DNA of 64,000 nt from positions 62,001-126,000 of the forward strand of contig DVDT01000020.1 in assembly GCA_015296085.1 (NCBI GenBank), in the 5' to 3' direction. The position numbers were made by a program, and so were the translations under genes. The notes under the pieces were generated by a model that searched no databases, was not told the origin of the DNA, and saw only the letters and a program-made list of their open reading frames with translations. How positions within the stretch are numbered: position 1 is the first letter of the stretch; the number at the start of each line of letters is the position of its first letter. Origin of the DNA: Trichormus sp. M33_DOE_039 (GTDB lineage: Bacteria; Cyanobacteriota; Cyanobacteriia; Cyanobacteriales; Nostocaceae). Shown here in pieces: positions 1 through 64,000 of the stretch.

Positions 1-326
1 TCCACGAAATTGGCGAACGTCTGAATGGATTAGGTGGTGTACCTGCTGCTAGCTTCAGCAAATTAGCAGAATTAACTTGTTTTGAGCAAGAATCTGATGG
101 AGTCTACTCTTCTCGAAAGATGGTAGAAAACGATCTAGCCGCAGAACAAGCAATCATCAACGTTATCCGCCGCCAAGCTGCTCAAGCAGAGAGTCTAGGC
201 GATCGTGGTACACGCTATATGTATGAAAAGATTCTCTTAAAAACTGAGGAAAGAGCTTACCACTTAGCTCACTTCTTGGCTAAAGATAGCTTAACCTTGG
301 GTTTTGTTCAACCTGCCCAGAATTAA
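1..326 (+). CDS. Dps-family ferritin-like DNA-binding protein, 3' part only
   Basis: This is the C-terminal part of a Dps/starvation-type ferritin. The open frame runs from the window edge (first full codon at position 3) to a TAA at 324-326, so the real start is outside the window; the internal ATG at 120 is not the gene start. The visible residues give the family's last helices, with GLGGVPAAS, the block [18 protein letters not shown] and a lysine/glutamate-rich final helix. The family forms dodecamers that bind and oxidise iron and protect DNA under stress. The ferroxidase ligands lie upstream and cannot be checked. A strong terminator follows directly. From memory, a dps-like gene also lies upstream of carB in Anabaena PCC 7120. 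Confidence 0.85.
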
Positions 327-373
327 TACTGCGATAATTTATTTCATAGAATTGCATTTGGAAAAAATATAAC

Positions 374-410
374 AAAAGGTAGAAAGTATTAATGCTTTCT
401 ACCTTTTTTA
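374..410 (+). terminator. Rho-independent terminator of the dps-like gene
   Basis: A 10-bp perfect stem (AGGTAGAAAG at 377-386, CTTTCTACCT at 395-404) with an 8-base loop is followed by a run of T. It lies about 50 bases after the dps stop codon. Confidence 0.9.
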
Positions 411-979
411 TTTACATCTGGCTAGTTTTTCTCAACCACTTGCAAAAGATTAGCGATTAATCAATTAAAAATAATTGTATTTTCAATTTAATAAACTAGA
501 TTTACTAAATCGAAAAAATTAACTTAAAAATGCCATTTAAATCGTAAAAATAATAGTTGCAATGTAAAAAAGTGCAATTGGTAACTTATATTGTTGAGAA
601 TTATTAGAAATTAGCTGAGAACATAAATTAAAAATTATTAGTGTAAAGATATTTATCTTTAAAAAACTATTAACACTAAATCTTAATTAATGAGAATTAC
701 TTGTGATGACAGCGATAAATTGGCAGCGAGGATAAAAACCGGGTTTCTAGCCCCTATCCTGGTATTAGGGCGTGACAATCAAAAGGGAGCGAGGGCTGGG
801 CTTTGGGAAAAGACAAGAGGGAAAAGGTAGATCAGGTAAAATCTTCAGACCCATACCCCATGCCCAATCCGATGCTTGATTGTTACCAAACTTAGAAAAC
901 TTGATAATAAACAACACTAGTAAAGGGAAACACCTTTAAAATAGTCAGGATTTGTATTCTCGTACTCGAACCCAACGCT
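411..979. other. Gap between dps-like gene and carB
   Basis: This is AT-rich sequence with no credible ORF. It probably holds the carB promoter, but I could not pick a convincing -10/-35 pair. A short G/C-rich block near 735-775 has weak dyad symmetry, and nothing else is recognisable. Confidence 0.5.
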
Positions 980-3900
980 ATGCCCCGCCGTCAAGACCTC
1001 CAGAAAATACTGTTATTAGGATCTGGCCCTATCGTCATTGGTCAAGCCTGTGAGTTTGACTATTCTGGCACTCAAGCCTGTAAAGCTTTGCGAGAGGAAG
1101 GTTACGAAGTGGTTTTGGTCAATTCCAACCCAGCAACTATCATGACCGACCCAGAAACAGCCGATCGCACTTACATTGAACCTCTAACACCGGAACTAGT
1201 AGAAAAAGTCATCGCCAAAGAACGTCCAGATGCCCTACTGCCAACAATGGGCGGACAAACAGCCCTGAATATTGCTGTAGCCCTGGCAAAAAATGGCGTT
1301 CTAGATCAATATAACGTTGAATTAATTGGTGCGAAGTTACCAGCGATCGAAAAAGCCGAAGACCGAAAACTGTTCAATGACGCAATGGCGAAAATTGGGG
1401 TGAAAGTTTGCCCTAGTGGGACAGCTTCATCCTTAGAAGAAGCCAAAGCGATCGCTCAACGCATCGGCACTTATCCTTTAATTATCCGCCCCGCTTTTAC
1501 AATGGGTGGTACGGGTGGCGGTATCGCTTACAACCAAGAAGAATTTGAGGAAATGGCACAAGTTGGGATTGATGCTAGTCCTGTTTCCCAAATTCTCATT
1601 GACCAGTCCCTCCTCGGCTGGAAAGAATACGAACTCGAAGTGATGCGTGACTTAGCAGATAACGTAGTCATTATCTGTTCCATTGAAAACCTCGACCCGA
1701 TGGGGATTCACACGGGCGATTCTATCACCGTTGCACCAGCTCAAACCCTCACCGATAAAGAATATCAACGGTTGCGGGATATGGCGATTAAAATCATTCG
1801 TGAAATTGGGGTAGAAACTGGCGGTTCTAATATTCAATTTGCTGTTAACCCAGTGGATGGGGATGTCGTCGTCATTGAAATGAACCCCCGTGTTTCTCGC
1901 AGTTCCGCCTTGTCTTCCAAAGCTACGGGTTTCCCAATTGCGAAGATGGCGGCGAAGTTGGCTGTCGGTTACACCTTGGACGAAATTAAAAACGACATCA
2001 CCAAAAAAACCCCCGCTTCCTTTGAACCGACTATTGACTACGTTGTTACCAAAGTTCCCCGCTTCGCCTTTGAAAAATTCCCCGGTTCAGAGCCAGTTCT
2101 GACTACCCAAATGAAATCCGTTGGCGAAGCTATGGCGATTGGGCGGACTTTTAATGAATCCTTCCAAAAGGCCTTGCGTTCTCTAGAAACTGGTCGCGCC
2201 GGGTGGGGCTGTGACAAAGCCGAAAAATTACCGAGTGGTGAACAAATTCGCGCCTTATTACGCACACCTAACCCCGATCGCATTTTTGCGGTACGTCATG
2301 CTTTACAGTTGGGGATGAGCAGCGAGGAGATTTACGAACTTACCGGGATTGACCCTTGGTTCTTAGATAAAATGCAGCAACTTTTAGAGGTGGAAAAATT
2401 CCTCAAGCGGACACCTCTCAAACAGTTGACTAAAGATCAAATATATGCTGTTAAACGCGATGGATTTAGTGATCGCCAAATTGCTTTCGCCACCAAAACA
2501 ACCGAAGATGAAGTCCGCGCCTACCGTCAACAACTAGGAGTCACTCCCGTTTACAAAACCGTTGATACTTGTGCGGCGGAGTTTGAAGCCTTTACACCTT
2601 ATTATTACTCTACCTACGAAGAAGAAACCGAAGTTATCCCAGCTAGTAAACCCAAAGTGATGATTTTGGGAGGCGGCCCCAACCGCATCGGTCAGGGTAT
2701 TGAGTTTGACTACTGTTGCTGTCACGCTGCCTATGCCTTGAAGGGTGCAGGCTATGAGACAATCATGGTCAACTCCAACCCTGAGACAGTTTCTACCGAT
2801 TACGATACTAGCGATCGCCTTTACTTTGAACCGTTGACTAAAGAAGATGTCCTCAACATCATCGAAGCTGAGAACCCGGTAGGAATCATTGTCCAGTTCG
2901 GCGGACAAACACCATTGAAATTAGCACTACCGTTGCAAGAATATTTGCAAGGGTTAGGGACTGGGGAAGATTCCCAATCCCCAGTACCCAAGATTTGGGG
3001 AACATCACCCGATTCTATCGACACCGCCGAAAACCGCGAACGATTTGAGCAGATTCTCAAACAGTTAAATATTGCTCAACCACCCAATGGGATTGCACGG
3101 AGTTATGAAGACGCGCTAATTGTGGCGAAACGCATTGGCTACCCTGTGGTGGTACGCCCTAGTTACGTGTTGGGGGGACGGGCAATGGAAATAGTCTACT
3201 CGGATGCGGAATTGGAACGTTACATGACCTTTGCTGTACAGGTAGAACCAGATCATCCCATCTTAATTGATAAGTTCCTCGAAAATGCCATTGAAGTTGA
3301 TGTCGATGCGATCGCTGACCACACTGGACGGGTAGTCATTGGTGGCATCATGGAACACATCGAACAGGCAGGAATTCACTCAGGAGACTCCGCTTGTTCT
3401 CTGCCATCAATTTCCCTCCCGCCAGCCGTGCTGAATCAAATCCGCACTTGGACTATCCAACTAGCACAAGCACTGTCTGTAGTGGGTTTAATGAATATTC
3501 AGTTCGCCGTCGTGGGTGCTAGCAGTTATTCGCCCCAAGTGTATATTTTGGAAGCCAACCCTCGCGCTTCTCGGACAGTACCGTTTGTTTCCAAAGCTAC
3601 GGGTGTACCCTTGGCGAAATTGGCATCCTTAATCATGTCAGGGAAAACCTTAGAAGAACTGAATTTCACCCAAGAAGTCATCCCCAAACACATTGCTGTC
3701 AAAGAAGCCGTGTTACCCTTTAATAAATTCCCTGGAACTGATACAATATTAGGCCCAGAGATGCGCTCCACTGGTGAGGTAATGGGCATCGATAGCGATT
3801 TTGGTCGCGCCTTTGCCAAAGCAGAATTAGGTGCTGGAGAGCGTTTGCCACTCACAGGAACAGTATTTGTATCCATGAGCGATCGCGATAAAGCCGCCGC

Positions 3901-4255
3901 CGTTCCCGTAGTGAAAGAATTTCTTGACTTAGGCTTCAAAGTCATGGCTACCTTCGGTACACGCCAAGCCTTAAAGGAGCATGGTTTGGATGTTGAGTTA
4001 GTGTTGAAACTACACGAAGGTCGTCCCCACGTAGTCGATGCTATTAAGAATCAGAAAATCCAACTGATTATTAACACTCCATCTGGGGAAGAAGCTCAAA
4101 CTGATGCTAGATTAATCCGTCGCACAGGTTTAGCCTACAAAATCCCCATCATCACCACCATCGCCGGAGCAAGAGCTACTGTCGCGGCCATCCGTTCGCT
4201 GCAAAATACTACCTTAGATGTAAAAGTCATCCAAGAGTATTGCCCGAAACTGTAG
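980..4255 (+). CDS. carB: Carbamoyl-phosphate synthase large subunit
   Basis: CarB makes carbamoyl phosphate from bicarbonate, glutamine-derived ammonia and two ATP, feeding arginine and pyrimidine synthesis; the amidotransferase subunit CarA is not in the window. The 1091 residues show the usual internal duplication: [17 protein letters not shown] near residue 14 opens the first carboxyphosphate half, and [18 protein letters not shown] near residue 563 opens the second. Both contain ATP-grasp folds, and the C-terminal 150 residues form the MGS-like allosteric domain ([13 protein letters not shown]). Length is normal to slightly long. A linker near residue 660 ([13 protein letters not shown]) is encoded by heptamer-repeat-like DNA. 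No clear Shine-Dalgarno precedes the ATG, but the N-terminus fits the family. Confidence 0.98.
2953..2991. repeat. Heptamer-like repeat inside carB
   Basis: The bases read as degenerate heptamers (TTAGGGACTGGGG, then TCCCAATCCCCAGTACCC). They resemble the intergenic short repeats of this window but stay in frame within carB and encode a Gly/Ser/Pro linker. Confidence 0.6.
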
Positions 4256-4294
4256 GTAGAAGACAGAGATCATTGCAGTCTTGAGCTTGGCCCC

Positions 4295-4330
4295 GAAGTT
4301 CAGAGCGGAGGTTTCCTCCACTCTGACTTC
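4295..4330. repeat. 36-bp hairpin repeat (GAAGTT..GGAGG type), copy 1
   Basis: A near-perfect palindrome has arms around GAGCGGAGG and CCTCCACTC. Close relatives lie at 46118-46153 and, as a half, near 42268-42290. It stands 40 bases after the carB stop and may act as a terminator or RNA stabiliser, but no T-run follows. Confidence 0.75.
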
Positions 4331-4753
4331 TCCCCAAGTGGAGCAACTGCAAAGAGGCAGAAGGCAGTCCCGATGAAGCAAGTTTCACAGTCAAACATGA
4401 AAGATGTCTTTCTCCCCCTGCTACCCCTGCCTCCCCTGCTACCCCTGCTCTTTCAAATCGGAGGGAAAAGGATTCTATTCTATTCTCAAAGCCCAATGCC
4501 CACTGGAATCTATACAAAGCAGTATTTACAACGAAAATTAAGTAATTATTATAGAAAAATAATTATGGTTTTTATTGAGATATTTTAACAAATATGAGGA
4601 AGTGAGCATTCTCTGCGGAAACTGCACCGAGAAGTCTAAGTCAAAGGAAATTACTGCGTTTAGCCGCTAAGTAGAATTTGCTGACGTACAGAAACCAAAA
4701 AAGGCAATATCACGACTATTTGTTCATTAAGGATAGAATTTGTGTTCCACTTA

Positions 4754-4774
4754 GTGTACTATTTGATAGTACAC
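4754..4774. promoter_or_regulatory. Perfect palindrome upstream of the sigma factor gene
   Basis: GTGTACTAT and ATAGTACAC form perfect 9-base arms around TTG. The short spacing and lack of a T-run suit an operator better than a terminator. The binding protein is unknown. Confidence 0.45.
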
Positions 4775-5072
4775 CGAATCGATTGATTTACCTAAATCTT
4801 GAGGAGTGTAGAAATTTATGATAACCAGTGTTCCAAAACTTCTCATAAATGTTACAATTGTTAACAAATATTAGATACAAAAATGTTTGTCTTCTTACTG
4901 TTTATCTAACCCTAGATACTTGTACACAAAAGGAAATAGCTGTAACTTCTAGCAGTTAAAGACCTACTGAAGATCCTTATAGCAGCCGAGACTCATCGGT
5001 TGTACAAATTGCAAACAATAACAGACATCCCAGTTTAGCTGGGTAGTACCGGCAAAGAGCATCTATCAGTTA

Positions 5073-6071
5073 ATGACCCTACCAACAAGTCCAAAATTAC
5101 CAAAGAGTAGCGCCATGAAGACCGCTCAGACAGCCACAGACCTCGTGCGGACTTACCTGCGTGAGATTGGCCGTGTACCACTCTTAACCCACGAGGAAGA
5201 AATTTGTTATGGCAAACAGGTACAACGTTCATCTATATTGCAGGAAGTGCGGGAGGAACTGGCCAATAAACTAGGTCATGAGCCAAGCGTAGAAGAGTGG
5301 GCGCAAGCAGCAGAATTAGATATAGCAGAATTAAACGAAGCGATCGCCGAAGGTGAAATCGCTAAACGCAGGATGGTAGAAGCTAACTTGCGGCTAGTGG
5401 TATCCGTTGCCAAAAAGTACATTAAACGCAACGTCGATTTATTGGACTTAATCCAAGAAGGTAGTATTGGAATGCAACGGGGTGTAGAAAAGTTTGACCC
5501 CACGAAAGGTTATAGATTTTCTACCTATGCCTATTGGTGGATTCGCCAAGCTATCACAAGGGCGATCGCCGAAAAAGCGCGTACTATTCGCTTACCTATT
5601 CATATTACAGAGAAACTTAACAAAATTAAAAAGGCACAGCGTCAGCTATCTCAAAGATTAGGACGCGCTCCCACAGCCGGAGAACTAGCCAGTGAATTGG
5701 AACTAACACCTAAGCAAGTACGAGAATACTTAGAAAAAGCCCGCTTACCCTTGTCTTTAGACTTGCGCTTAGGAGATAACTACGACACTGAACTAGGAGA
5801 AATGCTAGAAGATCCTGGTGCGTCTCCTGAAGAATTTGTCATGCAATCTTCCTTATCTTATGACTTAGAGCGGCTCATGGAGCAACTTACCCCCCAACAA
5901 AGGGAAGTCATCAAACTCCGCTTTGGCTTAATGGATGGACAGGCTTTAACACTGGCAAGAATAGGTGAAATTCTCAATATTAGTCGTGAACGAGTACGGC
6001 AAATTGAGAGAGAAGCTTTAACTAAGCTACGTAAATCTAAAGCCAGTATGGATGAATATTTGGCAAGTTAG
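5073..6071 (+). CDS. sigD: Group 2 RNA polymerase sigma factor (RpoD/SigA-like)
   Basis: This is a sigma-70 family protein of 332 residues that directs RNA polymerase to alternative promoters. Region 1.2 ([17 protein letters not shown], about residue 22), region 2 with the -10 helix ([18 protein letters not shown]), region 3 and region 4 with the -35 helix-turn-helix ([18 protein letters not shown]) are complete. It lacks the long acidic region 1.1 of a principal sigma, as expected of group 2. The ATG at 5073 gives a short unconserved leader; the ATG at 5115 ([10 protein letters not shown]) is an alternative start. The letter in the symbol rests on my memory that carB precedes sigD in Anabaena PCC 7120; the family call is firm, the letter less so. 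Confidence 0.9.
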
Positions 6072-6084
6072 TCATTAGTAAGTA

Positions 6085-6125
6085 GTAAGTAGGTTGGATC
6101 TCATGCTCAGGTCGAACCTACTTAC
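6085..6125. terminator. Hairpin between convergent sigma and amidohydrolase genes
   Basis: GTAAGTAGGTT and AACCTACTTAC form a perfect 11-bp stem 14 bases after the sigma factor stop. It could serve both convergent genes, although no long T-run follows on either strand. Confidence 0.6.
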
Positions 6126-6158
6126 TTGTTTATGAGATTAAATTTTAATGAATGAAAA

Positions 6159-7622
6159 TTAACTGAATGGTCGTAATTCAGCTTTAATCCGTTCACCTAT
6201 GCTAATGGCTTCACGCCTAATCTGCTCAGGGTTAATCGTCAACATTCTCTGCTTGTACATCAGAAGTTGACCATTCACAATCACGGTATCTACATCGTCT
6301 GCTTTGGCTGCATAAACTAGATGGGAGATGACATCGTAAAGAGGAGTCAAGTGTGCTTCAGTAAGATCAACTTGAAGTAAGTCCGCTTGCAGCCCTACTT
6401 TAATCGCACCGATTTGATCTGCCAAACCCAGAGCTTCTGCGCCGCCAAGGGTTGCCATACGTAAGACTGTTTTGGCTGGTAAAGCAGTGGGGTCAAGAGT
6501 TGTTCCTTTATGGATAAGAGCAGTCAGGCGAATTGCTTCCCACATATCCAAATCATTGTTTGAAGCAGCACCATCTGTGCCTAAACCGACTTTAACTCCC
6601 GCCCTTACCATTGCCGGAATCGGTGCAAAGCCAGAAGCCAATTTCAAATTCGAGTCGGGATTGTGGATGACACCAACGCCACGTTCTGCCATGAGTTTGA
6701 TTTCACTGTTGCTAGGCCAAACTACGTGAGCAGCAAAGACTCGCGGTTCTAGGAAGCCCAGATTGTCCAGGTGTTTGACTGGGGTGGCATTATATCGCTG
6801 CTGGATGTCTTGGACTTCTGTTTGTGTCTCTGCTAAGTGAATCGTCAATGGCACATCATATTGACGAGCTGCTTGGATAGCTTGTGTGAGATGCGTTGGC
6901 GAGACGGTGTAGGGAGCATGGGGAGCAAGAGCTGGGATAATTCTGGGGTTTTTGCCTTTCCAACGTTGCACGAAATCTACAGCCGCAGCAAAGGCATCAT
7001 CCCAACCGCGAAAACCAGGACTGGGGAAATCTATAGCTGAAGGTGCAATGACAGCCCGCAAGCCGCATTGATCAACTACTTTGGCGGCAACATCCGGCTT
7101 GAAGTACATATCAACGAATGTCGTAGTTCCGCCACGAATCATTTCCCAACAAGCAAGTTGTTCACCAACACGAACAAAATTTTCGTCAACGAATCTGGCT
7201 TCGGCGGGGAAAATATAATTTTGTAACCAATCCTCTAACCTTAAGTCATCCGCAAGACCGCGAAACAACACCATTGCAGTATGAGAGTGACCATTCACCA
7301 GACCTGGCATGACTACCATACCTTCCCCTGGTAATATCTTGGCAGCTCGATAAGATGCCATGATTTGGTTTTTTGTATCTACAGCAACAATTTTTCCATC
7401 CTTGACGGCGATCGCACCATTTTTAATCACAGGTTGGGCTTCATTCATGGTGACGATAAAATCACCATCAATAATCATTTCTACCGACTGTTTACCTGGA
7501 TTACCCCAGCGATAATTACTTTGGGCGATTGCTACCTGACCTACAAAGGCAATTAAAACAGTACAGACGAAAAAAATTAATAGCCTATAGTATTTTCGAG
7601 GCTGGCGTTTCACACTATTCAT
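6159..7622 (-). CDS. Secreted or membrane-anchored amidohydrolase (MTA/SAH deaminase-like, TRZ/ATZ family)
   Basis: This is a metal-dependent amidohydrolase of the family that includes 5'-methylthioadenosine/S-adenosylhomocysteine deaminases and chlorohydrolases. Visible metal and catalytic motifs are NGHSHTAM, IHLAET, a histidine in AAHVVWP and GLGTDGAASNNDLD, in the correct order; the C-terminal beta-sandwich piece (IKVGLQADLLQVDL) is present. At 487 residues it is about 40 longer than cytosolic relatives because of a basic N-terminus plus a hydrophobic stretch (LLIFFVCTVLIAFVGQVAIA), read as a signal peptide or anchor. A periplasmic location is odd for a purine-deaminase family, so the substrate is open. 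It is convergent with the sigma factor gene. Confidence 0.88.
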   Translation of the reverse strand: MNSVKRQPRKYYRLLIFFVCTVLIAFVGQVAIAQSNYRWGNPGKQSVEMIIDGDFIVTMNEAQPVIKNGAIAVKDGKIVAVDTKNQIMASYRAAKILPGEGMVVMPGLVNGHSHTAMVLFRGLADDLRLEDWLQNYIFPAEARFVDENFVRVGEQLACWEMIRGGTTTFVDMYFKPDVAAKVVDQCGLRAVIAPSAIDFPSPGFRGWDDAFAAAVDFVQRWKGKNPRIIPALAPHAPYTVSPTHLTQAIQAARQYDVPLTIHLAETQTEVQDIQQRYNATPVKHLDNLGFLEPRVFAAHVVWPSNSEIKLMAERGVGVIHNPDSNLKLASGFAPIPAMVRAGVKVGLGTDGAASNNDLDMWEAIRLTALIHKGTTLDPTALPAKTVLRMATLGGAEALGLADQIGAIKVGLQADLLQVDLTEAHLTPLYDVISHLVYAAKADDVDTVIVNGQLLMYKQRMLTINPEQIRREAISIGERIKAELRPFS

Positions 7623-7897
7623 CCTCAGTAGTTTTTTCTTACAGCCAAAAAATATGTCTAATTCTTAACCTAGAATTAGTCAGTATTTTCGCTGATGGTA
7701 CTGCTAATAGTGTTGTAGCCTGAAAATTTTAATCATCTTTTTCTAATCTGTTAGCGTTGTTACCAAAGAATCGTTAATTTCTCTAAAATTTATACATACT
7801 ACAAGGCAAAATCTGAATAGTAATGAGAAAGAATCAAGAAGTTTGTAGTTTTTATCTTGCCAAGGCGATCGCTCTCTAAGTAACTACTGATATTAAT

Positions 7898-8929
7898 ATG
7901 TACAATCAAATCACTACCCAATTACCTATACCTGTCCACTTTCAGCCAGATACAGTAGGTACTGTATGGCGTGTACCATATCAGCAACGCGCCGCCGAAG
8001 CAGAAATTTGGGCAAAACAACATGATATCCCACCAGCATCTTTTGACGAAAAGCGCATTTGTCTACTGCTAATAGATGTCCAAAATACTTTTTGTATACC
8101 TGAGTTTGAATTATTTGTGAGCGGTAAATCGGGAACTGGTGCAGTAGATGATAATCGACGGTTATGTGAGTTCATCTATCATAATTTGGGTGTAATTACT
8201 AAAATTATTCCGACTCTAGATACTCATACAGTTATGCAAATCTTTCATCCCATTTTTTGGGTGAATAATGCAGGTGAACATCCCACTCCAGCCGCTACTA
8301 GCATTACGCCAGCAGATATTGAAAATGGTATTTGGCAAGTTAATTCTAAGATTGCAAGTAGTATTAATAGTAATAATGAATTATTAACAAAACACGCCTA
8401 TCACTACGTTAAACAACTAAGTCAAGATGGTAAATATCCTTTGACAGTTTGGCCTTATCATTCTATGTTAGGTGGCATTGGTCATGCTTTAGTATCTGCT
8501 GTAGAAGAAGCAATATTTTTCCACTGTATTGCAAGGCAAAGTCAAACCCAGTTTGAAATTAAAGGTGATCATCCGTTAACAGAAAATTATTCTGTTTTGC
8601 GTCCAGAAGTCCTACAAAGTTTTAATGAAAGTCCCTTAGCTCACAAAAATACCCGCTTAATTCAGCAACTTTTAGAATTTGATGCAGTGATTATTGGTGG
8701 ACAGGCTAAAAGTCATTGTGTTGCTTGGACAATTGATGATCTATTAACAGAAATTCAGCAAATAGATGCTTCTTTAGCTAATAAAATATATCTACTAGAA
8801 GATTGCACATCGCCTGTAGTAGTTCCTGGTATTTTTGACTATACAGAACAAGCTGATGCAGCATTTGCAAGGTTTGCAGCAGCAGGAATGCACATTATCA
8901 ACTCTACGGAAATAATTAGCAATTTGTAG
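7898..8929 (+). CDS. Isochorismatase-family (nicotinamidase-like) cysteine hydrolase
   Basis: The 343-residue protein has the isochorismatase/nicotinamidase fold. The catalytic aspartate is in [10 protein letters not shown], a conserved [15 protein letters not shown] block follows in the middle, and the nucleophile cysteine is in [16 protein letters not shown]. It is longer than typical nicotinamidases (about 200 residues) owing to an N-terminal extension and an insertion between the aspartate and cysteine motifs. No signal peptide is seen. The reaction is probably hydrolysis of an amide or ester; nicotinamide is one candidate and cannot be told apart here. It is a single gene, divergent from the amidohydrolase and convergent with the TPR gene. 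Confidence 0.85.
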
Positions 8930-9030
8930 GGTATGTGAAAGCAAAGCGTTACACATTGTTGTTTTCAGTGCGTGATGGTGAAAATATTTATGAATGGAAT
9001 ATTTTTGATCATCTCGCACCGTCACACACA

Positions 9031-10161
9031 CTACATTATTAAAGTTTGAAATTGTTTTGAATTGCGAATATTTTCAAAGTCAGGGTCGATTTTTACTGCT
9101 TCTATATAAATTTCTGGATTTAAAGTAATCGCTTGTTGTAAGTTTTGTATAGACTGTTCTACGTTACTTTGTAGGGCATAACAACAAGCAATATTATAAA
9201 AAGTGTCAGCATCCTCTGGTTGAAGTTTAAGAACTTGCTGATAGCTAGCGATCGCCTCTTCATAGCGACCTAATTCATGTAGTATAATACTGCGGTTTTG
9301 CCATGCAGCAAATTTATCAGATAAAATTGTAATTGCTTGCTCACAAATGGTAATTGCCGCTTCAATTTGACCAAAATTAATTAATACTTCTGCCCATTCA
9401 TACCAACCGTATGGACTTTCATATCTACACTGGAAAGCTTTTTCATGACTAGTGAATGCTGCTGTTAAATCACCTAACTTCTCGAAAATCTTGCCGCGCG
9501 CTGACCAAATTTCCCCACTATCAGGTTTTATTTCTAAAGCTTTGTCGTAGCTATAAATTGCTTCATCATAGCGTTCTAACTGTTCTAATACATTGGCGCG
9601 ATCAGCCCAACTCATGTCATCATCAGGGTTAATTTCTAATACTTTGTCATAACTCTGCAATGACTCACTATAACGGTCCATCGCTAACAATAAATTACCG
9701 CGTTCGTGCCATGCTAAATAACCAAGAGGATTAATTTCTAAAGTCTTGTCATAGCTAGCAATGGCTTCATCGTAACGACCTAATTGATATAAAGCAAAAC
9801 TTTTATCCCACCAAGCTTGATAGTTTTCTGGTTCAATTTCTAAGGCTTGATTAAAACTCAACAAAGAACCTTCAGGATCACTCAATCTTTCTGATTGTAA
9901 TTCTCCCCGACGATACCAAGCCAAGAAGTTATTCGGCTCAATTTCTATAGCTTTGTCAAAACTTGCAAGTGCTGCTGTTGCTGTTTCTTCACTATTTAAC
10001 AAAAATAAATTCCAACCGCGCTCATTCCAAGCGGCTGCAAAATCTGCTTGAATTTCTATAGCTTTGTCAAAACTAGCGATCGCCTGCTCATATTCTAGTG
10101 CTTGGTGATGCTCCAATCCCTGTTGAAAAAAAAATTCTGCCTGTGACATTTGATTCATCAC
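9031..10161 (-). CDS. TPR-repeat protein
   Basis: This 376-residue protein is built almost entirely of tetratricopeptide repeats of about 34 residues. I count roughly ten units with the pattern YDEAIASYDKALEI, separated by one unit that reads QAWWDKSFALYQLG. There is no signal peptide or catalytic domain, so it is likely a protein-protein scaffold. The partner is unknown. The next gene on the same strand, the M23 peptidase, ends its 5' neighbourhood 72 bases away, so the two might be co-transcribed. Confidence 0.9.
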   Translation of the reverse strand: MMNQMSQAEFFFQQGLEHHQALEYEQAIASFDKAIEIQADFAAAWNERGWNLFLLNSEETATAALASFDKAIEIEPNNFLAWYRRGELQSERLSDPEGSLLSFNQALEIEPENYQAWWDKSFALYQLGRYDEAIASYDKTLEINPLGYLAWHERGNLLLAMDRYSESLQSYDKVLEINPDDDMSWADRANVLEQLERYDEAIYSYDKALEIKPDSGEIWSARGKIFEKLGDLTAAFTSHEKAFQCRYESPYGWYEWAEVLINFGQIEAAITICEQAITILSDKFAAWQNRSIILHELGRYEEAIASYQQVLKLQPEDADTFYNIACCYALQSNVEQSIQNLQQAITLNPEIYIEAVKIDPDFENIRNSKQFQTLIM

Positions 10162-10232
10162 ACCCTGAAATAAATTTGAATTGGTAGATAAAAGTTAATT
10201 TGGAATTATTCCAGCGATCGCTAGTTTGATAC

Positions 10233-11117
10233 TTATGGTTTTAAATAATCCTTGGGATTCTCCGCCACCCAACCTAGGGAGGAACTGGAACGAATTTCAA
10301 AATGCAGATGGGATTGTTTCCCTGTGGGTTGTCCAGTTGTGCCTACAGTGCCGATTGACTGCCCTTTGCTGACTTGTTGACCGACTTTGACTTGAATACT
10401 ATCAAGATGGGCGTAACGGCTTTGTAATCCACCGCTATGATTAATAATCACCAAATTACCGTACGTCCCCTGATTTTGAGCAAATACTACTGCACCTGGA
10501 GCGATCGCATCCACCGCAGTTCCTACATTGGCCAACAAATCAACACCGCTATGGAAGAAGACTTGACCTGTATTCGGGTTAATTTGCCAGCCATAGGGTA
10601 ATCCCACCTCAGCCGCTTGTTGTAAAGGATAGCCAGATAATTGAACTGGTGCAGTGGACGTAGTCGCTTTAGGAGATGTAGTAAAAGAACCATTAGGTGA
10701 CCAATTTACCCCCGGTACAAAGACAATTCTGGGGTCTTTTTGACAGCCATTCACCTCAAACAGTGCATCAGGACGGACTTTATATCTTGCTGCTACTTGT
10801 CGCCAAGTTTGACCACTAGGGACTTCAACTACAATCCCATTGTAAGGAGGAATTTGTAATATACTGCCCACAGCTGGCTGTGAACCATTTTGAAGAGATG
10901 GATTCATCCCTACAATCGTTTCTGGAATGAGATTATAACGTTGAGCGATGCTAACTAACGTATCCCCACGAACTACTTGATGCCGCCGAAATCGAGACAA
11001 AGCCGAAACAGGACAACCTTCTACAGCGGCACTAGAATTATTTGAATTTGGTAGTATGGCGAGTCCTAAAGTACTGACTAAGCCACACAGAAAGATAAAA
11101 CGATGAGGAAAAGTCAT
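10233..11117 (-). CDS. Secreted LysM / M23 metallopeptidase (murein hydrolase or activator)
   Basis: The 294-residue protein has an N-terminal signal peptide (FIFLCGLVSTLGLAILP), two LysM peptidoglycan-binding modules (VRGDTLVSIAQRYNL at about residue 50, then VPSGQTWRQVAARYKV) and a C-terminal peptidase M23 domain. The zinc ligands are visible as HSGVDL (His and Asp) and the HxH of SHLHFEIR; a further histidine lies in SRYAHLDSI. All key residues are present, so it should be an active glycyl-type endopeptidase, or an amidase activator, acting on the cell wall. It is divergent from the HtrA-type protease gene. Confidence 0.93.
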   Translation of the reverse strand: MTFPHRFIFLCGLVSTLGLAILPNSNNSSAAVEGCPVSALSRFRRHQVVRGDTLVSIAQRYNLIPETIVGMNPSLQNGSQPAVGSILQIPPYNGIVVEVPSGQTWRQVAARYKVRPDALFEVNGCQKDPRIVFVPGVNWSPNGSFTTSPKATTSTAPVQLSGYPLQQAAEVGLPYGWQINPNTGQVFFHSGVDLLANVGTAVDAIAPGAVVFAQNQGTYGNLVIINHSGGLQSRYAHLDSIQVKVGQQVSKGQSIGTVGTTGQPTGKQSHLHFEIRSSSSLGWVAENPKDYLKP

Positions 11118-11313
11118 GGATATAAGTTAAGAAAGCCTTAATCTTAGATTTTAGTCATTAGTCGTTAGTCATTAATCATTAGTTTCTCCCAACCCCAATC
11201 CTCAATCTCAACGCACAAAAACTACCAAATGTTAAATTTATCTGTCCACTTTCTGGTTGCTTGACTAAACTTATAAGTTAGCAACTGCATTGCTGTCCTT
11301 AAACGTAGTCATT

Positions 11314-12519
11314 ATGAATTTATCATTAAAGCAACTAGCCGTTTACCTATCTTTATTGGCGATCGGCGGTGGTGCAGGTTTGTTAGGCAATCGCTATTTC
11401 CTCCCACACAATCGTTCATTTCAACAACTCAAAAATGTCACAGTCGCTTTACCCTCGGAAACTGTGACTCCCAATCCTGTAAGTGGCTCTCCAGGAGCTA
11501 TTAGTGGTGATAATGTCAACTTTATTGCTCATGCAGTCCAAAAAGTTGGCCCTGCTGTTGTCAGGATTAATGCTACTCGTAAAGTAGCTAATCCCATTTC
11601 AGATGCTTTAAAAAATCCTTTATTACGTCGATTTTTTGGCGAAGATGAACAACCGCTACCCCAAGAAAGAATTGAGCGCGGTACTGGTTCGGGGTTTATT
11701 TTGAGTGAAAAAGGGCAAGTGCTGACTAATGCCCATGTTGTAGCTGATACAGATACAGTACAAGTCACTCTTAAGGATGGCAGAACTTTTGAAGGGAAGG
11801 TAGTGGGAATTGATAACGTGACAGATGTGGCTGTAGTCAAGATTCCCGGCGATAACTTGCCGACGGTGAACTTAGGTAATTCACAAAATTTAATTCCTGG
11901 ACAGTGGGCGATCGCGATCGGCAATCCTTTAGGTTTAGATAATACCGTTACTATTGGCATTATTAGTGCCACAGACCGCACTAGCGCGCAAGTGGGAGTC
12001 CCTGATAAACGAGTCAGCTTTATTCAAACTGATGCTGCTATTAATCCAGGTAATTCCGGTGGGCCTTTATTAAATGCCCAGGGTGAAGTAATCGGAGTGA
12101 ATACCGCTATTCGTGCTGATGCTCAAGGGTTGGGTTTTGCCATCCCTATAGAAACTGCTGCCCGTGTCGCTAATGAGTTGTTTACCAAAGGACGTGTAGA
12201 ACACCCCTTTTTAGGGATTGAAATGACGGACTTATCTCCCACGAAAAAGCAACAGATTAATCAAGAAAATAAGCTCGATATTCAACAAGAAACTGGCGTT
12301 GTCATTAAAGGCGTGCTGGAGGACTCACCAGCTCAACGGGCAGGATTACTCCCTGGCGATGTGATTCAAAAGATTAATGATAAACCTGTCAAAACATCAG
12401 CTCAAGTGCAGAAACAGGTTGAATCGAGCAGCGTGGGAGATATTCTCGCCGTAGAAGTTAATCGTGGTGGGAAAATTATCAGTTTGAAAGTGCAGTCAGG
12501 TGTTTACCCCAAAAAGTAG
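11314..12519 (+). CDS. HtrA/Deg-type periplasmic serine protease (HhoA/HhoB/HtrA group)
   Basis: The protease belongs to family S1C, and its catalytic triad is complete: His in TNAHVVAD, Asp in VTDVAVVKI and Ser in GNSGGPLLN. One PDZ domain follows (LEDSPAQRAGLLPGDVIQKI). The N-terminus has one hydrophobic segment that anchors or exports it, so it should work in the periplasm on misfolded proteins. The upstream TTG at 11290 would add eight residues, but the ATG at 11314 gives a normal cyanobacterial signal sequence and is preferred. The three cyanobacterial paralogues HtrA, HhoA and HhoB cannot be told apart without an alignment. Confidence 0.93.
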   Translation: MNLSLKQLAVYLSLLAIGGGAGLLGNRYFLPHNRSFQQLKNVTVALPSETVTPNPVSGSPGAISGDNVNFIAHAVQKVGPAVVRINATRKVANPISDALKNPLLRRFFGEDEQPLPQERIERGTGSGFILSEKGQVLTNAHVVADTDTVQVTLKDGRTFEGKVVGIDNVTDVAVVKIPGDNLPTVNLGNSQNLIPGQWAIAIGNPLGLDNTVTIGIISATDRTSAQVGVPDKRVSFIQTDAAINPGNSGGPLLNAQGEVIGVNTAIRADAQGLGFAIPIETAARVANELFTKGRVEHPFLGIEMTDLSPTKKQQINQENKLDIQQETGVVIKGVLEDSPAQRAGLLPGDVIQKINDKPVKTSAQVQKQVESSSVGDILAVEVNRGGKIISLKVQSGVYPKK

Positions 12520-12612
12520 TCATTAGTCAACAGTCTTTGGTCTGTAATCTTTGCACACTCATTTTTTTGACTATGGACTATGGACTACGGACTTTTGACT
12601 ATAGACTCTGAA

Positions 12613-12966
12613 CTATTGACCATTAGACAAATGATCTAACTGCATTCTTTGTTCCATTTGGCGCAGAAAATAACCTGTCATCATCGCCGACGCTAGGAGT
12701 CCGGCTAGGTTTTCCTTATCAGTGGTTATTTGGACGTTGAAATTTTCTGCGGGGAGCATTCCCACTAGCCCTTGTACGTTCTGGGAAATAATTTGTTTAA
12801 TTTCCGGGCTGACAGACTGGGCAACACGGGCTAGAACTTCTGGAGACTGATGTTGGAGATATTTAAGTAACTGATTGGGGGTTTCCCCAAAGTGGTCAGA
12901 AAGCAGTTGGTTGGGGTGTTCCTCAGAGTTGTCGTTCAAAAAATCAGGATCAAACACCATTGGCAA
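12613..12966 (-). CDS. DUF760 family protein
   Basis: This is a small acidic soluble protein of 117 residues matching my memory of the DUF760 family, which is conserved in cyanobacteria and plastids. The recognisable core is NQLLKYLQHQSPEVLARVAQ and the block VQGLVGMLPAENFNVQITT followed by a small-residue helix (LAGLLASAMMTGYFLRQME). The function is unknown. It is convergent with the HtrA-type gene, and a miniature element follows upstream. Confidence 0.82.
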   Translation of the reverse strand: MPMVFDPDFLNDNSEEHPNQLLSDHFGETPNQLLKYLQHQSPEVLARVAQSVSPEIKQIISQNVQGLVGMLPAENFNVQITTDKENLAGLLASAMMTGYFLRQMEQRMQLDHLSNGQ

Positions 12967-13279
12967 TTCTTTTTAGCTTAGTTGCTAATTCTACTTTAAA
13001 CCATAGTACAAGGGTAGTGGGTAATTGAGCATTGGGAATGGGGCATTGGATTTTTACCCACACCCTTACCTCACAAGTGTAGGTTTTTTACGCTTTGCCT
13101 ATAAGACAATGTTTAAGGGTGTAAGGGTGTGGGGGTGTAGGGGTGGATGAAAATATGATTCTGTCGTTCGTTTGATAGTCATCACTCACTGCTCTATTAA
13201 AAACCTAAACCTGTCAGCACACCCTTACACCCTTACACCCCCATACCCTTACACCCCTACACCCCCACACCTCTAATCT
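12967..13279. other. Gap between DUF760 gene and scpB, filled by repeats
   Basis: About half of the gap is one miniature inverted-repeat element (13070-13217). The rest is minisatellite of the ACACCCTTAC / CCCTACACCC type, which abuts the scpB stop codon. Confidence 0.75.
13070..13217 (-). mobile_element. Miniature inverted-repeat element MITE-A, copy 1
   Basis: The 148-bp element has 19-bp terminal inverted repeats related to CTGACAGGTGTAGGTTTTT and is flanked by an 11-bp direct repeat CACACCCTTAC (13059-13069 and 13218-13228). The same element, in opposite orientation, lies at 42292-42439. It has no coding capacity. The interior carries a TGTAAGGGTG-type minisatellite, which makes the direct repeat slightly less certain. 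Confidence 0.85.
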
Positions 13280-13807
13280 CTATTCCCCAGTTTCCAGTTC
13301 TAGTTCTAATTGTTGTTCTTTCTGGCTAGTTTCTAAGATTTGGGGCAGTTGTTCAATTTGGAAATATTGATGAAATTTTGATGTGACCTGTAGTGAATAG
13401 GAACGGGATTCTTGATCACGTCGTTTGCGAACAAAACCCAGTTCAACTAGTTCGGGAACGTGTTGATATACTCCTGAACCACGTAGATTAATTAAATCAC
13501 TTTGGCGGATAGGACTATTTAGGGCGATCGCTGCTAGTGTCCGCAACGCTCCCAAGCCTAATTCCACGGGAATCAGCGTTTGTACTAAGTCATGGAAGTC
13601 AGACCGGAGTTGTAAACTATAACCAGCTGGTGTTTCTACAACTTCCAGTGCGCTATCTCGACGGGCGTAGTTGTCCATTAATTCAATGATGCCTTCTTCA
13701 ACCGTAGCGCGATCGCAGGCGGCATACTCGGCGATTTCACCGAGCGACAAAGGTTTACCCTTCAAGTAGAGAATCGCTTCTATCTTAGTCGCTGTGGCTG
13801 TGGTCAT
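13280..13807 (-). CDS. scpB: Segregation and condensation protein B
   Basis: ScpB is the winged-helix subunit that joins SMC and ScpA (kleisin) in bacterial condensin and helps chromosome segregation. The protein begins MTTATATKIEAILYLKGKPL, has paired winged helices (LSLGEIAEYAACDRATVEE; IRQSDLINLRGSGVYQHVPE) and the motif ALRTLAAIALNSP. An in-frame ATG seven codons upstream (13828) lies inside repeat DNA and is rejected. The C-terminus is acidic and ends next to the minisatellite. scpA and smc are not in the window. Confidence 0.92.
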   Translation of the reverse strand: MTTATATKIEAILYLKGKPLSLGEIAEYAACDRATVEEGIIELMDNYARRDSALEVVETPAGYSLQLRSDFHDLVQTLIPVELGLGALRTLAAIALNSPIRQSDLINLRGSGVYQHVPELVELGFVRKRRDQESRSYSLQVTSKFHQYFQIEQLPQILETSQKEQQLELELETGE

Positions 13808-13819
13808 AAATTCCAGTTC

Positions 13820-13947
13820 AAAATTCAAAATTCATCTTGGAAAGTTACTCCTTCTGGGCAAGGCCCAAGACCGCACTTTCCGCAAAATTCAAAATTCATC
13901 TTGGAAAGTTACTCTTGCTGGGCAAGGCCCAAGACCGCACTTTCCGC
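13820..13947. repeat. 64-bp tandem duplication with inverted ends, upstream of scpB
   Basis: Two head-to-tail 64-bp units (13820-13883, 13884-13947) differ at only about two positions. Each starts AAAATTCAAAATTCATCTTG and ends with ACTTTCCGC, so each unit has inverted ends (GGAAAGT/ACTTTCC). Relatives with longer interiors are at 38965-39077 and 42249-42519. Confidence 0.9.
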
Positions 13948-14323
13948 AAAATCCACAATTTGAACTTTGCCTACTGAATTTTTCTGTTGAGGTTGGATAA
14001 CTCTTGAGCAATAAGTGTGTGGGATCATACCTTTTTTTGGTGTTTAAGTCAATGTAAAATCCCAACGTTTATAGAAATTGGAAGTCGGCATTTACTCCCC
14101 CTGCCCAGTTTTTAATAGAGCAGTGAGTGATGACTATCAAACCAACGACAGAATCACATTTTCATCCACCCCTACACCCTAGGGCTAATTCATGTTCTAC
14201 AGAGAAAAATCAGACTCTTAATTTCTGCGTAGCCTACTTAGCGAAACAAAATAATCAAGGAACAAAAGTATTGGATTCCTAAATTTTCTCTGGCTACAAA
14301 GAATCAGCCCTACCCCTACACCC
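13948..14323. other. Gap upstream of scpB with nested miniature elements
   Basis: No gene is visible here. The gap holds AT-rich sequence, then a damaged MITE-A copy (from 14101) interrupted by a second element, MITE-B, at 14180-14312. Confidence 0.75.
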
Positions 14324-14343
14324 CTACACCCCTACACCCCTAC
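14101..14343 (+). mobile_element. Damaged MITE-A copy 3, interrupted by MITE-B
   Basis: The stretch TTTTTAATAGAGCAGTGAG onward to the ATTTTCATCCACCCCTACACC block matches the two complete MITE-A copies, but the left terminal repeat is partly deleted (CTGCCCAGTTTTT). The right end is missing after MITE-B; only minisatellite remains and runs into ispD. Confidence 0.75.
14180..14312. mobile_element. Miniature inverted-repeat element MITE-B
   Basis: The 133-bp element has imperfect inverted ends of about 28 bp: the left end starts TAGGGCTAATTC and the right end, reverse complemented, starts TAGGGCTGATTC, both continuing to CAGAGAAAA. An identical 11-bp CCCCTACACCC stands on each side, although it lies within minisatellite. 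There is no ORF. It sits inside the older MITE-A remnant. Confidence 0.8.
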
Positions 14344-15013
14344 TACTGAGAATAAATTCTGCGATCGCTAGGTCTTGAGGGGTGGTAATTTTCAGATTGG
14401 TTTCTTCTCCAGCGACAATTTGTACTTCAATGCCGCATTTTTCAAATAAAGCTGCATCGTCGGTGACTTCCCATCCTTGGCTAATACCTTCAGCATGACA
14501 CTGTTTTAATAGCTGGACGTTAAATCCTTGGGGGGTCTGGGCTGCCCAAAGGTAGCTACGGTCGGGTGTACTTTGAATTATGCCATTACCATCCACAACC
14601 TTGATTGTGTCCTTCACTGGGACAGCCGCAATTAAGCCGGAACACTGGCGAATGGCTTGGGCGCAGGCGTTGAATAAATCTGGTGTTACCAAACATCTAG
14701 CCCCATCATGAATTAAAACCTGTTGAGCCTCGGTTGGTAGTGCCTGTAAGCCGTTGTAAACCGATTCTTGGCGGGTAGCACCACCGATGATTAATTCCAC
14801 TGGTTTAGTTAGCTGTAGATTGGCAAGAATTTCCTTAAATTCCGGCCAGTCAGTGGGTTGAGAAATAATTCCAATCCAAGTGATTTCCTGGGCTGCTTGT
14901 GCAGCCAAGAGAGTCCAAGCCAGAATAGATTGCGATCGCACTTGCAAAAGTAGTTTATTCCGTTGACTCCCCATTCTTTTGCCGACACCTGCGGCGGGAA
15001 TTAGTAAATACAC
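14324..15013 (-). CDS. ispD: 2-C-methyl-D-erythritol 4-phosphate cytidylyltransferase
   Basis: IspD transfers CMP from CTP to methylerythritol 4-phosphate in the plastid-type isoprenoid (MEP) pathway, which feeds carotenoids, phytol and quinones. The nucleotide-binding N-terminus LLIPAAGVGKRMGSQRNKLL, the VLIHDGARCLVTPDLF block with its aspartate, and the late TDDAALFE and LKITTPQDLAIAEFIL motifs are all present. I prefer the GTG at 15013, which gives the usual short N-terminus; a TTG at 15025 would add four residues. The last residues (SRGVGV) are encoded by CCCCTACACCCC minisatellite, so the gene's end has been shaped by repeat DNA. Confidence 0.94.
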   Translation of the reverse strand: MYLLIPAAGVGKRMGSQRNKLLLQVRSQSILAWTLLAAQAAQEITWIGIISQPTDWPEFKEILANLQLTKPVELIIGGATRQESVYNGLQALPTEAQQVLIHDGARCLVTPDLFNACAQAIRQCSGLIAAVPVKDTIKVVDGNGIIQSTPDRSYLWAAQTPQGFNVQLLKQCHAEGISQGWEVTDDAALFEKCGIEVQIVAGEETNLKITTPQDLAIAEFILSSRGVGV

Positions 15014-15029
15014 AGCAATCCTCAATCTT

Positions 15030-15075
15030 TAAACTAGGGGTGTAAGGGTATAGGGGTGTAAGGGTGTAGGGGAAA
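15030..15075. repeat. TGTAAGGGTG minisatellite upstream of ispD
   Basis: This is a run of GGGGTGTAAGGGTATAGGG-type units, the same sequence type that fills the MITE-A interior. It separates ispD from the divergent glycosyltransferase gene and is followed by heptamer-like CCCAATTCCCC repeats to about 15150. Confidence 0.75.
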
Positions 15076-15193
15076 TCTTTAATTCCCAATTCCCCATTCT
15101 CCATACCCAATTCTCCATGCCTAATCCCCAATATCTAATATCTAATACCTATATTCACCTAAAATAAGGAGCGAGTAAGCGTCAATAATTATT

Positions 15194-16150
15194 ATGCGAG
15201 TAGTAGCCCTTGTACCTGGCGGAATTGGCGATCAAATTCTCTTCTTTCCGACTCTAGACGATTTGAGGAGATATTATCCAAACGCGCAACTAGATGTCGT
15301 TACCGAACCCCGGTCAAAGGCTGCCTACCGGGTGAGTAAGTCAGTGAATGAGGTACTGGCTTTCGATTACAAAGACCGTAACAGCCTGGCAGATTGGGGC
15401 AACCTAGTAGGCACAATTCGCGATCGCGAGTATGAAGTGGTCATTACTGTTGGTCACAGTTGGTTATTGGGTCTTTTCCTCTGGTTAACAGGAATTCCCA
15501 CACGTATCGGCTACCAAGGTAAAGGCTCTGGATTTTTCACCAATTCTGTACCGTTGAAATCATCTCAGTATGTAGCAGATACTTACCATAATTTGCTGCA
15601 ACCGTTGGGTGTGACCACTCCTACCCCAGAGTTAGCGGTGAATGTGCCGAAACCTGATATTGAGTGGGCGCAAAACGAACAGAAACGCCTAGGAGTAAAT
15701 AATGGTTATGTATTGATTTATGGTGGTTCTAGTTGGCTATCCAAACCTCAAACTGGGGATACCTTATACCCGGTGGATAACTGGCAAGCAATCATTCAAG
15801 ACTTTCAAACTAAACAACCAGATTTACCTGTAGTTGTCATTCAAGGCCCCAATGATGAAGCATTTGTGCGATCGCTTCGGGATTTAGTCCCTAATATTAA
15901 AGTGATGACTCCTGAAGATATCGGCAAATTAGCCGCAATCATTGCCGGAGCTAGCTTGATGTTAACTACTGACACTGTGCCATTACAACTCAGTGTGGCG
16001 GTACAAACTTACACAATTGGTTTATTTGGTTCTACAGAGCCAAGCAAAATGTTACCAAAAAGTGATAAGTTCTTGGGCATCAAATCTTCGACCGGCAAGA
16101 TAGCAGATATTAGTCCCCAAACTATTTTAGAAAAAGTCTGGGGAGGATAA
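15194..16150 (+). CDS. Family 9 glycosyltransferase (heptosyltransferase-like)
   Basis: The 318-residue protein resembles the ADP-heptose:LPS heptosyltransferase family (GT9). The N-terminal Rossmann half begins VVALVPGGIGDQILFFPTLD, and the C-terminal donor-binding half carries YVLIYGGSSW and MLTTDTVPLQLSVAV with GLFGSTEPSKM near the end. It is soluble, with no membrane segment. The acceptor is probably a cell-envelope polysaccharide; cyanobacteria generally lack the classical heptose core, so the sugar is uncertain. It is divergent from ispD across the repeat-filled spacer. Confidence 0.88.
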   Translation: MRVVALVPGGIGDQILFFPTLDDLRRYYPNAQLDVVTEPRSKAAYRVSKSVNEVLAFDYKDRNSLADWGNLVGTIRDREYEVVITVGHSWLLGLFLWLTGIPTRIGYQGKGSGFFTNSVPLKSSQYVADTYHNLLQPLGVTTPTPELAVNVPKPDIEWAQNEQKRLGVNNGYVLIYGGSSWLSKPQTGDTLYPVDNWQAIIQDFQTKQPDLPVVVIQGPNDEAFVRSLRDLVPNIKVMTPEDIGKLAAIIAGASLMLTTDTVPLQLSVAVQTYTIGLFGSTEPSKMLPKSDKFLGIKSSTGKIADISPQTILEKVWGG

Positions 16151-16265
16151 ATAGGGAATTGGGAACTGGGAATTGAGCATTAGGCATTGAGAATTGAGCA
16201 TGAATTACTCATGCCCTTTTTTCCTTGTACCTTATTTACCATGCCCCATGTCCCATGCCCCATGC

Positions 16266-16763
16266 TCAAAACAAATCAAACAAGGCATCATCTAATTCGT
16301 AACCTAGTAGTTGTGCCATAGATTTCAGCCTTGCTTGCCAAGGGATATCTTGCTGTTTTAACCAGTCGCTCAACAGAAAAACTTTGTGCATTAAAAAGAT
16401 TTCTAAAGCTTCGGGATTATACTGAATACCCTCTTTAGCACTAAATTGGTGGGGTACAAGCATAGCTGTATAACGGGCAAATTCTCCTGCTTTCCAATCT
16501 AATAAAAATGGTAGCCAGGGATATTTGGCATCTAAACGTACAAACCACAGCCTTAACTCAGGAATTTCTGATAATTCGCGAGGATCGCCGGGTTCTAATG
16601 GGTAGTTGATCTCAAACTGCAATTGCTGTTCGTAATTAGCATAGATGCTTTGTGTTTTGTTTTGAGATGCTTGCTCTTGTAGCAGTTGGTTAATTACCGT
16701 ATCGACAGGTGATAAATCTAGGGTATTAACAGAGTCGGTACTGAGTGCGATCGTGATTGTCAT
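16266..16763 (-). CDS. CRR6-family NdhI maturation factor
   Basis: The 165-residue soluble protein matches the chlororespiratory reduction 6 family (DUF1817), conserved in cyanobacteria and plants. The diagnostic stretch is PLEPGDPRELSEIPELRLWF, followed by YPWLPFLLDWKAGEFARYTA and MLVPHQFSAKEGIQYNPEAL. The plant protein helps assemble the NdhI-containing arm of NDH-1, which drives cyclic electron flow. Length is normal and nothing is missing. It is convergent with the GT9 gene. The family is recognised from memory of its conserved blocks. Confidence 0.88.
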   Translation of the reverse strand: MTITIALSTDSVNTLDLSPVDTVINQLLQEQASQNKTQSIYANYEQQLQFEINYPLEPGDPRELSEIPELRLWFVRLDAKYPWLPFLLDWKAGEFARYTAMLVPHQFSAKEGIQYNPEALEIFLMHKVFLLSDWLKQQDIPWQARLKSMAQLLGYELDDALFDLF

Positions 16764-17910
16764 GGACTCAACAGCTACTTTTTGTACATAGTGTTAGGCT
16801 TGAAAATTCACAGTACCAGCTTTGTGCAATTGACGCTACATTTACGAATTACGCTTCATGTGAAATTACAAGCAAGGCGGGACTAACTCAAAAGACAAAA
16901 GTTTTAACCGTGTAGAAAATGCCCTACATACATTGCTCAGAAGTGCAAGGTCTTTTACCCCTCAAGATTCTTGATACATTGCCTAGATGTTATGCGTTGG
17001 TATGACCAGGTATTCAAGCCCAATTTATCTTAAATTAATAGTAAATATACTTACCACCTCTATTTGATTTATATAACTATATGTATCTATAAGTATGTAC
17101 TTAAGTAAACTATTTTAACATTTATCAATACTTCATGTTGCTTCTATCTATATTTTTGAAGGAGAGAAAAATTTCTAGTGTGCAATTTTTAAAGTTGTCT
17201 ATGCTACCCTTGTAACCCGATTAGGTGATGGTAGAATTACTGCACACTAACTAAATAAAGATGTTGAATTACTCAGCCAATTACCGTAATTACACAGGGA
17301 TTTGGGTGTTGTAAGTTTTTTTGTCAAAAAAAAGAACACTGTCTAAGTATTTTAGGCAGTAATCATGAAATATTAGTAGTGTTAATAGTTTAACCAGTCA
17401 TTAATAAAAAGTTTCTAAGTAAACATTCTTAACCAAAGAAACTTTTAAATAATATTACGTAGTTCTGGAGAAGAAAAAAACCCTGTTATAAATAGCAAGC
17501 ACATATAAAGAATAGTAATCATAACAAATCTAAGGCACTTATTATTATTGTAAAATAATCGTTTTTATTGCAACTTATTATAGATAATTCATTGTTATAA
17601 ACCTCTGAAATTCATGAAATACTTCATGCAATATTGATATCTAAAAATGTTAATATATAAATCCTTTAATAATATTTCATGCCTATTAATATAATTAAAA
17701 AATAGTAATTTATGAACATTGAAACGACGATGAGACACTAAATTAAACAACTATTTTTGTTGGGTTTACCAACCATCAATTATCGAATATTCAACAATGA
17801 GCAATGTAAACAATAAATGACATAGCTTTCGCTTTAAGCTATATAATTTTCACATCCAATCACAAAATCAAATAACACAATCAACAAAAATAATCATGAG
17901 GCTCAATACG
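16764..17910. other. 1.1-kb AT-rich stretch without recognisable genes
   Basis: Neither strand has a credible ORF. It contains one 74-bp inverted-repeat structure (17176-17249) and AT-rich runs with several ATATAA/TAATAAT blocks. It probably includes the promoter of the downstream secreted-protein genes. Base composition is clearly more AT-rich than the flanking genes. Confidence 0.6.
17176..17249. repeat. 74-bp element with TAGTGTGCA inverted ends
   Basis: TAGTGTGCA (17176-17184) is mirrored by TGCACACTA (17241-17249), and inner pieces (GCTACC...GGTAG) can also pair. It is either a very short miniature element or a structured RNA. There is no second copy in the window. Confidence 0.45.
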
Positions 17911-18561
17911 ATGAATAAGATAATGTACCTGAGTAGACTAGTTGCCATCACTTCTGTTTTTTTGATGACAATGTCGAACAATAAGCAGTTATTTGCTAAT
18001 GCTCAAGAAGCACCGACTGCACCTGAAATAACCACAAATCAAAAGATTTGTTCTTTAGATCCTGTTGAAGATTTGTTACCTTCTCTGCCAAATCAAAAAA
18101 CTAATTCCCTGTTTTCTTACCTTGCAGAAGAAGGCTTTTCACGTAGTGAAGATGGTTCTTGGGTGTGTTACGTAAACGATCCCAACAAAGAAGGACGCTA
18201 CTACACATTATTTAAAGTTAAAGAACAGAACGGTAAATTAATTGGTAGTTCATTTTTAGATGATGGCAATCTCATAGTAGGACAAGATGGCCGAAGTTTA
18301 GATTTTTTCATGACTCTGATTGAGCGTCACACAAATATCACTCAGGAAAATCAAGAAAGCGTACGCAGATATTTAGATGCTTTTATTTCCTTAGTAAAGG
18401 ATAACAAAATCAAACCCTCTCGTCGTGGGTTTCTCTTTGATGAGCCAAACCGCGCATTAATTATGTATCACCCATTATCAACGGGAGGAATTAAAGGAAC
18501 AGCAATTACCATCAATATTCAACTATCTAAAAATGTTAGTTCTTATCCAACTCAAAACTAA
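17911..18561 (+). CDS. Unrecognised secreted protein
   Basis: I do not recognise this protein of 216 residues. The ATG at 17911 is chosen because a GAGG lies nine bases before it; an upstream ATG at 17896 would add five residues. The N-terminus is a signal peptide (YLSRLVAITSVFLMTMS) with likely cleavage after NA in LFANAQEAP. The mature part has two cysteines (KICSLD and SWVCYV), a QKTNSLFSYLAEEGFSRSEDG block and a beta-rich C-terminus. No membrane anchor is seen, so it should be periplasmic or extracellular. The second secreted protein gene starts about 90 bases after its stop, suggesting an operon. Confidence 0.7.
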   Translation: MNKIMYLSRLVAITSVFLMTMSNNKQLFANAQEAPTAPEITTNQKICSLDPVEDLLPSLPNQKTNSLFSYLAEEGFSRSEDGSWVCYVNDPNKEGRYYTLFKVKEQNGKLIGSSFLDDGNLIVGQDGRSLDFFMTLIERHTNITQENQESVRRYLDAFISLVKDNKIKPSRRGFLFDEPNRALIMYHPLSTGGIKGTAITINIQLSKNVSSYPTQN

Positions 18562-18650
18562 GTATTTACTTGTCTAACAAAGATTGTTTAGTTTGATCAA
18601 GTGATTACTTCTAGCAAACATTCTGTGTCATCTACCGGAGAAGGGTCTTG

Positions 18651-19970
18651 TTGAAATCTACTGTCAAAAATGTCACATTTTTATTCTCGTCCTTAGCAAC
18701 GGTACTGATGTTTTGTCAGACAGCCAATGCAGATCCCAAAGGATTAAATATTGGTGCGCCTGCAAAAATACCACCTGGACAGGAATCACAGTTTTTACAA
18801 TATCAGCTACAAAATAATGAAGCTGGTTTGCGTCAGATGCGAGTTATCCCTGGGTGTGTTGTGGGATTCGGTCTGCGTTGTAATAAGACTGGTACAGTGC
18901 TGGAGCAAGTTATTGAATCTAATGGCGGCCTGACCTATCAACAGATGTTGATAAGAGCAGCTGGTGGTGAGGCTAACTACCAGAGGACTCTTCCTTTTTA
19001 TGGTAACAACAGCAATCTGGTGAACAGTCCTTATATGTCGCTCTGGAGAAATCATTCTTCCCAGATTCTGGATTCGGCTCAGTATGGATTGGGAGGAAAG
19101 CTGAGTCAAAATCCTGTACCGGGTTTCAGAGAGGTCACGAAAAACTTTCTCTGGTCAGGAGAACCAGCAGGAGACCTTCGTAGTGGATTCGTGAACTTGA
19201 AATTGTCCTATGGAGAAACCCTCTTACGGGAAGTAGCCAAAATTCCCAACCTTAATCAACAGATTCGTGAGCTTAACCTAGAGCCAGATATGACACAGTT
19301 TTATCTGAACAATCTCTCTAGGGGATTAAATGCTTTGCAGACAGGAAATAAAGCCGAACTAAGACAAAGTATTTTGACAATACTATCTCGTCCATATGCC
19401 CCTAATTTAAAAGATGATGGGTGGTACGGAAGACAACTAGTTCAGATTCCTGATGGCTTAGTTCAGCCAGGTGAAACACTAACACCTAATACATTTACTG
19501 ATGTAGCAACAGAACCATTACAAGGTGAAATAACAACAGAAATAGCAGAAATTCCTGGTGAGGTAGGACTTTTATCTAAGCCAGGTGGTTTTGATGGATG
19601 GCTTCCTTGGTTGCTCTTGGGTGGCTTCTTAATTGGATTACTGTTATTACTTGGTGGTGAAGATGGAGATTCATCAAGTCGTGCTGGTACACAGCCAAAT
19701 CCTGGGCCGAGTGTGACACCAAATCCTGGGCCTAGCGACACACCAAATCCTGGGCCGAGTGTGACACCAACACCAGACATTCCTCCTCAGATATGCCCTT
19801 CAGGAACAATTAGGGTTGATAATCCAGGGAATAGTGGTGGATTTGAATGTATTACACCATCTACACCAGCAAAAGTAATAGAACCTTCTACCTTGAAAGC
19901 TATTATTTTGGTAACGCTAATATACTGTCTAATCGCTTACAAAAGAAGGCGTAGACATAAGTTGACATAA
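18651..19970 (+). CDS. Unrecognised exported protein with proline-rich repeats and PEP-CTERM-like tail
   Basis: I do not recognise the main domain. A TTG start is used (18651 or 18648, preceded by GGAGAAGGG). The order is: signal peptide ending TANA, a region of about 270 residues with no known motif, a long hydrophobic segment (WLPWLLLGGFLIGLLLLLGG), three PNPGPSVT-type octapeptide repeats, a small segment with two cysteines (PQICPSGT and GFECIT) and a C-terminus IEPSTLKAIILVTLIYC followed by KRRRR. The last part looks like a PEP-CTERM sorting signal with Ile in place of the first Pro. It is probably an envelope or extracellular matrix protein paired with the preceding secreted protein. Confidence 0.68.
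   Translation: MKSTVKNVTFLFSSLATVLMFCQTANADPKGLNIGAPAKIPPGQESQFLQYQLQNNEAGLRQMRVIPGCVVGFGLRCNKTGTVLEQVIESNGGLTYQQMLIRAAGGEANYQRTLPFYGNNSNLVNSPYMSLWRNHSSQILDSAQYGLGGKLSQNPVPGFREVTKNFLWSGEPAGDLRSGFVNLKLSYGETLLREVAKIPNLNQQIRELNLEPDMTQFYLNNLSRGLNALQTGNKAELRQSILTILSRPYAPNLKDDGWYGRQLVQIPDGLVQPGETLTPNTFTDVATEPLQGEITTEIAEIPGEVGLLSKPGGFDGWLPWLLLGGFLIGLLLLLGGEDGDSSSRAGTQPNPGPSVTPNPGPSDTPNPGPSVTPTPDIPPQICPSGTIRVDNPGNSGGFECITPSTPAKVIEPSTLKAIILVTLIYCLIAYKRRRRHKLT
19696..19767 (+). repeat. 24-bp in-gene tandem repeat encoding PNPGPSVT
   Basis: There are three units of about 24 bp (CCAAATCCTGGGCCGAGTGT plus four bases) in frame, giving the octapeptide PNPGPS(V/D)T. This is a likely site of length variation between strains. 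Confidence 0.8.
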
Positions 19971-20519
19971 ATAACCACAGACTTTTAGCTGTTGGTTTTT
20001 TTGACGAATGAGAAAGAGAATCTTAAGACCGCGTGGTAGTGTACTTGATTTGATGGATGTCTTTTTAAAATATCTGGCTTATGTGAGTTAGAGGATAAAT
20101 AAAAGGATATAGTCTCTTTTATTACTCTATAGCTGAGGATAAAAGCGAAAGTTAAGCCTTTAATATTGCTTCTAAGTGTGAAATAACATAAGGTGTGAGA
20201 TATCAATACCTAAAGAAAATAATTATTCTGTAGAAATGGCTAAAGAACAGATAAAATAGATTTTTAATAAAAATCTCTCAGTTCACAACTGAGAGATTAA
20301 ACGTTTTTATTACTTTTCACACGAAATTTATCCCACTTCCATAGCATACCTATACTTTTAAAAATATGTATGCCAAAATGCCTATTGGCCAATGAAAGGG
20401 CGAAGCCGACGACACTTGCTACAAGTCGGGCATTGCCCGCCCAACGCAGTGTCTCCCCAACGGACTGCCTCCCCTACGTACCCGTCGCTGGCTCACCTAT
20501 CACCTGTCCCCAATCCCCA
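19971..20519. other. Gap before hetI
   Basis: The gap holds the terminator and, at about 20395-20470, a repeat GCTACAAGTCGGGCA..TGCCCGCCCAACGC-type palindrome also seen inside the element at 24162-24353. An in-frame extension of hetI through this repeat to 20370 is open but is repeat DNA and rejected as coding. Confidence 0.65.
20272..20308 (+). terminator. Hairpin terminator downstream of the exported protein gene
   Basis: A perfect 12-bp stem (AATCTCTCAGTT / AACTGAGAGATT) with a CAC loop is followed a few bases later by TTTTT. It stands 300 bases after the stop codon, so it may end a long 3' untranslated region or an unseen small transcript. Confidence 0.65.
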
Positions 20520-21224
20520 ATGACCTGGCTACCTGCACCCAATGATTTAACTTTATTGTCAGATGAGGTTCATGTTTGGAGATTTCATCTTGATAGAACA
20601 GAATCAGAGTTACAGGATTTAGAAGTAACTCTGTCTGGTGATGAACTGGCTCGTGCTAACAGATTTTATTTTCCTGAACATCGTCGGCGTTTTATTGCGG
20701 GTCGGGGCATTCTCAGGAGTATATTAGGCAGTTATTTGGGAATTATGCCAGCACAAGTCAAATTTGATTATGAACCGCTTGGTAAACCGTTGTTAGCAGA
20801 GAATTTACAGAATAGTGGCTTGTTGTTTAATTTATCGCACTCTCAAAATTTAGCCTTGTGTGCGGTAAATTATCAGCGTCAAATTGGGATAGATGTAGAA
20901 TCTGTGCGCCCGATGTCGGATGTTGAGGGGTTGGCTAAAAGGTTTTTTTTACCAAGAGAATATGATTTAGTGCGATCGCTCCCTGATGAGCAAAAACAAA
21001 ATACCTTCTTCCGCTACTGGACTTGTAAAGAAGCTTATCTAAAAGCGACTGGTGACGGTATATCCCAGCTAGAACAAATTGAAATAGCACTAACACCCAC
21101 AGAACCAGCCAGGTTAATGAAATTACCAGCTTGGAGTCTATTAGAGTTAGTGCCTGATAATAACTATGTTGCTGCTCTTGCCGTGGCGGGTTGTGGCTGG
21201 CAGTTAAAGTGTTGGCAGTATTAA
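20520..21224 (+). CDS. hetI: 4'-phosphopantetheinyl transferase HetI
   Basis: HetI is an Sfp-type phosphopantetheinyl transferase that converts apo-ACPs to holo-ACPs and would prime the Hgl polyketide synthase ACPs encoded next door. The motifs are complete: FNLSHSQNLALCAVN, the magnesium site GIDVESVRP and the Sfp signature FFRYWTCKEAYLKATGDG. The ATG at 20520 (MTWLPAPNDL) gives 234 residues, the usual size; the longer frame from 20370 is translated repeat. The gene converges on hetN with only 39 bases between the stop codons, as in the PCC 7120 arrangement I remember. Confidence 0.95.
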   Translation: MTWLPAPNDLTLLSDEVHVWRFHLDRTESELQDLEVTLSGDELARANRFYFPEHRRRFIAGRGILRSILGSYLGIMPAQVKFDYEPLGKPLLAENLQNSGLLFNLSHSQNLALCAVNYQRQIGIDVESVRPMSDVEGLAKRFFLPREYDLVRSLPDEQKQNTFFRYWTCKEAYLKATGDGISQLEQIEIALTPTEPARLMKLPAWSLLELVPDNNYVAALAVAGCGWQLKCWQY

Positions 21225-21263
21225 CCATCTAAGCCGCATTCCCGAATCAGCTGACTATTATTT

Positions 21264-22121
21264 TTAATAACGCCCAACGGCCGCATACTTGAGATTGGCT
21301 CTATTTCCGGCTCTGACTTGGTTGAAATTCACTATACCTAACCACTGATAAAGTTTATCAACCGCAGTCGGAGAAATTTGTCCCATAGCTAACATCAATT
21401 TTGTCAAACCTTCCGTAATCGGATTTTGATTGACAAGAATTTCTGCTTGGTTGCTTTTAATGGCACGTATAACAGCGTTAGCTATACCTTTGGGAGTGGT
21501 CACACCTGCTAATTTGGGTGCAGATACGCGAGGATCTACAGTCATGCCAGTGTGGGAGACATATCCCGGACAAACTGCCGAAATATTCACACCACTACCA
21601 GCTAATTCTTGACGGACGGCATCAGTCCACATAATCAAACTTGCTTTGCTAGCAGAATAAATGCTGTTAAAAGCAATACCCTTTTTACCAGCCAGCGAAG
21701 CAATGTTAACAATGCGGCCACTACCTCGTTCCATCATGTTGGGGAGTAATAAACGAGTTAATTCCATAGTAGCCAAGAGGTTAGTGTTGAAGACAGAATG
21801 AATTTCCGCGAGAGAGTAATTGGCAAACGCACTAATGATTTCTATGCCAGCATTGTTGACTAAAATATCAACAGGGCCGACCGTTGAGTGAACCTGCTGG
21901 GTGAGAGCTGATAATTCCCCTACTTTGGTGATATCAAAAGGAATAGCAACTGCTCTACCACCTGTTGCATTGACTGCATGACAAGTTTGCTCTAATCCTG
22001 AACGGGAACGCGAAACACACACCACAGTTGCCTGCTCTTTTGCTAACGCACGAGTGATGTGTACACCCAGACCGCGTGAGGCACCGGTCAACAGCACTGT
22101 CTTACCTGTGAGAGTTGTCAT
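21264..22121 (-). CDS. hetN: HetN, short-chain dehydrogenase-type inhibitor of heterocyst patterning
   Basis: The 285-residue protein is a classical SDR: cofactor motif TGASRGLG (residues 13-20), NNAG (89-92), the catalytic serine near 142 and YSASK with Tyr155 and Lys159. In addition it has ERGSGR at 131-136. RGSGR is the pentapeptide shared with PatS; in Anabaena PCC 7120 HetN maintains the spacing of heterocysts through this motif, while the reductase activity is not needed for that, as I recall. It lies downstream of hglB on the same strand but beyond a terminator, so it likely has its own promoter within 22122-22524. Confidence 0.96.
   Translation of the reverse strand: MTTLTGKTVLLTGASRGLGVHITRALAKEQATVVCVSRSRSGLEQTCHAVNATGGRAVAIPFDITKVGELSALTQQVHSTVGPVDILVNNAGIEIISAFANYSLAEIHSVFNTNLLATMELTRLLLPNMMERGSGRIVNIASLAGKKGIAFNSIYSASKASLIMWTDAVRQELAGSGVNISAVCPGYVSHTGMTVDPRVSAPKLAGVTTPKGIANAVIRAIKSNQAEILVNQNPITEGLTKLMLAMGQISPTAVDKLYQWLGIVNFNQVRAGNRANLKYAAVGRY
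21714..21731 (-). other. Codons for ERGSGR pattern-inhibitor motif in HetN
   Basis: On the minus strand GAACGAGGTAGTGGCCGC encodes ERGSGR (residues 131-136). RGSGR is the peptide known to bind HetR and block heterocyst differentiation. Confidence 0.93.
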
Positions 22122-22593
22122 TGTAACCTGCTAGTACCTGTATTCTGATCGGCAGGATTTACGCATGAAATAGTTAGTAAACTCTGTGTAGCCTCATTCG
22201 ACCACAAACAGTTCAAACCATCAGAACAACTACCCACCCATCCGCAACTAATTGCGATAAAGACAGCTACACTTCAGATTTTTTAGGACACTTAAACTCG
22301 TAGACTGCACTCTTTTAGGAGAAAACTAGGAAAATTGACCTATAACAGTGTTAATCGCCTTCCGTTGCAGAACAGGCATAAAGTCAAGGATTTGTTCAGT
22401 GAGGTTCAACTTTACATCAACTTCATTTATAGCACTTATTTTATGAAGCTAGTGTTAATAGCAAACTTAATTTATGGGGACTGGGGATTAGGGATTGGGA
22501 AAGAGAATTTTGCACGGACTTCATAAGAAAAACCCAGTCTCTTGAAGAAACTGGGTCGTGGACGCATAAAATCAAATTTTTCTTTAAACTTTC
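22122..22593. other. Gap between hglB and hetN, likely hetN promoter
   Basis: There is no supported gene. It contains the hglB terminator (22525-22557), one heptamer-like GGGGACTGGGGATTAGGGAT repeat near 22475-22498 and about 350 bp of sequence upstream of hetN that should hold its promoter. A plus-strand 63-codon frame at 22335 runs into the repeat and looks spurious. Confidence 0.6.
22525..22557 (-). terminator. Terminator downstream of hglB
   Basis: On the minus strand ACCCAGTTTC, a five-base loop and GAGACTGGGT are followed by TTTTCTT. It lies 38 bases after the hglB stop and separates the hgl operon from hetN. Confidence 0.88.
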
Positions 22594-24123
22594 CTAAGCC
22601 AGAGTTAAGAAACCACTCTGAATTAAATACGCTGTGTAGGTCATGAATAACTTGGCATCGATTGGCGCACAGGTGACATCACTACCAACCAGAGATTTAA
22701 CAGTTTCTTCACAACTAATGTGAGGTCTTCTGGCTTTGAGGTACAAATCGGGGATAGTTAGTTGCTCATCAGACCAACGCTCTAGGAGGAAAGGCCGCAA
22801 AGTGTATAAAGGATTATCTGTAGAGGTTGCACTTTCAATTAACTTAGCTTGCCATTCTTCGTAGGGGATGATGTTAACTTCATAACCAAAAGAGCGTACC
22901 CAATCAACTAAAACATTCAATCCCACTGGTTCGGGATGTTGTAAGTGGAAAGCTTGACCGATCGCATCTTTTTGCATCGACAGATGTACGATCGCTTTAC
23001 TAACATAATCCACAGGGGACATATCCAACATATATTCCACTTCGGGGAAATATCCCATTTGCAGACAACCCTTAACCATCAAATTGATGAAGTCGTGGGT
23101 ATTACCGATACCTGTTTCGCTGTCACCGGAGATGAGGGGGGGTCTATGAATGGTAACAGGCAAACCGCGATCGCTCGCAATCTTCACTAATTTTTCTGCT
23201 ACCCATTTAGTTTGGGAATAACCCAAATAAATCCCTTCCCAGTGGCTAAAATCATCATCTTCCTTCACGACTTTACCAGCATAGAAAGGAGCTTCAAACA
23301 CCGCCACACTGGAAACATAATGCACAGGCTTAACTTTGACTTGACAAGCCAAGCGCAAAACTTCTTGAGTTCCCAGAACGTTAGCCGCTTTCAGTGCTGA
23401 GTAAGGGAAGACATAATTTAACAAAGCACCACTATGATAAATAGTGTCAATTTCTGCTGCTAAAGTTTGGAACTGTGTCGAATTTAAACCTAACAATGGT
23501 TCAGATAAATCACCAATGACAGGAATAATTCTAGACTCATATTCATCCTGCCAAATCGCATAACCTTCTAAATTCTTTTGCAGCTTAATTTTGCCTTCTT
23601 CGAGGTTAGCCGCACGCACCAAACAGTATATTTCTGCTTTAGTTTGTTTGAGCAATTCTCGAATAATAAAAGCACCTAAAAAGCCAGTACCACCCGTTAA
23701 GAATACCTTCTTAGGTTGAGTGATAGGTAAAGCAACAGGAATAGCACCACCAGGATGAATAGTGGGATCAAGAACAGCTTCAGCCTGTAAATCCAAAACA
23801 GGGGTATCAGAGACGCTAGAAGTATTTGTGGGACGTACAACACCTGTATCTTGTACCTCCGATTGTTCCTCTGATTCTTCAGCTAAACGCTGTGATAATG
23901 ATTCAATTGTGGGATAGTGCCACAACAACAAAGGAGATGGTTGAAACCCTAATAATTTTTCTAATTGACTCACCATAGTCATAGCTTGAGCAGAATCCAA
24001 ACCATAACTTTCTAAATTCACACTGGGATCAATTTCATCAGCGTCTACCCCTAGTAATTCAGCTAGGTGAGATACCATCCAAGCTTGAATTTCTGCCGCA
24101 CTATAAGATTGTTTTACAGTCAT
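22594..24123 (-). CDS. hglB: HglB (HetM): ACP plus thioester reductase
   Basis: HglB would accept the finished chain on its carrier domain and release it reductively with NADPH as an aldehyde or fatty alcohol, giving the heterocyst glycolipid aglycone. Residues 8-80 are an acyl carrier domain with the phosphopantetheine serine at 44 (YGLDSAQAM). A linker to about residue 135 is acidic and threonine-rich. The C-terminal thioester-reductase domain has TGGTGFLG (143-150) and the catalytic YSQTK near residue 300. Its 509 residues are typical. It is the last gene of the minus-strand hgl series and is followed by a clear terminator. Confidence 0.95.
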
Positions 24124-24161
24124 CTCAAAATCTCCAATAATTTTCTACGCGTCCTTTACAC

Positions 24162-24353
24162 CTGACTTTTCACGGGATCTGGAAAACCCCTCTCCAAACC
24201 TCTCACGCCAGTTGCTACAAGTCGGCAAAGCCGCCCAACGCACTGGCTCCCCTACAAAGAGAGAGGTTTTAACTTGTTCCCCCTTCCCTACTAGGGAAGG
24301 GGGTTAGGGGGTTAGGTTAAGCGTCGATTTTTCGACATAACGTGAAAAGTTAG
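24162..24353. mobile_element. Miniature element with CTGACTTTTCACG ends, between hglB and the PfaD-like gene
   Basis: CTGACTTTTCACG (24162-24174) is mirrored by CGTGAAAAGTTAG (24341-24353). The interior contains a TTGCTACAAGTCGGC palindrome, paired GAGAGG/CCTCTC blocks and CCCCCTTCCCTACTAGGGAA. A relative lies at 31117-31265. Confidence 0.7.
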
Positions 24354-24384
24354 CCCTTACATTACACCCCTAAACCCCTATTTC

Positions 24385-26043
24385 TTAAGAACGAATTGGG
24401 CGATATTGAATGTAAGAATCAGGAATTTGCATCCCTTGTAATTTCAAACTTTGAATGCGATATAAAAACGCTGCTCCCGTCATGATGTGATTAGCAACAT
24501 CAACAACATGGCGATTATTTGCTTCAGCTAAATAAGAACCCCGTACCCAGTCATTAAAACTTCCCATTGCTGGGCCGCACCAAATTTGATAATCTACTTC
24601 TCGGCCTTTTTCACCAGTAGTAGACCAACGAGAAGATAATCCTAAATACCATCTAAAAATCACAGCCATTTTTAGTTTAGGATTGTTAACTGCCTTACCT
24701 AATTTTTCAGGATTTTTTTGTGATAAATAAGCAGCAGTTCCTTCCCAAGCCTCAGCAATAGTTTTACGGAAAACTTGTTTTTCTAACTTCTCCCTTTCTG
24801 CCAAAGGAATTTCTTCAATTGAGTTATAACTGCGGTACAATTCATACAATTTTTGCGCTCGCATGGGGAACATCGTACCCCGTTTGAGAACTTGTACCTT
24901 CACACCCATTTCAAACATATCGCCGGCGGGGGCCATAGTTACATCAGCCATTTCCGCTTGTGCTAATAGTTTTTTGGTATGCTCACAAGCACCAGATTCA
25001 ACACAAGCTTGATTGACTGAACCAGTAACTACATAAGCCGCACCCATCATAAAAGCTGCTAAAGCTGATTCTGGGGTAGCAATTCCACCGGCTGCGCCAA
25101 TTCTAATCGGTTGGGGATAATGATATTGAGCTTGGATTTCGTCCCTTAAAGCAATCAGTGAAGGGAGTAAACAAACCAAGGGACGATTATCAGTGTGTCC
25201 GCCAGAATCAGCTTCCACAGTAATATCATCAGCCATTGCTACTTTCGCTGCAAGTTTAACTTGTAACTCAGTAATTAAACCTTGTTCCAGCAATTCTTGG
25301 AGAATTTTCTGTGGTGCTGGCTGCATAAATTTACTCGCTACTTCGCGGCGAGAAATTTTCGCAATGACTTTATTTTTGATTTCAATTTGGTTAGCATCAT
25401 TTAAACTTAATCCCGCTACTCGGTAATAAACAATGTTGGGAGTTAAGTCTAAAAATGCTGAAGCTTCAACAATTCTGACCCCGTATTTTAAATATAAATC
25501 TACAGCCTGGCGTTCAACTGCCATATCATTAGGACTGTGAATTAAATTAAAAGCGTAGGGTTGATGAGGTAAAGCCTGTTGAATTTTATGAATGGCAGCT
25601 TCTATTCTCTCAGGAGGTAAACCACCTGCACCAAAAGAGCTTAAAATATGCTCTCTACCCAGCGCAATGACCATTTCTTCAGAAGCAATACCGCTAGCCA
25701 TTGCACCAGTCATGTAGGCATATTTCACGCCATAAAATGAGAGAAAGCTAGGGTCGCCTAGTTGTTGAATTTTGATGGGTGGAATTGATGTAATTAGTTC
25801 TAATTGTCCTACTGTACCGTGTTCTGCTGGAGCTAAATAACCATCATTAGTTACACCAACTTTGCCTGCAAGCTTGACAATGTAACAAGGTTTATCTACA
25901 GCCAGTAATTTCTTTTTGATATCTGTTCCTTCAAAAGCTACACAATCTAAAGTACCTTTCCAGACGAGATTGTGATTGTATGTATGGGTGGAAAATCCCA
26001 GACCATTATCATATTTATTTATAAATGTATCCACAGTCGTCAC
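24385..26043 (-). CDS. hglA: PfaD-type enoyl reductase of heterocyst glycolipid synthesis
   Basis: This 552-residue protein matches the PfaD family, the FMN-dependent trans-acting enoyl reductases of polyunsaturated-fatty-acid and related synthases. It has EEMVIALGREHILSSFGAGG, the nitronate-monooxygenase-like barrel motifs VEADSGGHTDNRP and GAAGGIATPESALAAFMMGA, and the C-terminal FRWYLGLSSRWSTTGEKGRE block. It would saturate enoyl intermediates held on the HglE ACPs. The gene sits between hglC and hglB on the same strand. The symbol hglA for this position is from memory of the PCC 7120 nomenclature and is less certain than the function. Confidence 0.88.
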   Translation of the reverse strand: MTTVDTFINKYDNGLGFSTHTYNHNLVWKGTLDCVAFEGTDIKKKLLAVDKPCYIVKLAGKVGVTNDGYLAPAEHGTVGQLELITSIPPIKIQQLGDPSFLSFYGVKYAYMTGAMASGIASEEMVIALGREHILSSFGAGGLPPERIEAAIHKIQQALPHQPYAFNLIHSPNDMAVERQAVDLYLKYGVRIVEASAFLDLTPNIVYYRVAGLSLNDANQIEIKNKVIAKISRREVASKFMQPAPQKILQELLEQGLITELQVKLAAKVAMADDITVEADSGGHTDNRPLVCLLPSLIALRDEIQAQYHYPQPIRIGAAGGIATPESALAAFMMGAAYVVTGSVNQACVESGACEHTKKLLAQAEMADVTMAPAGDMFEMGVKVQVLKRGTMFPMRAQKLYELYRSYNSIEEIPLAEREKLEKQVFRKTIAEAWEGTAAYLSQKNPEKLGKAVNNPKLKMAVIFRWYLGLSSRWSTTGEKGREVDYQIWCGPAMGSFNDWVRGSYLAEANNRHVVDVANHIMTGAAFLYRIQSLKLQGMQIPDSYIQYRPIRS

Positions 26044-26082
26044 AGTCGTTCCCTCGCAAGATATGCAATCAATTCAAGTCTG

Positions 26083-26139
26083 GTTTGTAGTAAGGACTTT
26101 AGTCCTGATTCTCTAAGGAATGAAGTCCTTACTACGAAC
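26083..26139. repeat. 57-bp hairpin repeat (GTTTGTAGTAAGGAC type), copy 1
   Basis: A long palindrome runs GTTTGTAGTAAGGACTTTAG to GAAGTCCTTACTACGAAC and sits just after the hglC stop and before the PfaD-like gene. Three relatives are at 29513-29567, 46965-47021 and 51446-51499. Confidence 0.9.
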
Positions 26140-26144
26140 ATTAA

Positions 26145-29100
26145 TTACTTAGCTTCTTCATTCAGTAAATCTGCGGCGCAGACCATTTGTAATTGAATGA
26201 TTTCGCTCAGTTGTTTACTAAAATCTTGTCTGGCTTTTAAGAAATCTGTGTGATTTTGAGTTATGCGTGCGTTGTTTGCGTTCAGCTTTTGATACTGAAC
26301 TTTGTTTAATTCCAACATATTGATGATGATGGCAAAGTCTTCGTCAGTTTCAGGTGAATTAAAAACTCTCTGAGGCGTTGCAGAGTTAGAAGTAGTAGAC
26401 TCCAAAAATTGTACTTGTTCGTCAGTTTTAAAATCGTATTCCATGATATTTTTCATGGAATCTTTTTCTGGCTCAACTGTGGGATTAGGAATTTCTACAG
26501 CCTTAGATAAGTTCAGAGAATTTATAGTGAGAGAGTCACTAAATAGTGGTTGTTTTGGTTGTGTTTTTTTGGCTATATCTTGAAAGAGTTTACGGTTTTC
26601 TGCGGTCAAGATTTTGCCAGTAATTGAATCACCACCAACTGTCACAGTCCGCAAAGTGGCTTTATTTTGCTTGGTAGTTGTCACCGGACTATAAAGTGGT
26701 GATAAGTCTAAATTCACCCGATGACTGAGGAGTTTACCTAATGCTTTGACAATCGAACTGTGATCATCCATCCCGCGACGGTTCAGGGAAACGGTGATGT
26801 GTTCTTTGTCTTCGAGGATTTTATCTATCCAGCGAGAACAGACACTACCCGCGCCAGCTTCAATGAATATTTTTGTTCCGTCGTCGTAGACGCGGTTCAC
26901 TAATTTAGGAAAATCTAATTCTTGAGATAACCCTGTCGCAATGCTACGAGCGATCGCATCACTTTCTAATGTGATAGTCTGATACTCAGCAGCCGAATAA
27001 AACACAATACCGGGAATATCCTGGCTCGGCAAAGTATTCAATTTGACTAGCTCACCAAACTCCGATCGCATGGCTTGACAATGAATCACATGATCGAAGG
27101 GAGCAGAGAAAGCATTGCAGCCGATAGTTTTAATCACCCTTTGACAAGCCGCCGGATCACCTGCAATTAATACTTCTTCTGGAGTATTAATTTGTGTCAG
27201 ATAAACACGGGGTTCATGTCTGATCGCATCCCGTACCTGTACAGGACTCGCCATCAGCACATAATTACCCCACAAATTATCTTCTGAAGCCGTGGCAGAT
27301 TTTGGTAATCCCCAATACTCACGCACAGCATTTTTCGGGCCGGATAGTCTGTCGCCAAATAAAGCTGATGAGTTGAAGGAACTACTACCTTCATAAAAAT
27401 TGCTCCACACCCCTTGAGCAACCATCATGCTAGTTTCGCCCAAGCTATAGCCAAACACATATTTCGGTTTGACTTGAAAATCATCTCGGATGACTGTGGT
27501 AATCAGTCTGGTGAAGAACATTTCCGCCTCAAACATGGCCAGAGAATCATCCAGCAGTTGTTTCTCTAGCTTTTCTAATTGTCTGGTAGTAAATTTGCTC
27601 AAACTACGCGGAAACACCAGTCGTTCCACATCAGATGCTCGCTTATAAATACTCTGGACAAAGGGGTTATCGTGCAGTTTGGGAAAGAGGCGGAAAAGAT
27701 TCCGACCAATACCTACATAAGAATTCACCGCCGCCGGATAGACATAGGCGACTTCGCCTTTTTTACCGAGTGGATTAGCTGTAAAGTAACTACCTACAGG
27801 TGTTTGCCAATCTATCCCTCGATCAAAAGCCCCATTAATCCCTTTACGTGCTGATTCAATTTCTCGGAGAAGTTCTTTTTTGTTGCGTCCAGTAATAGAG
27901 ACGGCGTACTGTACTGCGGATTGTTGCTGATAGTTATTAAAAGCTTGGTTAGCACTCTCAGATAGAGAATCACTCTCTGTAATCCTCTTTTGTAAGGCAT
28001 CTAAAGCCGTCATCAAGCTAGCACGGTCATCAGCAGCTACGGGGAATAGATAAAAAGGTGTTTGTTGCAGATACCGATTAGGACGCTCTTGTTGCTTGAC
28101 TTCTTCCGACAAAATTACATGAGCGTAACTCCCATCAGAACCCATCCCGTTAATCGCTGCGATCCTGCGTGGGGCGTTCTTGCTCAAAAACCAAGGACGG
28201 GATTCTGTCGCCACATAAAAAGGACTACCTTCAAAGGCTTGGGGATTCTTCACCCCAGACCAGCTAGGGGTTGCGGGGATGTATCTGTAATACAGACACA
28301 GAGCCGTTTTAATTAAGCTAGCGATTCCCGAAGCGACAAAGGTGTGACCGATATTCGCTTTGACACTACCAATTGCACAGTGCAACCCATTCCCTACTGA
28401 TGGATAAGCTTTGATTAAACCAGCAATTTCCGCCTCGTCTTCCTGGGGAATTCCACTAGCGCAAACCTCAACATAGTTTACTTGGTCAGCAGGTATCCCA
28501 GCTGTTTGTAAGGCTTGTTGACAACCTGCATCTAAATTGGAGTGGGATTGACCAATACTAATAGCATCAATCACAGCATAAATGCGATCGCCATTTAAGA
28601 GTGCTTGGTCGTGACGCTTGAGAACTACAACCCCCGCACCTTCTCCCGGTGTCCAACCGTTGGCTTTTTGGTCATAGCTGAGAGTGTTGACACCAGTATT
28701 AATATTGGCTGTTTGATTACGTAATAATACGTTCTCTACACCGCCAGCTAAATCCACCGCACCCACAACCACAGCATCCACTTCTCCGGTTATCAGTAGC
28801 ATTTGTGCTACTTCCAACGCCTTGAATGCAGAAGTTTCTACAGCCGTCAGAGTAAAGGATGGCCCAGTGAAATTCCACAACGCAGAAATCCGACTCGCCA
28901 TAATGTTAGAGATGTAGCTTAAATATTCACCAATCTCTACTTGATGGTGAACGCTATCTTTAACGATGGTTTCTAGTTGGGCAATTTTTTCTTGGGGTAA
29001 GGTTATTTCTGCCGCATTGAGACCGTCTTTGACTTGCCAAGACGAATCCCAGCGTTGTTGTAACTGATGAACAGACAACTCGGTTTCTGCGGCGATAATG

Positions 29101-29471
29101 ACAGCTACATTACCCCCTTGAGGAATCTTCGCATCTTTGAGAGCGCGATCGGCTACTGTCAGCAGTAGCAATTGTTGGGGGTTGAGTTTTTCAACTTCGT
29201 TGGGAGGAATCTTATAGGTGAGGGTATCAATATCAAACTCTTTGATATACGCGCCTAAAGGTGCTTTACCTTCCACTAAGCCGTACTTTTGTAGTAGTTC
29301 TTGCTGTGTTTCGATGCCGTACCATCTCTTTGGCGGTAGGGGAATGAAGTGTTGTTTACCGTCATAGATACTGCGTTCAAAAGCATCTAAGCCATTGCAT
29401 TCACCGAAGAAGGCATCCATGCCTACAATAGCGATTTTAGCTGTGTTGTTATTTTCTTGTGCAAACATCAC
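26145..29471 (-). CDS. hglC: HglC: ketosynthase-like chain-length factor plus acyltransferase
   Basis: HglC (1108 residues) should partner the HglD ketosynthase, as the chain-length-factor and PfaB-like acyltransferase modules do in polyunsaturated-fatty-acid synthases. Residues 10-470 have the ketosynthase fold, but the active-site cysteine position is Glu212 (TAVETSAFKAL) and the first catalytic histidine region reads VEVCASG, so this half cannot condense. The acyltransferase half (about 560-900) has GYSLGE with Ser676, Tyr replacing the usual His. The last 150 residues are polar and unrecognised. It lies 102 bases downstream of hglE-group gene hglD on the same strand. Confidence 0.93.
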   Translation of the reverse strand: MMFAQENNNTAKIAIVGMDAFFGECNGLDAFERSIYDGKQHFIPLPPKRWYGIETQQELLQKYGLVEGKAPLGAYIKEFDIDTLTYKIPPNEVEKLNPQQLLLLTVADRALKDAKIPQGGNVAVIIAAETELSVHQLQQRWDSSWQVKDGLNAAEITLPQEKIAQLETIVKDSVHHQVEIGEYLSYISNIMASRISALWNFTGPSFTLTAVETSAFKALEVAQMLLITGEVDAVVVGAVDLAGGVENVLLRNQTANINTGVNTLSYDQKANGWTPGEGAGVVVLKRHDQALLNGDRIYAVIDAISIGQSHSNLDAGCQQALQTAGIPADQVNYVEVCASGIPQEDEAEIAGLIKAYPSVGNGLHCAIGSVKANIGHTFVASGIASLIKTALCLYYRYIPATPSWSGVKNPQAFEGSPFYVATESRPWFLSKNAPRRIAAINGMGSDGSYAHVILSEEVKQQERPNRYLQQTPFYLFPVAADDRASLMTALDALQKRITESDSLSESANQAFNNYQQQSAVQYAVSITGRNKKELLREIESARKGINGAFDRGIDWQTPVGSYFTANPLGKKGEVAYVYPAAVNSYVGIGRNLFRLFPKLHDNPFVQSIYKRASDVERLVFPRSLSKFTTRQLEKLEKQLLDDSLAMFEAEMFFTRLITTVIRDDFQVKPKYVFGYSLGETSMMVAQGVWSNFYEGSSSFNSSALFGDRLSGPKNAVREYWGLPKSATASEDNLWGNYVLMASPVQVRDAIRHEPRVYLTQINTPEEVLIAGDPAACQRVIKTIGCNAFSAPFDHVIHCQAMRSEFGELVKLNTLPSQDIPGIVFYSAAEYQTITLESDAIARSIATGLSQELDFPKLVNRVYDDGTKIFIEAGAGSVCSRWIDKILEDKEHITVSLNRRGMDDHSSIVKALGKLLSHRVNLDLSPLYSPVTTTKQNKATLRTVTVGGDSITGKILTAENRKLFQDIAKKTQPKQPLFSDSLTINSLNLSKAVEIPNPTVEPEKDSMKNIMEYDFKTDEQVQFLESTTSNSATPQRVFNSPETDEDFAIIINMLELNKVQYQKLNANNARITQNHTDFLKARQDFSKQLSEIIQLQMVCAADLLNEEAK

Positions 29472-29512
29472 TTTACTATTAGTCTGTGAACGTTGAATTT
29501 ATGGATAAATAC

Positions 29513-29567
29513 TTTTGTAGTCAGCACTTCAGTGCTTCAGAAAGGACTGAAGCCTTGACTACAAACT
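29513..29567. repeat. Hairpin repeat, copy 2, between hglD and hglC
   Basis: TTTTGTAGTCAGCACTTCAG pairs with CTGAAGCCTTGACTACAAA. It occupies almost the whole 99-bp spacer between the hglD stop and the hglC start. Confidence 0.88.
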
Positions 29568-29570
29568 TTT

Positions 29571-30950
29571 TTATTTCTCTAGAATCAGATGAGAGTTTGT
29601 ACCACCAAAACCAAAAGCACTCAATGCTACGTGTTTGGTTGAATTTGTTTGTGGCCAAGGTGTCGGAGTTCGCACGATGTTATCGGACGAAATCACATTA
29701 TTTTCTGACTTGATAGGCTCATTGACATTGATGGTAGGCGGAATAACACCATGATTGAGGCTATAAATTGCCTTCGTCAAACTCACCATACCGGCAGCTA
29801 CTAATAAGTGACCGACATTCGCTTTGGCTGAACCAACTAAAGGCTTGGCTTGATGTTGTCCAAAAAAGGACTCTATAGAGGTTAATTCGGTGGTATCTCC
29901 CAGTAATGTGCCGGTAGCGTGACACTCCATATAATCAATAGCTTGAGGGTTCAGTTCAGCTTCTTGATAGGCCCTCTCAAAAGCTATGACTTGCCCTTTA
30001 GTATTGGGACTTAATAAATGCTTACCTTTACCATCGTTAGAAAGACCATTACCGCACACCGTTGCTAGGATTTTATCTCCATCTCTGACTGCATCACTGT
30101 ATCGTTTCAGCATCACCATCCCGATACCTTCAGAAGTAATTAAGCCTCGTGAAGTTTTATCTAGGGGTGCGCTAATACCGTTTTCTGGATAGCCTTGAAT
30201 ACCGGAAAAGAGCATCCGTAAGAAAAGAGGATCTGAGCAACTGATAGCTCCCGCTAGCATGACATCAGCTTTCCGTAACTGTAAGTAATGGGATGCAAGT
30301 TTAATGGCATAGAAGGAAGATGAACAAGCTGCATCTATACAGAAGTGCGTCCCAGAGAGAGAAAAAGCTTTGGCGACTAATGCAGCAGGTAAACCAGAAA
30401 TCATGGCGTTCTCTGTAGCAGCTTTAGTAGTTGTAGGGATAGCCGCTAGATGAAAGTCTTGGTTTTGTAAAAGTTCTGCAACTGCTGGCTCAACGGTTTG
30501 GCGATAAATTGGTGCAATCAGTTGATGAGAAAGCTTTGTTGGAAAGGAGAGAGTCCCTAAAACTACTCCACATTTAGAAAGGACTTCTTGATTTCCCCAA
30601 TAACCACTATGCACAATTGCTTGCTTGGCAGCGTATAGTGACCATTTAAAGGTGTTATCTAAGCTTTCCACAAATTCCGATGGCAGATTGTATTCACTGG
30701 CATCAAATTTAAAATTGCGGATAAATCCACCTTTGAGAAAATAAAATTTTTCCGGCTTACCTTTTACTGGGTCGTAAAATATTGTGGGATCTAAACCAAT
30801 TTCTTCGACAGTAATTGATGATGTCGAATCTTTCTGCTCAGTCAGATTCTGCCAAAATTGATCGGGATTATTAGCATCAGGAAATAGGCACGATAATCCA
30901 ATGATGGCAATTTTTTCCACTACTGATATCCTCGTTCGAGTATTAAGCAA
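29571..30950 (-). CDS. hglD: HglD: beta-ketoacyl synthase
   Basis: This single-domain ketosynthase has 459 residues. The triad is complete: Cys209 in DAACSSSF, His in ECHATGTLLGD and His in AKANVGHLLVAAG; the C-terminal FGFGGTNSHLILE closes the fold. It should carry out Claisen condensations that lengthen the heterocyst glycolipid alcohol together with the CLF-like half of HglC, just downstream. The name hglD follows the PCC 7120 order (hglD directly before hglC). A 588-bp gap separates it from the preceding KR-DH gene, so it may have its own promoter. Confidence 0.92.
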   Translation of the reverse strand: MLNTRTRISVVEKIAIIGLSCLFPDANNPDQFWQNLTEQKDSTSSITVEEIGLDPTIFYDPVKGKPEKFYFLKGGFIRNFKFDASEYNLPSEFVESLDNTFKWSLYAAKQAIVHSGYWGNQEVLSKCGVVLGTLSFPTKLSHQLIAPIYRQTVEPAVAELLQNQDFHLAAIPTTTKAATENAMISGLPAALVAKAFSLSGTHFCIDAACSSSFYAIKLASHYLQLRKADVMLAGAISCSDPLFLRMLFSGIQGYPENGISAPLDKTSRGLITSEGIGMVMLKRYSDAVRDGDKILATVCGNGLSNDGKGKHLLSPNTKGQVIAFERAYQEAELNPQAIDYMECHATGTLLGDTTELTSIESFFGQHQAKPLVGSAKANVGHLLVAAGMVSLTKAIYSLNHGVIPPTINVNEPIKSENNVISSDNIVRTPTPWPQTNSTKHVALSAFGFGGTNSHLILEK

Positions 30951-31116
30951 TAAAAGCAGCTTCAGGTAAGATTTACTATTAAGAAATTTTGGTTTAAGTT
31001 TATAGGTCTAATAAATGAAATACTTGTCTTTCCTCTGCACTATCACTATTAACTTTCACCTGTATTTCTTAGGAGTTTATACTTCCTGAATTTAACAGTA
31101 TTTAAACTGTTTTAGT

Positions 31117-31265
31117 AGGTGTTTGAAAAGTATTGTTGCTAACATGAAAATCATAAAAACCTAACCCCCCTAGCCCCCCTTCCCTACGAAGGAACGGGGA
31201 TTTCAGAGCCTCTCTCCGTTTCGATGAGAGGTTATTAGTATAGTTTTCGACTTTTCAAACATCCT
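31117..31265. mobile_element. Miniature element with AGGTGTTTGAAAAGT ends, upstream of hglD
   Basis: AGGTGTTTGAAAAGT (31117-31131) is mirrored by ACTTTTCAAACATCCT (31250-31265). The interior has CCTAACCCCCCTAGCCCCCC and GAGCCTCTCTCC/GATGAGAGG blocks like those of the element at 24162-24353. Confidence 0.7.
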
Positions 31266-31477
31266 CTTATAAACTTGCTAGGATTTATGCTATTCCCAGA
31301 ACTTGAAATGGTTAAGGATTTATTGTGCTTTATCAAAAGCCTACTATAGCAATCCTAATTCATTTAGGATTTTTTGAGGAGTTTTATTTAAGATTTGGCT
31401 CATGCAAACAGAGGGCGTAAAGGAACAGAAGATTTAGAGGAGACAAGCGAGATTTTTAAGCATTCCCCAATCTTTTA

Positions 31478-31519
31478 ATTTTAGATTTTGGATTCAATCT
31501 AAAATCCAAAATCTAAAAT
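31478..31519. terminator. Possible hairpin after the KR-DH gene
   Basis: TTTTAGATTTTGGATT and AATCCAAAATCTAAAA are inverted and adjacent, 20-60 bases after the KR-DH stop codon on the minus strand. It is AT-rich, so only moderately stable; the sequence recurs as a common intergenic motif in such genomes. Confidence 0.5.
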
Positions 31520-31538
31520 TCTCAGTCCCTAGTCCCTC

Positions 31539-33272
31539 TTACTTCGGTTTATGCAAATTCATAGGTGCAATTACTGCTTTTGCTCCCAGAATACGGGAAT
31601 ATATTATTCCTTCGCGATCATGTAGGATGTAATTAGCGGTTACACCTGTTGTTGTTTTGTTGATAATGTCACAAGAAACGTAGAAAGGCGCGTTGCAAGG
31701 AATGGCTCTAAATTGTTCTGAATATGTTAATTGTCCGGGTAAGCAAACTTCTTGATAAAGATGGCTTAACCATAACCACAAGGGCTGGGTACTTAAATCT
31801 GTAGTGTAGGGATTATGCCATTTGACGGGAAATTGCCCTTGTGCTTCTAGTGAAATTTCTGACCAGAAACATTCGGTAGTAATTTTCTCTTGGCTAATGT
31901 TGATAACTCTGGTAATTTGTTGAAAAGCTTCACCATGAAATAGGGATGAATCTCCATTTTGGTAAAAATCTTTACCTCTTTTGGTAATGATTTTGTCTTC
32001 GGTGAGATTCATATTTTCATAAATTGGTGCTGCTGGTAATTGCCGTACCGTTGTAATGTTGGCGCGGAAATGATAGAAGGTTTTACCTTGAGGATTTTTA
32101 CTCAAAATTGTGGTCTGAAATTCAATAGATTCAGACCCATTTTTGGCTATTTCTTGGATTTCTAGAATATATTCTTTAGCCAGAGTGTCATTGAAGGTAA
32201 TACCCTTGAGAACTTTGAAGTCTTTGCAAGTTAAATAACGATAACCTGGATAGCATTCTTCACAAGCATGAATCATCCAGGACATAGCACAGGTAGCTGG
32301 TAGTACGGGAGTTCCCGCAATCACATGATCCAGTAAAAAGGGATTTGCATCTACAGTCATACGGCGGCGGATGCGATAACTGCGGAGTTGCGGGTCTAGA
32401 GTTCCGGGTGGGGGGATGATGGGGCTACCAATGACTACTTGTGTAGAGTCACGATGGCTAGGATGGAGTTCATTGACTAGCATTTGTGTCCCTACATTCA
32501 CAGGGATAATATCAATTCCCCGTTCAGCGAAGGCTTTTTTCAGTTCTGGTGTCACCATACCGCTATCCCAACCGCCCCAGTTGATCGCCACAACATGACA
32601 ATCAGGATTGTATTGCTTCATCAAGTGGGCTGACTTATTGAGAATTTCATTAGCGATCGCATAATCTGATTGCCCCATATTCCCATAAAATCCCGCCACG
32701 GAAGAAAATAACACTAAATGCTCTAATTGTTTAGCATCCACACAAGACAGCAGATTTTCCAAACCTTGCACCTTCGCGGTGTAAACCTTCTCAAAATCTT
32801 GGTCTGTCTTCTTCTCAATTAACTTATCGGCTAAGTTACCCGCACCATGAATAATCCCTGTAATTTTGCCTACTCGTGCAGAAACAGACGCTAATTTCTG
32901 CTGTAACTCTGCCACATTAGTCACATCGACACTAATGTATTCAGCCTTTGCACCAGTCTTGTGAATCTCAGCCAGAGTCTGTTTAACTTCGCGGCTAGAA
33001 ACAATTTTGTTATAAACTTTCTGCACACTCATCGGTGTCGGCTTCTCCCCTTGGGAAAGAAGATGCTGCATAATCCGTTTCTTTAATACAGCCTCTTCAA
33101 AACAATCCTGAGCAAACTCCGGCTCATTTTCAATAACTTGCGATCGCCCAAGGAGGATAAACTGACAAGGTTGGTGCTGTGCTAATCTCGCCACACATTG
33201 CGCTGTAATTCCCTTAGCACCACCACTAACAACAAAAACCGATGAAGGACGAACCTGGGTAAGTGTAGTCAT
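31539..33272 (-). CDS. Ketoreductase (catalytic half) plus dehydratase of the hgl synthase
   Basis: The 577-residue protein starts abruptly with the cofactor-binding KR motif VFVVSGGAKGITAQCVARLA. KR catalytic residues are present in VLFSSVAGFYGNMGQSDYAIANE (Ser and Tyr). From about residue 300 comes a hot-dog dehydratase domain with the canonical HxxxGxxxxP written HVIAGTPVLP. It would reduce and dehydrate beta-keto intermediates on the HglE ACPs. In PfaA-type synthases these domains are on one chain with the ACPs; here they start a new ORF 235 bases after hglE. In the PCC 7120 naming it corresponds to hglF or hglG, and I cannot say which. Confidence 0.9.
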   Translation of the reverse strand: MTTLTQVRPSSVFVVSGGAKGITAQCVARLAQHQPCQFILLGRSQVIENEPEFAQDCFEEAVLKKRIMQHLLSQGEKPTPMSVQKVYNKIVSSREVKQTLAEIHKTGAKAEYISVDVTNVAELQQKLASVSARVGKITGIIHGAGNLADKLIEKKTDQDFEKVYTAKVQGLENLLSCVDAKQLEHLVLFSSVAGFYGNMGQSDYAIANEILNKSAHLMKQYNPDCHVVAINWGGWDSGMVTPELKKAFAERGIDIIPVNVGTQMLVNELHPSHRDSTQVVIGSPIIPPPGTLDPQLRSYRIRRRMTVDANPFLLDHVIAGTPVLPATCAMSWMIHACEECYPGYRYLTCKDFKVLKGITFNDTLAKEYILEIQEIAKNGSESIEFQTTILSKNPQGKTFYHFRANITTVRQLPAAPIYENMNLTEDKIITKRGKDFYQNGDSSLFHGEAFQQITRVINISQEKITTECFWSEISLEAQGQFPVKWHNPYTTDLSTQPLWLWLSHLYQEVCLPGQLTYSEQFRAIPCNAPFYVSCDIINKTTTGVTANYILHDREGIIYSRILGAKAVIAPMNLHKPK

Positions 33273-33295
33273 ATTATTAAAAATCTTGGCTTTGA

Positions 33296-33345
33296 AATTT
33301 GAATTTTGGATTAGGGACTGGGGACTGGGGATTGGGGATTGGGTG
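33296..33345. repeat. Heptamer-type short tandem repeats between hglE and the KR-DH gene
   Basis: GGATTAGGGACTGGGGACTG and related heptamers fill part of the 235-bp spacer; a complementary-type CCCAGTCCCTAGTACC run follows at about 33471-33510 against the hglE stop. They can pair over a distance to form a large stem. Confidence 0.75.
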
Positions 33346-33507
33346 TAGAAATATAGAGTTTGGACTCTTTTAGTACAGTATCAGTAGTGAAATTTGCGGG
33401 TAGCTTCGTACTTTCCTTCGCGTTTCAACTTTTATTCTAAATTCACTACAACTTTCTCTAACTGTCTTCTTCCCAGTACCCAGTCCCTAGTACCTAGTCC
33501 CTGATCC

Positions 33508-36500
33508 CTACTCAAAAGAACTAATCAAAGTAACACGTCCCTGAGAACCGTAAGCAACTTCAGCGATGTAAAGATTAGAATCATGCAACTCATCAATGAT
33601 GTGCTGTGCTGAAGTTTTTGCATCTAAACTGGGGCTGAGGTCAATTCCTCTGGTAAATACATTCGGCCATTCCCATCTCAGAGTTTTGACTAACCCAAAT
33701 AAACCAGCACCGATCGCACCAAAGTTCACATTATGCTCAAACCCAAAACTTCCATCTAACCGAGTCACAGTGAAGAAACAACTGCGCTCAAAGCGTCCGG
33801 CTTCAGTCAAGGATTTTTTCAAGTGCTTCGCCATAAAGAAAACGTGCTTGACAATTGCTTTTTCTTCTGGAATGAAAGGAATTTTCCCGGTGTTATTTAC
33901 CTGAAAGCCTGGGTGGAGGTGAATTAAAGCCCCAATCGTGCCGTAGTTATTAGCGATCGCCGATAATTTTTCTTGCAGTAGTTCTTCACTCATATCTGCA
34001 AGGCTGACTTGGTTCACGCCTGCGGGTAAAGGCGAACGCTGTGGAACAATCGATTGGGGGAAGCTTAAAACTACCACTTTCCAACCACGTTCTGTTAAAG
34101 CTTGCGCTACTTGGGAGGTAGTCAGAGAGCCATCATCGGTGATTAAACAGATGTGTCCCTCTGGCAATGAAAACTCTAAACTATCCGGTGCTGGCAGGTA
34201 TTTGAGCTTGGCTGGACGGCGTTGTATGTTGTCAATTATTTTGACTGGCTGCCAGTTAAACTCAGACTGAGACTTTTTTTTTTCACCTCCCACCAGTTTC
34301 TGGAGGTATTCAACAATTTGACCAATGGTGCGGAGGTCGCCTAATTCTTCAAAGTTGGGTTTGGGTAAGTTGGGATATACTTCTTGCAATCCACCTAAGA
34401 TTTCTACTCGCTTGATAGAATCAATCCCCAGGTCAGCCTCCATGTCCATTTCCAGTTCTAGCATTTCTACTGGGTAGCCAGTCTTCTCACTGATGATGTT
34501 GATTAGAGTTTGACCGATATCTGCATAGTCGGTGGTATCGGCAACTTCAGTTTCAGCAACTGTTTCTACGACGGCTACTGGTTCAGGTGCAGGGGGGGCA
34601 ACTACAGGCGTAGGTACTACTTCTGGTGCAGGTGCAGCTACTTCTACTACTGACTGAGTGGCGACTGCTACAGGTTGACCGCTACCAAAGTTAGCTTGTA
34701 GGAACTCGATAATTTGGCCGATGGTACGTTTTTCTGCCAGTTCTTCTAAGTTGGGCTTGGGTAGGTCAGGATAAACTTCTTGTAATCCACCTAAGATTTC
34801 TACCCGCTTGATAGAATCAATCCCTAAGTCCGCCTCCATGTCCATTTCCAGTTCCAGCATTTCTACCGGGTAGCCAGTCTTATCACTGATAATGGTTAAG
34901 AGGTTGTTGCCTAACTCAGCCAAATTCAAGGCGGGAGCAGCTACAGGTGCAACTTCTACTTCTTTGACTGGGGGAGCAATAACTTGAGCCAGAGGTGTAG
35001 GTGCAACCACGGGTGTTTCTACTACAGGCTCAGGCTGCATTTGCCAAGCTGCGGGTGCAACAGGTGCATCAGTAATAGTGAATTCAGGTTGTGCTACAGG
35101 CTGAGATTCTACTTTAGCTACAGATGTTTCAACAACAGGGGTGTCGATAGTGAAAGCAGGAATTGGGCTGCTAACTTCTGGGACTGGTGTTTCAGTTACT
35201 GCCTTCTCGTTGCTAACTTCTGAGACTGGTGCTGCGGTGGCTGGTGCCGTCACGCCACTGGCAAGAACCATTGAGTATTGTTGCTGAATGAGGTCGAAGA
35301 AGTTTTTCGCGTATGCTACTTGTTCCTGAAGATATTGTTCATGGATGCGGAGGGTTTCACCTTGTTGGGAGTGAAACTGCATCAAACTGCGCTCCAAGCT
35401 TTCCATCACTACTAGCTTGAGTTGCGCAGCTTCTTGGGAAGTCTTAGCATTAGCAAACAAAGCATTTTGCTGTTGCATCAGTTGGAAGAACGCTTTGGTA
35501 TATTCCATCTGATGGTTGAGGTAAGTACCATGAACTTGCAAGTTTTCAGCTTGATTATGCTGGAACTGAGTCATCAGGTACTCTAAGCTTTCTAGCAATC
35601 GCTGGAAGTTTTCCAGTTTTTCTGGTGTTTGCATCTTCTTTTCTTCGGCTAGTTGAGGTGCAAGGATCGCAGAGTTCATTTGAGGTTTGACTTCAGTAGT
35701 AATAGTAGAGTTATTAGCAATTTTGGCGGCGCGTCCGTTACCGTTAGTTGCTTTGACTGGTGCAGACATTGCTGGTGTCACCGTGGTCATAGTTGCAGAC
35801 ATTGCTGGTGTCTCTGGCTGTGGTTGAGACGCAGAGATGGCAGGTATTTCTACAACTGGGGTAGCAGCGACGTTAACTGTGGGTGCAGCAGGTAAAGATA
35901 CTTTGTGTCCATCATTCAACGCTTGCACAAAAGCGTTTTTGGTTTTTTCAGAAACATAGTTGATACCCCGTAAGGTGATGCTGAGACCTTTCTTTTTGTC
36001 GGTTGGCGGTAGAGTAGGTTGGGTTTGGTATGGGTCGATGTTCTTCAACTGCATACCCAAGACACGCATCTGCACTACTGCTTCCCGCAAGGAGCGATCG
36101 CTGTTTTTCTGTGCGCTGGGGTTCAAGGCAACGGTAACATGGGGGCGATCGCCGAGAATTTCTTTGACTAAGTTAGTCAAAATTCTCTTTGGCCCAAACT
36201 CCACGAAGCAATAACCACCAGCTGCGTAGATATTTTCAATTTCCTGCTTGAACAGCACCGAGTTAGCGAGGTGAGTTTCCAGGATTTTTTGAATTGCTTG
36301 GGGTTCTTTGGGATATTGCTTACCTGTAACGTTGGTGAATACAGGAAGTTTTGGCTCATTGAAGGTGACTGATTTAGTAGCGATCGCAAATGATTTTTGC
36401 GCAAAAGCAATCAGTGAGGTGTGGAAGGCGGCGGACACTGGTAAGGGTATGGCTGCATAACCTTGTGCTTGTAAAGCTTCACGCACTTTCGCAATGTCGC

Positions 36501-38961
36501 CGGTTGAACCTGCCAAGACAAACTGAGTGGGAGAATTATAATTGGCGATCGTTACCTGTGGAAAACGCTTCAGAATCGGTTCGATTTTGCTGAGGTCTTC
36601 CTTCACTGCCAGCATTGTACCAGCATCGTGATCTGGGTCTTTGGGCGCAGCCATTGCTTGACCCCTAGCTTTCACCAAGTACATATAATCTTGGTCGCTC
36701 AATACACCCGCAGCCCACAATGCGGTGATTTCACCAAAGCTGTGTCCAGCTACAAAGTCTGACTTAAAGCCAGCTTGTTTGAGGATGGAATATAAACCTG
36801 CGCTAAATGCGCCAATTGCTGGTTGCGCGTATTCTGTGCGTTGCAGTGCAGCAGCTTGAGCTTTTTTCTCGGCTTCATCAAACACCGGATGGGGGAAAAC
36901 AATTTCCGAGAGCGATCGCAAGTTATCTTTGAGCAACAACCCATCCATGTAACCATAAAGACGGCGCAAGGTGGGGAAATTCATCACCAGTTCTCGTCCC
37001 ATTTCCAGGTATTGAGAACCTTGACCGGAGAACAATGATACAACTTTACCGCCTAATTCCATCCCGGAAGCACGGTAGTAAATCCCTTGGGGATGTTCCC
37101 AGTTAGCTGCCGTAGCTTTGTGCTTAAGCAAATCGATGGTAGTTTGCATCAACTTACAAGCTTCTGCGAGATTTTCTGCCACAAAACCAACTCTCGCGGC
37201 ATTTTGGGGAATTTCTTCAGATTGGCACGCTTGCGCCAAGTTGAGGAAATGTCTTTCACCGTCTGCTGATTGCAAGTTACTTAAAGCTTCTTCACACTTC
37301 GTCAGTAATTCCGCAGGGTTGGAAGCAAACAACAGAATTTCGCGGGGGGTGCTGTGCAGACGGTAGGGGCGGTTTTGTTCGCTGTCGTATTCTTCCAAAA
37401 CTATGTGGTAGTTTGTCCCACCAAAACCGAAGGAACTAACACCTGCCCGTCTTGGTGCTTCACCTTCTGCCCGAATCCAAGGACGAGTTTCAGTGTTGAG
37501 ATAAAAAGAGGAATTTTCAATGTTGAGCTTGGGGTTAGGCTCAGTGATGTTAATTGTTGGTGGCAGAATTTTGTGATGCAGTGCCAAAGCTGTTTTAATT
37601 AAGCTAGCTGCACCCGCAGCTGCTTTGGTGTGACCGATTTGGGACTTTACACTACCCAACGCAATATGCTGCTTTTTGTTGTCGTGTTGCGAGAAAAAGT
37701 CTCTTAAAGAACCGAACTCAGTAGGGTCGCCAGCCATTGTCCCTGTACCGTGGGCTTCCATCAGACCAACGGTAGCAGGAGAGAAACCTGCGTCTTCGTA
37801 AGCCCGGCGCAAAGCGTTGACTTGACCTTCTTTGCGGGGTGCGTAAATACTCTTGTAGCGTCCGTCGCTAGAAGTACCAATCCCTTTGATGACTGCGTAA
37901 ATTTTATCGTTGTCGCGTTCTGCATCTTCCAGACGCTTCAGCACTAGCATACAAACACCTTCACCCAGCATCATACCATCGGATTTAGCATCGAAAGGTT
38001 TGACATTCTCGCCAGGGGAAACGGCAGGAGTTTTGCTGAAGGAGATGTAAGCCATGATGGTGTTGTCGGTGTCTACACCACCAGTCAGCATCATGTCAGC
38101 ACGATGCTCAACGAGTTCGCTAATCGCCATTTTCAAAGCACCGAAAGAACTAGCACAAGCTGCATCAACCACGCAGTTCATTGCACCAAAGTTCAAGCGG
38201 TTAGCAATGCGTCCGGCGACGACGTTAGCCAACATTCCAGGGAAAGCGTTTTCATCCCATTTAACGTAAGCACTTTGGATTTTTTCAACGATTTTGTTGG
38301 TGTCTTCGTCAGATAGTCCACTGCTTTTGAGGACTTTCTTCCAAATAGGGTATTCTAAACGTGCTGATAAGGGCATACCCAATTGCTTGGCCATTGCTAC
38401 CCCTAACACTACGCCTACCATCTCGCGGTTAAATTCACGAGATTCGCCGTAACCAGCATCTTCCATTGCTTCTTTTGCAACTACTAAACTTAATAGTTGT
38501 GAAACGTCAGTTACTTCTAAAATGCTGGGAGGAATACCGAACTCCATTGGGTTAAAATCAACCTCTGGAATAAACCCGCCGCGTTTACAATAGGTTTTAT
38601 CTTCAGGAGTTCTGGGGTTGGGGTCGTAATAATCTTCAACGCTCCAGTGGGTATCAGGAACATCAGTAATACAATCAACTTTATTAACGATGTTTTGCCA
38701 ATACTCCCGTAAATTTCTGGCTTGAGGAACTATTGAGGCCATACCAATGATGGCGATAGGATTTTGTTGTAGTTGTCTGTTAATTTTGTTAATTGACATA
38801 GATTTTTCTGAGTTCATTTTTTTTCCTTCAATACACCGCAACAAAGCCTTTTCGCAGTTACTAATTTGGCTTTCTAACTCTGCCAAGGCAGCATCAATTG
38901 AATTAGCAGACATAGGACATATTATGTTCTGGGGTACTGTGGATTGTGCAGCTACAGTCAT
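33508..38961 (-). CDS. hglE: HglE: multidomain polyketide synthase for the heterocyst glycolipid aglycone
   Basis: HglE (1817 residues) is the central synthase. Order: ketosynthase, about residues 65-500, with Cys269 in DAACASSF, His in AHGTGTMAGD and His in SQIGHTKAAAG; acyltransferase, about 640-930, with Ser741 in GHSFGEITAL; a long linker with two repeated LMQFHSQQGE/YLMTQFQHNQ helices and Ala/Pro/Val-rich stretches; two nearly identical ACPs with serines 1383 and 1515 (GIDSIKRVEIL in both); then a Rossmann-like region (ICLITDDGSLTTSQVAQAL) resembling the structural half of a ketoreductase. No catalytic KR motif follows; it begins in the next gene. The start at 38961 has no Shine-Dalgarno; Met17 (38913) is an alternative. 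HetI should activate both ACPs. Confidence 0.96.
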   Translation of the reverse strand: MTVAAQSTVPQNIICPMSANSIDAALAELESQISNCEKALLRCIEGKKMNSEKSMSINKINRQLQQNPIAIIGMASIVPQARNLREYWQNIVNKVDCITDVPDTHWSVEDYYDPNPRTPEDKTYCKRGGFIPEVDFNPMEFGIPPSILEVTDVSQLLSLVVAKEAMEDAGYGESREFNREMVGVVLGVAMAKQLGMPLSARLEYPIWKKVLKSSGLSDEDTNKIVEKIQSAYVKWDENAFPGMLANVVAGRIANRLNFGAMNCVVDAACASSFGALKMAISELVEHRADMMLTGGVDTDNTIMAYISFSKTPAVSPGENVKPFDAKSDGMMLGEGVCMLVLKRLEDAERDNDKIYAVIKGIGTSSDGRYKSIYAPRKEGQVNALRRAYEDAGFSPATVGLMEAHGTGTMAGDPTEFGSLRDFFSQHDNKKQHIALGSVKSQIGHTKAAAGAASLIKTALALHHKILPPTINITEPNPKLNIENSSFYLNTETRPWIRAEGEAPRRAGVSSFGFGGTNYHIVLEEYDSEQNRPYRLHSTPREILLFASNPAELLTKCEEALSNLQSADGERHFLNLAQACQSEEIPQNAARVGFVAENLAEACKLMQTTIDLLKHKATAANWEHPQGIYYRASGMELGGKVVSLFSGQGSQYLEMGRELVMNFPTLRRLYGYMDGLLLKDNLRSLSEIVFPHPVFDEAEKKAQAAALQRTEYAQPAIGAFSAGLYSILKQAGFKSDFVAGHSFGEITALWAAGVLSDQDYMYLVKARGQAMAAPKDPDHDAGTMLAVKEDLSKIEPILKRFPQVTIANYNSPTQFVLAGSTGDIAKVREALQAQGYAAIPLPVSAAFHTSLIAFAQKSFAIATKSVTFNEPKLPVFTNVTGKQYPKEPQAIQKILETHLANSVLFKQEIENIYAAGGYCFVEFGPKRILTNLVKEILGDRPHVTVALNPSAQKNSDRSLREAVVQMRVLGMQLKNIDPYQTQPTLPPTDKKKGLSITLRGINYVSEKTKNAFVQALNDGHKVSLPAAPTVNVAATPVVEIPAISASQPQPETPAMSATMTTVTPAMSAPVKATNGNGRAAKIANNSTITTEVKPQMNSAILAPQLAEEKKMQTPEKLENFQRLLESLEYLMTQFQHNQAENLQVHGTYLNHQMEYTKAFFQLMQQQNALFANAKTSQEAAQLKLVVMESLERSLMQFHSQQGETLRIHEQYLQEQVAYAKNFFDLIQQQYSMVLASGVTAPATAAPVSEVSNEKAVTETPVPEVSSPIPAFTIDTPVVETSVAKVESQPVAQPEFTITDAPVAPAAWQMQPEPVVETPVVAPTPLAQVIAPPVKEVEVAPVAAPALNLAELGNNLLTIISDKTGYPVEMLELEMDMEADLGIDSIKRVEILGGLQEVYPDLPKPNLEELAEKRTIGQIIEFLQANFGSGQPVAVATQSVVEVAAPAPEVVPTPVVAPPAPEPVAVVETVAETEVADTTDYADIGQTLINIISEKTGYPVEMLELEMDMEADLGIDSIKRVEILGGLQEVYPNLPKPNFEELGDLRTIGQIVEYLQKLVGGEKKKSQSEFNWQPVKIIDNIQRRPAKLKYLPAPDSLEFSLPEGHICLITDDGSLTTSQVAQALTERGWKVVVLSFPQSIVPQRSPLPAGVNQVSLADMSEELLQEKLSAIANNYGTIGALIHLHPGFQVNNTGKIPFIPEEKAIVKHVFFMAKHLKKSLTEAGRFERSCFFTVTRLDGSFGFEHNVNFGAIGAGLFGLVKTLRWEWPNVFTRGIDLSPSLDAKTSAQHIIDELHDSNLYIAEVAYGSQGRVTLISSFE

Positions 38962-38964
38962 ACC

Positions 38965-39077
38965 AATTCAAAATTCGTCTTGGAAAGTTCTGTTCTGAGA
39001 CAACCTCCGCACCCTGCGGGTAGGCTGACAAATCCATAAGAAAGACAAGCTACAGACTTTCCGCAAAATTCAAAATT
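38965..39077. repeat. Inverted-end repeat in the hglE leader
   Basis: The ends AATTCAAAATTCGTCTTGGA and ACTTTCCGCAAAATTCAAAA match the 64-bp units near 13820. The interior is longer and has its own palindrome (CACCCTGCGGGTAGG). It ends 4 bases before the hglE start codon, so it is transcribed into the leader if the promoter lies upstream. Confidence 0.88.
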
Positions 39078-39273
39078 AAGAAAGCTAGATTTGTCAGCGT
39101 TTCTATGTTTGAATTTGTGGATGAATTTTGAATACTCGGTTGGTTTAATTGCTGTTGCTTACCCTGATGATTTCTATTTCTTGTTAACAAACCGTGGATA
39201 TTAGGGAAAAAGTAAAAAGGTAAAAGATTTATTTCTTTTAGGTTTTGGCTTTTGCCTTCCCTTTGTATTCCCT

Positions 39274-39552
39274 TTATCCAACGCTCGACTCTTGATATTG
39301 TGGCAACAGGTCGATGACGTTATTGAAGCTGGTAAAATAATCTTGAAGCGCGGTAGCTGCTTGACCAGTAAATTCAATCCATTCGTAATGGTGGAAATCT
39401 TGGGCAATTGTATCTAAATTGGACAATGGAAACTTAGAAGTAGCTATTAGAACAGAAACGCTTTTTTCTCCTAAACTAGTTTGTTGGTCTAGTTTTACCG
39501 CAGCAACATAGCTGGTATTAATGACAACGTTCTGTATTTTGATAAATGCCAT
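39274..39552 (-). CDS. Small conserved protein upstream of hglE
   Basis: This 92-residue protein is of unknown function. The sequence begins MAFIKIQNVVINTSYVAAVK and continues with a mixed beta/alpha pattern (VSVLIATSKFPLS; ATALQDYFTSF), no cysteines, no signal peptide and no membrane segment. It resembles small cyanobacterial proteins of the type found singly near hgl genes, but I do not know a named domain. It is co-oriented with hglE and 312 bases upstream, so it could share the hgl promoter. Codon use looks like its neighbours. A pseudogene is unlikely as the frame is intact and the start follows the pattern of the family. Confidence 0.7.
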   Translation of the reverse strand: MAFIKIQNVVINTSYVAAVKLDQQTSLGEKSVSVLIATSKFPLSNLDTIAQDFHHYEWIEFTGQAATALQDYFTSFNNVIDLLPQYQESSVG

Positions 39553-40281
39553 AGCCAGTTTCAGCGTCCAGGATAATATATGTTATGGGATTTGACCCGA
39601 AAAAGTTGACAAGTTCGTTACAGAAGAAATACCACCTTGAATCCGAATAAATACAGGAATTGGAACGAATTATCAACCATTGATAAGGGATAGCAACGCA
39701 GCTAGCTTTAGTTATTTTTTACTACTGTTCTACTCGCACATAAATAACTAATTCGCCGTGCTGCTTTGGAGCATTGAATTAATACAAAGAATAGCATAAT
39801 TCATAGAAACTAAATCATTGGTTTAAATTAATTTTATGAACCAAATAGATATTTGGTGATGAAAATATCAAATTGCTCATAGCACATTAGTATAATTAAC
39901 GACTTATATATCCAAGGTGATAACCAGTTTGATGTAGACTCCTAATTTGCATATATCTTTGTGTAGACAAGGCTTACAGTTTTTGGTCAAGCCCGTGAAT
40001 TTTTCATCAATCTACAAATCAGATTACATGGCAGAGGAAATTTGTTTTTCACCAGCACATCATAATTAATAGATGTTTTTTGATGAATTTTTAATATAAA
40101 TGGTTGGATGCTATCGAAGAGTATTTATTAAGCAAACATTCATTTTATATATTGTACAGAATAAACAAAATAGATAAAAGGAAATAGGGAACAGAAATTT
40201 GAGAAATTCTATAATGTTTGAATTCAGGCGCAGATAGCAGTTCTCAATCCAAAATGGTACAAGCTTTTGCTTTCAGAGACG
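39553..40281. other. 729-bp AT-rich gap, probable hgl promoter region
   Basis: No gene is visible on either strand. As the gap lies upstream of the small protein and hglE, it is the best candidate for nitrogen-step-down regulated promoters. I looked for a GTA-N8-TAC NtcA site and did not find a convincing one. Confidence 0.5.
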
Positions 40282-41628
40282 CTACCGCGAACCCCTAAAG
40301 TATTTTGAATTTTGAATTGTCTTACCTGTCCAGGTTTGCCAACGTCCAAGTCCACGATTAACTAATTCTAAATTGCTGTCACCAACAAAACAAATGCGTC
40401 CTAATCTTTCGCAAGCGATGAGAATTTCACCATGTCCCATAAATGGAGCAATCACAAAATTATTAGGATTGGTGTACAAATTGAGCAAATAATTAATAAT
40501 TCCCTCTACCCCTTCAACATTAATTGGGGTTTGAGGTTTTGTTATTATTTGATGAGAAAATATTCCTACATAAAGATTGCCTAGTAATAACTCATATTGA
40601 AAAGGCATTTGATTATTTTTGTAAAAATCATATATATGTCCTTCAGAACGAATAACAGCGACAACTCTGGCTTCTTCTACTAAGTAATTATGCTCCCAAG
40701 CACTGGAGAGAGTAGCGATCGCCAGTGCTGCATCTGAAGGTAATAAATTGCGAAACTCTTGTTTTGACGTGTCGCCACCATATACTAAATGCCTGCCTAA
40801 TACCCATTCATCACCAGCTTGGATGGTGGAATTGGAAGCAGCTATCACATTTTCTGATTTATTTTGAGTTTTCTTCACAGCTAACTTAGCTTCTTTTTGC
40901 GCCACAGCACTTTTATAAGCTAATGTCTGTAACTCTTTTTGCTTCGCCTGTAATTCTTTAACTAATTGTGCTTGGCGTTCAGCTTCGGCTATATCTCCCC
41001 TAACTTGGGCTAAATCCTTAGCCTGTTGAGCTGATTCTGCTAAGGTACGCTCTTTTGTACCAGCCCTAGCAATATTTAAAAGTGCTGTGGGACTATCAGC
41101 GATCGCTGTACCTTTAATTAGCTGTTTCACTTCTGGATGAATACTTTTAGCAATCTGTTTCCCGTGCTGAAACGTGCGTTCTGAGTAACCAGCTTCCTTG
41201 GCTAACTCTAAAGTTCGCTTGGGTGGTGGTGAAATCATTTCACCACCTTTGAGAGTATGTTGATTGTCTCCCACCTTTGCCCGCAAACCCATGCGTTCGA
41301 GAATTTGGTCACGTTCTAACCATAATTCTGAACGTTCTAGGGGTTCTAACTCATTACGAATCAGATTTTCGTCAATTTCCGCCAATCTAGCTTGGTCAGC
41401 ACCAGCATAAGCGACGATATTGCACTCAATCGCCTCCAGTCCTAACAACTTACAAGCCGTCAGCCGATGCAATCCAGCAATCAAATTCAGCTTTTGGTCT
41501 ACAGTGATGGGGTTAAGTAAACCATTAGCCTTAATTGACTCCTTCAGTTCATCAACCTTTTCACTCTTGACCGGACGGCGGTTGCGACCGATTTTAATTC
41601 GGTCGATGGCTACTGTAGGCATAGACAA
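40282..41628 (-). CDS. ParB-domain protein fused to a degenerate DNA methyltransferase domain
   Basis: The 448-residue protein has three parts. Residues 4-95 are a ParB/Srx-type domain (IDRIKIGRNRRPV; LIAGLHRLTACKLLGLEAIE), and 100-195 continue as a ParB-like helical region. Residues 195-255 are an Ala/Lys/Gln-rich coiled coil. Residues 272-437 align by eye with the N4/N6-adenine methyltransferase half of phage ParB-methylases: WVLGRHLVYGGDTS, then PFMGHGEILIACERLGRICF and LGRWQTWTGK. The catalytic DPPY is absent: the expected site (about 301-312) reads ALAIATLSSAWE, and motif I lacks its usual DPFGGSG form. It is probably a non-catalytic DNA-binding regulator. No partner ParA is present. Confidence 0.78.
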   Translation of the reverse strand: MSMPTVAIDRIKIGRNRRPVKSEKVDELKESIKANGLLNPITVDQKLNLIAGLHRLTACKLLGLEAIECNIVAYAGADQARLAEIDENLIRNELEPLERSELWLERDQILERMGLRAKVGDNQHTLKGGEMISPPPKRTLELAKEAGYSERTFQHGKQIAKSIHPEVKQLIKGTAIADSPTALLNIARAGTKERTLAESAQQAKDLAQVRGDIAEAERQAQLVKELQAKQKELQTLAYKSAVAQKEAKLAVKKTQNKSENVIAASNSTIQAGDEWVLGRHLVYGGDTSKQEFRNLLPSDAALAIATLSSAWEHNYLVEEARVVAVIRSEGHIYDFYKNNQMPFQYELLLGNLYVGIFSHQIITKPQTPINVEGVEGIINYLLNLYTNPNNFVIAPFMGHGEILIACERLGRICFVGDSNLELVNRGLGRWQTWTGKTIQNSKYFRGSR

Positions 41629-42248
41629 TTCAAAATACCCTTTGGGATCTTGCTACAAAATTAAAGGCAGTTAGTCAAACCACTGAGCATTACGACTCAG
41701 CTACGCTGGATATGTTTCAAGAATATCTAGAAACCATGATTTAACTCAAACAAATCATAATAATGTCCAATACTACACAACTGCGGCGATCGCAATTCAT
41801 CAATAATATTCAACACACATCATCAGTAGTAGTCAGGGAAAGACACCACAATTCCCAATCAATTGACAAAATCACATTTTTTTGCAATGATTAAACACGT
41901 ATTTACACAATTCCTCCCTACCAACTTTTGAGTTTCCTCTTCGTATTAGTTGGGATTTAAGTTTAAGAAAAAACAAGCGTATTTTACGCTACTGGATGCG
42001 AAGCCTAATTAGTGTAGAACTGAGAAAGATTTGTAGTCAATTCACCATCATTAATGTTGCCGCTAAGTAACTTGTCTGCGGTAAGTATCAAACTTTCCAA
42101 GCATTCACATAAATCTAATTAGAATCTTTTGACATCGAGATTCATACAGGGAAAAATTGCTCATATTAGCCATCATTAACTGTTTATACCCAGAAGCATC
42201 AAAGGCTTCCTTTCCCAGTCCCTAGCCTCTCGATTTTGGAGCGTTAAT

Positions 42249-42519
42249 CTAAAATCCTTCTTGGAGAGTTCTGAGCGGAGGTTTCCTCCCACTGACAGGT
42301 GTAGGTTTTTAATAGAGCAGTGAGTGATGACTATCAAACCAACGACAGAATGATATTTTCATCCACCCCTACACCCTTATACCCTTACACCCTAAAACAG
42401 GGTCTCCTAGGCAAAGCGTAAAAAACCTACACCTGTGAGGTTTCCTCCCCAGCCTGCAGGTACTCCTACAGAGAACTCGCAGAGTAGCAAGCTACAGACT
42501 TTCCGCAAAATCCAAAATT
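42249..42519. repeat. Inverted-end repeat disrupted by MITE-A, upstream of hgdB
   Basis: The left end AAAATCCTTCTTGGAGAGTT and the right end ACTTTCCGCAAAATCCAAAA match the repeat at 38965-39077. The interior carries a GAGCGGAGGTTTCCTCCC half-hairpin of the 4295 type. It is interrupted by MITE-A and ends 35 bases before the hgdB start. Confidence 0.83.
42292..42439 (+). mobile_element. Miniature inverted-repeat element MITE-A, copy 2
   Basis: The 148-bp element has 19-bp ends CTGACAGGTGTAGGTTTTT and AAAAACCTACACCTGTGAG, nearly perfect inverted copies. GTTTCCTCCC stands on both sides (42281-42290 and 42440-42449), consistent with a target duplication. It matches copy 1 at 13070-13217 along its length. 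Confidence 0.88.
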
Positions 42520-42554
42520 CCTAGTCCCCTCATCACATCAATTGGGAAAAAAAT

Positions 42555-43763
42555 ATGGAAGTAAATAAAGAACGCCTACGCCAATTATTTATTAAACCCC
42601 AACGTCGGTGGCGGTTAGTTTTGGCAGCGTCAATCACTTTCGCGGCTGGACTAGTAACTTTATACAATTTTGCACCGCAAAAATTTCGCTCGCAAGACCA
42701 AGTTACCATCGCTAATCCTGCCAAAGTTGCACCTGTGAAAGTTGCTGTCACAGCGTTGGGACGTTTGCAGCCAGACGGTGAAGTAACAACTTTGTCTGCA
42801 CCCAGTTCTACCAACGGTATTCGCGTAGAACAATTGTTGGTGAAAGAAGGAGACGAAGTAAAAGCAGGGCAAGTATTAGCATACTTAGAAGATTATACCC
42901 GTGCTACCGCTGCTTTAGAGCAAGCTTTAGATAAACTGCAAATTGCTAAATCTCAATTAGCACAAGTTAAAGCAGGTGCTAAACCTGGAGACATTGAGGC
43001 ACAAAAAGCTACGATTACTCGCTTACAATCACAACTCAAAGGAGAAATTGCCACTCAAGAGGCAACAATCGACCGTATCCAAGCCGAAGTTAATAACGCA
43101 CAAACAGAAAACGATCGCTATCAACAATTACTCAAAGAAGGAGCTGTCGCTGCTTCTGTCGCCGATACAAAAGCACTACAACTCAAAACAGCACAACAAC
43201 AACTGACAGAAGCCAAAGCCGCTCTGAGTCGGACTCAAAATACTCTCGCCGATCAAATCAAAGAAGGTAAAGCCAAACTCAACAGTATTCAAGAAGTACG
43301 AACTGTAGATGTCGAGTTGGCACAAAATGAAGTCAAAAGTGCTGTAACAGCCGTCAGACAAGCGAAAGCAGACCAGGAGTTGGCTTATATTAAAGCTCCT
43401 ATAGACGGCAAAATTTTGAAAATTCATGCCAAAACCGGGGAAGCGATCAGCAACACTGGATTTGCTGATATTGGTAAAACATCACAAATGTATGTGGTCG
43501 CAGAAGTCTATCAAACCGATATTCAGAATGTCCGCATAGGTCAAAAAGCCTTTATTACCAGTCCTGCATTTAACGGTAAATTACAAGGGACAGTCAAAGA
43601 AATTGGTTTGCAAGTTGATAAACAAAGTATCTTCAGCATCAACCCCAACTTCGACACAGACCGCAGAATTATTGAAGTCAAAATATCTATCGATAAACCC
43701 GCAGATAATCAACGTGTATCTCGGTTAACTAATTTACAGGTTGATGTGGGAATTCAGATTTAG
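42555..43763 (+). CDS. hgdB: HgdB: DevB-type membrane fusion protein of an ABC exporter
   Basis: The 402-residue protein is of the HlyD/DevB family. One N-terminal transmembrane segment (VLAASITFAAGLVTLYNF) is followed by a lipoyl-like half (VTALGRLQPDGEV; VKEGDEVKAGQVLAYLED), a long coiled coil (about 110-260) and the second lipoyl half (IKAPIDGKILKIHAKTGEAI) with a beta-barrel. It would link an inner-membrane ABC exporter to an outer-membrane TolC-type channel for glycolipid deposition around heterocysts. The name follows the PCC 7120 gene at this position in the island, whose loss alters the glycolipid layer (from memory). hgdC follows after 74 bases. Confidence 0.9.
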   Translation: MEVNKERLRQLFIKPQRRWRLVLAASITFAAGLVTLYNFAPQKFRSQDQVTIANPAKVAPVKVAVTALGRLQPDGEVTTLSAPSSTNGIRVEQLLVKEGDEVKAGQVLAYLEDYTRATAALEQALDKLQIAKSQLAQVKAGAKPGDIEAQKATITRLQSQLKGEIATQEATIDRIQAEVNNAQTENDRYQQLLKEGAVAASVADTKALQLKTAQQQLTEAKAALSRTQNTLADQIKEGKAKLNSIQEVRTVDVELAQNEVKSAVTAVRQAKADQELAYIKAPIDGKILKIHAKTGEAISNTGFADIGKTSQMYVVAEVYQTDIQNVRIGQKAFITSPAFNGKLQGTVKEIGLQVDKQSIFSINPNFDTDRRIIEVKISIDKPADNQRVSRLTNLQVDVGIQI

Positions 43764-43837
43764 TCAGTGGTCAACAGTCAACCATCAATAATTTATTTCT
43801 CCCCAAATCCCCAGTCCCCAGCCCCAAAATTAAAGCC

Positions 43838-45016
43838 ATGAATTTTAAAATTCCTTTAGCATGGCTACAGCTAGCGCAACAAAAAATTCGTTTTTTGGTA
43901 GCTGTAGCCGGTATAGCCTTCATTGTTTTGCTGATGTTTGTGCAACTTGGTTTCCAAGATGCCCTTTATTCTAGTGCTACCGCAGTACACCAAAGCCTGA
44001 AAGGTGACTTATTTTTAGTCAGTTCTCAATATAAAGCTTTGACATCAAATCAAAGTTTTTCTCGGACTCGTTTATACCAAACTCTAGGGTTTGATGGCGT
44101 AGAATCAGTTAACGCCATGTATTTGCAATTTGCTAAATTAAAAAACCCTGCTACTGGTGAGAAATACTCTATCTACGTGATGGGTTTTGATCCAGGAAAA
44201 TCTGTGTTAGATATTCCTGAAATTGAGCAAAATTTAGATAAACTCAAAATTCCTGATGTGATGTTATTTGATAGGGATTCACGTCCAGAATTTGGCCCGA
44301 TCGCAGCGAATTTTGATCAAGGTGATACAGAACAGACAATTGAAATCTTTCCTTTTGATGGCCCTAGGGGTTACAAAGTCAGAGTCGGTGGCTTATTCAG
44401 CTTAGGCCCTTCTTTTGGTGTGGATGGTAACTTAATCGTCAGTGACTCCACTTTTCTTCGCATCAATCCCAATACTCGCCCAGTAGATAGGATAGATATA
44501 GGTATCATCACTCTCAGCCCTAATGCTGATAAAGAAAAGGTTTTAGCAAATTTACGAGCTAATTTACCAAATGATGTGAGGATATTTACCCGCCAAGGTT
44601 TTATTGATTTTGAAAAACAGTACTGGTCTGCTAGAACACCAATTGGGTTTATTCTCAATCTCATGTTGACAATGGCTTCGGTTGTAGGCGTGGTGATTGT
44701 TTACCAAATTCTCTACAGTAACATTGCCACACAATTTATTGCTTATGCCACATTAAAAGCCATTGGCTATCCCAATTCTTATTTATTAAATGTGGTGTTT
44801 CAACAAGCATTAATATTGGCATTACTAGCTTATATACCAGGATTCCTAGTTTCTGTAGCTTTATATAATTTTGCAATGGAAGCTACAAAATTACCAATTG
44901 TCATGACTGCGAATAACGCCTTAATTGTTTTTATATCCGCAGTATTAATGTGCATTACTTCGGGCGCACTCGCTATTAACAAACTTCGTTCCGCAGACCC
45001 AGCAGATATTTTTTAG
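43838..45016 (+). CDS. hgdC: HgdC: DevC-type ABC exporter permease
   Basis: The 392-residue protein has a MacB/FtsX-like permease layout: one N-terminal membrane segment (FLVAVAGIAFIVLLMFVQLG), a large periplasmic domain (about 50-255) and three C-terminal segments (FILNLMLTMASVVGVVIVYQ; LILALLAYIPGFLVSVALY; ALIVFISAVLMCITSGALAI). It matches DevC of the DevBCA heterocyst glycolipid exporter family. The usual third gene, the DevA ATPase, is absent: the next gene is an epimerase. HgdC must therefore borrow an ATPase encoded elsewhere. It lies 80 bases upstream of hgdA, and all three likely form one operon. Confidence 0.9.
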   Translation: MNFKIPLAWLQLAQQKIRFLVAVAGIAFIVLLMFVQLGFQDALYSSATAVHQSLKGDLFLVSSQYKALTSNQSFSRTRLYQTLGFDGVESVNAMYLQFAKLKNPATGEKYSIYVMGFDPGKSVLDIPEIEQNLDKLKIPDVMLFDRDSRPEFGPIAANFDQGDTEQTIEIFPFDGPRGYKVRVGGLFSLGPSFGVDGNLIVSDSTFLRINPNTRPVDRIDIGIITLSPNADKEKVLANLRANLPNDVRIFTRQGFIDFEKQYWSARTPIGFILNLMLTMASVVGVVIVYQILYSNIATQFIAYATLKAIGYPNSYLLNVVFQQALILALLAYIPGFLVSVALYNFAMEATKLPIVMTANNALIVFISAVLMCITSGALAINKLRSADPADIF

Positions 45017-45096
45017 TCAATAGTCAACAGTCATTAGTTTTTCCTTGTCCCCTACACCCCCATACCCTTAAACCCTTATACCCCTCTTTAATAAGT

Positions 45097-46098
45097 ATGA
45101 ATTTGCAAAACAAGACCCTTCTGATTACTGGAATTGATGAATTTATTGGCTTGCGTGCAGCCGAGTTAGCCATAGCACAGGGAATGAAGGTGCGTGGGTT
45201 GCAAGGTTCTAATAATTCTGACATGGCCAAGAAATTGGGTGCAGAGGTGATTGTTGGTAGCGTCACCGATGCAGCTGTTGCTCAAAAGGCTTGTCAGGGA
45301 GTAGATATCGTTTTACATACCGCCCAAATTACTGAAGAGGCCGGCCCTATTAAACAGTTTCAGGAAGTGAATGTTGGCGGTACTGTGAACATTGCTAAAG
45401 CCGCCAAAAGTGCTGGCGTAAAAACTTTTGTGCATCTTTCTAGTATTTTGGTGTATGGGTTTGATTATAGCGATCGCATCACCGAATCCGGTACACTCTC
45501 CGCTAACGATAACCCCTACTGTCAAACCAAAATAGCAGCCGAAACCGCACTTTTACCCCTCAATTCTCCCCCAGATTTCGGCATCATTATTATTCGCGCT
45601 GGTGATGTTTATGGGCCTGGAAGTCTACCTTGGGTAGTCAGACCAATTCACTTTATGCGCCAAAAGTTATTTGCCTACCCCAATGATGGGCAAGGGGTGA
45701 TCAATCATGTTTATGTAGATAACCTGATTGATGCCTTCTTTTTGGCAATAGAAAAACAGACATACGGTGAAATATTTAATATCACCGACGGAGAAACAAC
45801 TTCCTGGAAAGAATATTTCATGCGCCTAGCAGCAATGGAAGGTTTACCGACTCCCATGTCTTTACCTAAAGATGAAATCAAACTGTTTTTAAAACTACGT
45901 CATCAGGGACAAAAACTATTTCGGAAAAAAGCCGATATTCTGCCAGAATCAGTTGATTTTATGAACCGTCCTTATGCTTGTTCTATTGCTAAAGCGCAAA
46001 GTCTGTTAGATTACAAACCCAAAATTGATTTAGAAACAGGGCTATATCAGACCAAAACTTGGTTAGAAAAGACTGACATTCAAAAGCTGCTGAAATAA
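45097..46098 (+). CDS. hgdA: HgdA: NAD-dependent sugar epimerase of the heterocyst glycolipid locus
   Basis: This 333-residue extended SDR has an N-terminal Rossmann fold beginning LLITGIDEFIGLRAAELAI, a variant of the TGxxGxxG motif in which the second glycine is Glu-Phe spaced. The catalytic serine is in FVHLSSILVYG and Tyr/Lys in YCQTKIAAE. It belongs to the NAD-epimerase/dehydratase family; the PCC 7120 gene at this place is hgdA, reported as a UDP-galactose 4-epimerase (from memory). It would set the sugar donor used for the glycolipid head. A 36-bp hairpin repeat follows 20 bases after the stop. Confidence 0.87.
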   Translation: MNLQNKTLLITGIDEFIGLRAAELAIAQGMKVRGLQGSNNSDMAKKLGAEVIVGSVTDAAVAQKACQGVDIVLHTAQITEEAGPIKQFQEVNVGGTVNIAKAAKSAGVKTFVHLSSILVYGFDYSDRITESGTLSANDNPYCQTKIAAETALLPLNSPPDFGIIIIRAGDVYGPGSLPWVVRPIHFMRQKLFAYPNDGQGVINHVYVDNLIDAFFLAIEKQTYGEIFNITDGETTSWKEYFMRLAAMEGLPTPMSLPKDEIKLFLKLRHQGQKLFRKKADILPESVDFMNRPYACSIAKAQSLLDYKPKIDLETGLYQTKTWLEKTDIQKLLK

Positions 46099-46117
46099 GA
46101 AGGTAGAAGAGCAAAGA

Positions 46118-46153
46118 GAAGTTTGAGTGGAGGTAGCCTCCGCTTGAAACTTC
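46118..46153. repeat. 36-bp hairpin repeat, copy 2, after hgdA
   Basis: GAAGTTTGAGTGGAGG and CCTCCGCTTGAAACTTC make a long stem, a relative of 4295-4330. It sits 20 bases after the hgdA stop and may act as a terminator-like element for the hgdBCA transcript. Confidence 0.8.
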
Positions 46154-46485
46154 CGAGATGCTACGCATAGCTTGTTTCCCCGGAGGGGTACGCAAGGAGC
46201 AGAAGAGATGTTACTCCCACGCCCAATCCCCAATATTATGAGCAACAATTCGCCAAAATTGAGTCTTGGTGTACTTGTATATAATGGCGAAAAATTTATT
46301 CAAGCAGCTGACATCAGCAACTAAAAGGTAATGAGTCCTTGCTAATTCAAGGTTTATTCATGGGATTACAAAAGATGTGGCAGAGTCAGCATTATATACG
46401 ACTCTCGACAGATGAATTAAACGCTTAATTAGTTGGATCTGTACAAGATTAGTTAGTGAGAAACTACCTATTAAGGAGGACAGAT
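46154..46485. other. Gap between hgdA and the DUF2141 gene
   Basis: There is no gene. A GATGCTACGCATAGC palindrome and TTTCCCCGGAGGGGTACG piece follow the hairpin, then AT-rich sequence and a strong Shine-Dalgarno AAGGAGGA at 46472-46479 for the next gene. Confidence 0.65.
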
Positions 46486-46953
46486 ATGTTGAAAATGAAT
46501 CGATTACATCAGGTTTTGCTGGCTAGTTTATTGAGCTTTACCTGTGTCAGACCCTTGAATGCAGAACCTACATCTAAATTAACAGTTGTTGTCAACGGTA
46601 TCCGGCATCAAAAAGGCCAAATTTGCATGAGAGTATATGCTAGTGAAAAAGGGTTTCCCCTAAGTGATACCAGTGAAGTACAGAGTGGTTGTACTCGCAT
46701 TACAGGTAAGTCAGTTACTAAGCATTTTTATGGCTTGAAGCGCGGTACTTACGCTGTAGCAGTGGTAGATGATCAAAACGGTAATCAAAAACTTGATTCT
46801 GATTTCTTTGGTATTCCCAAGGAAGGTTTTGGTATTTCTAATAATCCGAAAGTATCAATCCAAACTGGTACGCCTAAGTTTAGTAAATCAAGTTTTGCTT
46901 TCATGAAAAATACAACTGTCAATATCACTCTGAAATACTCACTCGATCCCTAA
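46486..46953 (+). CDS. Secreted DUF2141-family protein
   Basis: The 155-residue exported protein has a signal peptide (QVLLASLLSFTCVRPLNA) and a single beta-rich DUF2141 domain: LTVVVNGIRHQKGQICMRVY, then YAVAVVDDQNGNQKLDSDFF and a late ISNNPKVS. The D-x-N-G-N-x-K-x-D loop looks like a calcium-binding-type loop. The start is the ATG at 46486, decided by AAGGAGGA seven bases upstream; an in-frame codon at 46456 has no such signal. The function is unknown. Its place between hgdA and the glycosyltransferases suggests an envelope role, and in PCC 7120 a gene of this type holds the same place, as I recall. Confidence 0.87.
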   Translation: MLKMNRLHQVLLASLLSFTCVRPLNAEPTSKLTVVVNGIRHQKGQICMRVYASEKGFPLSDTSEVQSGCTRITGKSVTKHFYGLKRGTYAVAVVDDQNGNQKLDSDFFGIPKEGFGISNNPKVSIQTGTPKFSKSSFAFMKNTTVNITLKYSLDP

Positions 46954-46964
46954 AGGTTTGAATA

Positions 46965-47021
46965 GTTTGTAGTAAGCACTTTAATCCTTAGATAATAAGC
47001 ACTTTAGTGCTTACTACAAAC
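46965..47021. repeat. Hairpin repeat (GTTTGTAGTAAG type), copy 3
   Basis: GTTTGTAGTAAGCACTTTAA pairs with CACTTTAGTGCTTACTACAA, directly after the DUF2141 gene stop. It is a member of the four-copy family. Confidence 0.88.
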
Positions 47022-47157
47022 CTCATGAACTATACCAATCATCTAAAATTTAACCACAGTTTCCAACTCAGAAATCCTTGTCAAATCTGGCTTTCTTAAT
47101 TTTGAATTTTGAATTGGTGTTACAGATGGCACAGTTTGCCGGAGACTTATAGATGTC

Positions 47158-48417
47158 ATGAGAGAGTTGGCCGCATTCTTGTTTAGGTCTTTGCTTGGAT
47201 GGTTGGGGATTCAGGTATTTATTTCGCTGATGTTTTTGTTATATGTGCGATTATCACAGACAAAAACTTTACCTGATGAACAGTTACCCAAAACGGCTGT
47301 AATTCTGTGTTTACGCGGGGCTGATCCTTTTTTACCTAACTGTATCGAGGCCTTATTACAGCAAAACTACCCCCATTATGATTTAAAGTTGGTTGTTGAT
47401 AGTCAAGAAGACCCAGCTTGGCAGATTGCTAGCGATAGCATTAATAACTTAGGTGTAACTAATGCTGATATTAATCACTTAAGAATCATCCGCCACAACT
47501 GTAGTCTCAAGTGTAGTTCTTTGATTCAAGCTATTTCTGATTTGGATGATTCTTATCAAGTAGTGGCTTTAGTAGATGCAGACACCATAGTACATTCCAA
47601 TTGGCTGAGGGAATTAGTTAGTCCTTTAGACAATCCTAAAATTGGGGCTACTACTGGTCATCGTTGGTATGTACCTACAGGGAAATATTGGGGTTCATTG
47701 GTACGCTACACAGGAAATATCGCTTCAGTTGTGCAGATGTACCTATTTGGTATTCCCTGGGGTGGGACTTTGGCGATGAAAACTGAAGTACTGCGCCAAA
47801 CAGGAATTTTGGAACAATGGGCGCAGGCTTTCGGCGAAGATTTGATGATGCACAACATCCTCAAAAAACATGGGTTGAAGGTGAAGTTTGTACCTTCACT
47901 CATTATGGTGAATCGTGAAGAGTGCGATTTGTTGGGAATAATCGACTATCTACAACGTCTGATTCTTTACTCGCGTCTTTACCATCCCCGGTGGCTAGCT
48001 ATTGTTAGTGAAGCTGTTTCTAGCATTTTGTTTCCCACTTTAGTCATTGTGTTGTTTTTCCTATCGTTGGGTGATGCTCAGTGGGAAGTGGCGGATTTAT
48101 TGTTTAAATCCTATAGCATTTACACCCTGGGACTACTTTCGTTAATGCTGTTGGTAGAGATGGTGTTACAGCCAGTCATTCGCGCTCATGGTCAGCCAGG
48201 GACAAAATTATCATTGGCGATGGTAGGCAGAATGTTGTTGGCTATACCTTTAACACAGTGGGTCTATGGGTTAGCTATGCTCTCGTCTATATGGATATCG
48301 ACGGTAAAGTGGAGAGGGATTGTGTATCGGATTCAAGGCCCCTGGAATATACGTTTGGTCGAATATCATCCATACGATTTTTTGGATCAGCCTGTCGATA
48401 GCAAAATATCTCTTTGA
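47158..48417 (+). CDS. Membrane-bound family 2 glycosyltransferase, paralogue 1
   Basis: The 419-residue processive-type GT2 enzyme has an N-terminal membrane segment (GWLGIQVFISLMFLLYV), a cytosolic GT-A domain with VALVDADTIVHSNWLRELV (DxD), ATTGHRWYV and GEDLMMHNIL, a QRLILYSRLY motif and four or so C-terminal membrane segments. Two extra CSLKCSS cysteines lie in the catalytic domain. It would make or extend an envelope saccharide. It is a close paralogue of the next gene. Both lie between the DUF2141 gene and hglT, which fits polysaccharide or glycolipid work, but the sugar and acceptor are unknown. Confidence 0.88.
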   Translation: MRELAAFLFRSLLGWLGIQVFISLMFLLYVRLSQTKTLPDEQLPKTAVILCLRGADPFLPNCIEALLQQNYPHYDLKLVVDSQEDPAWQIASDSINNLGVTNADINHLRIIRHNCSLKCSSLIQAISDLDDSYQVVALVDADTIVHSNWLRELVSPLDNPKIGATTGHRWYVPTGKYWGSLVRYTGNIASVVQMYLFGIPWGGTLAMKTEVLRQTGILEQWAQAFGEDLMMHNILKKHGLKVKFVPSLIMVNREECDLLGIIDYLQRLILYSRLYHPRWLAIVSEAVSSILFPTLVIVLFFLSLGDAQWEVADLLFKSYSIYTLGLLSLMLLVEMVLQPVIRAHGQPGTKLSLAMVGRMLLAIPLTQWVYGLAMLSSIWISTVKWRGIVYRIQGPWNIRLVEYHPYDFLDQPVDSKISL

Positions 48418-48803
48418 GAACTCAGATTCTGTGTTTCTGTACGAGGTAAAAATCATTCTAAACGCAGAGGGATAAGAGAGATTTAATGAAGGTTTTTGTG
48501 TTTCTTTAGAGATGAATTAGCTATTAAGTTAGAAACTGAGGATTTACATAACAAGGTTGTTCAAACTCTTAATCTGTTTTGATTCTGCGTAAATCCTAGA
48601 GTTGTTGATTTCCTAAGAATATTGGGAATATCCAGAATTTAATTGCTGAATGGAGTCTCTGAAAACATGAAGAAAATCTTGCTTCAGATAAGCAGTGTTT
48701 CAAGATTTCATAGCTACTCAATCACAATTGAATACGTCCTCCAAAACAGATCATGAGCTTTGTGAATTGCTGGTTAATGATTTTTTTGTAGAGGCTATAA
48801 GTA
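48418..48803. other. Gap between the two GT2 paralogues
   Basis: 386 bp of AT-rich sequence has no credible ORF, hairpin terminator or repeat that I can identify. It may hold a separate promoter for the second paralogue. Confidence 0.5.
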
Positions 48804-50060
48804 ATGAGTGATTTGGTGATATTAATATCGAAATTCTTGGTCGGTTGGTTAGTTATTCAGGTTAGTACTGTATTGCTGTTTTTGTGGGGTTTAAATTCAC
48901 GCCCTAAAAGCTTGCCTAATGAACAGCTACCAAAAACAGCAGTGTTGTTGTGTTTACGGGGTGCAGACCCGTTTTTACCTGATTGTTTACGATCGCTACT
49001 TCAACAAAACTATCCACAGTACGATGTGAAGCTAATTATCGATAGTGAACAAGACCCAGCTTGGCAAGTTGTCAGCGATACGATTAATCAATTGGATGTA
49101 AGTAATTTCCAAATCAGTCATTTGCGAAATATCAAACAAACTTGTAGTCTCAAATGTAGTTCTTTGGTGCAAGCCGTATCGGAACTAGACAAGTCTTACA
49201 AGGTTGTGGCGTTAGTAGATGCTGACACGATTGTCCATGCTAATTGGTTGCGGGAATTAGTCTCTCCTTTAATGAATCCGTCGGTAGGAGCAACTACAGG
49301 CAATCGTTGGTATTTACCTACTGGGAGTTATTGGGGTTCTCTCATCCGTTACATTTGGAATGTTTCGGCGATCGTGCAGATGTATTTATACGGCATTCCT
49401 TGGGGTGGAACTTTAGCTGTGAAAACAGAGGTGCTACACCAAACAGGATTGTTGGAAAAGTGGGGACAAGCCTTTGGTGAAGACACGATGATTCGTAGTG
49501 TCTTGAGTCAACATAATCTCCAAGTCAAGTTTGTGCCTTCTTTGATTATGTTGAATCAAGAAGAGACAGATTTACCGAGTTTAAGGTATTGGTTGCAACG
49601 TCAATTAATGGCTTCTCGACTTTACCATCCCTTGTGGCCAGCGGTGGTGGCTGATACAGTGCTGACTATTTTGTTACCTCATTTGTTAATTGTGGTGATG
49701 GTACTGGCTTGGTTTACAGGTGAAGGAGATACGGCTGCGATCGCCTTCCTTTGGTATGTCATGTATATGCTGACGTTAGTTATGCTCATGATTTTTTTGG
49801 AGGTGAGTATACAGCCAGTGATTCGTTCTCAGGATAAGCCAGTCATAGAATTATCCTGGCCACTCATTGGGAAGATGATCATTGGAATGCCTTTTACACA
49901 ATGGATTTATGCCATAGCTATGTTCCGGTCTTTTGATATGCCGACAGTTCATTGGCGCGGTGTGAGCTATGAAGTGAAAGGGCCGTGGCAGATTAGATTA
50001 AAGGAATATCGTCCTTATCAGACAGTAGATCAACCAAGCGATCGCCAAATTTCTTTGTGA
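48804..50060 (+). CDS. Membrane-bound family 2 glycosyltransferase, paralogue 2
   Basis: The 418-residue paralogue of the preceding gene is collinear with it throughout: LPNEQLPKTAVLLCLRGADPF, VALVDADTIVHANWLRELV, ATTGNRWYL and GEDTMIRSVL are all shared or nearly so. It has an N-terminal membrane segment and several C-terminal ones, and identical conserved cysteines (CSLKCSS). It arose by tandem duplication, with the copies now clearly diverged in the C-terminal membrane part. hglT follows 107 bases later on the same strand, so co-transcription is possible. Confidence 0.88.
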   Translation: MSDLVILISKFLVGWLVIQVSTVLLFLWGLNSRPKSLPNEQLPKTAVLLCLRGADPFLPDCLRSLLQQNYPQYDVKLIIDSEQDPAWQVVSDTINQLDVSNFQISHLRNIKQTCSLKCSSLVQAVSELDKSYKVVALVDADTIVHANWLRELVSPLMNPSVGATTGNRWYLPTGSYWGSLIRYIWNVSAIVQMYLYGIPWGGTLAVKTEVLHQTGLLEKWGQAFGEDTMIRSVLSQHNLQVKFVPSLIMLNQEETDLPSLRYWLQRQLMASRLYHPLWPAVVADTVLTILLPHLLIVVMVLAWFTGEGDTAAIAFLWYVMYMLTLVMLMIFLEVSIQPVIRSQDKPVIELSWPLIGKMIIGMPFTQWIYAIAMFRSFDMPTVHWRGVSYEVKGPWQIRLKEYRPYQTVDQPSDRQISL

Positions 50061-50167
50061 ACTATTTGCATCGATGTGTAAATCCTAGCTCCTGATTCAA
50101 CTGGATCAGCAGAAGGCTGTATATATACTTCTCTCACTGAAACAAGACTCAAAAACTCACTAATATT

Positions 50168-51433
50168 ATGAACAAGCTAAAGCTTCGCGTTGCTTTGTTT
50201 ACAGGATTGTATGCTCCTTTTTTGACCGGGGTTTCAGTTGCAGTTCACCAGAGGGTGCGTTGGTTGTTACAACAAGGACATGAGGTATTTTTAGTCCATC
50301 CACAGTTTAATGATCAGTATCCCAAACAAGTAGGCGATCGCCCCATGCCTGGGTTAGATGAATTGAAATCCTACCCCAATTTCTCGTCCTACGCTTTCCC
50401 CACCGAACCGTTAATATTCTACAAATCTCTACCCCAACCTCTGAGCTATCGTCATTGGAACGACACCCAATTACTGACAGATTTTCAACCCGATATCATC
50501 GTGGTAGAAGAAGCTGCCCAAATGCGAGGGATGTACTCAGCTTTAATCCAAGGTTATGGTCGTCCTGTGGGTGTGCAGTATGCCAAACGTACTAAAACCC
50601 CGATTATTTCCGTCTTTCATACAGATATCGTTGCTTATATCAGATATTACTTGGGAGATGTTTTCTTTAATTTATTGCGTCCCATCATTCCTAAGCTGGT
50701 GAAGCAGTCTAGCGAAGTCTACGATCTCAATGTATTTTCTTCCCGCGAACAACTGGTTAAATACCAAAATTTAGGATGCTATCCTAGCGAATATGTTCCC
50801 TATCAGGGGATTGATTGCGAAAAATTCCATCCTCGCAATATCTGTCACAACCCCATCCCTGATGATGATAGACCGACGATTCTCTTCGTCGGACGCATCA
50901 CCGCCGAAAAGAATGTTCCTCAATTAATTGATGCTTATCCCTTAATTGCTGCCAAAATTCCCAATGTGCATTTAGTGATTGTCGGTAGTGGCCCTCTGGA
51001 TGCAGAAATTCGCAAACGCGCTGAGAAGTTTGGCTCAGGTATCACTATCTGGGGTGAGTCACACGGTACAGAATTGTTAGGTTGGTTTGCGCGTGCAGAT
51101 GTTTTTGTCAATCCTTCTGTAACAGAGAACTTCTGCACTACAACTAACGAAGCTTTAGCTTCTGGTACTCCCGTAGTTGCAGCTCTAGCACCATCTACCT
51201 CAGAACAGGTAACTCCCGGTCAAAATGGCTTTTTAGCTGAACCCAACAATCCAGCAGATTTTGCTCAAAAGGTTGTAGATATTCTTGCCAACCCTGAACT
51301 GAAAGCAGCTATGGCCGCACAGGCTCGTCCTTCCATCTTGGAATATGATTGGTCAGCCTGTATGGAGAAATTTGAAGCCAAACTGTATAGTTTGGTGCAA
51401 GTGTCTAATACAGCAGAAACTACGGTTGTTTAG
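50168..51433 (+). CDS. hglT: HglT: GT4 glycosyltransferase of heterocyst glycolipid synthesis
   Basis: This 421-residue glycosyltransferase is of family 4 (group 1, GT-B fold). The N-terminal half starts VALFTGLYAPFLTGVSVAVH with a glycine-rich acceptor site, and the C-terminal half carries LFVGRITAEKNVPQLIDAY, GSGPLDAEIRKRAEKFGSG and the EX7E-type VNPSVTENFCTTTNEALASG. There is no membrane segment. In PCC 7120 the gene at this end of the island (all5341, hglT) adds glucose to the hexacosane-polyol aglycone, from memory; this is the same position. The next gene is convergent beyond a hairpin repeat, marking the end of the island. Confidence 0.92.
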   Translation: MNKLKLRVALFTGLYAPFLTGVSVAVHQRVRWLLQQGHEVFLVHPQFNDQYPKQVGDRPMPGLDELKSYPNFSSYAFPTEPLIFYKSLPQPLSYRHWNDTQLLTDFQPDIIVVEEAAQMRGMYSALIQGYGRPVGVQYAKRTKTPIISVFHTDIVAYIRYYLGDVFFNLLRPIIPKLVKQSSEVYDLNVFSSREQLVKYQNLGCYPSEYVPYQGIDCEKFHPRNICHNPIPDDDRPTILFVGRITAEKNVPQLIDAYPLIAAKIPNVHLVIVGSGPLDAEIRKRAEKFGSGITIWGESHGTELLGWFARADVFVNPSVTENFCTTTNEALASGTPVVAALAPSTSEQVTPGQNGFLAEPNNPADFAQKVVDILANPELKAAMAAQARPSILEYDWSACMEKFEAKLYSLVQVSNTAETTVV

Positions 51434-51445
51434 TAACAGGATTGA

Positions 51446-51499
51446 GTTTGTAGTGAGGACTTTAGTCCTGAGATGAGGACTAAAGTCCTTACTACGAAC
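51446..51499. repeat. Hairpin repeat (GTTTGTAGTGAGGAC type), copy 4
   Basis: GTTTGTAGTGAGGACTTTAG pairs with CTAAAGTCCTTACTACGAAC between the convergent hglT and WD40 genes, 13 and 9 bases from their stops. It could end both transcripts. Confidence 0.9.
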
Positions 51500-51507
51500 T
51501 TCATCTT

Positions 51508-54500
51508 TTATTTACAAATATGTTTATCCGTCTCTGGTACGCCGGGATTGTTTTTCAAATAATCATGTAACCAAGAACAGCCACGAACTATTAACTGATC
51601 AAAATCTAGGGTTTCCGTATTCCAGAGTTCCACAAGTCCATCATCACTGACAGAAGCGATTTTTTTGCCGTCTGGACTGAAATTGAGATTCCAAATAGGA
51701 TAACCGCGTCCTTCAATAGTTTTGAGTTCTAAACCATCTTTTACCTGCCAAAGTTTGATTGTCCCGTCAGCACTAGCTGAGGCGAGGATTTTACTGTCAG
51801 GACTAAAGCTAAATCTAGTAATTCCAGCATTTTGGCCTTTGAGGGTTCTGATTTCTTTACCATCTAAATTCCAGAGTTTGATGGTTTTATCTTGACTAGC
51901 AGAAGCTATGATTTGTCCATCAGGACTAAACCGAACATCGGTGACATAGCTATTATGTGCTGGAACGGTTTTGAAGTTTTTTCCTTGCAAGTTCCACAGT
52001 CTGACTGTGCCATCATTATGACCGGAAACAATCGTCTGACCATCGGGGCTGAAATTTGCACTGAAAAGTTTACCTGCATTGGTGTTTAAAGTTCTGAGTT
52101 CTTGACCATTTATATCCCATAGTTTGACTGTACCATCATAACTAGCACTCACCAGGGTTCGACCATCAGGACTAAAATTGACATCTCTAATTTCTTGAGT
52201 ATGCCCTGTAAATGTTTTAATATTTTGACCTTCTAAATTCCAAAGTTTGATTGTTTTGTCATGATTAGCTGTAGCAATTGTTTTGCCATCAGGACTGAAA
52301 TTAAGACTCCAAATTGCACTCCATTCAGTACTATTATCTGTTGTGATTGATTTCAGTTCTTGACCATCAATACTCCATAATTTAATAGTCTTATCATGTC
52401 CGGCTGAAGCTATAGTTTTACCATCAGGACTAAAACTCACACCCCAAAGAGAATCATTATGACCAATGAAAGTTTTAGGTTCTTGCTGATTAATATTCCA
52501 TAGTTTAACTGTGTTATCAGCACTAGCTGAGGCAATCATTTTACCATCTGGGCTAAAACTAGCACTAAAGACATAATAGCTATGACCTCTTAGTGTGTTG
52601 AGTTCTTTTCCATCAATACTCCACAATTTAACTGTTTTGTCAGCACTAGCTGAGGCAATGGTTTTACCATCAGGGCTGAAACTGACATTAATCACAAAAT
52701 TGTCATGTTTGCCAAGAGTTCTAATTTCTTTTCCGTCTAAGTTCCATAGTCTAATATTGGTGTCCCCTCCCGCAGTTGCAATGGTTTTACCATCAGGGCT
52801 AAAACGAACATCAAAAATAGCATTTTGTCCGGCAGAAAATGTTTTAATTTCTCCGCCATCAAGACTCCGAATGTTGATAAAACCTCCTATGTCAGCCGTA
52901 GCAATAGTTTTACCATCTGGACTGCAACTAATACTCCATATATTATATTTATGACCACTGAAAGTTTTTATTGCCTGTCCTTGAATGTTCCAAAGTTTGA
53001 CTACATTAACTTTATTATCTTGACTAGGAGCAGCAATTAATTTACCATTTTGGGTAAAACAAATACCACTCATATACTGTTCTTCTTCTTGACCTTTTAT
53101 AGTTATAATTTCTCGCCCATCAATACCCCAAACTTTAATGGTATTATTGGCAATAACGGCAGCGATCGCTTTACTATCTGGACTGAAAATTGCACTTCTA
53201 AAATGCTGATTTTGGGCAGGTAATTTTTTAATTTCTTTGCCATCAATACCCCAAAGCCTGACTGTGCTATCTTCACTAGCAGTAACAATGTATCGACCAT
53301 CTGGACTAAAGTTAACACTTCTGACTCCATCATTGTGTTTTTCTAAGCGATTTCGTTCTCTGACTCCTTCTCTGATTTTATAATCTGCACGTTGTAATGC
53401 TAACCTTACTGCTTCTTTAGCGTTAGTGTCTGCCCAAGTTGTTAATTTCACTTGAGTGGCTGCTTTTAGGGCGGTGACTAAAGCATCAAGTTCTTTATTT
53501 GAGTTTAATAAAGCATCTGAAGAGGTAGTTAAAGATTTTATTTTCTCTACTTGAACTATCGTATTTACAAAAACTCCAGTGATTATCGCTGTAATTATGC
53601 TGATTCCTAATACTATTAGGACAATCTGTTGGGATTTTTTAAGGGATTTTTTAATTAGTCGTTCAGATTTTTGACTTGCTGCTTCTAAAGCTTCATTTGC
53701 TTCTGCCAAAATTCTTGATGATTCTGCCTCTGCTTGCAATCTTTCCTTAATTTCTCGCTTTTCTAATTCCTGACTAGCATCTATAAACTTTCTATCTAAA
53801 TCACTTAAACCTTTATTCTCTGCCCAAATTCGAGCATCTTGTAAGTTTTTACCCCGTAGTAAATACAACTCATCTTGACAGTTTGAAGCTATCCACGCCT
53901 TGAAACTTTCAGCGTATGGGCGAATATTTGCTAATTCTTTTTCAATCCATGCTTGATTAAATATCTCTGTATAGATACCATTGTAAACTCGCAGTTTTCC
54001 CTGTTGCCTGACAATTAACCCAGTCAGACGTAGTTGGGTTTGTTCGGGACTATCATCTGCGGGGATTTCTCCTTGGGTTAAGATTTGCTGATATAACCCT
54101 AATAAACGCCCTACTTGATTTTGGTATTTTTGCAAAAGATTTTTGCGAATTGTGCGTAAATGTTCTGGTTCATCCTGGGCTTCCCAATTTTCGATGATTT
54201 GTGTTCTGACTAACTTCTCAACGCATTCTATTTCATGATATGCTGGACAATCTTCTTCAGAAATACAAATCAATTGACAAAGTTTTTGTGTTAAAAATGG
54301 CTGTCCTTCAGTCCATTTTAAAACTTCTTCCATCACAATTGTTGGTCTAGCAACTATTCCTTCTAAACCTCTGATTAAACTTTCTACTTCTGATAATTTA
54401 AATCCGGTTAATTCAATAGCAATTCCAACATTAAAAGGTGTGCGATTTTGATCAGAAACTAAATCTGATGGAGTCGTCACACCTAATAAACAAAAAGTCA

Positions 54501-55023
54501 GACGTTGATATTCTTGATTATCTATAATTTGATTGCAAAAATAGCGAATTAATGCAAAAAAATCATCTTTAAAATCTATGCTTAAAATACTATCTATTTC
54601 ATCAAGAAAGATGATAATTCTTCCTGGAAACTCCTTTAATATTACATCATCGATTAATTTAATTAATTGTTGATTCGGGGATAAAAATTCATGTTGTCGC
54701 CGCCATGTGCCAAAATCTACTTTTTTTGATAAACTAAACCCTCGCAACAACTCCGAGATAAATCCGTTATACCATTCTGAAGGAGTGACATGATTGCCAA
54801 TACTTGTCAAATCAACGGCAGCACATTTCACTCCTTGCTCTTTAAGCTGTTTCGTAATCTGTACTCGTAAGCTAGATTTACCCATCTGACGAGAATTGAA
54901 AACATAACATAAGTTACCGTTGAGCAATCCTTCATAAAGTTCTGTATCAGCTTGCCGTACTACGTAAGTTGGGTCTTGATATCTTAGACTTCCTCCTAGT
55001 TTGTAATAGTTAAAGTGTGTCAT
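51508..55023 (-). CDS. AAA-like ATPase fused to two WD40 propellers
   Basis: The protein has 1171 residues. Residues 1-330 are an AAA-like domain (PF14516 type) with Walker A [10 protein letters not shown] and Walker B [12 protein letters not shown], then a TLRGKNL-type helical segment and a coiled coil to about residue 460. A single membrane segment ([20 protein letters not shown]) follows near 470. After about residue 560 come 14 WD40 repeats, each close to [20 protein letters not shown], enough for two seven-bladed propellers outside or on the far side of the membrane. Such STAND-like proteins act as signalling or conflict sensors in multicellular cyanobacteria. The ligand is unknown. DNA repeats from the WD units are expected to vary between strains. 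Confidence 0.9.
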   Translation of the reverse strand: [1171 protein letters not shown]

Positions 55024-55183
55024 AGTTTTTTGCCACGAATGTTAATCATTAATACTATTTATTTGTGAAACTGCACAAAACTATACCTTTTTTGAACGCT
55101 AAGGTACACGGAGATTTGTGAAGTTCCATATCTGCCAAAATAATTAGGTGCATCTTCATATTCAATTGGGATAAGAGATATTT

Positions 55184-56929
55184 TTAACGGTTGGTAGAAC
55201 CTGAAATAATCAATAAATTGATTGACTGTGCTGCAAACTTATGATTGATTGCACCGTTACTGATAGATAGATCCGCTTGTTTAACGATTGACTTGAGATT
55301 GGCAGGACTATAACGGTAATATTGAGCGTTTTTTCCGGCTGGAAAACCACCAAGATTGATTGTAGATGAGAGTGCAGTATTAGATTTATTAATAATCATG
55401 AGAGTGAGGACACCATCTTGACTACGTTGGGCTGCATAGATGGCAAGTTGTCCCTGATTGGTACTACTGGCAGAAATACTGGTATCACCAAATTTACCAC
55501 CTCCGCCATCATAGTTGCGGTACATCCGAAAGGCAAATGCTATCGGTAAATCGGCAGTTAATTCTGGTTGTATCTTGTTTCCATTCTTGTCGTAAGCTGC
55601 TGCACCCCAGAAAGTTGCTAATCCTACATTCTCACACCCGAAAATTCCCAATACATCGGCTTGGGCTAAAGCTCCATTCATTGTATCAATTGCACCCCAG
55701 TTATATTCAGTAATTCCTAACTTTAAGCCCGGGTAATATTGATTTACCCAATTACGCATTCGCGGGAGCAGTTGCACAGCGGTGTTGCCATTTTCAGTAT
55801 CTTTGATCCAGCTTTCATCAACATAACTACTATCCCAAAGGGAACGGGTACTGCGGAGGCGGAGTGCTTGAGTTGTACTATTGCCAATTGGTGAAAGTGA
55901 GACACCTGTTGCCTGGGGATAGTAATGAAGGTCAAAATAATCGATAGTACGCTGGCCTGTTTTTTGCTCATGGGTATGGAGTTGCTTCAGATACCAAGCA
56001 ACGAAGGGCATACCATTATGGTTGTTGCGGTCAGCTTCAGCAGTTGCATCAGGATATTTACCATAAGATGAGTAAAAGTAACGTGTCCAGCCATCCTGTA
56101 CTGGCCCTAAAATTTTGGCATTTGGGTCAGATTGGCGAATAGCAGCTGCATAATCAATGTTGCGTTTGAGTAGTTCTTGGTAACTTAAATAGCCAGGGAA
56201 AACATCCCGGTGGGTTTCTCGCCAAATACCGGGTTCATTATCTAGTCCATAGAAACGGACACCACCATCTGAGGAATTACCAAACTTGCTGACTAGATGG
56301 GTTACCCAACGGCGGACAAAATCTGGTTGAATCGCAATGCTGGTATCGGTGGGATTATTGCCAGTTATTGGTGAACCATCAAGACGAATACCATTACCAC
56401 AATCAGAATCATACAGGTCTGTTGATTGTTGTGCGCCATAGATACTGACTTTAAAGCCACAGTTATAGGGGTGTTCGAGGGGATTTGCACCAGTTTTAGC
56501 TTTGGCTACCCAGCCGATGAGGGGAACAGTGATTAATGATTGAATTCCAGCTTTTTGGTTGCGTTGCACAAAGCGATCGCTTGTAGAATTATGAGGAAGT
56601 TGTGAGCGATCTGGTGGGATATTTTCATAATAGTAGTCGTTGCCAGTATTATAAAAATCATTCTCCCAGTTGTAGCGAGTTGTAGTGTTACCGCCCCAAC
56701 GAACAACTGATGGCTTGATTGCCTGATTGAGTGAAGCAAATTGGCGATCATCCATACCATAGGTGTTAATACCATAGATGAATGGGCTAATACTGTGCCT
56801 AGCCGCACGAGGATTGATACTAAGTCGCAAGACACCTGCTGCTAGTGCTGGGTGAGAACTACTAATACACAGCAGGAAGCACAAAATAAACATCTGGCGA
56901 ATGTGCTGGATGTGGATTTTTGTGAACAT
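55184..56929 (-). CDS. Secreted glycoside hydrolase family 44 (endoglucanase/xyloglucanase type)
   Basis: The 581-residue enzyme belongs to GH44. A signal peptide (MFILCFLLCISSSHPALA) follows the start at 56929, chosen because AGGAG lies 8 bases upstream; a longer frame to 56998 overlaps the neighbouring gene and is rejected. The barrel begins with ISPFIYGINTYG and SVVRWGGNTTTRYNWEND; the acid/base Glu is in YGLDNEPGIWRETH and the nucleophile Glu in LGITEYNWGA, so both catalytic residues are present. The C-terminal beta-sandwich is also visible. It would cut beta-1,4-glucans or xyloglucan outside the cell. It is unusual for a photosynthetic filament and is a likely accessory or acquired gene. 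Confidence 0.92.
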   Translation of the reverse strand: MFTKIHIQHIRQMFILCFLLCISSSHPALAAGVLRLSINPRAARHSISPFIYGINTYGMDDRQFASLNQAIKPSVVRWGGNTTTRYNWENDFYNTGNDYYYENIPPDRSQLPHNSTSDRFVQRNQKAGIQSLITVPLIGWVAKAKTGANPLEHPYNCGFKVSIYGAQQSTDLYDSDCGNGIRLDGSPITGNNPTDTSIAIQPDFVRRWVTHLVSKFGNSSDGGVRFYGLDNEPGIWRETHRDVFPGYLSYQELLKRNIDYAAAIRQSDPNAKILGPVQDGWTRYFYSSYGKYPDATAEADRNNHNGMPFVAWYLKQLHTHEQKTGQRTIDYFDLHYYPQATGVSLSPIGNSTTQALRLRSTRSLWDSSYVDESWIKDTENGNTAVQLLPRMRNWVNQYYPGLKLGITEYNWGAIDTMNGALAQADVLGIFGCENVGLATFWGAAAYDKNGNKIQPELTADLPIAFAFRMYRNYDGGGGKFGDTSISASSTNQGQLAIYAAQRSQDGVLTLMIINKSNTALSSTINLGGFPAGKNAQYYRYSPANLKSIVKQADLSISNGAINHKFAAQSINLLIISGSTNR

Positions 56930-56996
56930 GACAACTCCTAATGCGTATCTTGGTGAAAAAACAAAAAGATTGAAATCCAAGAACCAATTAAGACAC

Positions 56997-57249
56997 ATGA
57001 TTCAGAGTAAATCTAGACTTACCTGAAGAAATATTATCAGCCCGTCGTCTTTCCCCAGATGAATTTGTGCGTGATATGCGGCTAGCTGCTGCTATTTACT
57101 GGTATCAAAAGGGAGAAATTTATCAAGAAAAAGCTGCTCACATTGCAGGGTTAAACAGCCGTGATTTTCTTGTAGCCCTTGTCCGTGAACAAGTAGATGT
57201 ATTTGCTGTCAACTTTGATAACTTAGAACAAGAGTTAAATCGTGGCTGA
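56997..57249 (+). pseudogene. UPF0175 antitoxin-like gene, frameshifted near its start
   Basis: The uninterrupted part (57001-57249) reads VNLDLPEEILSARRLSPDE then RLAAAIYWYQKGEI and KAAHIAGLNSRDFLVALV, a good UPF0175 helix-turn-helix-type antitoxin. No in-frame start lies upstream: a stop (TGA, 56998-57000) directly precedes it. An ATG at 56997 is in another frame; dropping one A near 57008 would join it and give MIQVNLDLPEE, the family's expected N-terminus. So there is either a one-base frameshift or a sequencing error. A GTG at 57067 could start a 60-residue remnant. The overlapping downstream gene is a decayed toxin remnant, which supports real decay. Confidence 0.72.
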
Positions 57250-57316
57250 ATGTCCTGCAATTAACCTGATGAATTTACGAGTTATTTTGTTATTTAGAAC
57301 GTTAATTCATATTTGA
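57242..57316 (+). pseudogene. Remnant of a DUF3368 toxin-like gene
   Basis: A GTG overlaps the antitoxin stop by 8 bases and reads VAECPAINLMNLRVILLF before stopping after 24 codons. DUF3368 PIN-type toxins start with (M)xECPAINTSPLI, so only the first eight or so residues survive. The rest was lost, and a 285-bp inverted-repeat element begins 26 bases later. Confidence 0.6.
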
Positions 57317-57342
57317 ATTGAATTATGCAATTTAATGATCTG

Positions 57343-57627
57343 GCTGTCTATACATAAAATGTCAGGAGTTTAGTAAAGTACTCAGTCAGCGATGTCAAGT
57401 AAGCTGAACCCCTTTTGTGTTAACCAGTTCATCTTAATTGTAAATTTATGTAATATTTAAATTTAACTGTATTCAGCTACTTATTTGATTGGGTTTTAGT
57501 GGTTGCAGTTAACATCTGTCTGGTATTTACCTGACTTTTTATGACATTTTATGCTTTTTTATATAAAACAGACTTTATTAGATGATAAATTATCAGTTAA
57601 ATTACTGATTTTTTATGTATAGACAGC
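57343..57627. mobile_element. 285-bp element with perfect 17-bp inverted ends
   Basis: GCTGTCTATACATAAAA (57343-57359) is perfectly mirrored at 57611-57627. The interior is AT-rich without an ORF. It has the structure of a non-autonomous transposon remnant. No other copy is in the window and no clear target duplication is seen. It fills most of the gap between the broken toxin-antitoxin pair and the CBM42-like gene. Confidence 0.8.
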
Positions 57628-57719
57628 AATTAAATCAAGGCACATAATCTTAGTTAATTGAAATTAGATGACCTCACTCAAACACCTATTAGTCCATTAC
57701 AAAAGACAGGATTACAACT

Positions 57720-58253
57720 ATGAAATTCTCTAAATTACTCCAAAAAGTTAGTGTTGCAGCAACAGTAGCAACTTGTCTGATCGCCAGTAACTTACCAATG
57801 TCACAGGTATCAGCACAGGGAAGACGTGGGACTTTCTCCTTTAGTTCTTATAATTTTCGAGATCGCTATATTCGTCATCGGGATTACTTAGGATATATTG
57901 AACCTCCTAATGATGAATTAGCAAGAAAAGATGCTACTTTTCGTCTTCGAGATGGATTAGCAGATTCGGGTTGTACATCATTTGAATCAATTAATTTTCC
58001 TGGGCATTTTTTAAGACATCAGAATTTCAGGCTGAAATTAGCTATAAATGATGGTAGTCAACTATTTCAAGAAGATGCTACCTTCTGTCAAAGGTCGGGA
58101 GTTGCAGGTCAAGGAGTATCTTTTGAATCCTATAATTTCCGTTCTCACTATATCAGGCATAAAAATTTTGAACTTTGGATTGACCCTTCTGATGGTAGTG
58201 ACCTTTTCAGAAATGATGCCACTTTTATCCCTCAGAACCCTCTTTATAAGTAA
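57720..58253 (+). CDS. Secreted AbfB/CBM42-like carbohydrate-binding protein
   Basis: The 177-residue protein has a signal peptide (SVAATVATCLIASNLPM, cleavage after SAQ) and one complete beta-trefoil of the AbfB type, the arabinofuranose-binding module of alpha-L-arabinofuranosidase B. Three repeats of about 47 residues are plain: SFSSYNFRDRYIRH..DATF (39-74), SFESINFPGHFLRH..DATF (87-122) and SFESYNFRSHYIRH..DATF (134-169). No catalytic domain is attached, so it should only bind. An AGGA lies 8 bases before the ATG. With the GH44 enzyme 800 bases away it suggests contact with plant or algal wall polysaccharide. Confidence 0.88.
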   Translation: MKFSKLLQKVSVAATVATCLIASNLPMSQVSAQGRRGTFSFSSYNFRDRYIRHRDYLGYIEPPNDELARKDATFRLRDGLADSGCTSFESINFPGHFLRHQNFRLKLAINDGSQLFQEDATFCQRSGVAGQGVSFESYNFRSHYIRHKNFELWIDPSDGSDLFRNDATFIPQNPLYK

Positions 58254-58390
58254 CCACGCAAAATTAATTACAGTCATTGCGAGCGTACCACTCCGTGAAC
58301 GCTTCTCTGCGAGACGCTAGCTGTTTTGATGGGAATAAAAAACATATCTTTCTTTTGTTCAGTCTGGTTTTAAAAATGAGAGGTAATTTT

Positions 58391-58804
58391 ATGATGACTG
58401 TAATGCAGCGATCGCTTTTAACTCTATCATCTGCGATCGCTTTATCCTTCGTCGTTTCCTCTCCCTCCCCTGCCGGTCAGGTTTCTGGATGGTGGGGCGG
58501 TTATTGGGATTGTAATATCGACGGACGACCAGCCCGCATGAGATGGGATGTGGTTGATGATAGTCGAACGACCTGTAACGGTGATACTTGCAGTACCAGT
58601 TCTGCCGTGCGTTGGAAGGGCAGCTTTTCTGACAATGGTTCGCGCTGGGTGGCGTTAACAGAACCACGTCAAGGGAATCGCGGTGGATTGTACTTCCGTC
58701 ATGCTGATGGCAATCAATGGTATTTACCCAAGCCCACAAACAATAGAACCACTGGTTGGACTACGTGGAACGGTCAACGCTATACGCTTTCATGCTGGAA
58801 ATAG
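58391..58804 (+). CDS. Small secreted DUF6006-like protein
   Basis: The 137-residue protein has a signal peptide (SLLTLSSAIALSFVVSSPSP). The mature part reads VSGWWGGYWDCNIDGRPARM, then DVVDDSRTTCNGDTCSTSS and ends YTLSCWK; it matches small cyanobacterial proteins I remember as DUF6006. Four cysteines suggest two disulfides. The start at 58391 is chosen because GAGAGG lies 7-8 bases upstream; the frame also extends back to 58277 through a repeat with no such signal. The function is unknown. It is a single gene with an inverted repeat after it. Confidence 0.82.
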   Translation: MMTVMQRSLLTLSSAIALSFVVSSPSPAGQVSGWWGGYWDCNIDGRPARMRWDVVDDSRTTCNGDTCSTSSAVRWKGSFSDNGSRWVALTEPRQGNRGGLYFRHADGNQWYLPKPTNNRTTGWTTWNGQRYTLSCWK

Positions 58805-58817
58805 TGTTCAGTAGATT

Positions 58818-58881
58818 TAGGGTGCGTCAGTGGGAGAAAACCTAACTATCCCAAGAATTGATTCATAACTGACGCACCCTA
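58818..58881. repeat. 64-bp inverted repeat with TAGGGTGCGTCAGT ends
   Basis: TAGGGTGCGTCAGT (58818-58831) and ACTGACGCACCCTA (58868-58881) are perfect 14-bp inverted copies between the DUF6006-like gene and the convergent vMAP gene. It may be a shared terminator or a tiny mobile element; relatives are common in Nostoc-type genomes as I recall. Confidence 0.8.
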
Positions 58882-58950
58882 CTAACTAACTGTTGATATT
58901 TTTATAGTGATCGCCTGTTAGTACAGACTAGTTAGAAATAGCCTGGAAAC

Positions 58951-60297
58951 TTACAATCCTAATAAGTGTTCCTGAAAATATTGTCGATATAATCGACAAC
59001 GTGGTTCTAATTTATTGCCTACTCTCTTAACCAATCCCATACTGTATAACTGATATGCTGGAATAGTTGCTACAGCAACTGGTTCTGTTGCCGTAACTAC
59101 TTGCTTAAATGCCTTCGCTAGAGGAAGATTGATTTGCAAATAATGCAAAAGTTGCCGTAAATGTTCTTCATAAATTCCAGCATTTGTGGGAGCAGTTTGT
59201 AAAAAATTTTCTAGTGTTTGCCCAAGTGCTAGGTGATAAAGTGCTAATCTAATTAGATATGGATGTCCACCAATTAGAGACATTAATTGCTGCACCTGGT
59301 TTTGATTGTAATCAAGTCTATGAAGCTGGACTAAATTCTGAATTTGTTCTGTGGTAAACTCTATTAATTCAAATACTAAACCAATATTACAAAAGGGCGA
59401 TCGATTTATATCTAATGAGCCATAATCTTCAGTAGAATGTACCACAATTAATCGTAAATTCTCCCAAATTTCTGAAATGTTGGCTTCTTCATGCCAAGTA
59501 CGTAACATAGCAAAAAATCCTTGAGAACTTTCAGGATATTGAAAAATTATATCTACGTTATCTAATGCTAAAACTAAATTATTATCGATTTGGGATAAAA
59601 TATTATCTTCAAAATATGCGGTGCAATTAACAATGCTACCTCTATACTCATCCCAAGTTTTATTTAACAAATTAGGTAATTTTAATCTGCGACTAACGTA
59701 AAAACAAAACCATTGTAAAAATTTATCTAAATTCCTAAAAAACGTTGTTTCTGCTTGCAATAAATTTATACGTACTGTGTGGTATCCTTGCTGTTTTGAG
59801 TGAGCGATAATTCTATCCAGCAAGGATGTTTTTCCCATTTTTTCAGGGGCTTTAATCCGAATCAAAGAACCAGGTTGGAGAATTGTTTCATAACAATGTT
59901 TTTCTAGTGGTACGCGCTGAATGTAAAATGGGGAGTTTAGTGGCACTGAACCTTCTGGACATCCCGGCACAAATTTATTTTCAACAGTAATAGAACTATC
60001 TAGATTTACTTCTGTTGGTAGAATATTTTGATACCTATTGTATAAACGTTCAACTGCTGCACGAAAGTTCGTCTTGCTTACCTCTTCCCCTAATACGTCT
60101 GCAAGTAATTTCCACAGACTAAAACCTATAATTTGCCGAAGATAAGCCTCTGTATAAGTTGCATTGCTGGCAATTTCATCATAACTAAGTCCTTCCCATG
60201 ATCCTTGCAGGACAATTATTTCTACGTCTTTCAGGTGTCTGTTTGCTTTATTAAAGACAGCTGTGTCTAAAATTTTTAATACTTCTTCAAAATTCAT
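58951..60297 (-). CDS. vMAP-type HTH plus AAA-like ATPase protein
   Basis: The 448-residue protein has residues 1-90 matching the N-terminal HTH domain of vWA-MoxR-associated proteins (ILDTAVFNKANRHLKDVEII; WEGLSYDEIASNATYTEAYL). Residues 120-400 are an AAA-like domain of the same type as the WD40 protein at 51508-55023, with Walker A IKAPEKMGKTSL. The Walker B is weakened, LVLALDNVDII, with Asn in place of the usual Glu. The C-terminus (MGLVKRVGNKLEPRCRLYRQ) is winged-helix-like. No effector domain is attached. It is likely a sensor or switch in a conflict-type signalling system whose partners are elsewhere. Confidence 0.85.
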   Translation of the reverse strand: MNFEEVLKILDTAVFNKANRHLKDVEIIVLQGSWEGLSYDEIASNATYTEAYLRQIIGFSLWKLLADVLGEEVSKTNFRAAVERLYNRYQNILPTEVNLDSSITVENKFVPGCPEGSVPLNSPFYIQRVPLEKHCYETILQPGSLIRIKAPEKMGKTSLLDRIIAHSKQQGYHTVRINLLQAETTFFRNLDKFLQWFCFYVSRRLKLPNLLNKTWDEYRGSIVNCTAYFEDNILSQIDNNLVLALDNVDIIFQYPESSQGFFAMLRTWHEEANISEIWENLRLIVVHSTEDYGSLDINRSPFCNIGLVFELIEFTTEQIQNLVQLHRLDYNQNQVQQLMSLIGGHPYLIRLALYHLALGQTLENFLQTAPTNAGIYEEHLRQLLHYLQINLPLAKAFKQVVTATEPVAVATIPAYQLYSMGLVKRVGNKLEPRCRLYRQYFQEHLLGL

Positions 60298-60407
60298 TAT
60301 TTATGCTGATTTTTGGGCTGTGACGATTTTTTTGTGGGATAGAATAAATCGCTACTGATAGGTGTTCTTTCAGCTTACCTTCAAATAGCACCAATTTATA
60401 CATACAG

Positions 60408-60480
60408 GGTTGGGTTATGCTGTGCTTAACCCAACACAGATATCGAAAGCCTAACCTATATCTCGGTGTTGGGTTTCCTT
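60408..60480. repeat. Palindromic repeat with GGGTTGGGTTA units
   Basis: GGGTTGGGTTATGCTGTGCT with TAACCCAAC and a further GTTGGGTTTCC-type unit lie between the vMAP gene and the uvrB stop. It is a REP-like intergenic palindrome and may serve as the uvrB transcription end. Confidence 0.7.
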
Positions 60481-60492
60481 ACTACTGATCTA

Positions 60493-62490
60493 CTAGCGTC
60501 CCAGCATTTTATCGCGTAGTTGTTTGATGCGATCGCGCAGTTTTGCTGCCTCTTCAAACTCTAGTTTTTTCGCTGCTTCTTTCATCTGGGTTTCTAGTTG
60601 AGTGATCAATTCGGGAATCTGCTCTAATGGCAATTCTCCTAATTGTTCTTCGACAATTTGTAAATCTGTAGCATTCAATCTTCTAGAAATATCTAAGAAA
60701 GACAAAATTGCATTACCTGATTTTTTTACAATCGGTTGCGGTGTAATTCCGTGCATTCGGTTATATGCCATTTGAATTCCCCGCCTTCTGTCAGTTTCTT
60801 CAATGGCTTTGATCATACTATCTGTTAAATTATCAGCATACAAAATTGCTTGTCCTCGAATGTGACGCGCGGCTCTACCTATAGTTTGAATTAAAGAACG
60901 TTCGGCGCGTAAAAATCCTTCTTTATCAGCATCCATAATTGCTACTAAAGAAACTTCTGGTAAGTCTAAACCTTCCCGCAGTAAGTTTACACCCACTAAA
61001 ACATCAAAGTTTCCCTCGCGCAATTCTTGTAAAATCTCAATGCGCTCAATGGAATTAATTTCTGAATGTAGATAACGTACTTTAATACTATGTTCTTGCA
61101 GATATTCAGTTAAATCCTCTGCCATGCGTTTTGTTAAAGTGGTAATCAATACCCGTTCTTGACGGTCAATTCTGTCTTGAATTTCTGCTAACAAATCATC
61201 AATTTGTCCTTCGGTGGGACGGACAAAAATTTCTGGATCAATCACCCCAGTTGGTCGAATTACTTGCTCAACTATTCTATCTTCAGAAATTTCTAATTCC
61301 CAAATTCCTGGCGTAGCAGAAACGAAAATACATTGATTCACCTTTGTCCAAAATTCTTCAGCTTTTAAAGGACGATTATCAGCTGCACTCGGTAATCTAA
61401 ATCCATGTTCAATTAATACTTTTTTTCTGGCTTGGTCGCCGTTATACATACCGCGAATTTGTGGCACAGTAACGTGAGATTCATCAATTACTAATAGCCA
61501 ATCTTTAGGAAAATAATCAATTAAACATTCTGGCGGTTCTCCAGCTTGTCTTCCTGCTAAGTGGCGGGAATAATTCTCTACGCCGTTACAATAACCAACT
61601 TCCCGCAACATTTCTAAGTCATAGCGTGTACGTTGGTCTATGCGTTGCGCTTCTACTAATTTACCATCTGCTTCTAGTTCGGCTTTGCGTTGTTTTAATT
61701 CGGCGGCGATATCTTCACAGGCGATTTCTAAGCGTTCCTCTGGAGTGACAAAGTGACGGGCTGGATAGATATTGACAGCTGATAAACTGTGCAGAATTTC
61801 CCCTGTCACTGGGTCTATGTAGCGAATTGCGTCAATTTCATCGCCAAAGAATTCTACACGAATAATTCTATCTTCGTAGGCGGGGCCGATTTCCAAAACA
61901 TCCCCCCGGACACGGAAACGTCCCCGTCCCATTTCCAGGTCGTTGCGACTATATTGTACTGAAGTTAAATCCCGTAAAATCTCACGTTGATTTACTTCCA
62001 TACCTACTTTTAAGGGGATAGCGGCTTTGAGATATTCCGAGGGGATACCCAAACCATAAATACAGCTAATTGATGCTACAACAATCACGTCGCGCCGTTC
62101 AAATAGCGATCGCGTGGCTGAGTGACGCAGCATATCTATTTCATCATTAATCGCCGCCGTCTTTTCAATATATGTATCGGTAACGGGAATATAGGCTTCT
62201 GGCTGATAGTAGTCGTAGTAGCTGACGAAATACTCCACAGCGTTTTTCGGGAAGAACTCCCGCAACTCATTACAAAGTTGTGCAGCTAAGGTTTTATTGT
62301 GCGCCAAAACTAAAGTCGGCTTACCCACTTTCTCAATGACTGCTGCTATAGAAAATGTTTTCCCTGTTCCCGTTGCACCTAATAAGGTTTGGTAACGGTT
62401 ATTCGCTTCAATGCTAGCAACTAACTGTGCGATCGCTTGCGGTTGGTCGCCAGTCGGACTAAAGGGAGCTTGCAGACCAAATTCTGTCAT
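60493..62490 (-). CDS. uvrB: Excinuclease ABC subunit B
   Basis: UvrB is the damage-verifying helicase-like subunit of nucleotide excision repair, acting with UvrA and UvrC, which are not in the window. The 665 residues are complete: [10 protein letters not shown] (Walker A, about residue 38), the beta-hairpin [17 protein letters not shown] (Walker B), motifs [16 protein letters not shown] and QTIGRAARH, and the C-terminal UvrC-binding motif [19 protein letters not shown]. Length is normal and nothing is missing. It is transcribed alone; the repeat after its stop is the only nearby structure. Confidence 0.98.
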
Positions 62491-62805
62491 ACATTTGTAC
62501 TAAAAAATACCCTATTTCATAGTAGCGTTAGGGATTGAATGTAGGGGTTTAGGAGTGTAGGAGTGCAAGGAAGACAAGATATATTTTTCACTTAATCCCC
62601 AGTCCCTAGTCGCCAGTCCCAATCCCTTTTCTATTCAGCAATCTTATTTTACAAAAATTCGCAGTTTAAATTTACTTATGTATCAGTTTTGAAGATACTT
62701 ATATCTATGCAAGGTTATTTAAGGTTAAACTCTCATATATAGGAAATATTTTAAGCTTTCCTTAAATATTGTAAAGTCAAGTTAACAAACCAGAGGTGTC
62801 TAGTT
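62491..62805. other. Gap between divergent uvrB and the 19-residue-repeat protein
   Basis: It holds heptamer-type repeats (CCCAGTCCCTAGTCGCC, 62597-62630) and AT-rich sequence that must carry both divergent promoters. No ORF or clear operator is seen. Confidence 0.6.
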
Positions 62806-63294
62806 ATGACCATCAGCACTAATGGCAAAACGGTCAGCCCTCGGCAAAGACGTGCCAAACTTAAAGGAGAAACAACGGTGGAAGTTGAAAATAACCAAGG
62901 TCATAGCTTGAATGAAGAGCAAGTAGAAAAAGGTGCTAATTTACCCGTGCAGATAGAAAAATCGAACAAACAAGAGATAGTAGGAAAGTTAGCCATTGCA
63001 GGGGAACGTCCTATTGTTGGTAGTGATTTACAAGTGTCTCAAACATTTTCCAGTGCAGGATCACGTCCCATTGGAGTTAGTCATTTGGAAGTGGTTGAAA
63101 CAATGAATGTGATGGGAATTCGTCCTATTGCTGCTAATACTATTCAAGTAGTTGACAGCATTAATTTGTCAGGAATTCGTCCGATTTCTTCTAGTGCGTT
63201 AGTTATTTCCAGTAACTACTCTGTGATGGGTAATCGTCCCGTTGCTCCCAATGATATTGATGATTCCGAGAATCTGATGGGTTTTCTAGATTAG
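62806..63294 (+). CDS. Unrecognised protein with five exact 19-residue repeats (xGxRPI)
   Basis: I do not know the family of this 162-residue protein. It has a basic, polar N-terminus (residues 1-60), then five repeats with Arg-Pro at 68-69, 87-88, 106-107, 125-126 and 144-145, exactly 19 residues apart. The consensus is (S/A)GxRPI followed by xx(S/N)xL(Q/E)V and a short hydrophobic stretch; the last unit has RPV. The tail DIDDSENLMGFLD is acidic. No signal peptide or membrane segment is seen. A regular short repeat suggests a solenoid or a surface for repeated binding. A hairpin terminator follows 42 bases after the stop. Confidence 0.75.
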   Translation: MTISTNGKTVSPRQRRAKLKGETTVEVENNQGHSLNEEQVEKGANLPVQIEKSNKQEIVGKLAIAGERPIVGSDLQVSQTFSSAGSRPIGVSHLEVVETMNVMGIRPIAANTIQVVDSINLSGIRPISSSALVISSNYSVMGNRPVAPNDIDDSENLMGFLD

Positions 63295-63336
63295 ATAAAC
63301 ACAGGATCTCCTTAATTTTAATCAATCTATTATTAG

Positions 63337-63368
63337 CCCAGTTGCTTTATAAAAGGAACTGGGTTTTT
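63337..63368 (+). terminator. Terminator of the 19-residue-repeat gene
   Basis: CCCAGTT and AACTGGG close a stem extended by CTTT/AAAG, and TTTTT follows directly. It is 42 bases after the stop codon. Confidence 0.88.
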
Positions 63369-63786
63369 GATTGAGTTAATTGCTCATTTATTTTATTAAA
63401 TAAAGACTAGTCGTTAGCGTTAATATAACCCCTGTTTGAATAATTCTTATCTATTTGTCATTCATCTTACCAATATTGTCATAGTATTTTTTCTGCTGAA
63501 TGAAAAACTTAGACCTTGTTGTATTTATTAAACTCTGAATATAGGAGTAAGGTTTTTTTACGAGCGAAAAGCATAATTAGTATGTCATCTATGTGAACCA
63601 AATGAGATAGTCTCATCATCTCTATTGCTGGAAATTTATGTCTTTGTGAATAGATAAAGAATGTATCCTGTGGTGGAAGTTGTCTTAAGTTCATAAAGTT
63701 AGATTGTATAAGGTGATAACCACAGATTTTCAAAGCTAATTTAATTACTTTGAGAGCTAATTCTTTATAAATTATAGGAGTGTAAA
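63369..63786. other. Gap before the CsbD-like gene
   Basis: AT-rich sequence is the probable promoter region of the CsbD-like gene. A minus-strand frame of 99 codons (63509-63808) overlaps the CsbD start and has no family resemblance, so I do not count it. Confidence 0.55.
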
Positions 63787-63969
63787 ATGAGTCTAGAGGA
63801 AAGAGCAAAAGCCACAGCTAAAAACATCGAAGGTAAAGCACAAGAAGCATTAGGAAATGTTACTGGTGATCCTGAAGATCAAGCAGAAGGAAAAGCCAAG
63901 CAAGCTGAAAGTCAAGTACGTCACGGCGTTGAAGATGTTAAAGACAACGTGAAAAAGAAGCTTGATTAA
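63787..63969 (+). CDS. CsbD-family general-stress protein
   Basis: The 60-residue, highly charged protein matches the CsbD family of small stress-induced proteins: KATAKNIEGKAQEALGNVTG, DPEDQAEGKAKQAE and a final lysine-rich helix. It has an odd, low-complexity, helix-prone composition and no cysteine or membrane part. The start has AGGAG 8 bases upstream. The function of the family is not settled; it is often induced by stress and by sigma-B in Bacillus. The gene is complete at the window's right end. Confidence 0.88.
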   Translation: MSLEERAKATAKNIEGKAQEALGNVTGDPEDQAEGKAKQAESQVRHGVEDVKDNVKKKLD

Positions 63970-64000
63970 ATCTCGTTCTTAGGTCTTGAGCAGCTTTCCT

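Follow-up and report, generated by a model that had tools for sequence, protein, structure and literature searches.

The window (the whole stretch of 64,000 nucleotides analysed, from Trichormus sp. M33_DOE_039) carries a gene for a ParB domain fused to a methyltransferase-like C-terminus. An initial annotation of this DNA had proposed the open reading frame, which was confirmed with the coordinates and strand given in Table 1; both motifs quoted there, WVLGRHLVYGGDTS and PFMGHGEILIACERLGR, were found in the protein. The TTG listed as its start is probably two codons too early, with translation starting at a downstream ATG, whose Met is invariant across a 30-row alignment (A1) of the window protein and 29 orthologues. 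These orthologues, at 70–89% identity, together with dN/dS values far below 1, indicate that the reading frame is real and not due to chance. Along the gene product there follow a ParB/NTPase domain, a probable helix-turn-helix (HTH), a coiled coil and the methyltransferase-like part. As first described, the gene lies between aglycone and exporter genes, with an hglE-like gene on one side and an hgdB-like gene on the other.

Table 1 Features of the locus in the window. Residue numbers count from ATG 41622 (446 aa).
Feature	Position	Strand	Remarks
hglE-like polyketide synthase	33508..38961	-	far side of the partner gene
92-aa partner gene, family unknown	39274..39552	-	in 27/29 orthologous loci
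ParB-pseudomethyltransferase gene	40282..41628	-	TTG 41628 as listed; conserved ATG 41622 gives 446 aa
Pseudo-methyltransferase domain	40315..40815	-	residues 270-436; hhalign, AF2 and PDB fold matches
Degraded motif I, IAPFMGHGE	40426..40452	-	residues 391-399
Lost catalytic loop site, SDAALAIATLSSAW	40696..40737	-	residues 296-309; FAFADPPY plus loop there in L060/L062
Long helical/coiled-coil linker	40837..41052	-	residues 191-262
Probable helix-turn-helix	41143..41214	-	residues 137-160; assigned by inspection
Box III-like DENLIR	41356..41373	-	residues 84-89
Box II/P motif GLHR (GxxR of the ParB-CTPase fold)	41464..41475	-	residues 50-53; aligns with GERR of Spo0J
Intergenic region, gene/divergent hgdB, 926 bp	41629..42554	.	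presumed shared control region
NtcA-type box GTATTTTACGCTAC	41979..41992	.	opens a conserved block pointing to hgdB
hgdB-like membrane-fusion protein	42555..43763	+	divergent neighbour
hgdC-like FtsX-type permease	43838..45016	+	
hgdA-like epimerase/dehydratase	45097..46098	+	

Domains of the gene product

The N-terminus matched the Pfam family ParB_N over residues 7–73, above the cut-off (32.3 vs 26.3 bits), and phage ParB families (PHROGs) over residues 5–239 of the 448-aa reading (E 3.5e-29). Motifs were followed in 51 copies: the window, its 29 orthologues and 21 whole-genome copies. We left out L030 (ParB part only, from another phylum), as well as L033 and L035–L039, which are the same genes as the window and L040–L044. 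All 51 copies had the GLHR of the P motif, and all matched DEN[LF][IV]R, so that the ENxxR motif is kept in the ParB domain; DENLIR resembles Box III of the ParB fold. The HTH stretch was largely invariant in A1, and a helix at residues 211–259 of the linker was predicted in the full-length AF2 model. Replacing Arg by Ala in GxxR abolished NTP binding in the proteins tested by others (PMC12704722).

Against TIGR00180, the model for canonical chromosomal ParB, the protein remained below the cut-off (40.9 vs 58.45 bits), and another gene of the same genome scored above the ParB cut-off. The gene has no parA beside it, its neighbours being hgdB and the partner/hglE, and no parS-like site was found in the window at ≤3 mismatches to the parS 16-mer. 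With parA not adjacent, parS not in the window and another ParB in the genome, a canonical ParABS role was rejected.

The C-terminus is predicted to fold as a beta-class N6/N4 DNA methyltransferase. Its Pfam score for N6_N4_Mtase (PF01555) was below the gathering cut-off of 26.7 bits, with 21.8 bits for the full protein and 23.4 for the C-terminus alone. DNA methyltransferase families of PHROGs did match it, phrog_498 reaching E 7e-10 with the C-terminus alone. A profile of the domain from 15 cyanobacterial copies, phage sequences excluded, aligned by hhalign with four intact methylases from viral contigs at 99.5% (E 4e-22, 162 columns). Against PDB sequences, this profile matched 5hek (E 1.5e-4), 5hfj (2.8e-4) and MboIIA 1g60 (0.027), and the sole further match up to E 1 was a phycoerythrin chain (0.54).

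An AF2 model of the C-terminal domain reached a pLDDT of 90 and a pTM of 0.87. Its alignment had 32 rows, two of them from viral relatives besides those of the window and 29 orthologues; as these two are real methylases, the model could lean towards a methylase. The first model, of the full protein, had a mean pLDDT of 59.6 in the C-terminus and was kept out of the fold searches. With the domain model, all 40 PDB matches found by Foldseek at E ≤ 1e-3 were titled DNA amino-methyltransferases or putative ones, at query TM scores of 0.56–0.69; the best was M1.HpyAVI (5hek; E 2.4e-9, TM 0.66). A viral library gave 28 matches at the same threshold, and the named ones were nearly all DNA methylases, with one ParB/Sulfiredoxin. 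The methylase ancestry first claimed for the C-terminal third is thus upheld by profile (hhalign and PDB sequences; below the cut-off in Pfam) and by predicted fold.

Colinear relatives with intact motifs were present in viral contigs, in line with the phage ParB-methylase link drawn at the outset. The proteins of L060 and L062 align with the gene product from end to end, at about 28–30% identity (alignment A2). They share the domain order over the whole length, with the ParB domain, the HTH region, the linker and a methyltransferase opening with LG-[RK]H and CG, and represent the phage ParB-N6/N4-methyltransferase fusions (PHROG 3264 + 498). Such N6N4-methyltransferase fusions of the ParB-CTPase fold are reported to be enriched in phages and prophage regions (PMC12704722). 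A ParB with a DPPY-type methylase was also found in at least five more loci (L064, L076, L096, L097 and L111) among the 18 read of 80 relative loci; the remaining loci read carried other methylases or none.

Unlike the gene product, L060 and L062 retain FAFADPPY, DPFAGSG or DPFLGSG, and E-[IM]-[DN]. A DPPY-like tetrapeptide (motif IV), searched as [DNS]PP[YFWH] after residue 250, occurred in none of the 51 copies, in agreement with its loss as first noted, and W-x-H-[ND]-Y-[LV] replaces it in all of them. Beyond DPPY and the following loop, two more stretches, of 14 and 12 alignment columns, are absent compared with L060 and L062, which brings the missing loops to roughly 40 columns. The altered motif I of the initial annotation was found as well: the window reads APF-M-G-H-G-E, which does not fit D-PF-x-G-S-G, whereas the intact L060 and L062 have DPF-A/L-G-S-G-Q/T. 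Every one of the 30 rows of A1 has Ala at the place of the motif I Asp; the remaining copies displayed have Ala, Ile, Thr or Ser there. A strict FxGxG was kept in 40 of the 51 copies and in none of ten paralogues from a second locus (see below). A Glu follows G-x-G/A in 50 of 51 copies by pattern, at a place where intact relatives have Thr or Gln. Both the G-[DN] after the strand downstream of motif I and the GLLN loop were found in all 51.

SAM sensing, suggested at first, may occur but is not favoured, with the acid of motif I lost, FxGxG limited to 40 of 51 copies and Glu replacing Thr/Gln.

Compared with beta-class N6/N4 methyltransferases (M1.HpyAVI 5hek, MboIIA 1g60, RsrI, CcrM), the gene product shares the predicted fold and differs in the missing motif IV, the degraded motif I and the absent loops. 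With the ParB-CTPase-fold orphans (Noc, DndB-like proteins and the methyltransferase fusions described in PMC12704722) it has in common GxxR, the Box III-like motif and the lack of an adjacent ParA gene. It differs in having, as known here from sequence, a dead methylase C-terminus instead of a dimerisation domain.

Selection was assessed by pairwise NG86 on 30 copies (435 pairs), discarding dS outside 0.1–2.5. Median dN/dS values, which are rough because synonymous sites are near saturation, were 0.066 for the ParB domain (328 pairs), 0.059 for the HTH region (residues 137–190; 283 pairs), 0.20 for the coil, the least constrained part (268 pairs), 0.095 for the dead domain (326 pairs) and 0.098 for the whole gene (359 pairs). 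Purifying selection on the dead domain is nevertheless plain. A decaying pseudogene was ruled out by dN/dS of about 0.1 and zero internal stops in 109 full-length copies; exceptions were a gene split in two frames in G252 and a fragment only in G266.

Island, partner gene and second locus

The surroundings of the gene are conserved. Homologues of hgdB, hgdC and hgdA were found on the divergent side in 28 of the 29 orthologous loci, and the 92-aa gene with hglE on the opposite side in 27; all three misses (L026, and L007 and L010, respectively) are contig ends. The linkage that the initial annotation proposed to look for is thus non-random. Neither of the two outcomes that could have overturned that annotation, a lack of methylase similarity or a random placement, was observed. 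In six of the 29 loci (L004, L008, L009, L013, L025 and L028) several kb of other DNA separate the gene from partner/hglE. Unlike the phage fusions, the gene occupies set positions in the chromosome, together with its partner and conserved neighbours, and is not carried on a phage or mobile element. In Anabaena PCC 7120, alr5348 has the same place beside hgdB, and was equated with the gene by position and orientation, not by sequence. The hgl island of that strain is described as comprising 19 genes, 14 of them with a shown role, and alr5348 is listed with those that may be missing; the sections consulted state neither a domain nor a function for it (PMC11804610).

In five genomes of another family (f17), given as a count only and taken from a draw of 195 genomes, the order hgdC-hgdB-gene-partner-hglE was preserved. 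No hgdA homologue was found within the 18-kb stretches of these five. None of them had a HetR match, vs one of one for the genome of the window, and NifH above the family cut-off was missing in three. Heterocyst formers have unicellular relatives in which hgl islands are described as well (PMC11804610, section 6). Because five HetR-less genomes share the arrangement, the gene is tied to the glycolipid PKS/export island and not to heterocysts as such. The tie to heterocysts made initially therefore needs correction, also since 51 of 147 genomes of the window's family have no full-length copy. A heterocyst-specific gene was rejected, the five HetR-less genomes carrying it. One of these, G016, has on the island's own contig a 64% relative (G016:C139:80885-82132) of the window glycosyltransferase at 50168–51433, which counts against a simple picture; the best matches to this glycosyltransferase in the other four reached 28–31%.

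Among the 147 genomes of the window's family, 100 matched the gene profile (E ≤ 1e-10) and 96 had a full-length copy, with 109 copies in total; these and the following genome counts are not phylogenetically independent. A HgdA homologue was found in 146; with 51 genomes devoid of a full-length copy, the gene cannot be a general requirement of the island. One stop codon inside the HgdA match, which could be a near-end stop or real decay, was seen in at least 11 genomes of several genera (among the matches listed, G297, G309, G262, G203, G283, G227, G207, G195, G208, G307 and G317).

We read 12 loci among the 51 genomes without a full-length copy, and none had the gene by tblastn (E ≤ 1e-10). 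Non-coding DNA by the partner position (window 39553 to about 39850) could still be aligned in 11 of the 12, the exception being L175 with 42 bases only. A second non-coding block (about 40057–40172) aligned at least partly in 11 of the 12 (not in L169). Weak C-terminal remnants were detected in L165 and L166 (E about 2e-4). These remnants and the persisting flanking DNA show that the gene was once present and then lost in at least some lineages. This non-coding stretch between gene and partner may function as an extended promoter or as a leader.

The 92-aa partner had no Pfam match over the cut-off and no NCBIfam, PDB-sequence or PADLOC match at the thresholds used. It was intact in 92 of the 96 genomes with the gene (91 without G250; the 112-aa open frames of G231 and G327, two-piece matches, would add two), vs 10 of the 51 without it. 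Of these 51, 28 had no partner and 13 had broken or partial copies, that is, truncated or stop-containing pieces only (G314, G321, G299, G244, G280, G290, G239, G292, G268, G257, G277, G275 and G312). Seven of the 113 copies counted as intact had a stop inside the matched stretch; five of these stops are the natural end of an 87-aa form, and the other two are in G245 and G250. A partner was on the same contig within 12 kb for 97 of the 109 gene copies, and within 3 kb for 90. Six genomes of the genus g122 had a gene copy without an intact partner inside 12 kb, and ten genomes had the partner without a full-length gene, two of them (G252 and G266) with the split or fragmentary gene. Both groups argue against a strict pair.

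No shared palindromic operator was detected in the intergenic regions between gene and hgdB, no dyad being common to most of the sequences (45 with five duplicates, then 40). The best dyads were AT-rich, with a 5-base half-site in 11 of 45 sequences vs at most 5 in five shuffles, and a 6-base half-site in 6 of 45 vs at most 3. Conserved blocks were seen near hgdB and near the gene, and Rfam gave no match at E ≤ 1 over 38800–42700. A GTAN8TAC site was present in 24 of 40 regions, vs a mean of 5.7 (maximum 12) in 100 Markov shuffles, and in 20 of these 24 the surrounding sequence looked the same by eye. It was absent from L001, L005, L004, L007–L010, L013, L025, L028 and six more distant loci, and was not enriched across the whole window, with 8 sites found and 11.1 expected. 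Upstream of hgdB in PCC 7120, a possible NtcA site that differs in its letters has been reported (PMC6161253). Most simply, the candidate NtcA-type box belongs to hgdB.

Ten unlinked paralogues, with 57–60% identity to the window protein, were read at a second locus (L045–L052, L054 and L055) and formed one clade (support 99/96). All ten were followed by a paralogue of the partner, and all ten were divergent to genes of one P-type ATPase family. The ATPases of this island have a heavy-metal-associated domain, as seen with Pfam in two members of the family, both from L046. A protein with an FGE-sulfatase domain was found in 10 of 10 and Mntp-type pumps in 8 of 10 of these islands.

The genome of the window encodes a second DPPY-less domain protein, on a DUF3102 N-terminus (L032 889–1872, plus strand; G000:C59:140658-141638). 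Its dead domain matched that of the ParB form by hhalign at 99.2%, and intact methylases at 95.2% over 53 columns. The DUF3102 form was full length in 4 of 60 genomes of the window's family and occurred also in other families of the order (L186, L190); the loci noted for it were L145–L147, L185–L187, L190, L194 and L195. Since the same loop is missing on two DNA-binding-type N-termini, the dead domain is unlikely to be mere debris; it may have been shuffled once already decayed, or decay may have happened twice.

Function and alternatives

Judged by its motifs, the catalytically dead, conserved variant of a known fusion type is real. From domains and layout we infer a regulator role and DNA binding. 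The parental ParB-methylase fusions are already known. The literature searched, which stopped short of most subscription journals, supplements and bioRxiv, yielded no account of the dead domesticated form, the partner or the second locus, nor of a function for the protein.

Our preferred reading, in which our confidence is about evenly balanced, is that of a local regulator that binds DNA under the control of an NTP and carries a pseudo-methyltransferase domain, a domesticated relative of phage-type ParB-N6/N4-methyltransferase fusions. The protein would dimerise through the coiled coil and bind a specific DNA site with its HTH, and an NTP (CTP or ATP) bound by the ParB domain would act as a switch. 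The pseudo-methyltransferase domain may serve as a non-catalytic platform for binding DNA or a partner. Together with the 92-aa partner, the protein would most likely regulate the operon transcribed away from it, i.e., hgdBC and glycolipid export at the hgl island, and the P-type ATPases at the second locus. The main argument for local regulation is that two unrelated loci repeat one layout, in which a transport gene diverges from the gene and the partner follows downstream. The joint occurrence of gene and partner, the low dN/dS values and the dead domain on DUF3102 speak for this reading as well. The lack of a widely shared palindrome, the 51 genomes devoid of a full-length copy, the g122 copies with no intact partner nearby, the partners without a full-length gene and the loss of strict FxGxG in 11 of 51 copies speak against it.

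The retained ParB_N and Box motifs and the long helical linker would also suit a ParB-like clamp that, once loaded in the vicinity of the island, organises or anchors the local DNA and does not control transcription. We consider such a clamp unlikely, as the gene is next to hgdB and the partner instead of parA, the window has no parS-like 16-mer, another gene of the genome exceeds the ParB cut-off, and a regulator is the better fit for two small divergent loci. That relatives can do without the gene, their sites being empty or reduced to remnants, and that several kb of other DNA intervene before the partner in 6 of 29 loci would be expected of a selected passenger with a function of its own (e.g., DNA or phage related), apart from glycolipids and ion transport and linked to them by descent only. 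The top PADLOC match, a type II methyltransferase (E 5.9e-18), points the same way. This reading is also rather improbable, since linkage is preserved between two families and the two transport loci, though unrelated, show one divergent layout.

Continued methyl transfer by a rewired active site, to DNA, RNA or another substrate, would agree with the intact predicted fold, the strict FxGxG seen in 40 copies out of 51 and the G-[DN] kept in all 51; the complete lack of DPPY, of its loop and of two more loops, the lost acid of motif I and the Glu in place of Thr or Gln make it very improbable. We give even less credit to the dead domain as a competitor or decoy, by which methylation sites would be masked or a different, active methyltransferase regulated: homology to ParB-methylases of the active type speaks for it, and the absence of three loop segments of the intact relatives against it.

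Returning to the NTP-gated regulator, a broader form of it is tentative and, in our view, somewhat doubtful. The DPPY-less domain may be a distinct non-catalytic reader module that cyanobacteria joined to two or more DNA-binding N-termini, among them ParB and DUF3102. The ParB form would be an NTP-gated clamp used as a dedicated local transcription switch, with the reader domain taking part and the 92-aa protein as co-factor, at envelope-lipid export and metal-ATPase loci.

If the protein does act as a regulator, the export of envelope glycolipids would have a control point in it, also in cyanobacteria without HetR. It would also show clearly how a phage-type DNA-modifying protein can become a chromosomal one without catalysis, and would offer a testable prediction on what a ParB/NTP switch does outside DNA partition.
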